From: a virus
Length of the DNA: 36,018 nucleotides
Reading direction: 5' to 3' (one strand)
IMG/VR virus record: IMGVR_UViG_3300024348_000129
Location: 1 to 36,018 of that record
The notes under the pieces were generated by a model that was not told where the DNA came from, ran no database searches, and saw only the letters and a program-made list of their open reading frames with translations. Below, piece by piece: positions 1-36,018 of the stretch (positions are counted from its first letter, which is position 1; every line of letters starts with the position of its first letter). The position numbers were made by a program, and so were the translations under genes.

Positions 1-134
1 AAGACACTTTGCTGCCACTTAAGCAGTTGGAAGTTAAGTTCAGCACTGCGTTCAGACATCTATCACATCCTCGTTGGTAGTAGACACCAATGGTGACGTT
101 AAGCCTGTAATGTTGATAGACACTGTTGGTGCAC
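1..134. repeat. Terminal redundancy, left copy (circular closure)
   Basis: These 134 bases recur at 35885-36018 with one difference: G at 115 here, A at 35999 there. The copy holds the first 19 codons of terL and the last part of terS on the minus strand. Because both genes read straight through the junction, this is best explained as assembly overlap of a circular or circularly permuted genome with a unit length of 35,884 bp. A packaging repeat inside the terminase genes would be unexpected. Confidence 0.95.
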
Positions 135-411
135 TGTTACCTGACTTCTGTGCCTCAAAGACACTTACTGGGACAATCCTATCAACAATTAACTTCCACG
201 CTGCTGCTTGATTCTTATGTTCATCATTCAATGCTGCATCATAAATAGCTTCTAGAACCTTAGCACTCTTAGGTGAGTTAAGCATTCTAAGCTTATATTC
301 ATTAATTATAGCTGCATCACCTTTAGGTCTACCTACACTACGGTTCTCACTTATAGACTTTAAAGCCTTAGTGGATGTTCGACCTACTTTATTACCTGTT
401 GGTTTAGTCAT
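52..411 (-). CDS. terS: Small terminase subunit (probable)
   Basis: 119 aa, first gene of the minus-strand late block. The small terminase recognises phage DNA and presents it to the large subunit for packaging. I call it mainly from position: its stop (TGA) overlaps the terL start in ATGTCTGA across the circle junction. The protein has a basic N-terminus with a GRPKGD motif (residues 27-32), a helical middle, and a Ser/Thr-rich tail, as in many small terminases. A consensus sigma70 promoter lies about 240 bp upstream (-35 at 684-679). I see no decisive domain motif, so the function is an inference from synteny. Confidence 0.65.
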   Translation of the reverse strand: MTKPTGNKVGRTSTKALKSISENRSVGRPKGDAAIINEYKLRMLNSPKSAKVLEAIYDAALNDEHKNQAAAWKLIVDRIVPVSVFEAQKSGNSAPTVSINITGLTSPLVSTTNEDVIDV

Positions 412-565
412 GTTCTTCCGTCTTTGTCCTCTATAGGGAGACTTTTAAGTATAGTACTATAGAGTACTAAGACATTATATTTAAGTTATAAAGACATAAT
501 ATTAATTTACTTAGTAAGTAATTACTTATAATAATTAATTTAAGTGGTATTTAACTACTATGTTC

Positions 566-576
566 CCCTACTAGGG
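566..576. promoter_or_regulatory. CCCTA-N-TAGGG palindrome (possible operator)
   Basis: Perfect inverted repeat CCCTA C TAGGG with a one-base centre. The same arrangement, extended to ACCCTA T TAGGGT, occurs at 1325-1337 at the other end of the control region. The repetition suggests a binding site for a phage or host regulator. No protein can be assigned to it. Confidence 0.35.
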
Positions 577-655
577 TGTACGGATTAGCCATCTCAGACT
601 AACTTAGAAGTGGGGTCAGGCTTCTTAGTAAACTCAATTATATCCTATGAAGAAT

Positions 656-684
656 ATTGTATCATACTTATGTCTATTTGTCAA
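656..684 (-). promoter_or_regulatory. Sigma70 promoter for terS/terL
   Basis: On the minus strand: perfect -35 TTGACA (684-679), a 17-bp spacer (678-662), and -10 TACAAT (661-656). A TG one base upstream of the -10 gives an extended -10 element. The expected start is near 649, about 240 nt before terS. It is very close in sequence and spacing to the promoter at 32611-32583. This indicates late transcription by host sigma70 RNA polymerase. Confidence 0.8.
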
Positions 685-721
685 GCTTTTATTGTCATGT
701 ACACATATATTTCTTCTTTTA

Positions 722-737
722 TGTGATTCTAGTCACA
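722..737. promoter_or_regulatory. CRP-type binding site
   Basis: TGTGA-TTCTAG-TCACA, a perfect match to the CRP core TGTGA-N6-TCACA, with symmetric flanks extending to 721-738. Its centre lies about 80 bp upstream of the predicted start of the 684-656 promoter, close to the -82.5 spacing of class I CRP activation. Whether the host's CRP-family protein binds here is an inference. Confidence 0.5.
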
Positions 738-822
738 TTTATGTTCACTTTAACGCTCCGCTAAAGTTCCCCATTCTCAGGGTGTCTGCTAAGTACTCTG
801 AAGTAATACTTTTCTTATATTT

Positions 823-851
823 ATCATACAGTTATCTTTGGAGTCTGTCAA
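823..851 (-). promoter_or_regulatory. Second sigma70 promoter toward the late block
   Basis: On the minus strand: -35 TTGACA (851-846), a 17-bp spacer (845-829), and -10 TATGAT (828-823), which matches five of six consensus bases. It points the same way as the 684-656 promoter and would give tandem promoters with the CRP-type site between them. Confidence 0.65.
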
Positions 852-1012
852 GGTCTATATTTCCTTTTTTGTGAACTTCAGAGGCTCCTGCAATAGTAAT
901 CACAACACAGATGACCCTCCCCCCTGTCAAGTTAGTTAGTACTTACTTTGCAGTGCTCTGAAGTTATCCACAGGTTATCCACAGGCTACAAAGTTATCCA
1001 CATCTAGGTAGT

Positions 1013-1036
1013 CAACTAGAGGTTGTCCAACTAGAG
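1013..1036 (+). repeat. Direct repeat CAACTAGAG
   Basis: CAACTAGAG occurs at 1013-1021 and 1028-1036, a 15-base period, just right of the first DnaA-box triplet. The purpose is unknown; it could be part of the origin architecture. Confidence 0.5.
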
Positions 1037-1097
1037 CAGGCGTGAGAGGCGATGTAGCACCCTTTGAAGTATCTTGGGAGTTGTTTTAAAGCAACAC

Positions 1098-1109
1098 AGG
1101 GTTAACCCT
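1098..1109. promoter_or_regulatory. AGGGTTAACCCT palindrome
   Basis: A perfect 12-bp palindrome between the two halves of the DnaA-box cluster. A near copy, AGGGTTGACCCT, lies at 1318-1329. It may be an operator for a regulator not identified here. Confidence 0.4.
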
Positions 1110-1317
1110 AACTATGAAGTTATACACAAGTTATACACAGGGTGTGGATAATGTACTGGCAGGGGTATAAGTTATACACAGGCAAAGTCTTATATAAGAG
1201 TTAAAATTGTGGATAAGTACTAGTTGTGGTGTTAGTAACTTTGTCCAAGGGTGTAGGTGCTTGACACCCTGTTATGGCCTCTGAGGGCTTCTAATCGCTT
1301 ATGTCTGAGGTAGTATA

Positions 1318-1337
1318 AGGGTTGACCCTATTAGGGT
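1318..1337. promoter_or_regulatory. Overlapping AGGGTTGACCCT and ACCCTATTAGGGT palindromes
   Basis: AGGGTTGACCCT (1318-1329) overlaps a perfect inverted repeat ACCCTA T TAGGGT (1325-1337). The TTGACC inside could be a weak -35, but no good -10 follows at 16-18 bp. The position, about 120 bp before the first early gene, suits an operator controlling early transcription. Confidence 0.4.
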
Positions 1338-1373
1338 TTATATATTGTAAATAAATGGTAATTTGTCGCCAAT

Positions 1374-1405
1374 GTGACAGGTACAGGGGTGCAACCTGAC
1401 ATAAT
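1374..1405 (+). promoter_or_regulatory. Candidate early promoter (extended -10)
   Basis: TGA followed by CATAAT (1397-1405) forms an extended -10 element. GTGACA (1374-1379) resembles a -35, but the 20-bp spacer is too long. The expected start near 1412 gives a leader of about 40 nt to the first plus-strand gene. It is a weak prediction, but I see no better plus-strand promoter just ahead of the block. Confidence 0.35.
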
Positions 1406-1454
1406 AGATACATGGAAAGCAAACGCTGACCTGTTAACTAACTAAGGATTCAAG

Positions 1455-1649
1455 ATGGAAACAGTACTTATTAAAGACCTCCCAAAAGGTGAGTTCTTCA
1501 AGCGTAAACCTGATGCTAACAAGGTTTATCAGCGTGACACATATAACCGTGAAGCCAAAAAGTATGACTGCACTGATATGTTAGACTGCTGGGGCAATGG
1601 TTTGCAGTTAAAAGGTTCTACGGTTGTTTATATTGGTTTTGACTATTAA
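1455..1649 (+). CDS. Hypothetical early protein, 64 aa
   Basis: First gene of the early block. A Shine-Dalgarno sequence AAGGA lies about 8 bases before the ATG. The protein has a KRKPDA motif (residues 17-22) followed by spaced Tyr/Arg, a single Cys-Asp pair, and a C-terminal VYIGFDY. I recognise this pattern from small uncharacterised proteins of other podoviruses but know no function. First-position early genes often counter host defences or take over host metabolism; that is inference only. It is followed after 14 bases by the next gene. Confidence 0.75.
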   Translation: METVLIKDLPKGEFFKRKPDANKVYQRDTYNREAKKYDCTDMLDCWGNGLQLKGSTVVYIGFDY

Positions 1650-1663
1650 AAGGAACTCACACA

Positions 1664-1918
1664 ATGGCTTATAACTTTAACATCACAATTCACCCTTGGG
1701 GTAACAGTCCTGAGTTTGGGACTGTCGTTATAGACGAAGCGGAGATGTACGGGGCTTGGGAATACAAAGACGGAACCGAAGGCGGTGGGTTATGGTTTGA
1801 ACGTCTTGACGATGGCAGACTTGACGTTGTCGATTATGACGGTGCATTTAGCCTCCCAGCGTCTGTCATTAAAGCTTTACGTGAAGCCAATATATCATTA
1901 GATGAAACATTTGATTAA
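1664..1918 (+). CDS. Hypothetical early protein, 84 aa
   Basis: Acidic protein with AAGGA about 10 bases before its ATG. It has a Trp/Gly-rich middle (WEYKDGTEGGGLWFERL, residues 31-47) and an Asp-rich C-terminal half, with no membrane segment or catalytic motif. It lies in a run of small early genes with 12-14 base gaps, probably one operon. Function unknown. Confidence 0.75.
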   Translation: MAYNFNITIHPWGNSPEFGTVVIDEAEMYGAWEYKDGTEGGGLWFERLDDGRLDVVDYDGAFSLPASVIKALREANISLDETFD

Positions 1919-1930
1919 AGGAAAACTATC

Positions 1931-2155
1931 ATGAAATATCAATCTATATTTGACATCTGGGCAGTGCCTGTAGACCTGCTCAAACACGTGCAGGCTGGGC
2001 AGATGGTCTACGCAGGCAATAAGGCCAACAGAGGGCGGTTCCTAGGTGTTAGACGCTCAGGGTCTATTGTAGTGGCTTGGCAGGGTAACACTCAAGCCCA
2101 CACTGACAAGCTGGGTTATATTAGAACTTTACGCAACTATGCAAAGGGTGAATAA
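1931..2155 (+). CDS. Hypothetical early protein, 74 aa
   Basis: Small protein with AAAGGA about 9 bases before the ATG. The middle, VYAGNKANRGRFLGVRRSG (residues 26-44), is basic and Gly-rich, followed by Val-Val-Ala-Trp, suggesting a small beta-rich fold that might contact nucleic acid. No known domain recognised. The next gene begins one base after its stop codon. Confidence 0.72.
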   Translation: MKYQSIFDIWAVPVDLLKHVQAGQMVYAGNKANRGRFLGVRRSGSIVVAWQGNTQAHTDKLGYIRTLRNYAKGE

Positions 2156-2156
2156 A

Positions 2157-2252
2157 ATGTTTGATAAGATTATAGACGTATGCTTCGCAGTACTTATCGG
2201 CCTAATGTTGGCAGGTGGTGCATTGGCTTATTTTGACGTACTCTATCAGTGA
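2157..2252 (+). CDS. Putative 31-aa single-pass membrane microprotein
   Basis: Starts one base after the preceding stop, with AAAGGG about 9 bases upstream inside the previous gene. The 31-residue product is one hydrophobic segment (CFAVLIGLMLAGGALAYF, residues 9-26) with a charged N-terminus, so probably a membrane peptide. Its tight placement and upstream SD support translation, but such a short frame could be chance. Function unknown. Confidence 0.5.
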   Translation: MFDKIIDVCFAVLIGLMLAGGALAYFDVLYQ

Positions 2253-2277
2253 GTCGCATTAGTGACAGTTTACCATG

Positions 2278-2317
2278 ATGAAGTGTGACAGACTTCATTG
2301 TAGTGCACTATCGCACT
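2278..2317 (+). other. Two adjacent RNA hairpins in a 97-nt gap
   Basis: ATGAAGT (2278-2284) and ACTTCAT (2292-2298) form a perfect 7-bp stem with a 7-nt loop. AGTGC (2302-2306) and GCACT (2313-2317) form a second small stem. No U run follows, so these are not typical terminators. RNA processing or translation control of the next gene is possible. Confidence 0.4.
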
Positions 2318-2349
2318 GTAACAGGCTACGGCCTACCCTTTAGGAAACC

Positions 2350-2637
2350 ATGATTATGTCAACTATTGAACAAACAGCACAAGCCTTCGTCAACGGGAAA
2401 TCAGCCCATTGTCACAATGCACATACAGACGGGCAACGCTACACGCTACACCGTACAGTCATTGTCTATCGTAACGAGCAGGGGCAACTTGTGACCGATT
2501 GGGGAGGCTTCTACACACGAACAACAGCTTCACACATGAACGCAGTCTTGAAGGCTTACGGTAGCTCTAGGCGTGTCTCATACGCTAAGGCACGAGATAA
2601 TAATGAAGGCAAGGTTACATACCTGTCATTGGCTTGA
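2350..2637 (+). CDS. Hypothetical early protein, 95 aa
   Basis: AGGA precedes the ATG; a second in-frame ATG at 2356 is an alternative start. The N-terminal part has paired Cys/His residues (AHCHNAHTDG, residues 19-28), then an aromatic stretch with FYTRTTASHMNAVLKA (residues 54-69). I recognise this as a small protein found in other podoviruses' early regions, function unknown. The His/Cys cluster might bind metal, but the spacing fits no standard zinc finger. Confidence 0.75.
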   Translation: MIMSTIEQTAQAFVNGKSAHCHNAHTDGQRYTLHRTVIVYRNEQGQLVTDWGGFYTRTTASHMNAVLKAYGSSRRVSYAKARDNNEGKVTYLSLA

Positions 2638-2666
2638 TCTGTACTATATAGGGAAACAGTAAACAA

Positions 2667-2831
2667 ATGAATACTAAACTACTAAAACACACACGGGAAC
2701 TATTCAAGTCTTACGATGTACCTGAGCACGTAAGGCGAAGCTATCGTCTAAAGTGGGTGAGATCAATTAGAAACTTAGGCGATAAGTGGCTATTCGCTCA
2801 AAATATTCAACGTAAGGATGCACAACCATGA
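2667..2831 (+). CDS. Hypothetical basic protein, 54 aa
   Basis: Frame from ATG 2667 to TGA 2831; the stop overlaps the next start as ATGA, typical of translational coupling. The protein is strongly basic with RLKWVRSIRNLGDKWLFA (residues 27-44), a pattern I recall from short hypothetical proteins of other small phages. Nucleic-acid binding is plausible from charge. Only a weak GGGAAA ribosome site is seen upstream. Confidence 0.65.
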   Translation: MNTKLLKHTRELFKSYDVPEHVRRSYRLKWVRSIRNLGDKWLFAQNIQRKDAQP

Positions 2832-3124
2832 CCATCGAAACAATAACCTTTCACTTTGTAGGGGCATTAGAGGACTCATTTGCTATCGTTGACGTTCAAT
2901 GTCAGATAGATGAAGATGGGGACTGCAGGGACTTAGACTCTGTGAAATATGAGGGCTTTGATGTCCTTCAAGTGATCTCTCATTTCCAGTGGTCAGACCT
3001 TGAATGGCAGGCATCAAAGGCTTACAAAGCTGAGCATGATGAACAACAGACCATTGACCACGACAATCAAAGCCCTTTGGAGGCCGTCTATGGCCTCTCT
3101 AAGCCTTCATTAAACATTAGGTAA
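2828..3124 (+). CDS. Hypothetical early protein, 98 aa
   Basis: Acidic protein whose ATG overlaps the preceding TGA by four bases. It appears to be alpha/beta, with an Asp/Glu-rich segment (CQIDEDGDCRDLD, residues 25-37) and aromatic residues around 53-60. No catalytic motif or membrane segment. Function unknown. Confidence 0.72.
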   Translation: MTIETITFHFVGALEDSFAIVDVQCQIDEDGDCRDLDSVKYEGFDVLQVISHFQWSDLEWQASKAYKAEHDEQQTIDHDNQSPLEAVYGLSKPSLNIR

Positions 3125-3137
3125 GGGGTAGGTAGCT

Positions 3138-3332
3138 ATGATCTCAGATGTTGACTTAAAAGACTGGATAAAGGAACCAAAGAAAATGAATGAATACTGC
3201 TATCAGGTAAGCCCAACAATGGATGTGTGGGTGTATGCCTCAAGTGAGGAAGAGGCTGAAAGCATGGTCTATGAGCAGCTTGGGTATGACCCTGAGGAAA
3301 TGGACTTGATTGAAGTGAGGGAAGACGTATGA
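3138..3332 (+). CDS. Hypothetical acidic protein, 64 aa
   Basis: An AGGGGTAGG ribosome site precedes the ATG. The C-terminal half is highly acidic (SSEEEAESMVYEQLGYDPEE, residues 35-54) and resembles small acidic regulatory or DNA-mimic proteins only in charge. An ATG at 3186 is a possible internal start. Its stop codon overlaps the next gene's ATG (ATGA). Confidence 0.72.
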   Translation: MISDVDLKDWIKEPKKMNEYCYQVSPTMDVWVYASSEEEAESMVYEQLGYDPEEMDLIEVREDV

Positions 3333-3568
3333 AATGCCTATGTTGTGATCGACTACTGACTGACTATGAAAGTACACGTAAACACGCTGTGACAGGTACA
3401 TTCATTGATCTCTGTCAACAGTGTTTTAAGACTGTACAAGCTGACTCACACCTACCTACAAAGGATAGGAAAGACCTTATATCTTCAGATGATATAGATG
3501 ACAGTGTTGAGAGTGAGGAACAGGATGACTGTCACGTTAGCGACACCAACAGTGAAGGAGACCATTGA
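3329..3568 (+). CDS. Small zinc-finger protein, 79 aa
   Basis: Starts in an ATGA overlap with the previous gene. The N-terminus carries CLCC (residues 3-6) and CQQC (residues 29-32), two Cys pairs about 24 residues apart that can bind one zinc ion. The C-terminal 30 residues are Asp/Glu/Ser-rich and probably disordered. Similar 'MKCLCCD' proteins are widespread in T7-like phages but uncharacterised. The zinc ribbon suggests a role in binding nucleic acid or protein; that is inference. Confidence 0.78.
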   Translation: MKCLCCDRLLTDYESTRKHAVTGTFIDLCQQCFKTVQADSHLPTKDRKDLISSDDIDDSVESEEQDDCHVSDTNSEGDH

Positions 3569-3593
3569 CAATCTGTACTTTGTGTGCTACCCT
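3565..3593 (+). promoter_or_regulatory. Candidate sigma70 promoter inside the early block
   Basis: TTGACA (3565-3570), a 17-bp spacer, and TACCCT (3588-3593) with TG one base upstream (3585-3586). The -35 is perfect and the -10 matches only three of six, but the extended TG may compensate. It opens a 177-nt gap and would drive the replication genes. Confidence 0.4.
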
Positions 3594-3648
3594 AACTTTA
3601 AAGATACTACAAAGTATCTAGGATGATTCATAGAAGTTAAATACACTA

Positions 3649-3678
3649 TATAAGTATTATTTAAGTAATATACTTATA
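3649..3678. repeat. AT-rich inverted repeat in the intergenic gap
   Basis: TATAAGTAT (3649-3657) and ATACTTATA (3670-3678) are perfect inverted arms around a 12-nt spacer. A short GC hairpin follows (GTGTC 3689-3693, GACAC 3697-3701). Neither is followed by a U run. They may form mRNA leader structure before the gene at 3746 or be a protein-binding site. Confidence 0.45.
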
Positions 3679-3745
3679 AGTCTTTAAAGTGTCGAAGACA
3701 CGTAAAGTGCCCGTAAACAGACTATAACCCTTGAAAGGATAATTT

Positions 3746-3955
3746 ATGTCTATTGAAATGTTTTGTGATGATGATGTTGATCTTGATGTCGTTCAGTATG
3801 AGTGCTGGTATTGGTCTGTCATTGACAGTATGGCTGAACTAGTTATGAACAATGGTCGTGATAAGGTGATGTCTCATGTTGCTGAGGCTGTCTTGAACAA
3901 AGTGCACAGTGGATACGTTGTAGCCAAAGAGAATGAAGACCCTCTAGCATGGTAA
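3746..3955 (+). CDS. Hypothetical acidic protein, 69 aa
   Basis: Good ribosome site GAAAGGA about 8 bases before the ATG. The N-terminus is Asp-rich (DDDVDLDVVQ, residues 8-17), followed by an aromatic stretch and an amphipathic helix. No domain recognised. It is the first gene after the internal promoter candidate and is interlocked with a 19-codon frame at its end. Confidence 0.72.
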   Translation: MSIEMFCDDDVDLDVVQYECWYWSVIDSMAELVMNNGRDKVMSHVAEAVLNKVHSGYVVAKENEDPLAW

Positions 3956-4008
3956 CAGCCATATTTGTCTTAATCGTAACTTTAATTAAACTGGTACTAA
4001 GCAAATGA
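3949..4008 (+). CDS. Putative 19-aa hydrophobic microprotein
   Basis: The peptide MVTAIFVLIVTLIKLVLSK is almost entirely a membrane segment. Its ATG overlaps the last 7 bases of the previous gene and its TGA overlaps the next ATG (ATGA), so the frame fills the gap between two genes exactly. This interlocking, common in this genome, argues for translation. No strong Shine-Dalgarno sequence is visible, and the length makes chance possible. Confidence 0.4.
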   Translation: MVTAIFVLIVTLIKLVLSK

Positions 4009-4220
4009 ACATTGATGAGAATAAACCTTGGCCTTTCCCATCACACTTTGGTGATGCCCATGAAGATGATAAGTTAAAGGCTGATTGTCTAGCCTTACTG
4101 GAGAACTTCACAGCCTTCCAACTCAGAGGTGAAATCTACTATGGCTACCTTGATGTGAGAGCATTGAAGGTAATCGAAGAACTACGTAAGGACATAGATG
4201 AAACTAAATCTAGTACGTAA
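4005..4220 (+). CDS. Hypothetical protein, 71 aa
   Basis: Begins in an ATGA overlap and ends 23 bases inside the primase-helicase gene. The protein starts with a Pro/Trp-rich segment (KPWPFPSHFGDAHEDD, residues 7-22), then two predicted helices. The long overlap and position just before the helicase suggest co-translation. No function assignable. Confidence 0.68.
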   Translation: MNIDENKPWPFPSHFGDAHEDDKLKADCLALLENFTAFQLRGEIYYGYLDVRALKVIEELRKDIDETKSST

Positions 4221-5826
4221 ACCTAAGCCTGAGTCTAAACTCATCAAGCATATTGCCTGTGATGCGTGTGGTAGTTCAGACGCTAACGGGTTATATGATG
4301 ACAATCACACATACTGCTTTTCATGCAACACTTACTACAATGAGTCAGATGCTGATGAACTGTCAGTTATGCGAGATGCAGTAGCACCTAGAAAGCAAGC
4401 AATGCTAGAGATTAAAGGTCAGATTAAATCGATACCTGAGAGAGGTATTACCCTTCAAACCTGTGAGAAATATGGAGTTACACAAGAAAATGGACAGCAC
4501 TTTTATCCTTACACTGACGATACCGGAACACCAGTCGCAGCAAAACTTAGACGAGTGGCAGACAAAACTTTCAGCATTCTTGGAACATTCACGAATGCTA
4601 GGCTTTTCGGACAGCAGCTCTTTCACGCTGGTGGCAAAGCAGTCACCATCACTGAAGGAGAACTTGACGCTCTAGCAGCTTTTCAGATGCAGGGTAGCCT
4701 GTACCCTTCAGTGTCAGTCAGGAACGGTGCACAGGCTGCTTTAAAGGACTGCAAAGCACAATATGAGTGGCTTAACTCCTTCGATAGCATTGTGATTTGC
4801 TTCGATGCTGATGAACCGGGTAAGAAGGCTGCAAAGGAAGTAGCTGAATTGTTCGGTCAGAAGGCTAAGATTGTGAAGCACTTGAGTGGCTACAAAGATG
4901 CTTGTGACTATCTGATTGCAGGTGCTACCAAAGAGTTTGTGAATGAGTGGTGGAGAGCTGAGGTGTACATCCCAGATGGTATTATCAATGCTGCATCACT
5001 GTGGGAAGAAGTTATTAAACCTGAGGCTAAGGCTGAGGCTATGTACCCGTGGAAGGGCTTGAATAAGCTTCTCTATGGTATCAGACCTTCAGAGTTAATC
5101 ACAGTCACAGCTGGAAGTGGACTAGGTAAGAGTCAGTTTCTACGTGAGATATTGTTCAATATACTGAACACTACCAAGTGGAACATTGGAGGGTTATTCC
5201 TCGAAGAATCCACTCGAAAGACAGCTAGAAGTATCATGAGCTTACACGCTAACAAGCTTCTGCACTTGCCTGACACACCAACAACTGAGAAGGAACTTAA
5301 AGATGCTTTCGATGCAACACTTGGTACTAATCGTGTGTATCTCTTTGACCACTTCGGTAGTAGTGACGTTGACAACATTGCCAACAGAATCCGATACATG
5401 GCTAAAGCTTGCGATTGCAGGGTTATCTTTCTTGACCACATCAGTATTGTTATATCTGGTCAAGACAATGGAGATGAGCGTAAGGCTATTGATAACATGA
5501 TGACGAAGCTTCGTACACTGGTGCAAGAGCTAGAGATTACCTTGATCTGTGTCAGTCACCTTCGTAGACTGCAAGGCAACCAAGGGCACGAAGATGGAGG
5601 CAGTGTGTCATTGTCGCAGCTCAGAGGCTCAGGTGCTATTGCTCAGCTCAGTGATGCTGTGATTACATTGGAGCGTAACTCAATGGCTCAGGATGACAAT
5701 GAGAGACATCAAACTAAGATTTCAGTGGCTAAGAATCGTTACAATGGCTACACAGGCCCAGCTTGTGTACTGAAGTACAATATGGACACTGGACGCATGG
5801 TTGAAATTCAGGAGGAAGTATTATGA
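4198..5826 (+). CDS. DNA primase-helicase, T7 gp4-like
   Basis: 542 aa, near the 566 aa of T7 gp4. It makes RNA primers and unwinds DNA at the phage fork. Domains in order: an N-terminal zinc ribbon (C21, C24, C40, C43); a TOPRIM primase core with TEGELDA (E153) and FDAD (D203, D205); and a RecA-like DnaB-type hexameric helicase with Walker A AGSGLGKS (K311), Walker B VIFLD (D413) and a sensor-like ICVSHLRR. All key residues are present. It overlaps its upstream neighbour by 23 bases and the downstream gene by ATGA. Antisense and out-of-frame readings within it look spurious. Confidence 0.96.
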   Translation: MKLNLVRKPKPESKLIKHIACDACGSSDANGLYDDNHTYCFSCNTYYNESDADELSVMRDAVAPRKQAMLEIKGQIKSIPERGITLQTCEKYGVTQENGQHFYPYTDDTGTPVAAKLRRVADKTFSILGTFTNARLFGQQLFHAGGKAVTITEGELDALAAFQMQGSLYPSVSVRNGAQAALKDCKAQYEWLNSFDSIVICFDADEPGKKAAKEVAELFGQKAKIVKHLSGYKDACDYLIAGATKEFVNEWWRAEVYIPDGIINAASLWEEVIKPEAKAEAMYPWKGLNKLLYGIRPSELITVTAGSGLGKSQFLREILFNILNTTKWNIGGLFLEESTRKTARSIMSLHANKLLHLPDTPTTEKELKDAFDATLGTNRVYLFDHFGSSDVDNIANRIRYMAKACDCRVIFLDHISIVISGQDNGDERKAIDNMMTKLRTLVQELEITLICVSHLRRLQGNQGHEDGGSVSLSQLRGSGAIAQLSDAVITLERNSMAQDDNERHQTKISVAKNRYNGYTGPACVLKYNMDTGRMVEIQEEVL

Positions 5827-6017
5827 CTAAGTCTTTAGACGTAGGCAAAGGAAGTACACCTAGACCTTTCAGTGTAGCTCAGGAGCAGTATGATGCTCGA
5901 TGGGATATGATCTTTGGTCGTGATAAGGGCGATAAAGAACGTGATAGGCGTGAAGATGCCTTAGCTGAAGTTCAACGATTAGGGCAAGAGATTCAACCTG
6001 AGGAGCTAGACAAATGA
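5823..6017 (+). CDS. Hypothetical charged protein, 64 aa
   Basis: Starts in an ATGA overlap with the primase-helicase stop, with AGGAGG about 7 bases upstream. Highly charged (GRDKGDKERDRREDALAEVQ, residues 32-51) and probably one long helix. I recall similar short proteins next to helicase genes in other podoviruses. Its coupling suggests a replication accessory role, unproven. Confidence 0.75.
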   Translation: MTKSLDVGKGSTPRPFSVAQEQYDARWDMIFGRDKGDKERDRREDALAEVQRLGQEIQPEELDK

Positions 6018-6160
6018 GTGCATGGTTAATTGCTGTAGTTGGAGTGGTCTACACTATCGTAGCCATTGACTTGATTGTCAAAGGGAATACTGGTCTGGGT
6101 ATAGCCTTTGTAGGTTATGCTCTAGGTAACGTGGGGCTGTACATGGAGGCTGCAAAATGA
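6014..6160 (+). CDS. Small membrane protein, 48 aa
   Basis: ATG at 6014 overlaps the previous TGA and its own TGA overlaps the next ATG. The product has two hydrophobic stretches (LIAVVGVVYTIVAIDLIV, residues 5-22, and LGIAFVGYALGNVGLYM, residues 28-44) separated by KGNTG, so probably two membrane passes. I recognise a recurrent small podovirus membrane protein of unknown function. Possible roles are membrane anchoring of replication or protection against other phages. Confidence 0.68.
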   Translation: MSAWLIAVVGVVYTIVAIDLIVKGNTGLGIAFVGYALGNVGLYMEAAK

Positions 6161-6435
6161 GCAAGTGGGTTGATAGAATGATTGCTAGAGGTGTATCACC
6201 TGAGGTCATTGAACAACGGATTGCACAGAGGAAACTCAATACTCGTGAGTGGGCTGAGAAGAACAAGGAAAGAAAGTATGCACATAAACGAGCATACAAA
6301 GCAAGGCTTAAGAAAGCAAATACTCAACAGGGTGGCTATGAAGGTGTGATAATTAAGTCAGCGTATCACCCTAACTGGAAAGAAGTTCCTGTGTATCATT
6401 GCCCTGAACTAACATACAGAGGAAAACATGATTGA
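6157..6435 (+). CDS. Basic hypothetical protein, 92 aa
   Basis: Starts in an ATGA overlap. The central region is strongly basic and helical (RAYKARLKKANTQ, residues 45-57), and the C-terminal part contains KSAYHPNWKEVPVYHCPE (residues 67-84). The charge suggests DNA or RNA binding. No named domain recognised. It overlaps the next gene by 8 bases. Confidence 0.75.
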   Translation: MSKWVDRMIARGVSPEVIEQRIAQRKLNTREWAEKNKERKYAHKRAYKARLKKANTQQGGYEGVIIKSAYHPNWKEVPVYHCPELTYRGKHD

Positions 6436-6610
6436 CCTAGATACGATAGCTGGTAGAATGTTGGACTTGGAGACTAAGTACTATGAAATGCAAGACAAGT
6501 ATCAGTTACTCATTCACCACTATGAAGACTTGAAAGCAGAATATGAAGCGTATCGTATTGGACATCGAGACAACCTTAGATCACAACACGATTTGGATGG
6601 TGGTAACTAA
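6428..6610 (+). CDS. Coiled-coil hypothetical protein, 60 aa
   Basis: AGAGGAAA lies just before the ATG. Residues 8-45 form a probable coiled coil (MLDLETKYYEMQDKYQLLIH and on). Its 3' end overlaps the DNA polymerase gene by 68 bases in another frame, which is unusual but fits the compressed layout. A clear ribosome site supports it. Function unknown. Confidence 0.62.
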   Translation: MIDLDTIAGRMLDLETKYYEMQDKYQLLIHHYEDLKAEYEAYRIGHRDNLRSQHDLDGGN

Positions 6611-8276
6611 GGACATTGACACTGGAGAAGTGAACGTATGGAAAGCAGCAGACAGCCTCGTGGAGTATTTAAAGGACGTTACATTGATAGTAGCGCACAA
6701 CGGGATAAGCTTCGATTTCCCGATACTCAATCGGCACTGGAGTACGAAGATTCGCTTGAACCAAGTGTTCGATACACTGATAGCCTCAAGACTGCTAGAT
6801 CCCTCAGTAGAGAACGGGCACAGCTTAGACGCATGGGGAACGAGACTAAGTGCCATGAGCACGGAGGGGAAGAATAAGGTTGACTACAAAAGGATATGGG
6901 AATGGCTGATGGAACGACGAGAGGATTACAAAGGTGAGTGCTTCAACATTCCTCACATGGCTCTTCTGGAGTATTATTGCATTAGGGACGTTGAGGTCAC
7001 TTGTAATCTTTATAAGCATCTTACTGATGAACTCACTAAGAAAGACTTTTCACAAGAAAGCCTTGAGCTTGAACATAAGGTAGCAGCAATTATCTCTGAA
7101 CAGGAACGTAATGGATTCAAACTCGATCAGGTCTATGCCACTTGCTTACTTGCTGACATCAAAGGAAAGATGGCTGGAATTTATGAGCAGATGCAAGAGA
7201 GATGGCCTCCAACAGTCACACCAAGGTTCCACAAGACAAGTGGAAAGCCCATCAAAGACTGCATTGATACTTTCAATCCCGGAAGTAGAAAGCAGATCGG
7301 AGAGAAGCTGATGGAGCTAGGATGGAAACCTAAGGTGTTCACTGAGAAGGGTCAGGCCATTGTCGATGAGTCTGTGCTTGCTAAAGTTGCATTGCCTGAG
7401 GCTCAGTTGATTGCCACTTACCTGATGCTACAGAAACGTGTAGCTCAGATTGAAAGCTGGTTAGAGGCTGTAGGCAAGGACGGTAGAGTTCATGGTAAGG
7501 TTATAACGAATGGAGCTGTAACTGGTAGGATGACACACAGTAGTCCTAACATGGCACAGATTCCTAATGCTGGGAGTATCTATGGGCCAGAGTGCAGAGA
7601 GTGTTGGACTGTGGAAAGCAACAATGTATTGGTTGGCTGTGACGCTAGTGGCCTTGAGCTTCGTATGCTTGCACATTATATGAAGGATGATAATTATGTT
7701 AGGACAGTCACTGAAGGATCTTCGAAAGACGGGACGGATGTACACACGCAGAACCAGAAAGCTGCAGGGCTTGAAACGAGGGATCAAGCTAAGACCTTTA
7801 TTTACGCATTCCTATACGGTGCAGGGCCAGCTAAGATTGGTTCCATTGTCGGTGGTAATGCTAAAGCGGGACAGAAACTTATCGATGCCTTTCTTAAGAA
7901 TACACCTGCCTTACAACGTCTTAGAAATACGGTTAGTAGATATGCGGGTAAGGGCTTTGTACCGGGGCTTGATGGTCGTAAGATATGGGTACGCAGTGAA
8001 CACGCTGCCCTCAATTCGCTACTTCAAGGGGCTGGGGCGATAGTGATGAAGAAGGCTTTGGTATTGTTTCACGACAAGACTAAGGCTAACAAGTGGCCTG
8101 TGAAGCTGGTAGCTAATGTCCACGATGAATTTCAACTTGAAGTTCCTAAGGAATATGCTACAATGGTAGGTGAGGCTGCAAAGCAAAGTATTGTTGAAGC
8201 TGGGTTGCATTTCAAGCTTCGTTGTCCACTAGACGGGGAGTACAAGATTGGTAACAACTGGCGTGAAACACATTGA
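6543..8276 (+). CDS. Family A DNA polymerase, T7-like
   Basis: 577 aa, shorter than T7 gp5 (704 aa). It copies the phage genome and has 3'-5' proofreading. The exonuclease residues are present: D7 and E9 in LDIET, D58 in HNGISFDF, and Y145/D149 in YCIRD. The polymerase motifs are A (D367 in CDASGLELR), B (R413, K417, Y421 in RDQAKTFIYAFLYG) and C (H527, D528, E529). Tyr421 matches T7 Tyr526 and E. coli Phe762; Tyr or Phe here is associated with virulent phages. The length deficit probably reflects reduced thumb or inter-domain insertions. The start is fixed by the MKRIVLDIET motif. Confidence 0.96.
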   Translation: MKRIVLDIETTLDHNTIWMVVTKDIDTGEVNVWKAADSLVEYLKDVTLIVAHNGISFDFPILNRHWSTKIRLNQVFDTLIASRLLDPSVENGHSLDAWGTRLSAMSTEGKNKVDYKRIWEWLMERREDYKGECFNIPHMALLEYYCIRDVEVTCNLYKHLTDELTKKDFSQESLELEHKVAAIISEQERNGFKLDQVYATCLLADIKGKMAGIYEQMQERWPPTVTPRFHKTSGKPIKDCIDTFNPGSRKQIGEKLMELGWKPKVFTEKGQAIVDESVLAKVALPEAQLIATYLMLQKRVAQIESWLEAVGKDGRVHGKVITNGAVTGRMTHSSPNMAQIPNAGSIYGPECRECWTVESNNVLVGCDASGLELRMLAHYMKDDNYVRTVTEGSSKDGTDVHTQNQKAAGLETRDQAKTFIYAFLYGAGPAKIGSIVGGNAKAGQKLIDAFLKNTPALQRLRNTVSRYAGKGFVPGLDGRKIWVRSEHAALNSLLQGAGAIVMKKALVLFHDKTKANKWPVKLVANVHDEFQLEVPKEYATMVGEAAKQSIVEAGLHFKLRCPLDGEYKIGNNWRETH

Positions 8277-8439
8277 TAAGAATCAAATACTATTTAATGT
8301 TGAAGGTGAAACTTTCAGGATTAAGATAGGCGAGGATCTAGATCTTGAAGAGGTATACACTGTGCTCTTATCAGCACTTGTGTACTTAGAAGATTTGGCA
8401 TCGGGTAATACAGCTCACCCGTCACAAGAGCTGCATTGA
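8263..8439 (+). CDS. Hypothetical protein, about 58 aa
   Basis: No ATG is available. GTG at 8263, overlapping the polymerase stop, is my preferred start; TTG at 8248 would add five residues. The protein is acidic with NVEGETFRIKIGEDLDLEEV (residues 11-30) and a leucine-rich helix, suggesting a small alpha/beta protein. Unrecognised. The non-ATG start and overlap suggest translation coupled to the polymerase. Confidence 0.55.
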   Translation: MKHIDKNQILFNVEGETFRIKIGEDLDLEEVYTVLLSALVYLEDLASGNTAHPSQELH

Positions 8440-8456
8440 AACTAAAGGAAAATGAA

Positions 8457-8888
8457 ATGAGTATTGATACATTGAAACCCGTTAAAGTTGCTGGTGAAAT
8501 CTTCTGGAGTAACTGGATGAACACCTTTAACACTAAGTTTAACGAAGACAACAAGAAGTACGAATGTACCATTGGTAACTTGAGTGATGCAGCTTGTGAG
8601 AAGCTTAAAGAGCTGGGCATCAATATCAAGAACAAAGAGAGCATGGGTAACTTTATTGTTGCTAAGTCAACTTACTTGTTCACACCTGTGGATGAGGAAG
8701 GCAATCCTGTAGACATTGCCAAGATGGGTAATGGTACTAAGTGTCACGCAGTTATCTCTTCATACCGTCACAAGATGTCAGCTAAGTTTGGTGCAGCTCC
8801 TTCGATTAAGAAGTTGATTGTTACTGAACTTAAGGTGTACTCTCCTGAAGGTGCTGAGGAAGAAGAGACTGCGGATGATGTCCTCTAA
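8457..8888 (+). CDS. ssDNA-binding protein, gp2.5-like candidate
   Basis: 143 aa from the ATG preceded by AAGGA at the right distance; an upstream in-frame TTG is less likely. Position between polymerase and exonuclease, aromatic N-terminal segment (IFWSNWMNTFNTKF, residues 15-28), basic middle and strongly acidic C-terminus (EGAEEEETADD, near the end) match phage ssDNA-binding proteins. In these the acidic tail contacts polymerase and helicase. The OB fold is inferred, not visible as a motif. T7 gp2.5 is longer (232 aa) and ends in Phe, unlike the Leu here. Confidence 0.65.
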   Translation: MSIDTLKPVKVAGEIFWSNWMNTFNTKFNEDNKKYECTIGNLSDAACEKLKELGINIKNKESMGNFIVAKSTYLFTPVDEEGNPVDIAKMGNGTKCHAVISSYRHKMSAKFGAAPSIKKLIVTELKVYSPEGAEEEETADDVL

Positions 8889-9603
8889 CCATCCGGTGGA
8901 TGATAAGCCAACTGAGGCTATTGTAGATGCTGACTTTTTAGTTTATAAAGTTGGCTTCTCCAATGAGGATGAAGAGGAACGGTGGGCACTAAATCGACTC
9001 ACAGAGTGGTTTACCGACATAATCTATATGCGTTTGAAGTGTGATGACTACAGAGCTTGGATTACAGGTAAGACTAACTTTAGATTCGAGGTAGCTACCA
9101 CTGTTCCTTACAAAGGTAATCGTAAGGATGCTCCCAAGCCTAAACATTATGAGGCTCTTCGTAAACATCTCATGAAGCTCGGTGCTAAGATGTCTGAAGG
9201 TGAAGAGGCTGATGACTCTGTAGGCATAGCGTCCACTGAAGGGAACTACTGGATCGTCCACGTTGACAAGGATCTAGATCAGTTACCGGGGTGGCACTAT
9301 AATCCTGTAAAGGATGAGGAGTATTATGTTACTGAGTTTGAAGGCTTGTACAGTTTCTACAAACAGATACTGACAGGTGACAGAGTTGATAACATTGAAG
9401 GTATCAGAGGTATTGGCCCTGTAAAGGCTGATAAGATTCTCAAAGACTGTACAACCGAAGAGGAATTATATGCAGCTTGTATCAAAGCTTATGACGGTAA
9501 TACTGACAGGGTATTGGAAAATGGACAGCTTTTATGGTTAAGAAGAAAGACAAACCAGATGTGGCAACCACCTTCAGTCTCGCAGGAGCAGTCTGGACAG
9601 TAG
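8875..9603 (+). CDS. 5'-3' exonuclease, FEN/T7 gp6-like
   Basis: 242 aa from ATG 8875 (ATG 8878 also possible), overlapping the previous gene by 14 bases. The enzyme degrades DNA from 5' ends, removing primers and recycling host DNA. N-terminal metal-binding aspartates are in IVDADF (D18, D20); an acidic patch EGEEADD follows near the middle. A helix-hairpin-helix-type clamp, TGDRVDNIEGIRGIGPVKAD, lies in the C-terminal half. This order is typical of the PIN/FEN superfamily. Its 3' end overlaps the zincin gene by 70 bases. Confidence 0.9.
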   Translation: MMSSNHPVDDKPTEAIVDADFLVYKVGFSNEDEEERWALNRLTEWFTDIIYMRLKCDDYRAWITGKTNFRFEVATTVPYKGNRKDAPKPKHYEALRKHLMKLGAKMSEGEEADDSVGIASTEGNYWIVHVDKDLDQLPGWHYNPVKDEEYYVTEFEGLYSFYKQILTGDRVDNIEGIRGIGPVKADKILKDCTTEEELYAACIKAYDGNTDRVLENGQLLWLRRKTNQMWQPPSVSQEQSGQ

Positions 9604-9827
9604 AGTTTGTTAATCATTTAGACGATATGGGTAAGTGTGATTCTGAGAAACAGACTATCTCAATTCGTAGTGGAATGAACAAACAAAGTACTGAGCAAAC
9701 CTTCTACCATGAGTTAGTTCATGCCATTATGTTCACAATGGGTAAGCTAAACCACGATGAAGAGTTTACAGATGCCTTCGGAGCTTTACTACACCAGTAT
9801 CACAGGACAAAATCAGATGAAGCCTAA
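9534..9827 (+). CDS. Small zincin-type metallopeptidase
   Basis: 97 aa. It contains HELVH (H59, E60, H63), the zinc-binding and catalytic motif of gluzincin-type peptidases, followed by HDEEF, whose E76 or E77 may be the third ligand. This resembles SprT/ImmA-like minimal peptidase domains seen in phages. Substrate unknown; possibilities are a host regulator or protein-DNA crosslinks. It starts inside the exonuclease gene and overlaps endonuclease I by 11 bases, placing it within the replication and DNA-degradation module. Confidence 0.75.
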   Translation: MVKKKDKPDVATTFSLAGAVWTVEFVNHLDDMGKCDSEKQTISIRSGMNKQSTEQTFYHELVHAIMFTMGKLNHDEEFTDAFGALLHQYHRTKSDEA

Positions 9828-10245
9828 GCGTAAGAAGCCACTGACAGTTAGACAAGTAGCTTTGAAGCATGGCTTCAGGTCAGGCTTAGAAGACAAGATA
9901 GCTGATAACCTAGTAGCCTTAGGTATTCCATTTGAGTATGAGAAGCTAGTGATTGCATATACGCAGCCTGAGAAGAAACGTACATACACTCCTGACTTCC
10001 TGTTACTTAAGAATGGTATTATCATTGAGAGCAAGGGCAGATTCGTGACTGCTGACAGACAGAAACACTTGATGGTGAAGGAACAACATCCTGAACTTGA
10101 CATTAGATTTGTCTTCAGTAACTCTAGGTCTAAGCTATCAAAGATAAGCCAAACTACATACGGGGATTGGTGCACTAAGCATGGATTCAAGTATGCTGAT
10201 AAAGATATTCCAACATCATGGTTAAACGAACGGAAAGGTAAATGA
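9817..10245 (+). CDS. Endonuclease I (Holliday junction resolvase), T7 gp3-like
   Basis: 142 aa from ATG 9817, with AGGA about 9 bases upstream; a more upstream in-frame start at 9757 lies deep in the previous gene and is unlikely. It resolves branched DNA and helps break down host DNA. Catalytic residues line up with T7 gp3 (149 aa): E25 in RSGLEDK, D60 in YTPDF, E71 and K73 in IIESKG, matching T7 E20, D55, E65 and K67. The motif EQHPELDIRFVFS is also nearly identical to T7. Confidence 0.95.
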   Translation: MKPKRKKPLTVRQVALKHGFRSGLEDKIADNLVALGIPFEYEKLVIAYTQPEKKRTYTPDFLLLKNGIIIESKGRFVTADRQKHLMVKEQHPELDIRFVFSNSRSKLSKISQTTYGDWCTKHGFKYADKDIPTSWLNERKGK

Positions 10246-10247
10246 TT

Positions 10248-10511
10248 ATGTTAGCTAATCTTATTGAAGCTTTGGAAAAGTCTAAAGAACTTCGTAGTGT
10301 ATGGGAAGACTTCACAGATGTTATTCTTGTGGAAAAACTTAAAGAGACTTACATGAACACTCTCAATGGTGGTTGGAGTTCCCATCCTGAAGATATTACT
10401 GAGAACAAGAAAGTCAATGCAGCCATTGGTATTGTCTTAGGTTACTTCATGTACACTGGTGATGCCCAAGAGTTCTTGAAGGAGGCTGAAAATGAACGTA
10501 GAGCTGATTAA
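10248..10511 (+). CDS. Hypothetical protein, about 87 aa
   Basis: ATG 10248 has AAAGG nine bases upstream; ATG 10242, in ATGA overlap with the endonuclease stop, is the alternative. The sequence is helical and acidic with a conserved-looking WEDFTDVILVEKLKETYMN (near residues 19-37) and a hydrophobic GIVLGYFMYTG segment. No known domain. It overlaps the next gene by 20 bases. Confidence 0.7.
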   Translation: MLANLIEALEKSKELRSVWEDFTDVILVEKLKETYMNTLNGGWSSHPEDITENKKVNAAIGIVLGYFMYTGDAQEFLKEAENERRAD

Positions 10512-10689
10512 AGAGCATGAGAATGGTGATGCAACATACCAGTTTGACTTGACTCCTGAGGAAGCTCAAGCACTCTTAAGCTACGGTATCTTGGAAGCCA
10601 TCAAAGCTGGTATTCGTGAAGGTGATAGACTAACAATCGGAGGAGATGACATCAATGAAGATTCTAGTAATCCCGGACTGTCAGATTAA
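10492..10689 (+). CDS. Hypothetical acidic protein, 65 aa
   Basis: Excellent ribosome site AAGGAGG six bases before the ATG. It has a helical core LTPEEAQALLSYGILEAIKA (residues 20-39), then an acidic tail. I recall similar short proteins near T7-type replication genes, uncharacterised. It overlaps the metallophosphoesterase gene by 35 bases. Confidence 0.75.
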   Translation: MNVELIKEHENGDATYQFDLTPEEAQALLSYGILEAIKAGIREGDRLTIGGDDINEDSSNPGLSD

Positions 10690-11416
10690 AGAGGGTGTAC
10701 CTTTGGAGCACTTGACATGGGCTGGTAAAGCCATTGTCGATTACAAGCCTGATGTGGTGGTTAACATAGGTGACTTTGCAGATATGCCAAGCCTTAGTAG
10801 CCATGACATCAAAGGTAGTAAGTACTTTGAAGGTCTACGCTACAAGAAGGATGTTGAAGCTGCTAAGGAGGCCATGAAGTTGTTACTGGCTCCTTTGAGG
10901 GAAGCTCAGAAGGCTCAGAAGGAATCTAAACACAAGGTGTACAAGCCTCGTATGGTGATGACTTTAGGGAACCATGAGAACCGTATTGATAGGGCTGTCA
11001 ATAACAACCCAACTTTAGAAGGCTTGATCTCAACTAAGGATCTAGAGTATGAAAAAGATTGGGAAGTTCACGGTTTTCTACATCCTGTTTTTATTAATGG
11101 TGTTGGTTTTAACCACTATTGGCCTGTGGGGGCTATGGGTAGACCAGCTGGTGCTGCTAGTGCTATCATTAACAAACTGCACATGTCTTGTATTGCTGGA
11201 CATCAACAAGGCAAACAGATCGCATACGGTAAACGTGCTGACGGAAAACCTATATGTGCTATCATTGTGGGGTCTTATTATCTGCATGATGAGAGTTATA
11301 TGGATCAGCTTAGTAATCGTCACTGGAGGGGTTTACTGATGATGAATGAAGTACATGATGGACACTTTGATGAGATGTTCTTAAGCGTAGAATATTTAGG
11401 GAGGAAATATGGTTGA
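10655..11416 (+). CDS. Metallophosphoesterase, calcineurin-like
   Basis: 253 aa from ATG 10655, nine bases after GGAGGAG; an ATG at 10646 is too close to that site. Motifs: D8 and Q10 (DCQ instead of the usual DxH), GDFAD (D40, D43), GNHE (N106, H107), and a C-terminal GHQQ. Such enzymes cut phosphodiester or phosphomonoester bonds using two metal ions. The substrate in phages is unknown; roles in nucleotide recycling or signalling-nucleotide removal are possible. The DxQ replacement occurs in other phage members as I recall. Confidence 0.85.
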   Translation: MKILVIPDCQIKEGVPLEHLTWAGKAIVDYKPDVVVNIGDFADMPSLSSHDIKGSKYFEGLRYKKDVEAAKEAMKLLLAPLREAQKAQKESKHKVYKPRMVMTLGNHENRIDRAVNNNPTLEGLISTKDLEYEKDWEVHGFLHPVFINGVGFNHYWPVGAMGRPAGAASAIINKLHMSCIAGHQQGKQIAYGKRADGKPICAIIVGSYYLHDESYMDQLSNRHWRGLLMMNEVHDGHFDEMFLSVEYLGRKYG

Positions 11417-11798
11417 TCGTAAATGTAGTACTTGCTTTTACAGTGAACTAGACGGTAAAATACATCCCTGTAATGATTGTACAGGTTATGATAAATGGGT
11501 TAACCGTAGCATTTTCATTAGAGCATCAGCTAAGCCCCTCAGTGAAGCTATCAAAGAGTGGGTAGACTGCAAGGAAGATGAAGAGATTGTAGACATTGTT
11601 AACAAACCTCCTCACTATACTGAGCACCCTTCAGGTATTGAATGTATCCAAGTTACAGAACACATGGGCTTTAACTTAGGTAATGCAATCAAGTATATCT
11701 GGCGTTGTGACCTTAAGATGGATGCCATTGAAGACTTGAAGAAGGCTAAATGGTACATTGACAGAGAGATTGATAAACGTGTTAAACATAACCTTTGA
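11409..11798 (+). CDS. DUF3310 protein with N-terminal Cys4 zinc motif
   Basis: 129 aa with GGGAGGAAAT before the ATG. The C-terminal half (from DIVNKPPHY at about residue 62) is a DUF3310 domain with HPSGIECIQVTEHMGF and the helix AIKYIWRC. This domain is common in phages and sometimes annotated as nucleotide kinase without good evidence. The N-terminal part adds C6, C9, C21 and C24, a likely zinc site. Location before ribonucleotide reductase suggests a link to nucleotide metabolism. Confidence 0.85.
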   Translation: MVDRKCSTCFYSELDGKIHPCNDCTGYDKWVNRSIFIRASAKPLSEAIKEWVDCKEDEEIVDIVNKPPHYTEHPSGIECIQVTEHMGFNLGNAIKYIWRCDLKMDAIEDLKKAKWYIDREIDKRVKHNL

Positions 11799-11937
11799 AG
11801 AACTGAAAGAGGCTCTCAAGCGTTTAGATGAGGTCACACTCGTGGAACTGCTAGGACTCCAGAGTGATGATCTTGTCGAAAGATTTGATGATGTGATTGA
11901 GAAGAAACAAGAATATTTAATAAAGGAACTAGACTAA
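11779..11937 (+). CDS. Small helical protein, 52 aa
   Basis: GTG start at 11779, overlapping the DUF3310 gene by 20 bases; the stop is directly followed by the reductase ATG. The sequence FEELKEALKRLDEVTLVELL (residues 6-25), then DDLVERFDDVIEKK, is a compact helical acidic protein. I recognise this as a recurring small phage protein. Its own 3' end carries the AAGGA ribosome site for the reductase. Function unknown. Confidence 0.7.
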   Translation: MLNITFEELKEALKRLDEVTLVELLGLQSDDLVERFDDVIEKKQEYLIKELD

Positions 11938-13842
11938 ATGACAACTACTATGACACCATACCAAGAGTACATTGGCAAGAGTCGCTACTCTCGCTACTTG
12001 GATGATAAAGGTCGGAGAGAGCACTGGCCTGAGACTGTGAATCGCTACTTTGACTTCATGACTAAACACCTGCAAGACAAGCATAACTACACTCTAAGTA
12101 TCGCAATGCGTGACCAACTGCAGACTGCTGTGACTAACTTAGAAGTAATGCCATCAATGCGTAGCATCATGACAGCTGGCGATGCTTTAGAGCGTCAGAA
12201 CGTAGCTGGCTATAACTGTTCATACCTTCCCATTGATGATCCTAAAGCCTTTGATGAGGCTATGTATATTCTGTTATGCGGAACAGGTGTAGGCTTTAGT
12301 GTGGAGCAAAAGTATGTATCTAAGTTACCTGAGATTCCAGTTGAGTTGTACAATAGTGGCACTGTCATTAATGTTAAGGACTCCAAAGAGGGATGGGCTA
12401 AAGCCTTACGACAAGTCATTGCCTTGCTATACGCTGGAGAAGTGCCTAAGTGGGATGTTTCTGGTGTACGTCCGGCAGGAGCGAGACTTAAGACATTTGG
12501 TGGAAGAGCCTCAGGCCCACAGCCACTCGTTGACCTCTTCAAGTATGTGGTTGCAAAGTTCCGTGGAGCAGTTGGACGGAAGCTCACCTCGCTTGAGGCA
12601 CACGATATTCTATGTAAGGTCGGAGAAGTCGTGGTTGTCGGTGGTGTACGACGATCAGCAATGATCTCCCTGTCAGATTTGAGTGATGACCGTATGGCTC
12701 ACGCTAAAGCTGGTAACTGGTGGGACGGTAATGGTCAACGTGCCTTGGCTAACAACAGTGCCATCTACGAAGTGAAGCCTGACGTAGGTAAGTTCATGCG
12801 TGAGTGGTCAAGCATTTATGAATCACATTCTGGAGAGCGAGGCATCTTTAATCGTTATGCAAGTGAACTTCAAGCAGCTAAGAGTGGACGCAGGGAATTG
12901 GGTAAAGAGTGGGGTACAAACCCTTGCAGTGAGATTATCCTTAGACCTTATCAATTCTGTAATCTGTCTTCTGTTATTGTTCGGAGCGATGATAGTGTGG
13001 ATACTTTACGGAATAAAGTGCGCTTGGCTACTATTCTGGGGACTTTTCAATCGACGATGACTAACTTCCCGTACCTGCGTAAGGTGTGGCAGACAAACAC
13101 TGAAGATGAGCGTTTGCTGGGTGTGTCTATGACTGGTATCTTGGACAATGCTTTGCTCAATGACCCTGATAACACTGAATTGCCAGCTATCTTGGAAGGA
13201 CTGAAGAATGTTGCTATTGACACTAACGCTCAGTTTGCTGACGCTATCGGTATTAATCGTAGTGCTGCCATCACTGCCATTAAGCCTGAAGGCACTGTAT
13301 CGCAGCTTACAGGCACTGCTAGTGGCATCCATCCTCAGCACAGTGAGTACTTTATTCGTCGTGTACGGTCTGATAACAAAGACCCTCTAACTGCATTCTT
13401 GCAAGCTCAAGGATTTCCATCTGAAGCTTGTGTGATGAAGCCTGATAGCACAACTATCTTTAGCTTCCCCATGAAAGTTGAGAAGGGTGCTGTACTGCGA
13501 GAAGACTTGAATGCTATCAAGCACCTGCGCTTGTGGCTCTTGTTCCAGCGTCACTACTGTGAGCATAAGCCTTCAGTGACTATTTCAGTGACTGAGACTG
13601 AGTGGCCTGAAGTTGGTGCATGGGTGTGGAATAACTTTGATGAGATTACAGGTGTGAGCTTCTTACCGATGGATGGTGGAACATACCGACAAGCTCCTTA
13701 TGAGGCCATGACTGAGGAAGAGTATCATGCAATGGTTGCTGCTATGCCAGCTGGTATTGATTGGGACAAACTGGTTGAAGGTACTGACAACGTAGAAGGT
13801 TCTCAGACTCTGGCTTGCACTGCTGGTGCTTGTGAGATATGA
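11938..13842 (+). CDS. nrdJ: B12-dependent ribonucleotide reductase, class II monomeric
   Basis: 634 aa. It converts ribonucleoside triphosphates to deoxy forms with adenosylcobalamin and needs no oxygen. Key residues align with the Lactobacillus leichmannii enzyme: C94 (GYNCSY) for C119, C330 and E332 (NPCSE) for the radical C408 and E410, C341 for C419 with the same 11-residue spacing, and C-terminal C627 and C632 (CTAGAC) for C731 and C736. It is about 100 residues shorter than that enzyme. AAGGA precedes the ATG. The cofactor implies a host that makes or imports B12. The stop overlaps the next gene (ATGA). Confidence 0.95.
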   Translation: MTTTMTPYQEYIGKSRYSRYLDDKGRREHWPETVNRYFDFMTKHLQDKHNYTLSIAMRDQLQTAVTNLEVMPSMRSIMTAGDALERQNVAGYNCSYLPIDDPKAFDEAMYILLCGTGVGFSVEQKYVSKLPEIPVELYNSGTVINVKDSKEGWAKALRQVIALLYAGEVPKWDVSGVRPAGARLKTFGGRASGPQPLVDLFKYVVAKFRGAVGRKLTSLEAHDILCKVGEVVVVGGVRRSAMISLSDLSDDRMAHAKAGNWWDGNGQRALANNSAIYEVKPDVGKFMREWSSIYESHSGERGIFNRYASELQAAKSGRRELGKEWGTNPCSEIILRPYQFCNLSSVIVRSDDSVDTLRNKVRLATILGTFQSTMTNFPYLRKVWQTNTEDERLLGVSMTGILDNALLNDPDNTELPAILEGLKNVAIDTNAQFADAIGINRSAAITAIKPEGTVSQLTGTASGIHPQHSEYFIRRVRSDNKDPLTAFLQAQGFPSEACVMKPDSTTIFSFPMKVEKGAVLREDLNAIKHLRLWLLFQRHYCEHKPSVTISVTETEWPEVGAWVWNNFDEITGVSFLPMDGGTYRQAPYEAMTEEEYHAMVAAMPAGIDWDKLVEGTDNVEGSQTLACTAGACEI

Positions 13843-13991
13843 TACTTGACTTCGAGTTCAAGACTGGCTTAGTCTTTGGCATAGAAGCCGATGAACTCTA
13901 CATCATGGATGAGAATGATAAGATGTCAGATGAAGCTAACCAAGTCATCTACTTACACATAGGATTTATAACCTTAGCGTTTATATTCTAA
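13839..13991 (+). CDS. Hypothetical protein, 50 aa, last gene of the plus block
   Basis: ATG 13839 overlaps the reductase stop (ATGA) and the frame ends just before the bidirectional terminator. It has a beta-like start (MILDFEFKTGLVFGIEADEL) and a hydrophobic end (IGFITLAFIF, residues 41-50). I recall similar 'DFEF.TG.VFGIE' small proteins in other podoviruses. Function unknown. Confidence 0.72.
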   Translation: MILDFEFKTGLVFGIEADELYIMDENDKMSDEANQVIYLHIGFITLAFIF

Positions 13992-13995
13992 CTAA

Positions 13996-14036
13996 CTAAA
14001 AAGCCCCTTAGGAGTAATCCTTTGGGGCTTTATTAT
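13996..14036. terminator. Bidirectional Rho-independent terminator
   Basis: Stem AAGCCCC (14001-14007) with GGGGCTT (14024-14030), a 2x2 TT/TT mismatch, inner stem AGGA/TCCT (14010-14013, 14018-14021) and loop GTAA. On plus the stem is followed by TTTATTATT; on minus by TTTTT. It stands exactly between the converging plus and minus blocks and ends both. Confidence 0.92.
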
Positions 14037-14038
14037 TG

Positions 14039-14551
14039 CTACTTATCATCGCTTAAGAATAATACTACTTCAGCTTTCCTTCGTTTAACTAATCCGGGGA
14101 GTTCTCTACCACCTCCCTTAGTCCACTGCATGAAAGCTTCAGCAGCTTCCTCCCATTCACCTCTATTAATCTTCATCCGAATAGTAGACCGCTGAAAATT
14201 GCCCAATCCGGCATTGAAGGCAAAACTGACGCACGCATCGAAAGCCCCTTGACGACCAGATATAGCAGGAGCAAGTCGTAGAACACCACGTTCAAAAAGG
14301 TTGACATCATCTGCGAATAGTTTTTCGATCTCCTCTTTAGACCATACACGATTGTCCTCCTGTCTCAATGGTAACTCTTTACGAATTGTTGTAGATTGTC
14401 CCTCTTTAGCTACCATTGGTAAGCGTATCTGTTCCTGATAAAGGACATGACCGTAACCAATAGTCCAGATGTGAGCAGGACACAGGTAAGGCTTATTCCT
14501 GCATCCTTCAAACCTGTGCATCAGGTCAGCTCCAGCTTTACTTAGCTTCAC
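14039..14551 (-). CDS. Endolysin, lysozyme (GH24-type muramidase)
   Basis: 170 aa. It cuts peptidoglycan to release progeny. It has the E-x8-(D/C)-x5-T catalytic pattern: E15, C24, T30, in HRFEGCRNKPYL and IWTIGYGH. Cys24 takes the place of T4 lysozyme Asp20, a known variant in this family. The C-terminal half carries FNAGLGNFQRSTIR and KGGGRELPGLVKRR, as in related lysozymes. No signal peptide or SAR segment is visible, so export would need a pore-forming holin. Its ATG overlaps the holin stop (ATGA). It is the last minus-strand gene, next to the terminator. Confidence 0.92.
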   Translation of the reverse strand: MKLSKAGADLMHRFEGCRNKPYLCPAHIWTIGYGHVLYQEQIRLPMVAKEGQSTTIRKELPLRQEDNRVWSKEEIEKLFADDVNLFERGVLRLAPAISGRQGAFDACVSFAFNAGLGNFQRSTIRMKINRGEWEEAAEAFMQWTKGGGRELPGLVKRRKAEVVLFLSDDK

Positions 14552-15051
14552 TTCTTACTCCAGCTACGTGAACCGAACCAGAAGCCTATGATACCTCCTA
14601 GCATAGCCATCTCATCACTGCTAAAGATAATGTCGGATAATCTGATTAGGTCATCCATGTTCATTACTAAACTAGGTCTGCTGTACACATAGTAAGCAAT
14701 CCAAGCATTGATAGCACAGAGTTCAAAGACAAAGATATAAGTCACCATAGGACGTACAGTGCCTACGAAGTTAACTACCCACTTACTAGCCTTATCCATG
14801 ATCTTCTTATCATGGTCATAAGCTGCTACAGTCATCTCAGCATCAGTCTGCATTGCAATCTGATCTGTACGTATCTCTTCCATACGCTCCTGAGCTGCAA
14901 ACCCTTGAGCCATCATTTGAAGCTGCATCTCAACTTGAATCTGCGCTAAAGCTAATTCATGCTTCTGGTCATTCTTGTTCTGAAAGAAGTCTAATAGTTT
15001 AGGTAGACCTGAGATTAGTAGACCACCAAGGGTCGAGAATAGTGATAACAT
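14548..15051 (-). CDS. Holin, 3TM (GTA-type) family
   Basis: 167 aa. There is a hydrophobic N-terminus (FSTLGGLLISGLPKLLDFF, residues 5-23), a long charged coiled region (25-85), a hydrophobic pair near residues 92-122, and a C-terminal GGIIGFWFGSRSWSKK typical of the GTA-like three-TM holin family. It would form membrane lesions that let the endolysin reach the wall. It overlaps the endolysin by ATGA, and its start shares one base with the upstream stop (TAATG). Confidence 0.8.
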   Translation of the reverse strand: MLSLFSTLGGLLISGLPKLLDFFQNKNDQKHELALAQIQVEMQLQMMAQGFAAQERMEEIRTDQIAMQTDAEMTVAAYDHDKKIMDKASKWVVNFVGTVRPMVTYIFVFELCAINAWIAYYVYSRPSLVMNMDDLIRLSDIIFSSDEMAMLGGIIGFWFGSRSWSKK

Positions 15052-15200
15052 TATAGTCCTATCTTACCGAGTAATAAAGCAACAATCTTATTGGAAAGAT
15101 CGTCAGGGAGAAACTTAAGGAATCCTAAGAAGTACAGAGCTACTAAACCATAGACAAATATCTTTAAGCATAAGTCAAAGGTCTTCTGATACTCATTCAC
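15051..15200 (-). CDS. Small membrane protein in lysis cassette, 49 aa
   Basis: GTG start overlapping the upstream TGA as GTGA; the stop shares a base with the holin ATG (TAATG). One hydrophobic segment lies at IFVYGLVALYFLGFL (residues 14-28), followed by KFLPDDLSNK. Coupling on both sides makes it very likely to be translated. It could modulate the holin (antiholin) or act in host-envelope disruption; neither is proven. Confidence 0.65.
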   Translation of the reverse strand: MNEYQKTFDLCLKIFVYGLVALYFLGFLKFLPDDLSNKIVALLLGKIGL

Positions 15201-15691
15201 CTTCCACACCTTTGAGTAGTGTTACAGAAGTCCATTAATTCATAGATGCCAATAAACACCAAGAACAACACAAAGAAAGTACCACCAATAATAATAGCTA
15301 GTTCATTCATCTCTTGCTCTTTAGCTTTGGCTGCTTTCTCTGCTTTCTGTAAAGCACTTAACTCTCTGGCATCATCTCTGTCCATCTGGTCTTGACGAGA
15401 TTTAATTTTATTCCAGACATCAATCTTGCCTGTTGTCATGAACAACATCTTAAGTTCTTCTTCAAAGGCTCTGGCTTGCTCTAAAGCCATCTCAATCTGC
15501 AGGGCAGTTCCCATGTTGGAACCCTTACCCTTCTTAGCTTCAATCAATGCTTTAGTAGCTGTACTCTTGGCATCGAACATCTTGCCAATCATAGGTGCAA
15601 GAGAGCCTAGATCGTTGGCTACCTTACTAGCCTTCTTAACCATGCTGATAGCTGACTGTATGCCAGCAAGGGCTGTCATTGGATCAATCAT
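15197..15691 (-). CDS. Coiled-coil protein with C-terminal membrane anchor
   Basis: 164 aa. The N-terminal Ala/Lys-rich helical part (DPMTALAGIQSAISMVKKAS, residues 3-22) is followed by helices with EELKMLFMTTGKIDVWNKIK (residues 78-97), a charged coiled coil (100-128) and a C-terminal membrane segment (LAIIIGGTFFVLFLVFIGIYEL, about 131-152). I recognise a family common in marine and freshwater podoviruses, usually unnamed. Location in the lysis cassette suggests a spanin-like or holin-associated role, but the anchor is C-terminal, unlike a typical i-spanin. Confidence 0.75.
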   Translation of the reverse strand: MIDPMTALAGIQSAISMVKKASKVANDLGSLAPMIGKMFDAKSTATKALIEAKKGKGSNMGTALQIEMALEQARAFEEELKMLFMTTGKIDVWNKIKSRQDQMDRDDARELSALQKAEKAAKAKEQEMNELAIIIGGTFFVLFLVFIGIYELMDFCNTTQRCGR

Positions 15692-15855
15692 TTATTGTAT
15701 GCTTTCTTCCATTCTAGACACACGACAATACGAGTCTTATAGTCAGCAGCCCACCTCCATGTCCACTTAACACATCTATCTGCATTAGGGTCGAAGCCAG
15801 CCGTAGCTATAAAACTCGTAAAGATGATGAGAAGGGCTAGAGTTAGCCTCTTCAT
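15688..15855 (-). CDS. Secreted small protein with signal peptide, 55 aa
   Basis: ATG 15855 to TGA 15688, the stop overlapping the next ATG (ATGA). The N-terminus is a clear Sec signal peptide (MKRLTLALLIIFTSFIATAG, residues 1-20), probably cut after ATA. The mature part of about 36 residues has C28 and C46, able to form a disulfide, with CVKWTW and CLEWKK flanks. I recall similar small secreted phage proteins. There is no lipobox, so it is not an obvious o-spanin. A periplasmic role in lysis is suggested by its neighbours. Confidence 0.72.
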   Translation of the reverse strand: MKRLTLALLIIFTSFIATAGFDPNADRCVKWTWRWAADYKTRIVVCLEWKKAYNK

Positions 15856-15860
15856 GGTAG

Positions 15861-17369
15861 TTACTGTTGCAGTTCAGGAACGCTTGAGAGTAAGCCTCTA
15901 AAGGTAGAACTTGGGATAGGTTCTGGTGTATTTCCAGATAATAGGTTAGAGACTAAGCCTTCAGTTTGTTGCTTACGTAGCAAACCTTGTAGTTTGTCAG
16001 CTCCAAAACCGGTTGCAGCAACAGTAGCAGCAGCCACAGGATTAGCTAATGCACTTGCACCTAAAGCACCGGCAGTTAGTTGACTACGTTGAGGATTGAA
16101 TCTAGCAATTAAAGACAATAAAGGATCTGTAGTTCCACCAGAAGCAACACTCTTAATGGCATTCTGTTCACGAGTTGAAAAGGACTTCATCTTGTCTTTA
16201 TCAGCTGCAAGGTTAATAAGCTGTCTACGAATCAGCTCACCCTGAGAAGCTTTAGGATCGATAGCTTTAGCTTCTGCAATATTGAGAGCATCTTCAAGTA
16301 TAGAGGCACGAGATAGGTTACGCCAATCTTTTCTAGCATTTTGTACACTTTCTACAGCTTTACCAATATCACCCTTGGCTGCGATAACATCACGAGAACC
16401 GAGGGTACTTAAATAGTCATCAATCTTAGTTACAACTTGACCTGCAAACTTACGAGTAGCAGCATCTTTAGCTGTTTTAAGGTCTGTAGCAGCTGAACGC
16501 ATCTGTTCTAGCTTAGTGAAAGATACACGCTGAGTACCTGTCATGTCTCTGAGTTGTTCAAGCAACTGAGCTACAGGTTTATGTGTATCCATCTTAGGAT
16601 TAAAGTTATTCTTAACTAATGTTTCTTCAGCACTGTTAAGCATATCTAAGACACTCTTAGGCTTAACAAAGACACCTTGATCTTCCATTGCTGTGTATGA
16701 ACGCTGAGCACGTTGCTTAACATCATTAATAGTTAATACTGGCTCCCTGTTAGCAGCCATCTTCTGAGCACCACCAATAGTTTTACCTGTAACACCACCA
16801 GCAATAGTACCTGCAAGAATACCCATCACTGTAGCACCAAGGTCACTATCAGTTTCAGATTTAGTCTTCTCAGCCACTGCTTGAGAAGCCATACCAGCTA
16901 TACCAGATACAGGAACTTGTTGAACTAAGTTTTGAGTCAATGGTGCTGCCATTTGACCAAGACCTTTAGCGATAGCAGCTTGAGAGCCAGTACCAGCCAT
17001 TGCTTGAGCACCAGTCTGTACAGCTCTTTCAAGTCCAGTCTCAGGAGTTGGTACACCCATCTTAGTAAGTGCTTGACTCTGTGCTTGTGACATTGTAGGC
17101 ATACGACTTTCAGAGCCTAACAAATTAGCTCCTACATTGTATGCACCACTTAAGAAGTCACCCACTGCATTAACAGGTGCTGAAACACCTTCAACAACTG
17201 CACGACCTGTAAGTCCAAGTTGTCTTCCTAACTCTTGTCCCATGCTACGCTGTGGCTTAGGGGCTGTAGCAGGAGCTGTTGAACCCTTCAATGCTGCTGC
17301 AATTTGAGCATCAGACATATCATCAGGAAACTCTACAGTTTCTCCGTTAAACTCAATATACTGAGGCAT
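15861..17369 (-). CDS. Probable ejection / internal virion protein, 502 aa
   Basis: The N-terminus has IEFNGETVEFPDDMSDAQIA (residues 5-24), a short beta/helix motif often found at the start of phage virion proteins. The rest is Ala/Gly/Gln-rich with a hydrophobic glycine segment (GILAGTIAGGVTG, near 185) and long helices. No enzyme motif is seen. It is the third of three consecutive large helical proteins after the tail-tube genes, the position held by T7 gp14-gp16. By analogy it would leave the virion to help DNA enter the cell. T7 gp16's transglycosylase motif is absent. Confidence 0.65.
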   Translation of the reverse strand: MPQYIEFNGETVEFPDDMSDAQIAAALKGSTAPATAPKPQRSMGQELGRQLGLTGRAVVEGVSAPVNAVGDFLSGAYNVGANLLGSESRMPTMSQAQSQALTKMGVPTPETGLERAVQTGAQAMAGTGSQAAIAKGLGQMAAPLTQNLVQQVPVSGIAGMASQAVAEKTKSETDSDLGATVMGILAGTIAGGVTGKTIGGAQKMAANREPVLTINDVKQRAQRSYTAMEDQGVFVKPKSVLDMLNSAEETLVKNNFNPKMDTHKPVAQLLEQLRDMTGTQRVSFTKLEQMRSAATDLKTAKDAATRKFAGQVVTKIDDYLSTLGSRDVIAAKGDIGKAVESVQNARKDWRNLSRASILEDALNIAEAKAIDPKASQGELIRRQLINLAADKDKMKSFSTREQNAIKSVASGGTTDPLLSLIARFNPQRSQLTAGALGASALANPVAAATVAATGFGADKLQGLLRKQQTEGLVSNLLSGNTPEPIPSSTFRGLLSSVPELQQ

Positions 17370-17377
17370 AAGTATCC

Positions 17378-18607
17378 TTAAATTGCTTCAAGTTGCCCTG
17401 TTGCAGGGTTGAATCGTTTAGTAGCTTTAGGTGCAGAAGAAGGTGCTCCAGCAGTACCAGCACCAGTCACACGAGCACGAGCTTTTCTAAGGTCATTCTC
17501 AATAATCCTTAACTGAGCATCAAACTCAGCAGGTTTCATCTTCTGATCTAAAGCACCAACAGCAGCTGTCAATCGCTTACCCTCAGCATCTGACAATGCA
17601 CCCATACCCTTAAGGCTTTGAACCTGTGGCAGGAATGTCTGAGCTTTAAATGTCTCTAGTTGTGCAGCAAAACCTGCAGCATTAGTACCGGGGATCAGCG
17701 AGGAAGTTGTACCTCCAAAGCCCACAGCACTTGATTTACCGGGATGAGAAGCAAGGCGACTGAGAGTATCTAAAGAACTATCAAAGGAAGCTATTACACC
17801 TTGTTTTTGAGCTTCTTCTTTAGCTAGTTTATCACTTCTCTTTTCTTCATCTTGAGCACGTTTATTTTCCATGCTTTGCTGACGAATACCTGCCATTATT
17901 CCAGCAATCTGCTGTTGTGAGTCAATACGCATCTGAGCAATCTCTTTAGCTGTAGCTCCACGATCTTTAGCAGCTTCCAGTTGTGCATCTAAACGTTCAC
18001 GCTGAGCTTGCAACTGTGCCTCCATACGTTCACGCTGAAGTTGTGCAGCTTGCTCACGTTGAATATTCTTATCAGCAGCTGACTGCAGTACAGTCATAAC
18101 CTTATCAGCAGAACCATACTTAGTTACAGCTTTAAGAATATCATCTTGAGTTGCATCAGGGCCAAGGGCAGCTAGTTCATTACGTAAGGCAGCTTCTTGT
18201 TTTACTGTTAACTCTTTCTTCTGAGCTTCAGCAGTGGCTCCACGAGTCTTAGCCAACTGCTCTTCCATCATCTGAGCTTGTTGCATAACCTTCATACCCA
18301 ATTCAGGGTTAGTAGCTTGCAGAGCCTGAGCCATCTGCTTCAAACCTTCAGGTGTATTAGTATCAAACTGTGAAGCCAACTGACGAAGCATTGTAGCTTG
18401 ACGTACAGCTGGATCTTGAACATCAACACCCATTGCACCAGCTAAGCCACGACCTAAGTTACCTGTGTTCTTAAAGATGTTATAGGATGTCTGTTGCTGA
18501 GGAGTCATCTGTGAGAACTGCAAAGCCTTTTGCTCTGTAAGTTGACGTTGCATTTCCTCAGGAGTACCCATGCCTCCAAATAAACCTTGAATTCCTTGAG
18601 TAGCCAT
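17378..18607 (-). CDS. Probable internal virion protein, 409 aa
   Basis: Gln/Ala/Met-rich, nearly all helical with a long coiled coil (about residues 125-250, with QLQRERMEAQLQAQRERLDA). The N-terminus is Gly/Met-rich. No enzyme motif. It sits 8 bases after the next upstream gene and 8 before the following one. Its position between two other helical proteins fits a T7 gp15-like inner-core role; function inferred from order and composition only. Confidence 0.62.
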   Translation of the reverse strand: MATQGIQGLFGGMGTPEEMQRQLTEQKALQFSQMTPQQQTSYNIFKNTGNLGRGLAGAMGVDVQDPAVRQATMLRQLASQFDTNTPEGLKQMAQALQATNPELGMKVMQQAQMMEEQLAKTRGATAEAQKKELTVKQEAALRNELAALGPDATQDDILKAVTKYGSADKVMTVLQSAADKNIQREQAAQLQRERMEAQLQAQRERLDAQLEAAKDRGATAKEIAQMRIDSQQQIAGIMAGIRQQSMENKRAQDEEKRSDKLAKEEAQKQGVIASFDSSLDTLSRLASHPGKSSAVGFGGTTSSLIPGTNAAGFAAQLETFKAQTFLPQVQSLKGMGALSDAEGKRLTAAVGALDQKMKPAEFDAQLRIIENDLRKARARVTGAGTAGAPSSAPKATKRFNPATGQLEAI

Positions 18608-18615
18608 GTTATTCC

Positions 18616-19809
18616 TTAAGATGTCTTGAAGTATGGGTTAATAACAGCGTTGTAGTTAATACCACCACTAGTATTAGTATTACCTGTTAAACCTGCAATT
18701 AACTGACTAATAGGATCTGTTAAACCACCTACTACAGCATTGTTACGTTGTAGTTGCATCTGAGCTGCATTCTGTGCTGCTGCATTCTGAATGTTAGCTG
18801 CATTGGTAGCACCTGCTGTACTTGCTGCACCTAAAGCTGAGCCTTGAGTCAAAGCATTCAAGCCTTGATTCTCTAAGTTAATAGCACCCTGAGAATACTG
18901 AGTATACGGAGCAAGAGCCTGTGTTTGTAAACCAAAGCCTTGACCTGCTAAGTTCAAACCACCAGTCATTAAGCCTTGACCAAACTGTAGTTGTTGATTA
19001 CCGTATGTCTGAGCATTAGCACCCAACTGAGCATCCTGCTGAGCCATAGCATTGTAGTATGCAGCCATCTGAGGATTAGAGGCTTGTAAGCCGGGAGCAC
19101 CAGCAGTGTATCCTGCTGAAGTTGCACCAGTGGCTAGACCTAAACGACCTTGTTGTTGCTGTTGGTTAGTCAACTGTGCAAGTTGTTGTTCACGACCCGG
19201 AGCAAGTAACTGCTGTTGTTGGTTCATGTACTGCTGAGCTACAGCTTGAGGATTCTGTCCAACATAGGATTGACCTAAGTTAAACAGTCCTTGAGCTGCT
19301 GTATTAACCTGTGGCTGGAATGCTTGGATCTGCTGAGCTTGACCTAAGCCAGTACCAGCCATGCCCATCAAACTTTCACGGGCTGCAGCTACGTCAGGAG
19401 CTACTTGATAACCAGCACCAATAAGTTGACCGTTGGCATCATAGTTAAAACCTGACTTACCAAACCTTGTGGTAACACCTACAGGTCTAAATTGAGCCAT
19501 CTGTGCAGCCTGTGCAGCAGCATTAGTGGAGGCATTAGAAGCTTGGTTAGAAGAATAGATGCTACCTGCAGTACCTAAAAGAGGGCCAAGTAAGCTTGTA
19601 TAATCAAAAGCCATATTATTAGTTGGGTTAAGAGCAGAAGTTGAAGATGCAGGACTACTAGCTACTGCGGTACTTGTGGTCATAGTAGAATTAGGCCACC
19701 ACTGATTACCTGAAAATATCCATTTATTGTCGCTGCTTGTTAAGGGACTATAAGGACTACTAGGATCAGGGGGTAAAATTGTTCCCGAAGGAGGAAGAGG
19801 AGTAGCCAT
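18616..19809 (-). CDS. Probable internal virion protein, 397 aa, Gln/Asn-rich
   Basis: Pro/Ser-rich start, then a long Gln/Ala/Asn/Gly-rich body (for example VAQQYMNQQQQLLAPGREQQ, near 190) with a hydrophobic Gly segment (FDYTSLLGPLLGTAGSIYSS, about 68-87). Low-complexity composition matches structural or ejection proteins. Its start shares one base with the preceding stop (TGATG). Position corresponds to T7 gp14. No domain motif confirms this. Confidence 0.6.
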   Translation of the reverse strand: MATPLPPSGTILPPDPSSPYSPLTSSDNKWIFSGNQWWPNSTMTTSTAVASSPASSTSALNPTNNMAFDYTSLLGPLLGTAGSIYSSNQASNASTNAAAQAAQMAQFRPVGVTTRFGKSGFNYDANGQLIGAGYQVAPDVAAARESLMGMAGTGLGQAQQIQAFQPQVNTAAQGLFNLGQSYVGQNPQAVAQQYMNQQQQLLAPGREQQLAQLTNQQQQQGRLGLATGATSAGYTAGAPGLQASNPQMAAYYNAMAQQDAQLGANAQTYGNQQLQFGQGLMTGGLNLAGQGFGLQTQALAPYTQYSQGAINLENQGLNALTQGSALGAASTAGATNAANIQNAAAQNAAQMQLQRNNAVVGGLTDPISQLIAGLTGNTNTSGGINYNAVINPYFKTS

Positions 19810-20039
19810 CAGTATGTACCTCCGTCAATAGTAGCTGTAAAAGTACCAGAGACAGTAAGGTTTACTGCAGTGGTTGTTCCAGTAAGAGCACCGTTGTTAG
19901 CATCTGGTTTAGAGTTCACTGCTGACGAAATGTTATCAAACTCTGTGTTAACCTCAGTACCTTTAATGATCTTGCTAGGATTACCCGTGTTTAGGCTATC
20001 CTTAATTGCAAAGTTAGTTGCTTTTGTGTAGTTGCTCAT
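19809..20039 (-). CDS. Small tail-associated protein, 76 aa
   Basis: ATGA overlap with the tail-tube B gene. It contains NTEFDNISSAVNSKPDANNG (residues 30-49) and a threonine-rich end (VNLTVSGTFTATIDGGTY) typical of beta-structured tail fibre repeats. It may be a short fibre, a tail accessory protein or a fibre chaperone. Its close linkage to tail genes supports a virion role. Confidence 0.6.
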   Translation of the reverse strand: MSNYTKATNFAIKDSLNTGNPSKIIKGTEVNTEFDNISSAVNSKPDANNGALTGTTTAVNLTVSGTFTATIDGGTY

Positions 20040-21574
20040 CGTGTCTTCCCTGTCTTAACATAGACATCAAGTTTCTGAATGGATATTGATTTATTAAATA
20101 CATTGGTTTCAAAACCTAGTTGAATAACCTTACCTGATCCACCAATATTAATAATCTTATTGTCAAAAGCTGAACCACCATACTCAGCAATATTAAACTC
20201 AGCTATGTTGTATTCTGCAATAGCTGCATTGGATAGATCAAATTGCCTTGTATTTAAAATATCACTGTAATCAAAGCCAAACTTTAATGTAACTGCATAG
20301 CCTTGACCACCAATAATTGTTACGCCTACTTTCTTCATTAACTTAATCACAGTAGGTGACTGAAAATCAAAGTAGTTAGTAAAATATCTCAGTAGGTATG
20401 AGTTAGCATTGTCTTTATATCCATCATACTTACCAATGTAACCAGCCTCACCAACTAACAAGTCTTTATTACGAGTGTACTTAAAAGCTGTGGGAACTAA
20501 GCCATCCCATGTTGTTACACGATTAGCTCCATTAGGTAGTGGTGCTCTCATGTCAAAGCAGTACACTAACTGACGAGCTGGTAAAGACAACAGATAGAAG
20601 GCTTCCTTATCTGAGTACACAGCTTTAATGTCAGCTGCAGTCTCTGAACTAATCTCTAGAACTAAGTCATCACGTACATTAGCACTAATATCTCGCATAG
20701 GTGCTGACTTCTCTTGAATAGTACGCATCAGTGAACGTACACCTGAGTCAGACAAGAAGATAACATCACCACCAGTAGTTACTACTGAGTCTCTAGCTAC
20801 ACAGCCCATACCTGTAATAGCATCTGCTAATGTTAGATTGTTAGGGTCTGTAGCATTGGAGTAGATAAGAATCTGTCTACGACCAAAGACAATTAAGAAG
20901 TTATTGTGAGCTGCTAAGGATATAATCTCATCTGCACCGTTAGGCCACACTTGAGATACATCCAATGTACCAGCTGTACCTGTACTTAAAACATGACCTG
21001 ATAGTAAGTCTGAGAACTGAATGGTACTCTTAGAAGTTGCATTGTTAGCACTCCATGTACGACCATAGGCACTGATAACTGTATTGTTACTGGACACTGT
21101 AGCTACATAACCAGTCTTCTCAGAGACTCTCTTAAATGTAGTTGTACTTACAGTAGGGTCAAACACTAAAGGATCATGTCCAGCTTGATACAAATACAAG
21201 ACACCATTCAACGGAGCCATCTGCCAGTTGCTATCTGTAATGGTAGGAGCTGTTCCACCACCTCCGTAGGTAAGCCTACTAAGAGTAGTTCCAACTAACT
21301 TAAACAGTTTATTGTTACCAGCAGCAATAATGTATGAGTTACCAGCATTGTCAATTAACTCACCTAGAGCTTTAACGTCAGAAACATCTAAGTCACTATT
21401 GTATGTGTGAGAGGTAGTCCATCCCTTACGAGCACCAATACGTCCAAACTTATCAATTATGCAGTTGTTAGCCACAGTAGCATAACCAGCCTCTAAGGAG
21501 ACTGAGCTATCCTGTGTATTCAACCCCATGAAGCCCGGAGCTGCTACAGTAGTGGTTAAGAGTTTAGCAACCAT
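20036..21574 (-). CDS. Tail tubular protein B-like / stabilization protein, 512 aa
   Basis: ATG at 21574 shares a base with the preceding stop (TAATG), fixing the start; an in-frame upstream TTG is not needed. The protein is beta-rich with repeated NNFLIVFGRRQILIYSN-like blades and FDPTVS and GYIGKYDGY segments, resembling the beta-propeller-like tail nozzle proteins of podoviruses (T7 gp12). It follows the tail tubular A-like gene, as in T7. Shorter than T7 gp12 (794 aa). Confidence 0.72.
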   Translation of the reverse strand: MVAKLLTTTVAAPGFMGLNTQDSSVSLEAGYATVANNCIIDKFGRIGARKGWTTSHTYNSDLDVSDVKALGELIDNAGNSYIIAAGNNKLFKLVGTTLSRLTYGGGGTAPTITDSNWQMAPLNGVLYLYQAGHDPLVFDPTVSTTTFKRVSEKTGYVATVSSNNTVISAYGRTWSANNATSKSTIQFSDLLSGHVLSTGTAGTLDVSQVWPNGADEIISLAAHNNFLIVFGRRQILIYSNATDPNNLTLADAITGMGCVARDSVVTTGGDVIFLSDSGVRSLMRTIQEKSAPMRDISANVRDDLVLEISSETAADIKAVYSDKEAFYLLSLPARQLVYCFDMRAPLPNGANRVTTWDGLVPTAFKYTRNKDLLVGEAGYIGKYDGYKDNANSYLLRYFTNYFDFQSPTVIKLMKKVGVTIIGGQGYAVTLKFGFDYSDILNTRQFDLSNAAIAEYNIAEFNIAEYGGSAFDNKIINIGGSGKVIQLGFETNVFNKSISIQKLDVYVKTGKTR

Positions 21575-22224
21575 TAGACACCAACCCAAGTAGTCTCATC
21601 ATCGTAACGATTCTTCTCAATGGCAACAGCATCAGCCAAAGCTAAGCGATACTGCTGATATATCTCACTAAAGGATGTACCACCGTCTTCACCACGTTCA
21701 CCAACAGCTTTAGCGTATGCTAACATCTGTACTAGGTGTGCTGGAACCTTTAAATTATCAGCATTGGCACTGAGGTCAGCCTGAGGAATAACTAATTCAA
21801 ATCTTAATGAATAAACACCATCAGGACGAGGCCATACATCCACCTGAGTATCATCACCATCAATACCACTGTAGTTGTACTTATCAGGAGCTGCATCTTG
21901 TATAGTCCCTAAGAAGTACTGTCTATTCATCCAGTTAGTAGGTACTTGTCTCATAGGTACATCTTGAGTATCATTTAAGACATCTTGAGTACGGAAGCGT
22001 TGACCTGAGCCTGTCAATGTATAGTTGCGAGTACCTGACACTGTTGGAATAACAATGGTAGTAGTTAGACAGTTCCACTCATGAGCATCTTCAATTTCTC
22101 TCTTAGCATCATTAACAAAGACACCAATCAAAGAACTATAAGGAGTATCTCCAACTGACGATACTTCAGTCTCTCTTAACCGTATCAATACGTTATTGAC
22201 CAACTGTAAATAAGTCGTAGCCAT
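21574..22224 (-). CDS. Tail tubular protein A-like adaptor, 216 aa
   Basis: Close to T7 gp11 in length (196 aa). The N-terminus MATTYLQLVNNVLIRLRE and a helical VFVNDAKREIEDAHEWN (residues 31-47) are typical of podovirus head-tail adaptors, and WPRPDGVYSLRFELV (130-144) fits the beta part. It would connect portal and tail nozzle. It has its own consensus sigma70 promoter about 30 bp upstream, with AAGGAA before the ATG. Confidence 0.8.
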   Translation of the reverse strand: MATTYLQLVNNVLIRLRETEVSSVGDTPYSSLIGVFVNDAKREIEDAHEWNCLTTTIVIPTVSGTRNYTLTGSGQRFRTQDVLNDTQDVPMRQVPTNWMNRQYFLGTIQDAAPDKYNYSGIDGDDTQVDVWPRPDGVYSLRFELVIPQADLSANADNLKVPAHLVQMLAYAKAVGERGEDGGTSFSEIYQQYRLALADAVAIEKNRYDDETTWVGV

Positions 22225-22249
22225 TAATATTCCTTATATCTTGTATACT

Positions 22250-22278
22250 ATAATAACACACTTTAGTGTTAATGTCAA
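22250..22278 (-). promoter_or_regulatory. Sigma70 promoter for tail-tube genes
   Basis: Minus strand: TTGACA (22278-22273), a 17-bp spacer, and TATTAT (22255-22250), five of six. The spacer holds an inverted repeat AACACT-AA-AGTGT, which could be an operator and recalls AACACT/AGTGTT around the promoter at 32611-32583. The start lies just after the DUF6496-like gene, allowing independent late expression of tail, core and lysis genes. Confidence 0.8.
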
Positions 22279-22284
22279 TACTTT

Positions 22285-22479
22285 TTAATACTTTTTAGAC
22301 TTCTTTTTAGCCTTACCAGCGGAGCGTCCAGCCTCTGACATGGCAATGGCAACTGCTTGGTCACGAGACTTGACCACAGGGCCACCCTTACCGCTGTGGA
22401 GAGTACCTCCCTTGTACTCACCCATAACCTTCTTCATCTTGTTCTTAGCTGTTCTCTGACCACGTGTAGGCATATTCAT
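22285..22479 (-). CDS. Small basic protein, DUF6496-like, 64 aa
   Basis: Very Lys-rich. It contains KKVMGEYKGGTLHSGKGG and SRDQAVAIAMSEAGRS (residues about 37-53), matching a small family (DUF6496-like) found in aquatic phages and some bacteria. Function unknown; charge suggests DNA binding or a packaged virion protein. Start at 22479 or Met3 at 22473; no strong ribosome site. Last gene of the accessory group. Confidence 0.72.
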   Translation of the reverse strand: MNMPTRGQRTAKNKMKKVMGEYKGGTLHSGKGGPVVKSRDQAVAIAMSEAGRSAGKAKKKSKKY

Positions 22480-22484
22480 GATGA

Positions 22485-22715
22485 TTATTTAACTCCATTA
22501 AAACGATTGTCAATAGCTAACCAAATAGCCCCGAAGAAAGCACCTATAATAATGATAGGTTTCACAGCTTTAGCGATCCACTCAAGTACTAAGAAAGCAC
22601 CTGAGGCAGCGTTAAATGCTTTAATTACGTGTTCCGTATTCTTTTCTATGTTGTCTACCTTAGCCTCTACAGCCAGTAAACGCTCATAAATTTGTTCGTG
22701 GCTTATATCGCTCAT
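22485..22715 (-). CDS. Second holin-like membrane protein, 76 aa
   Basis: ATG 22715, three codons after the kinase-transferase stop; an in-frame TTG at 22721 overlaps that stop. A short coiled coil (IYERLLAVEAKVDNIEKNTE, residues 9-28) is followed by a hydrophobic stretch (residues about 42-66, with IIIIGAFFGAIWLAI). This resembles XhlA-type hemolysin/holin proteins. It is far from the lysis cassette, so it may act in superinfection exclusion or in entry instead. Confidence 0.62.
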   Translation of the reverse strand: MSDISHEQIYERLLAVEAKVDNIEKNTEHVIKAFNAASGAFLVLEWIAKAVKPIIIIGAFFGAIWLAIDNRFNGVK

Positions 22716-22717
22716 AG

Positions 22718-23503
22718 TCAAACACCCATTTGTTTGCGTATTTTAGTTGCTGAAATAGCGTGTGTGGCATCATCAAAAGATTCTTGCTCAATTTTATAGC
22801 CAACATCCCGACCATATGTAATATTTACCACATTAGGCACAAGCTGAATTTCGTACTGACCTTGATACAAAGGGTCTAGATCACGCTTGATAAAATCTTT
22901 GACTTGATTAGCGGCAAACGGGTTTGAGCCGTTCCAACCCTGACAGTCTCTGATCTGAATTACGACCTGACCAGTTTTAGCCAATGCTCTTTCAAACAGC
23001 TTACGATGGCCTTCATGCCAAGGTTGCCATCTACCTAACATCTGTACAGTTTCTTTCTGCCAATCAAATACAGGACGTTGGCGGTTGTCCAAAATGTGTG
23101 CCGCAATGAACTCACCCCACTTCTCAGCTTTTTGCTCTGTAATTCTGAAGTCATACTGCTCTGGAGCAACAAACATCTTGTTGGTATCTTCAAAACGGCC
23201 TTGGTTAATAGTGTCAACCCAAACAGTCCAATCAGCTTTAAAGTTGTTACGCATCTCAACCAGTGGGGCAACAAAGTCACAGATCACAAAATCAACATCG
23301 TAGCTGTCAGCCAACTCACGCATACGCAAACTCTGGCGAATACGGCCTTCATGCGAAAAATCCCAATCGTTGTACTTTTTACGCACATCATCGGCATTAA
23401 GCCACATGACTGTTTTGCGCTCAGCTTGCAAGTGGTCAAGAATGTGCTGTGCAAGGTACGTTTTACCAGCACCGGGCAAGCCCATAATTAGTATGCGTTT
23501 CAT
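22718..23503 (-). CDS. APS-kinase-like / HxGH nucleotidyltransferase fusion, 261 aa
   Basis: The N-terminal P-loop kinase has Walker A GLPGAGKT (K14), NADDVR (37-41) and DFSHEGRIRQSLRMRELA (48-65), the adenylylsulfate kinase pattern. The Asn that contacts APS in CysC seems replaced by Gln. The C-terminal domain has GRWQPWHEGH (H163, H166) and ISATKIR (250-256), the signature of HxGH nucleotidyltransferases (NMNAT, cytidylyltransferase and ATP sulfurylase superfamily). If the second half is sulfurylase-like, the protein could make PAPS alone; an NAD-type or other role is the alternative. Phage relatives are often annotated as adenylylsulfate kinase. ATG 23506 is an alternative start. Confidence 0.75.
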   Translation of the reverse strand: MKRILIMGLPGAGKTYLAQHILDHLQAERKTVMWLNADDVRKKYNDWDFSHEGRIRQSLRMRELADSYDVDFVICDFVAPLVEMRNNFKADWTVWVDTINQGRFEDTNKMFVAPEQYDFRITEQKAEKWGEFIAAHILDNRQRPVFDWQKETVQMLGRWQPWHEGHRKLFERALAKTGQVVIQIRDCQGWNGSNPFAANQVKDFIKRDLDPLYQGQYEIQLVPNVVNITYGRDVGYKIEQESFDDATHAISATKIRKQMGV

Positions 23504-23506
23504 CAT

Positions 23507-23884
23507 TTAACCTTGTACTATGTCCGCAAAATCGCGCCATGCGCCAAGCGGTTCACTCCAAACATAATTACGTCCGTCATCCGCAGGGCGAGGAATTGGA
23601 GGCGTCCATTCATTTGTAACGGTGTCAAACGTCCAAGAGGGGTACGGAGAAGGGTCTATAAAAATGTCTCTCTCAGCGTCGTATGTTGCGTCAATTTGCG
23701 CATAGCGTTTTCTAAAATTGCCGTTGTAACTTGTTTGAACCCATCGACCACCAAAATGCGATTGACAAAAGGTGATTCCAATAGCCTCTGACTCTTGACC
23801 ATCAGCATCAAGCATCTCCAAATTTGACACAACAATGATACGCAATACTTTGTTGTTGTCGTCGAGTTCCGCAAAATGAGCCAT
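23507..23884 (-). CDS. Conserved aquatic-phage protein, 125 aa
   Basis: Start at ATG 23884, eight bases after AAAGGAA; the upstream ATG 23890 is too close to it. Motifs MAHFAELDDNNKVLRIIVVS (1-20) and WVQTSYNGNFRKRYAQIDAT followed by DPSPYPSWTF match a protein seen in many cyanophages and other aquatic phages beside tail and metabolic genes. Function unknown; often linked to tail or baseplate-region genes. It lies between sulfotransferase and kinase fusion and may serve their product. Confidence 0.75.
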   Translation of the reverse strand: MAHFAELDDNNKVLRIIVVSNLEMLDADGQESEAIGITFCQSHFGGRWVQTSYNGNFRKRYAQIDATYDAERDIFIDPSPYPSWTFDTVTNEWTPPIPRPADDGRNYVWSEPLGAWRDFADIVQG

Positions 23885-23896
23885 TCTCATTTCCTT

Positions 23897-24673
23897 TCAG
23901 ATAAAATTCAAATTTTTAAACATGTTCTCGGTCATTTGGTCACATATGTTTTGAATGTTTGCAGGTAGCGTAATAGTGTTTTTTACAATGCTGATATTAG
24001 ATCGAACGTCATGCATACCATTTAACCCATACACAGTATCATCTTCTTTAAATTTTTGTGAGATGTCGTTAAAGGTATGCGGGTATTTTTCAATACCACA
24101 GTGGTCGTAAACTTCCCCAACGACAGATTCTGATTTTTCAACTAACGACTGGTACGAAACAAATAAAAACTCGTCCCCACCAATTAGTTTCGCAAACTCA
24201 ATCGCGTTAATTGCATTGCACAACGGGTCTGTGTTTTGTAAAAGCAAATCGGTATACGGGTCACCTTGCCAATTGTTATCTAATCTGAGTTTTACAAAAG
24301 ATTTTACAATTTCATCTATGGGTCTAACAAGAATTACTATTCTTGGCGAATCCGACATATACCGTTTTAGCAATTGCAGATTTGAATACATGGGCCATGT
24401 TCTGCCCTTGTCAAAAACAATTGGTTTATCTATCTTTGAATAGTACAAATCTGGTAACGCACCAACAATTTCATTTTGAGTATGTGGTAAACGCCTATTG
24501 GCTTTTAATGCTTCTGACGATGGCCCTTCAATAGAACTATGCAAGTCCCACATCATTTGACATAGTGATGAGTTTCCTTCGGTGTGGATTAATGGGTTTT
24601 GTTCCAGAATTGCCGAAAGTAAAGTTGAGCCTGAGCGTGGCAATCCACTCAAAAAGAAAAACTGATGCTTCAT
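23897..24673 (-). CDS. PAPS-dependent sulfotransferase, 258 aa
   Basis: It transfers sulfate from PAPS to a hydroxyl or amine. The N-terminal SGLPRSGSTLL (residues 9-19) is the 5'-phosphosulfate loop of this family, and ILVRPIDEIVKSFVKLR is the 3'-phosphate-binding region. TEGNSSLCQMMWDL and the C-terminal NGMHDVRSNIS segment are typical of the cytosolic/bacterial branch. No signal peptide, so the acceptor is made or folded in the cytoplasm. It begins two bases after the glycine-rich adhesin stop, suggesting the virion fibre or a host glycan precursor as target. Confidence 0.85.
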   Translation of the reverse strand: MKHQFFFLSGLPRSGSTLLSAILEQNPLIHTEGNSSLCQMMWDLHSSIEGPSSEALKANRRLPHTQNEIVGALPDLYYSKIDKPIVFDKGRTWPMYSNLQLLKRYMSDSPRIVILVRPIDEIVKSFVKLRLDNNWQGDPYTDLLLQNTDPLCNAINAIEFAKLIGGDEFLFVSYQSLVEKSESVVGEVYDHCGIEKYPHTFNDISQKFKEDDTVYGLNGMHDVRSNISIVKNTITLPANIQNICDQMTENMFKNLNFI

Positions 24674-24674
24674 G

Positions 24675-25601
24675 TTAAAACCTTATAGACCCTGAAGCTG
24701 TGTATATGTAGGATCGAAATGTACTATAAAGGGAGATCACTGGAGAACCAGTTGTAGTCCTTGCTTCTGAGTACGATGATGCATAGCGAATAATAACGAT
24801 TCCCGACCCTCCCGCTTTGGCGCTACTATCGGTGTAAGCACCTCCGCCACCACCCCCAGTATTTACCAATCCTGCCGTAGAATCAGCAGAAGTTCTCCCT
24901 CCATCACCACCACCACCGGGGCCTCCGGGGGTATCAAATAAATAGGTAGTACCTCCTGAATTTCCTCCTCCTCCCCCGCCTGCATAATAAGTGGTAATCC
25001 CCGTAGCATAAGTGGATGTTGCGCCAAGTCCACCCCTTGTTCGGTTTTGACCTGCGCTTCCTTCACCTGTTGAAGTTGCGCCACCACCTTGCCCAGCGGC
25101 ACTAGCAGACGGTCTAGCTCCACCATCAAACCCTTGCCCTGCCGTTCCAAGCCCGGGGCTTCCATTGAATCCAGCACCACCGCCAGAACCACCATTTTTA
25201 CCATTTCTATTCGCGGGTGTAGCGCTATAGCTTCCGCCGCCCCCACCACCAGTAGAGGTTATGCCATTGAAAACAGAATTTGACCCGCTGGTTCCGGGCC
25301 GATTAGCCGCTCCGCCTCCACCAACAGTGACTGTGTAGGTAGTACCAGCAGTTACTGCTAACGATGTTCCTGTAAGGTATCCACCAGCACCTCCACCGCC
25401 CCCGTTGTAGTGCCCTCCTCCACCCCCACCCGCAACAACAACGTAGTCAACTGAAGGTGGTGGATTAGTTGGGGAGCCGGGCCATGTACCAGCACCAGAA
25501 TACTGGGAGGCTTGTGTATTTACAAAAACACCAGAAGCAGAGGTCTGGGTAACATTTGGGCCTGTTTTTCGGATCAGGCCACCCGAATAACGAAGGCTCA
25601 T
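24675..25601 (-). CDS. Glycine-rich tail adhesin / fibre protein, 308 aa
   Basis: A short N-terminal part precedes SVDYVVVAGGGGGG, followed by repeated runs of five to six Gly (residues about 55-275) in the glycine-rich pattern of phage tail adhesins. The C-terminus is Ser/Thr/Tyr-rich and ends YTASGSIRF. Such proteins form a polyglycine-II sandwich at the fibre tip that binds host receptors. Codon use in the Gly runs makes the region GC-rich. It shares one base with the upstream gene stop (TAATG) and is next to the sulfotransferase. Confidence 0.82.
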   Translation of the reverse strand: MSLRYSGGLIRKTGPNVTQTSASGVFVNTQASQYSGAGTWPGSPTNPPPSVDYVVVAGGGGGGHYNGGGGGAGGYLTGTSLAVTAGTTYTVTVGGGGAANRPGTSGSNSVFNGITSTGGGGGGSYSATPANRNGKNGGSGGGAGFNGSPGLGTAGQGFDGGARPSASAAGQGGGATSTGEGSAGQNRTRGGLGATSTYATGITTYYAGGGGGGNSGGTTYLFDTPGGPGGGGDGGRTSADSTAGLVNTGGGGGGAYTDSSAKAGGSGIVIIRYASSYSEARTTTGSPVISLYSTFRSYIYTASGSIRF

Positions 25602-25975
25602 TAGCTAATCTCCTCCCAAGAAGCGATTACTGTAATTTTATTTGCTGTTCCTGCTGTAGCACCAATTGATTTGTTTTCCAACAAATACATTGTGGATGTC
25701 TTATCAATAACAACTATTGAAGAGGCAGCTGGAACACTTAAAGTAGTTACCCAAGGAAACGCAGTTCCACCGATAGCGGCTGCGCTGTACATATTAATAG
25801 TCACTGTGTACGCAGTGCTGGCATCATTGTTAGACACAACAAGCGTGTTAATTTTGTAAACTTGACCACTGGAGGCTGCATTACTTACAATGCTTGTTGC
25901 ACCAGTTGAAGAAAGTGACGTAAGTGATGTATTGCCGTAAGCGTTAGAACTAGCAAAAATATTTGGATTAGCCAT
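25601..25975 (-). CDS. Small virion beta-protein, 124 aa
   Basis: Beta-rich and Ser/Thr/Ala-rich, with SSGQVYKINTLVVSNNDAST (residues 35-54) and TKST-MYLLENKS, ending ITVIASWEEIS. It resembles proteins found near tail fibre genes in aquatic phages, probably a fibre-attachment or decoration protein. Located between two fibre genes. No enzyme motif. Confidence 0.68.
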   Translation of the reverse strand: MANPNIFASSNAYGNTSLTSLSSTGATSIVSNAASSGQVYKINTLVVSNNDASTAYTVTINMYSAAAIGGTAFPWVTTLSVPAASSIVVIDKTSTMYLLENKSIGATAGTANKITVIASWEEIS

Positions 25976-25985
25976 TTAAAACTCC

Positions 25986-27557
25986 TTAGAATCCGAGAAC
26001 CATAGCGATTGTTGAAACCTGTGCTCTGGTTAACCCAGAAGCAGCGGGGGCAGAAGAAACCCAAGTTGTACCGTTAGAAGATAATACGTTCCCTGCTGTG
26101 CTAGGGGCTACCGCCAGCAGTGCGGATGTGCCATTGCCTAACAACACATTATTAGCTGTCAAACTGGCAGCACCTGTGCCACCATTAGCTACTGGAAGAG
26201 TACCAGTAACACCTGTTGTTAATGGAAGTCCTGTAGTATTAGTTAAAACACCACTAGAAGGAGTACCTAGAACAGGGGTAGTTAGTGTAGGGCTTGTAAG
26301 TGTTTTATTTGTAAGTGTCTCAGTACCAGTAAGAGTAGCAAAACCACCTGCTGTAAAGGCTGCTTGAGTCCATGCACTACCTGACCAGACAAATAAAGTA
26401 TTAGATGTTGAGTTCCAATATAAAGCACCTGTTAACAATGTGTTACCATCATTGTCAACTGTTGGAGCTGAAGCTTTAGGGCCAAGATACCTGTCATCAA
26501 AGCTATCATAGGACGCTGCAGCTGATGATGCTGAAGCACTGGCTGCAGAGGCCGACGAAGAAGCTGCAGAAGCTGAGTTAGCTGCATTAGTCTCTGAAGT
26601 AGCTGCATTGGATGCTGAGGTAGCTGCTGAAGTTGCACTACCAAGGATGCTATCTACGTAAGCCTTACGAGTCAAGTCATCGTCAGCTGTTGGAGTAGCT
26701 GTAGATGTTACCTTGTTAGCACCCATGACAATGTTACCAGTCATGGTTCCACCTGCTAGAGGTAGATTCAAAGCATCTGCAGTATCTACGTAGGTCTTAG
26801 TAGTTGCATCAGTACCTGCAGTTGGAGTACCTAGACCTGTGATCTTAGACGTACCCATTGCAATAGCACCTGACATAGTACCACCAGCCAATGCAAGTTT
26901 ACCTGCAATAGCTGTAGTCAATGTAGCTGCAATGTTAGCATCATCATTCAAAGCATCAGATATTTCACCTAGAGTATCCAAAGTAGCTGGAGCTGTACCA
27001 ATAAGGTTACTGATAGCTGTATCTACATAGGACTTAGGAGCTGCATCACCGGAGTTAGTAGGTGTTGGCAGACCTGTAATGGTAGCTGCAGTACCTGAGT
27101 TCATGTCCAATGTACCGTTGATGGTTACATTGTTGAACGAGGAAGAACCTGAAGAGGCTGTGACGTTACCAGTTAAGTTACCTGTGACATTGCCAGTTAC
27201 GTTACCTGTCAAGTTACCAGTTACGTTACCAGTTACACCGCCTGTGATAGCACCAACAAAGCCAGTAGTAGCAGTCACTGTAGTACCTGTTACAGCAGCT
27301 GCAGTGGTAGCTCCAATGGGAGTATTATTGATAGTGCCACCAGTGATGGCAACACCAGCTGAAGAACCACCTGTGACAGCTACAGCATTGGCTTCTTGAT
27401 TACCTAAAGATCCTACAATTTTAACAACAGTTGCACTATTGTCTTTAGTGTATAACTTCTTATCGGTGACGTTAATAGCTAACTCACCCTTAGTTAAGTC
27501 TCCTGCTGCAGGTGTAGCAGATGCTGTGCTACTGTTCTTAGTAATGATTGTAGTCAT
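25986..27557 (-). CDS. Tail fibre protein with tandem repeats, 523 aa
   Basis: The N-terminal region (residues 1-45) resembles a virion-anchoring domain (GELAINVTDKKLYTKD). Next come tandem GNVT/GNLT tetrapeptide repeats (about 106-131), a GLPTPTNSGDAAPKSYVDTA fibre motif repeated in variants, two LAGGTM-(S/T)-G copies, an Ala/Ser-rich helical part and a C-terminal fibre domain. Short T/A/G-rich repeats of this type build trimeric beta fibres. It would mediate receptor contact. DNA for the repeats is at about 27161-27243. Confidence 0.82.
   Translation of the reverse strand: MTTIITKNSSTASATPAAGDLTKGELAINVTDKKLYTKDNSATVVKIVGSLGNQEANAVAVTGGSSAGVAITGGTINNTPIGATTAAAVTGTTVTATTGFVGAITGGVTGNVTGNLTGNVTGNVTGNLTGNVTASSGSSSFNNVTINGTLDMNSGTAATITGLPTPTNSGDAAPKSYVDTAISNLIGTAPATLDTLGEISDALNDDANIAATLTTAIAGKLALAGGTMSGAIAMGTSKITGLGTPTAGTDATTKTYVDTADALNLPLAGGTMTGNIVMGANKVTSTATPTADDDLTRKAYVDSILGSATSAATSASNAATSETNAANSASAASSSASAASASASSAAASYDSFDDRYLGPKASAPTVDNDGNTLLTGALYWNSTSNTLFVWSGSAWTQAAFTAGGFATLTGTETLTNKTLTSPTLTTPVLGTPSSGVLTNTTGLPLTTGVTGTLPVANGGTGAASLTANNVLLGNGTSALLAVAPSTAGNVLSSNGTTWVSSAPAASGLTRAQVSTIAMVLGF
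27161..27243 (-). repeat. Tandem 12-bp repeat in tail fibre gene
   Basis: About six copies of a 12-bp unit encoding GNVT or GNLT. The units differ at silent positions. The array can gain or lose copies by slippage and so vary the shaft length. Confidence 0.8.
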
Positions 27558-27576
27558 TTAATGCCTTTATTGGTAA

Positions 27577-29652
27577 TCAATATCTGGTTTTATTTGCGTA
27601 AATAGCGTTTAATTTAGCTGCTTGTTCATCAATAAGTTGTTGCTGCATAGCAGGGCTATAAGCAGTTATACCTTTAATTGTATTTGCATAGGTATTTAAA
27701 ATATCATCAAAAGAAGTTCTTATACGGTTTGCTTCATATGAAGATGTAGTCATCAGGTCTGCAGGTGGTGTATAATCTTCAGGTAATGAGTTAGGATCAA
27801 CTGTAAATCCTAAACCTCCTGAACCTGTCTTGGCAAACTCACCCAAAGCTGCAGGAGCATACTTTGCAAGTGCTTCCTGAGTTGGCATATCAGCTTGCAG
27901 ACCAAGATTAGCAAAGAAGCCTGTAGGGTTTCTAGGATCTACGCCAGCTGCTGCATAAGCTGCTTCAGCTACAGGGCCGGGGACACCCATGATCTGAGAC
28001 TGCTGATATACATCATAAGCTCTTTGCATTGCTGGTGTAAGCGTAGATAAGTCTACAGTATTAACAGAGCCTTGACTTACAACGTCCTCATAAGAACGAG
28101 GAGCATTTACAGCTTGTGTAATAGCTGAAGTAGCTGCTGCTGGAAGGTCTTGTAAGTTAGGATTGTTTAACAACACTGCTACTTGAGCCTGTGGAGTCAT
28201 TGCATTACCACTCATTAAACCATCTGTAGTTCCTATAGTAGGCACTGTAACTACAGGAGGTGTAGGCACTACAGGAGTAGCGGTTGTGGGTACTACAGGA
28301 GTAACTGGTGTGGTTGCTACTGGAGTAGAAGGAACAGCAGTTGCTAATGTTGGGGGTACTGTTCTAGCAGGAGCTGTTGAACCTTGTGGTTTTTGGAGGG
28401 CTGCTAAAGCAGCTGCTAATGCGGTTTGTTGTTGTTGTTGCTGTGGTTGAGCAGTTTGAGCAGGTGGTAGCTCATTCTTAAACATACTAGACACAGAATA
28501 ACCAGCTGAAGGGCTAAACTCACCTGAGTACCACTGCTGAAGAGGTGTCATAACATCTCTAGGAGCATTAGGCATCATCTGATTATAACTTTGCTGAATA
28601 GCGTTATAATATCCTTGAGTGTTAGAAGGTACACCTTGAGTTGGTGTAGATGTAGCTGTTGTTGCTGTTGTTCCAGTACCTGTTGTTGAATTATTTACAA
28701 GTCCTGTAATTGCACTTAAACTAAGGCCAGTCTGCAAAAGACTTAGTAATTGCGCTGGTGTAAGCCCACCAATAGTAGAGGTTAAACCATCAGTAATAGT
28801 TGTAGCAGGTACTGTTAAACCTGTAGTACCTGTTATAAGCGCACTTTGGGCAGCAGCATCAGCAGCTAATTTATCAGCAACAGACTGAGCTGTAATGCCA
28901 GCGTCAATTCCTGTTAACAAACCACTACCACCAGTTAAATTAGTTAATGTTGGTACGGCAGCACCTGTAAGTGTTGCATTTGCAAAAGTTTCAGCACCCA
29001 AAGTACCACCTGCACCACCTGTTGCTAAATCAAGTTGAGCAAGTTCAGCAGCTGTTAATCCTGCAGTACCTGTGCCATATAAAGAAGCAGCCTCAGCTGC
29101 AGTTAAAGCACCCGTACCTGTTGGGATACCACTTAGACCTGCTAAGTCAGCACCAACAACTCCAGAAGTACCAGCTGTTCCTGCAGTTCCACTTAACAAA
29201 CCATCAAAAGCACCACCAAGACCACCAAACAACAGTGCTGATCCTAATAAAAACTCTTTGAAACCACTATCAGTCTTTTGAGTTTTAGTTGTATTTATAA
29301 ACTCACCAGTAGGGGAATAGTTTTGAATATCTGAACCAACAGGAAGCTCATCATTAATGCCACCTTTGGTCTTGTAAACACCAATACTTTCAATACCACC
29401 AATTTGTTGGTCTTCACCTGAACCTGTAACTTTATAGTTTGGCTGAACCCATGTATCTCCAAGTAGCGTTGCTTGTCCATAAGGAACTACTGCAGCAATA
29501 CGAGAGATTATTTGGCCTTCAGGAATACCCACAGCTTTTGACATTTGAGCCGGGCTAATCTTGTATGTCTCCATTGCCTTAAAAATAGTAGCATCATCCA
29601 TACCGGGATTAGCTTTAAGGAAATTAACAATATCCTGTGTAGAGACTGCCAT
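27577..29652 (-). CDS. Large virion protein with low-complexity middle, 691 aa
   Basis: A globular N-terminus (about residues 1-130) is followed by hydrophobic Gly/Leu segments near 130-150 and a long Ala/Thr/Gly/Pro-rich low-complexity part, including QPQQQQQQTALAAALAALQK. The helical C-terminus is YANTIKGITAYSPAMQQQLI and on. Its position between capsid and fibre genes suggests a tail, ejection or fibre-attachment role. No enzyme motif. ATG 29652 has AAGG nine bases upstream; ATG 29658, overlapping the previous stop (ATGA), is the alternative. Confidence 0.62.
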   Translation of the reverse strand: MAVSTQDIVNFLKANPGMDDATIFKAMETYKISPAQMSKAVGIPEGQIISRIAAVVPYGQATLLGDTWVQPNYKVTGSGEDQQIGGIESIGVYKTKGGINDELPVGSDIQNYSPTGEFINTTKTQKTDSGFKEFLLGSALLFGGLGGAFDGLLSGTAGTAGTSGVVGADLAGLSGIPTGTGALTAAEAASLYGTGTAGLTAAELAQLDLATGGAGGTLGAETFANATLTGAAVPTLTNLTGGSGLLTGIDAGITAQSVADKLAADAAAQSALITGTTGLTVPATTITDGLTSTIGGLTPAQLLSLLQTGLSLSAITGLVNNSTTGTGTTATTATSTPTQGVPSNTQGYYNAIQQSYNQMMPNAPRDVMTPLQQWYSGEFSPSAGYSVSSMFKNELPPAQTAQPQQQQQQTALAAALAALQKPQGSTAPARTVPPTLATAVPSTPVATTPVTPVVPTTATPVVPTPPVVTVPTIGTTDGLMSGNAMTPQAQVAVLLNNPNLQDLPAAATSAITQAVNAPRSYEDVVSQGSVNTVDLSTLTPAMQRAYDVYQQSQIMGVPGPVAEAAYAAAGVDPRNPTGFFANLGLQADMPTQEALAKYAPAALGEFAKTGSGGLGFTVDPNSLPEDYTPPADLMTTSSYEANRIRTSFDDILNTYANTIKGITAYSPAMQQQLIDEQAAKLNAIYANKTRY

Positions 29653-29654
29653 AG

Positions 29655-29987
29655 TCATTCGCCTTTTCTGTATAACTCGAACGTGTTGATAATATTCATT
29701 GTTGAACCAGTTTCAGAAGTTGCTCTAACTTGATCGCCCTCTTCAAGAACAATATAAGCACCATCGTTAAATTTAATAAACTGAGTTGCAGTTAATATAT
29801 AGTTATCTAATACGTAAATCTCAGTAGCTGTACTTGCGTCATACCACACAACATCAATGTATTTATTATTACCTGAATGGTTTACAACGTAACAAAGAGG
29901 CCACCTAGCATAGTAACCAGTGGGTACTGTAAAAATAGTAGTCTGCGTTGCAGCAGTAAGAACATTACCCGTCGATATTGGTTTCAT
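29655..29987 (-). CDS. Small beta-rich virion protein, 110 aa
   Basis: Contains TIFTVPTGYYARWPLCYVVN (residues 18-37) and IDVVWYDASTATEIYVLDN (44-62), ending in a fibre-like ETGSTMNIINTFELYRKG. I recognise a family in aquatic phages found between capsid and tail genes; probably a decoration, connector or fibre-attachment protein. It overlaps the upstream gene by 23 bases and the downstream one by ATGA. Confidence 0.68.
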   Translation of the reverse strand: MKPISTGNVLTAATQTTIFTVPTGYYARWPLCYVVNHSGNNKYIDVVWYDASTATEIYVLDNYILTATQFIKFNDGAYIVLEEGDQVRATSETGSTMNIINTFELYRKGE

Positions 29988-30138
29988 CTTGCTTTACTGT
30001 TTTCTTAGATGATACTACTTTAGGAGTTTCTGCTACTTCAATAACTTCAGTGTAGCCAGTGTGTTTACGCATCTCAGCAATCTCGTGCTCTTGGAAGAAC
30101 TCTACTGTGTTACCTGATTGAATACATTTGAATTTCAT
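29965..30138 (-). CDS. Hypothetical protein, 57 aa, after capsid
   Basis: ATG 30138 with AAAGG nine bases upstream, stop TAA at 29965. The sequence MKFKCIQSGNTVEFFQEHEI (1-20), then EMRKHTGYTEV and a charged C-terminal tail (TPKVVSSKKTVKQD), resembles short phage proteins placed after capsid genes, of unknown function. It follows the capsid terminator and overlaps the next gene by 23 bases. Confidence 0.68.
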   Translation of the reverse strand: MKFKCIQSGNTVEFFQEHEIAEMRKHTGYTEVIEVAETPKVVSSKKTVKQDETNIDG

Positions 30139-30176
30139 TGCTGTTAACCTTTCTGATGTACTACATTTAATACATT

Positions 30177-30212
30177 AAAAAGGCTCCCTATACCTCGTGA
30201 GTACAGGGAACC
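30177..30212 (-). terminator. Rho-independent terminator after capsid gene
   Basis: On the minus strand: stem GGTTCCCTGTAC with GTATAGGGAGCC (12 pairs including two G-T), loop TCACGAG, then TTTTT. It lies 13 bases after the capsid stop. Partial read-through would still express the downstream tail genes, while capsid messages could be made in excess. Confidence 0.85.
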
Positions 30213-30224
30213 TAGTTAGTCTAC

Positions 30225-31184
30225 TTAGACGGGAACCACGAGGGCAACGCCACCGTAGTTACGCAACTCAGCGCAACCGTACAAAGTATCAGCTGTGAAC
30301 AGTGTACCGAGGTACTCTTGTTTGTACTGAGTCTGTGAACGGACACCAACTTGTTCAACCAGAACCATAGAGTCTTTGTGAGCCATCAAGCACACACGAC
30401 CCAAGCTAGTACCGGAACCATCAGCAGCAGACTTAGCTGTACCAGCATTAGACGAAACGTAGACTGGAACACCATAGATGTCACCAATCATGCCGTTACG
30501 GATGCTGTTAGCAGAACCAGCTTCACCAACGCTGTTGAAGGTTGTGAACTCAGTCAAACCCAAGATAGTGTTACGTACATTTGGGGGAATCAAGAAGAAG
30601 CGGTTGTCCATAGGAACATCGCTGTCATCAAGACGCTGAATTGTACGACGAATACCAGCTGCTGTCAAAGCCGAAGCATTACCAGCATTGGTGTTAGCTG
30701 TGTAGTCAAAAGCTGTAGAGCCATCACCACCAATGAAAGCACCAGCGTAGCGGAAGTTACCTGCGCCAGCTGTTGAAACATTGAACTGTTGACCCAAGTT
30801 CACCAAGTCAGTATCAACTTGACGACCCAAAGAATAACCAGCATCATCAGTGTAGAACTGACGGAGGCTAGACAATGCTTGGGCTTCAACGATGTCCTCG
30901 ATCAAACGAGAATATTCGTAGTGCTTGTTGATAGAGATAGTTACTTCTGATTCAGTAGCTGCAATGAGTGTAACTTGTGTAGAAGCTGCCTTAGCAGAAG
31001 CTGTGCCACGTGCAGGGACTGGAATGTGAACTACGTCACCTTTCTTGCCCTTGAAGCTCATCTTTTTAACTAGGTTAGCTGCAACCAAGCTCTTTTTGTA
31101 CGCAGCAGCAATCTCGTCACTCCAAACTTCTGGAATAAACGTTGCTGCTGTGGTACTCGTTACGTGATCTGTTCCTAATGCCAT
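30225..31184 (-). CDS. Major capsid protein, 319 aa
   Basis: Forms the icosahedral shell. Motifs typical of phage coat proteins in this branch: TAATFIPEVWSDEI near the N-terminus (13-26), GDVVHIPVPARG (49-60), EVTISINKHYEYSRLIEDI (79-97), a FLIPPNVRNTIL segment and a C-terminal GVRSQTQYKQEYLGTLFTAD. The N-terminal and central parts suggest the HK97-like fold. It follows the scaffold gene, has AGGAG before the ATG and a terminator just downstream, a usual order for this gene. Confidence 0.92.
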   Translation of the reverse strand: MALGTDHVTSTTAATFIPEVWSDEIAAAYKKSLVAANLVKKMSFKGKKGDVVHIPVPARGTASAKAASTQVTLIAATESEVTISINKHYEYSRLIEDIVEAQALSSLRQFYTDDAGYSLGRQVDTDLVNLGQQFNVSTAGAGNFRYAGAFIGGDGSTAFDYTANTNAGNASALTAAGIRRTIQRLDDSDVPMDNRFFLIPPNVRNTILGLTEFTTFNSVGEAGSANSIRNGMIGDIYGVPVYVSSNAGTAKSAADGSGTSLGRVCLMAHKDSMVLVEQVGVRSQTQYKQEYLGTLFTADTLYGCAELRNYGGVALVVPV

Positions 31185-31218
31185 TTTTAAATTCTCCTGT
31201 GAATTTGTGAATTAATAT

Positions 31219-32016
31219 TTACTTTACCCTGCCTTCAGAGTACGCAGCCATAATCTCAGGTTGCAGTGCCTCATAACGGTCAGGATCTTGCATACGTAGC
31301 CGGATAAGGTCGGCACGACGATATACTTTCTTAGAAGACTCTCCAGTTCCCCCAACATCGACACCAGCTGCTTTAAGGTTCTGTTTGCGAACAGCGTTAC
31401 CTGCATCAGTAGTTTGTTGTGTCTTAGATGTACGAATCTGTTTGAATGTAGAGAGAAGTTCATCAGCAGCATTAAAATCATAGTTAGCATCTGCCATTGC
31501 GTAGATATTAAGCCTCATTGGAGAAGCTTTAACCCACTCAATAAACTCACCATCACGTACAATATCTGCAAAGTCAGGATGCTTCTTGTTGAGCATTGCT
31601 TGTGTCTGAATTTGCTTTAACTGCTGTGATGCCTGTTTAGCGGCAATTACGTCTGGATGATTTGCAACTGCACGATTAACGTGACTCTGCGGATCTTCAA
31701 AGAAATCAATCTCTTGTGGTGTTTCCACCGCTTGTGGTTGTGCTTGTTGAGTCTTTTGAGATAAGCTTTGTTTAATAAGACCATCGGCTAAACGTCTAAC
31801 TTCACCAACTTCCTGTGCTTGCCTACCGATTAGCTTTTCAGCCTCTTGGTGCATACGAACAATATCTTCGAGATTCTTCCCTTTGTACTTCTCAGGGATC
31901 TCAGCTACATTGTTTTCAGGTTGTTGAGTTTGTTGAACGCTTGTGGACTGTTTAAAGTCCTCAGCTTCTATCTCACTAACGTTACCTAGTTCCTCATTAC
32001 TATCAATTAAAGCCAT
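31219..32016 (-). CDS. Scaffold protein, 265 aa
   Basis: ATG 32016 has AAAGG about six bases upstream; an in-frame GTG at 32037 is less likely. The protein is charged, Gln-rich and helical (EKYKGKNLEDIVRMHQEAEK, then LIKQSLSQKTQQAQ), with an ISxxEWVKASP-like turn and a basic C-terminus with RRADLIRLRMQDPDRYE near the end. This composition and its place between portal-side genes and capsid fit a scaffold guiding procapsid assembly. No protease domain is visible. Confidence 0.82.
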   Translation of the reverse strand: MALIDSNEELGNVSEIEAEDFKQSTSVQQTQQPENNVAEIPEKYKGKNLEDIVRMHQEAEKLIGRQAQEVGEVRRLADGLIKQSLSQKTQQAQPQAVETPQEIDFFEDPQSHVNRAVANHPDVIAAKQASQQLKQIQTQAMLNKKHPDFADIVRDGEFIEWVKASPMRLNIYAMADANYDFNAADELLSTFKQIRTSKTQQTTDAGNAVRKQNLKAAGVDVGGTGESSKKVYRRADLIRLRMQDPDRYEALQPEIMAAYSEGRVK

Positions 32017-32082
32017 ACCTAACCTTTCCCTGTCCACGTATGGATTACAGGATTAACTTAAAAATAGAATTGGGTTGCCTGA

Positions 32083-32319
32083 TTACTCAGATCCTCTCTT
32101 TTGTTCCTGCTTGAGCCTGTCAGCTCTCACAGCAGCCCACTTAGCCGTTGCACCGGGAAAGTCACCAGATATGGCATCTAACCCAATGGTAGGAGCTGAA
32201 ATGAGCCTAATAGCGTCCTTACTACATACCTTACATTTAGCAGTGGTATGATCGCTATCTACCAGCGATTCAGTTATGTGATCGTTAGGGCACTGGAAAT
32301 CGTACAGTCTTTTCATCAC
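32083..32319 (-). CDS. Small zinc-ribbon protein, 78 aa
   Basis: ATGA overlap with the upstream gene. It contains C11 (FQCPNDHI) and CKVC (about residues 30-33), a possible zinc ribbon resembling FmdB-type regulators, then GLDAISGDFPGATAKW and a basic tail. In this order a gene often encodes a small structural or regulatory protein. Zinc binding is inferred: one N-terminal Cys plus His17 might complete the site. Confidence 0.68.
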   Translation of the reverse strand: MMKRLYDFQCPNDHITESLVDSDHTTAKCKVCSKDAIRLISAPTIGLDAISGDFPGATAKWAAVRADRLKQEQKRGSE

Positions 32320-32543
32320 TGCAAGTCCTCATATACCTTCTCACACACAGCTTTACGCCCTAAAACTAATTCAATAATATCTAACTGTCCTTTACGATAA
32401 TGTAGTGTTTGTGTATCGTTGACAGTAGAAATATCGTTTAAACTAGCCTTAATCTCTTCAAAGTCTTCAATTAAGAAGTCCCAACCCTTAGTACTCATGG
32501 TATTAAAGGTTTCTTCGTAATACTTTTGTAAATCAGGGGCCAT
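32316..32543 (-). CDS. Small acidic protein, 75 aa
   Basis: GGAGGG precedes the ATG, right after a consensus promoter. The helical sequence includes LQKYYEETFNTMSTKGWDFL (5-24) and EEIKASLNDISTVNDTQTLH. I recognise a recurrent small protein beside the portal gene in other podoviruses, uncharacterised. Its stop overlaps the zinc-ribbon gene. Confidence 0.72.
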   Translation of the reverse strand: MAPDLQKYYEETFNTMSTKGWDFLIEDFEEIKASLNDISTVNDTQTLHYRKGQLDIIELVLGRKAVCEKVYEDLQ

Positions 32544-32582
32544 TTGGCTTATCCCTCCATTAAATACTTATACAATAGTGTT

Positions 32583-32611
32583 ATTGTAGCATAAAAACAA
32601 CACTTTGTCAA
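32583..32611 (-). promoter_or_regulatory. Sigma70 promoter before capsid-module genes
   Basis: Minus strand: perfect TTGACA (32611-32606), 17-bp spacer, TACAAT (32588-32583), with an upstream TG one base from the -10. Imperfect inverted arms AGTGTTGTT and AATAACACT surround the -10 and may be an operator. It starts a transcript for the 75-aa protein, zinc ribbon, scaffold and capsid just downstream of the portal stop. Confidence 0.85.
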
Positions 32612-32638
32612 GTAAAACTTACTGTTTCTCTAGCAATA

Positions 32639-34657
32639 TTATTGCTTTCTTGATCTATTTGCCATCTGAAGGCTTGCAATACGCTCATTGGAGGCAATAT
32701 CAGCAGCTTTCAGGTTAACTTGCTTCTCTTTTAGCATCATGTCAGCCAATTTTAGACGCTTCTCGAAGTCATCGCCTCTGTCTAGGTTAGTAGATGCTGC
32801 CTGAACGAGCTTTACACGTTGCTCTTCAGGGATCATTTGAGCTTCAATCATGGTCTTCTGAGCTTCAGCTGACTGTTTCTCAGCTTTAGAGGTCAAATCA
32901 GCCACCTGAGCCTGTGCCAGCTGCATCTGAGCCATTTGCTGTTGTTGTGCAGCCTCAGCAGCCTGTGGATTTGGCTGTGACATCTGATCCAGAGCTTGCA
33001 TCAGTTCACCACGGTTAGACAATGAGCTGTTCTGCAGGATACCTTTAAGGATCAATGGCAGTACTGGAGTGTTAGGGCCAAGTGTCTGCAACAAACCAAT
33101 CATCTGTTGTTGTTCAAACTCTCGTGCCAAGATACCCAAAGTAGCTGTTGGGATGAATGTCATGTCAACTGATGGATAACGCTCACTGTCAAACTGCATA
33201 TAACGGAAGGCAGCTTTGTTAATGAACGGGATCATGAAGTCTTCTTGGAAGTTACTCAATGTACGCTTGTACTTCTTGATGATGCCAGCCATAGCCATTG
33301 ACATACCACCAGCACCTGCATCACGAGGTACGTTAGATGGCATACCTGCGCTGTCAACTGTGCCTGTAGCTTGCAGTAACATACGCTCAAAGTTCTGCGC
33401 TGCAGCAGCTGCATTGTTGTCAGTCTGACCGAACTTGAAGGGATACAAGATCTCAGAAGGTGAACCATTGGTCAAGATAGCCTTACCGGGCTTAATCTCA
33501 AACTTAGCACCACGTGGAAGCCTTGTAGCATCCATTGCAATCATAGGAGCTGTGGTGAGGGCTAGAGAGTCCATGTGAGCACGAAGCTGACCATCAATAG
33601 CTTTCTGCATATTGTAGGCTTTTTCAGCTGTACCTCGACCCCAGAAGCGTCCGGGCACTGTATCATCTTGGTAGGCAATAACTGGTCTATCCTTCATCAT
33701 GTAAGGATTAGCTTCAGCCTTGAGCAAGATACTATCGTTAGCAATAACAATGATAGCTTCTATCATGTTAGAGTAGTCATCAGCTTTAGAGCCTTCAGGG
33801 AACAACTCTTCATACTCAGCTGACTCTTCATCATCTAGATACTCTTTAGGAACCAAACCATAGTAAGTGATTAACTTAACCTTATCATCTTGATAGGTCT
33901 TCAAGTCTTGGGTTACTTCTAAGTCTTCATCTTCAGAGGCTGTAGTGATGTCTACCTTCTTGTAAATGCCTTTCTCAATACCTTCAACAATCTTGTGAAT
34001 GGATACGTACTTCTCGATAGCAACGCCCAGAGCATCGTCAATGGAATCAGCATTAGGATCAATAAGGAAATTCTTAGGGTTAACTGGTTTAATCTTGACC
34101 GCAATTCTATCTTTCTCTTGAACACCAATAGCTGCTGCATTGGCAATACCGGGAATGGCTTGAGTAGATGGTGTATATTCTTTCTCAGACTTAACAATGA
34201 TCTCACCAATACCTGTACCATATATCTCAGCCATCAACTCAATCTGGTCAATAGCTTTCTTAATCTTGTCTCTTTTGAAGTCCTCATGCAGTTGAACCTT
34301 GATTTGTTCAACATCAAAGGGATTACCATTGACATCCCTAACGTCATCTTGGATGTCAAAGAACTCACCCTGACCAAAGATAGCTTCCATGATCTCAGCG
34401 TGACGAGTCTCAATGGCTTGCTGAGTAGCTGGAGAGATGATACGTGAACGCTCTGATTCACGAGTCTTATCCTCAGCAGCCCAGATACCTCTGAAGACTC
34501 GCTCATACTCCTGCCACAAGTCCATGTAGTTAGCATCTCGGTGGTCACGCCAGCGAACAATGTGCTGAGTAACCCATGAGGTTAGTTCTTTCTCAGACTC
34601 TGTAGGTTCTTCAAACTGAGTACTCTTCTCATCAAACTGATCTTTAGTTAGAGCCAT
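32639..34657 (-). CDS. Portal protein (head-to-tail connector), 672 aa
   Basis: Forms the ring through which DNA enters and leaves. The N-terminal part carries EYERVFRGIWAAEDKTRESE (49-68) and SRIISPATQQAIETRHAEI, typical of podovirus portals, then the QIELMAEIYGTGIGEI helix and a beta domain. A Met/Ala-rich tunnel-loop region (AGGMSMAMAGIIKKYK) follows. The C-terminus is Gln-rich coiled coil (EAAQQQQMAQMQLAQAQVAD), as in barrel-bearing portals. It is longer than T7 gp8 (536 aa). It lies directly after terL, the usual order. Confidence 0.9.
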   Translation of the reverse strand: MALTKDQFDEKSTQFEEPTESEKELTSWVTQHIVRWRDHRDANYMDLWQEYERVFRGIWAAEDKTRESERSRIISPATQQAIETRHAEIMEAIFGQGEFFDIQDDVRDVNGNPFDVEQIKVQLHEDFKRDKIKKAIDQIELMAEIYGTGIGEIIVKSEKEYTPSTQAIPGIANAAAIGVQEKDRIAVKIKPVNPKNFLIDPNADSIDDALGVAIEKYVSIHKIVEGIEKGIYKKVDITTASEDEDLEVTQDLKTYQDDKVKLITYYGLVPKEYLDDEESAEYEELFPEGSKADDYSNMIEAIIVIANDSILLKAEANPYMMKDRPVIAYQDDTVPGRFWGRGTAEKAYNMQKAIDGQLRAHMDSLALTTAPMIAMDATRLPRGAKFEIKPGKAILTNGSPSEILYPFKFGQTDNNAAAAAQNFERMLLQATGTVDSAGMPSNVPRDAGAGGMSMAMAGIIKKYKRTLSNFQEDFMIPFINKAAFRYMQFDSERYPSVDMTFIPTATLGILAREFEQQQMIGLLQTLGPNTPVLPLILKGILQNSSLSNRGELMQALDQMSQPNPQAAEAAQQQQMAQMQLAQAQVADLTSKAEKQSAEAQKTMIEAQMIPEEQRVKLVQAASTNLDRGDDFEKRLKLADMMLKEKQVNLKAADIASNERIASLQMANRSRKQ

Positions 34658-34671
34658 TGTGTTTATTCCTT

Positions 34672-35943
34672 TTAGTATCCTGATATAACGTCTAAGACTT
34701 CGTAGTCATCATCTTCATAATCTGTGTTGTAACTGGTGATAGCTAATTGGTCAATGTAACTTAAAGCATCTACCAAGTCATCATGTACACCAGCTGTGGG
34801 GAACATCACTAATTGATCTCTAAACTCACTCCAGTCTTCTTTCTCATTGAAGGACACCCTTCCATGTTCCATACGACCTTGTAAGCTCCAGACAACCCTA
34901 TCAGTCTTCTTCTTGTTACCGTGAGTTAAGTCTTGAATGTGAGCATAGATGTTATTCTTCCTCATCAAGTCATTCAGGTAGGGCAGTACTGCATTCTTCA
35001 ATGCTCCTCGCTCAATACCAATGCTTGTGGGTTGAAAGTCTCTAATCACCTTTAAGATGTTAACTGCAGTCTCTCTAATGTCCCACCTACCATGCTGGAT
35101 CTTATGAACCCACCAATCACCATTGTCCTCTAGCTTAACTACTGCAATAGCTGTTTCATCTAGTCTCTTCTTAGATGCACCTGCATTCTTACCAACCTCT
35201 TCAAAACCAGCTAAGTCAATGGCTACAATGTATGTACCGTAACTTGGTTCTTCAGCAGTCTTGAACCATTCCTCTTTGAAGACATCAGCACCTGCGGTAT
35301 CAAAGCTAGACAAGTACTCCTGCTTAAATGCAAAGGAACTCAATGTTCTTTTAGCAGCCTCAATCTCCTTAGGATCAATAGTCTCATTGTCCTGAGTGGT
35401 AAAGTGCCATGACTTCCACTCCTCATCTTGCTCCTCTTGTCCTAGATTAAAAGTATCATAGAACCAGTTACGACCACTTGGAGTAGAGATAAATAAAGCT
35501 CTACCCTTCTTATCTGACAGTGAAGCACGTATAATCTTCTGCCATACATCTTCTTTAACGAAGGCACACTCATCAAGTACTACATACGTTAAAGACACAC
35601 CTCGGAGACTATCTGGGTTATCAGCACCTCGTACCAGTATCTTCCTACCATTAATCAATGTTATCTCAAGATTATTGATGTGACTTGCTTTAATGACTGG
35701 TCTACCCAAGTCATGCAGTAAGTCCCACATAATCGTTCTAGCTTGTCCTAGGGTAGGTGCTATGTACATCACAGCTGAGCCTTCAGGACAGTTCAAACCT
35801 TCAATCAATAATGATACAGCTGACAACCTTGATTTACCACAACGCCTACCAGCTGCAACTACTTTAAACCTTGTAGTGTCTTTAAAGACACTTTGCTGCC
35901 ACTTAAGCAGTTGGAAGTTAAGTTCAGCACTGCGTTCAGACAT
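34672..35943 (-). CDS. terL: Large terminase subunit (packaging ATPase-nuclease), 423 aa
   Basis: Motor that cuts and pumps DNA into capsids. ATPase: Walker A AAGRRCGKS (K37) and Walker B VVLDE (D124, E125), with coupling motif STPSG (153-157). Nuclease (RNase H-like): D243 in VAIDLAGF, D262, E311 in GIERG, and D388/D389 in HDDLVDAL. All key residues are present in one uninterrupted frame. The start lies in the terminal redundancy; the first 19 codons are duplicated at 1-59. It overlaps terS by 8 bases at the circle junction. Confidence 0.96.
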   Translation of the reverse strand: MSERSAELNFQLLKWQQSVFKDTTRFKVVAAGRRCGKSRLSAVSLLIEGLNCPEGSAVMYIAPTLGQARTIMWDLLHDLGRPVIKASHINNLEITLINGRKILVRGADNPDSLRGVSLTYVVLDECAFVKEDVWQKIIRASLSDKKGRALFISTPSGRNWFYDTFNLGQEEQDEEWKSWHFTTQDNETIDPKEIEAAKRTLSSFAFKQEYLSSFDTAGADVFKEEWFKTAEEPSYGTYIVAIDLAGFEEVGKNAGASKKRLDETAIAVVKLEDNGDWWVHKIQHGRWDIRETAVNILKVIRDFQPTSIGIERGALKNAVLPYLNDLMRKNNIYAHIQDLTHGNKKKTDRVVWSLQGRMEHGRVSFNEKEDWSEFRDQLVMFPTAGVHDDLVDALSYIDQLAITSYNTDYEDDDYEVLDVISGY

Positions 35944-36018
35944 CTATCACATCCTCGTTGGTAGTAGACACCAATGGTGACGTTAAGCCTGTAATGTTAA
36001 TAGACACTGTTGGTGCAC
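35885..36018. repeat. Terminal redundancy, right copy
   Basis: Second copy of bases 1-134. The single mismatch (A at 35999 for G at 115) falls in the third position of codon 99 of terS (ATC versus ATT, both Ile). A silent change suggests real strain variation among the templates rather than random error. The copy contains the start of terL (35941-35943) and a truncated 3' part of terS whose full copy is at 52-411. Confidence 0.95.

Follow-up and report, generated by a model that had tools for sequence, protein, structure and literature searches.

The question raised by this locus is why a phage with T7-type replication genes should carry a dense cluster of DnaA boxes of the host type, and whether this cluster serves as an origin of replication. 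The window analyzed here is an entire virus record of 36,018 bases, the ends of which (1-134 and 35885-36018) are identical but for one mismatch; given this 134-base overlap, it probably represents a complete genome of ~35.9 kb, cut between terL and terS. In its list of open reading frames a 1-kb noncoding control hub (412..1454) separates a leftward putative terS (52..411, minus strand), which adjoins terL in a conserved position, from rightward early genes that begin with a 64-residue ORF of unknown product (1455..1649, plus strand) and lead to a T7-type primase-helicase (4198..5826, plus strand), PolA, an exonuclease, endonuclease I and a class II ribonucleotide reductase. The order terS-gap-early genes is kept in relatives. 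The description of the virus as a T7-like phage, made in the initial annotation, thus applies to the replication genes, which resemble those of T7 in the primase-helicase, polymerase, exonuclease and endonuclease I, but not to the structural genes, as the portal fits SU10/P22 models and shows weak similarity to the HMO-2011 group. No close cultured relative was present in the phage collection searched. The primary origin of T7 is driven by phage promoters and not by DnaA, and a T7-type RNA polymerase was not found in the window, in that no PF00940-type enzyme is among the annotated proteins and none was recovered by a profile search, which matched in no control genome either.

The eight exact DnaA boxes reported previously are all present at 964-1216, on both strands, with two pairs (964/975 and 1120/1131) spaced 11 bp, or one turn, apart. 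Five are copies of TTATCCACA and three of TTATACACA, and their equation with the E. coli R1/R4 and R2 boxes is borne out by the E. coli oriC used as query, which contains TGTGGATAA, TTATACACA and TTATCCACA. Beyond these eight there is no further copy of TTATNCACA in all 36,018 bases. The earlier estimate of a chance expectation below one copy is about right, since TTATCCACA and TTATACACA together occur on average 0.98 times in dinucleotide-preserving shuffles (maximum 3) and none of 100 shuffles reaches eight; the corresponding values for TTATNCACA in the same shuffles are a mean of 2.0 and a maximum of 6, again with 0/100 reaching eight.

The cluster consists of two units, a triple at 964-1002 and a conserved array at 1120-1216 that is followed by a degenerate sixth box. 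The left triple is made up of exact TTATCCACA words at 964..972, 975..983 and 994..1002 (all plus strand; 0, +11, +30); this arrangement, separate from the array, recurs in loci L041 and L060, and a similar triple is found in DC31-like phages. An anchor, GTGAGAGGCGATGTAGCACC (1042..1062, plus strand), lies between what we term the left and right slots, and similar anchors are present in loci of every cassette type described below. The array itself begins with two plus-strand TTATACACA boxes, the first (1120..1128) at a spacing conserved in type A relatives and the second (1131..1139) represented by weaker variants in many of them, and continues with an exact TTATCCACA word on the minus strand (1143..1151), also found in type A relatives, and a plus-strand TTATACACA (1172..1180) that opens a core shared across phage families. 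The palindrome GTCTTATATAAGAG (1187..1200) is similar to the interior of the SdhR operator, and it is followed by the fifth array box, a minus-strand TTATCCACA (1208..1216) that also belongs to the core, and by the degenerate sixth box (1230..1238, minus strand), which reads TGTTAGTAA in the window and TGTGGATAA in relatives and in unrelated phages. An AT-rich block near terS (470..560) is also present in relatives with other cassettes. The only strong sigma70-type matches of the hub, both leftward on the minus strand, are TTGACA-N17-TATGAT (823..851), a consensus match only, and TTGACA-N17-TACAAT with TG (656..684), a consensus match with similar sequence at the same place in relatives; they face terS and the structural genes.

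The initial annotation had proposed that related genomes be compared for boxes at equal spacing, and among 80 IMG/VR loci whose primase is 78-97% identical to that of the window both the words and their spacing proved to be conserved in at least 20 relatives. In this type A layout, found upstream of the early genes in many gap-containing loci, the boxes stand at +0, +11, -23, +52/53, -88/89 and -110/111 (the sign giving the strand). The words differ mostly at the free N position or as weak-box variants, and decayed forms such as TTATCAACA, TTACTCACA and TTGTCCACA also occur. Mean pairwise identity in 20 type A loci is 0.90 for boxes 1-5 and 0.99 for the palindrome, where conservation within the array is highest, as against 0.76 for the inner spacers and 0.49 and 0.58 for the flanks of the array, which is the pattern expected from selection on protein-binding sites.

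The boxes are not universal in the lineage, and the idea that they are was rejected. In the slot of the array, non-DnaA cassettes are found in relatives whose primase and terminase are 93-98% identical. Type B, a second DnaA design, has four minus-strand boxes (0/19/38/73) followed by a sigma54-type promoter, TGGCAC-N5-TTGCA, while type C has three GCGGCAATATTTGCC-like palindromes with TGGCAT-N5-TTGCA and no DnaA boxes. In both types the boxes or GCGGCAATATTTGCC repeats lie directly upstream of TGGCAY-N5-TTGCA, ~50 bp before the first early gene, and this motif is rare elsewhere (15 perfect matches in 1.94 Mb of strand sequence). Near-perfect sigma54-type promoters were seen in nine type B loci (L010, L019, L021, L023, L024, L028, L035, L043 and L077) and five of type C (L026, L031, L042, L059 and L070). 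Early transcription in type B and C phages may, to judge from these motifs, need host sigma54 and an activator. Type D, also devoid of DnaA boxes, consists of repeats of GTCTTATATAAGACATAAGA that correspond to the inner palindrome and right arm of the SdhR operator, a comparison with one published motif, reported as TCTTATGTCTTATATAAGACATAAGA (PMC4494728). Such SdhR-operator-like repeats precede the early genes in L040, L044, L051, L064, L066 and L074. When types A to D are mapped on a tree of 46 primase genes, 20 changes are counted vs. 21.0 with shuffled labels, and a type A and a type C locus (L034 and L031) have identical primase DNA. Cassette types are scattered at random over the primase tree.

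The left slot varies as well, and its contents, which are variously combined with types A to D, are a Fur-like box TGAGAATCATTC, GTCGGAA..TTGACA repeats, GTCAACTAGA repeats or the DnaA triple. A Fur-box-like AATGAGAATCATTC was seen in about 20 relatives (for example at ~5683 in L037, ~5496 in L058 and ~1866 in L019), beside any right-slot cassette, and TGTCGGAA-N-TTGACA repeats, forming a TGTC-N8-GACA inverted repeat, occupy the left slot of L031, L044, L048, L058, L059, L066 and L073. The factors behind the Fur-like boxes and the sigma54-type promoters above are presumably those named, as judged from consensus motifs. A few loci fit none of the right- or left-slot motifs.

Part of the array extends well beyond this lineage. 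A distant search with window positions 940-1240 picked up the segment 1170-1216 in Limnohabitans phage DC31 (85.7%, E 2e-4) and, as a fainter match, in Curvibacter phage P26059A (78%, E about 1); the DC31 element as query matches P26059A at E 2e-11. Both are lytic long-tailed phages (siphophages) of freshwater Comamonadaceae. The core comprises a plus-strand box at -18, TCTTATATAAGA at 0, a minus-strand box at +19/20 and usually a second at +41/42, with extra boxes at -79, -68 and -50 in several DC31-like phages, and a pattern search found it in 62 viral contigs, some of which, with lengths of up to 83 kb, have proteins like those of DC31 or P26059A and unlike those of the window. DC31 and P26059A thus share with the window a box, TCTTATATAAGA, box, box order at equal spacing, the last box being decayed in P26059A, but they are large siphophages, P26059A has an annotated PolB-type polymerase, and their element is far from the primase gene. 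This A-core element is so far unannotated in both; the papers on the two phages do not mention DnaA, and nothing relevant was found in the literature searched for DnaA boxes in podophage genomes. The shared core suggests that the window phage also infects Comamonadaceae. A DnaA-box cluster of another design was observed in L090 (2550-2800) and L100 (3480-3740), contigs whose proteins match neither the window nor DC31 nor P26059A.

Taken with word, spacing and conservation, this sharing with unrelated phages makes it very likely that host DnaA binds the boxes. Because close relatives carry likely sites for other host proteins instead, we read the cluster as a control module that can be exchanged, and not as a fixed origin, and we tentatively propose, at somewhat less than even likelihood, that it is a docking module for host DnaA in exchangeable hub slots, controlling early transcription and perhaps thereby the start of replication. 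Host DnaA would occupy the array on genome entry, possibly joined by a host factor at TCTTATATAAGA, and the complex would set rightward early transcription toward the replication genes, which in turn may open or prime a nearby replication start, in the manner of DnaA-stimulated transcription at ori-lambda. In sister phages other host regulators would bring about the same step, and it would be recombination in the conserved flanks that makes the cassettes interchangeable. What the right-slot cassettes of this group have in common is a likely host-regulator site shortly before the first early gene, accompanied in two types by a sigma54-type promoter, and hence the most economical account is that they control early transcription. 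The fit to a DnaA-regulated promoter is uneven: the type B boxes adjoin a sigma54-type promoter, while behind the type A array of the window no rightward sigma70 or sigma54 promoter is recognizable. Furthermore, although the core runs in the direction of the neighboring genes in DC31-like phages, it is reversed to them in P26059A, L147, L161 and L162 and lies ~20 kb from the primase gene in DC31 and P26059A, a poor fit to a pure promoter element. Transcription control and replication control are not necessarily alternatives, however, as the precedent of lambda indicates: DnaA sites and DnaA-stimulated transcription act there in ori activation (PMC3985674 and works cited there). The ori/pR/pO region of lambda is like the hub in having DnaA sites close to phage promoters and the origin, beside early genes, but lambda has its own O initiator and two DnaA-box-like sites near pO, whereas the window has eight perfect boxes and no recognized initiator.

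The alternative that survives best builds on the DnaA-dependent origin put forward in the initial annotation: a host oriC, captured or mimicked, at which DnaA opens the DNA near the array and the phage primase-helicase and PolA load; we regard it as unlikely, if still deserving of serious weight. Like an E. coli-type oriC, the cluster packs several perfect, high-affinity boxes, facing either way and in part one turn apart, into ~250 bp of noncoding DNA, and there is a single noncoding array per genome, of oriC-like box density and spacing. Its geometry differs from that of E. coli oriC, however, and it has the conserved TCTTATATAAGA palindrome, no adjoining AT-rich unwinding element and unrelated modules in its place in sister phages. 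The exact four-box type A geometry gave no match in cellular genome contigs of 84,980 species, and a TerL scan of cellular genome contigs found no relative. A search of a plasmid collection with E. coli DnaA yielded mislabelled chromosomes but no Burkholderiales among them, and a Neisseria chromosome filed there had only two boxes near dnaA and no TTATATAA within the stretch examined. The cumulative GC-skew minimum of the window (1004-1006) falls inside the cluster, as an origin would predict, but it coincides with the divergence of transcription, and in DC31 and P26059A the minima are 15-16 kb from the element, at gene divergence points and so themselves confounded by transcription. Since skew follows gene direction, it is weak evidence for an origin, and it was rejected as a decisive test. 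The boxes of DC31 are bordered on their left by repeats such as CATTATATAAGCGTTTACTTATATAAG (L120, 5900-5955), in a 77% AT block that is like an unwinding element, while the AT-rich block of the window is 400-500 bp away from its array. Loading by DnaA is not known for T7-type helicases. What stands of the origin proposal is that the boxes are real, conserved and common to unrelated phages, whatever the gene orientation; what counts against a fixed origin is the very observation named beforehand as refuting it, that boxes are lost in close relatives sharing replication genes, as in types C and D and in the pair with the same primase DNA. An origin would be possible if the other cassettes were alternative origins.

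A DnaA decoy or datA/DARS-like element, by which the replicating phage would titrate DnaA or alter its nucleotide state and block host initiation, is in our judgment improbable. It would account for many perfect high-affinity words functioning in any orientation and location, and in E. coli both titration by DnaA-box plasmids and the activity of datA and DARS are established (PMC5835720), but titration requires number rather than strict spacing or a nearly invariant palindrome, there is no box outside the cluster, and sister phages manage without the array. Least probable of all, and very doubtful, is that the boxes are sites of another phage or host protein with DnaA-like specificity, or a signal for DNA entry or pausing comparable to the T5 injection-stop region, noncoding DNA described as rich in repeats and DnaA boxes (PMC13250531), for although the region adjoins terS, the variation at N and the variant words agree with the known DnaA consensus, and a phage DnaA homologue was not found, including by a DnaA search of viral contigs. 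T5 itself is an unrelated phage with a different genome organization.

Returning to the docking module, we consider it only just short of an even chance that this freshwater phage group uses its two exchange slots to shuffle cassettes that dock DnaA (in two designs), sigma54 with its cognate activator, SdhR and Fur, independently of lineage, thereby wiring the start of infection to host physiological signals or diversifying the hub against parasites, competitors or defenses. The box-TCTTATATAAGA-box-box pattern provides a bioinformatic handle on phages that probably infect Comamonadaceae, and the near-isogenic natural set of phages with and without DnaA boxes bears on the role of DnaA for a T7-type replisome. 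If the proposal is true, lytic phages tie the first steps of infection to the master regulators of their hosts via DNA modules that can replace one another, and swapping one cassette would alter which host state permits infection.
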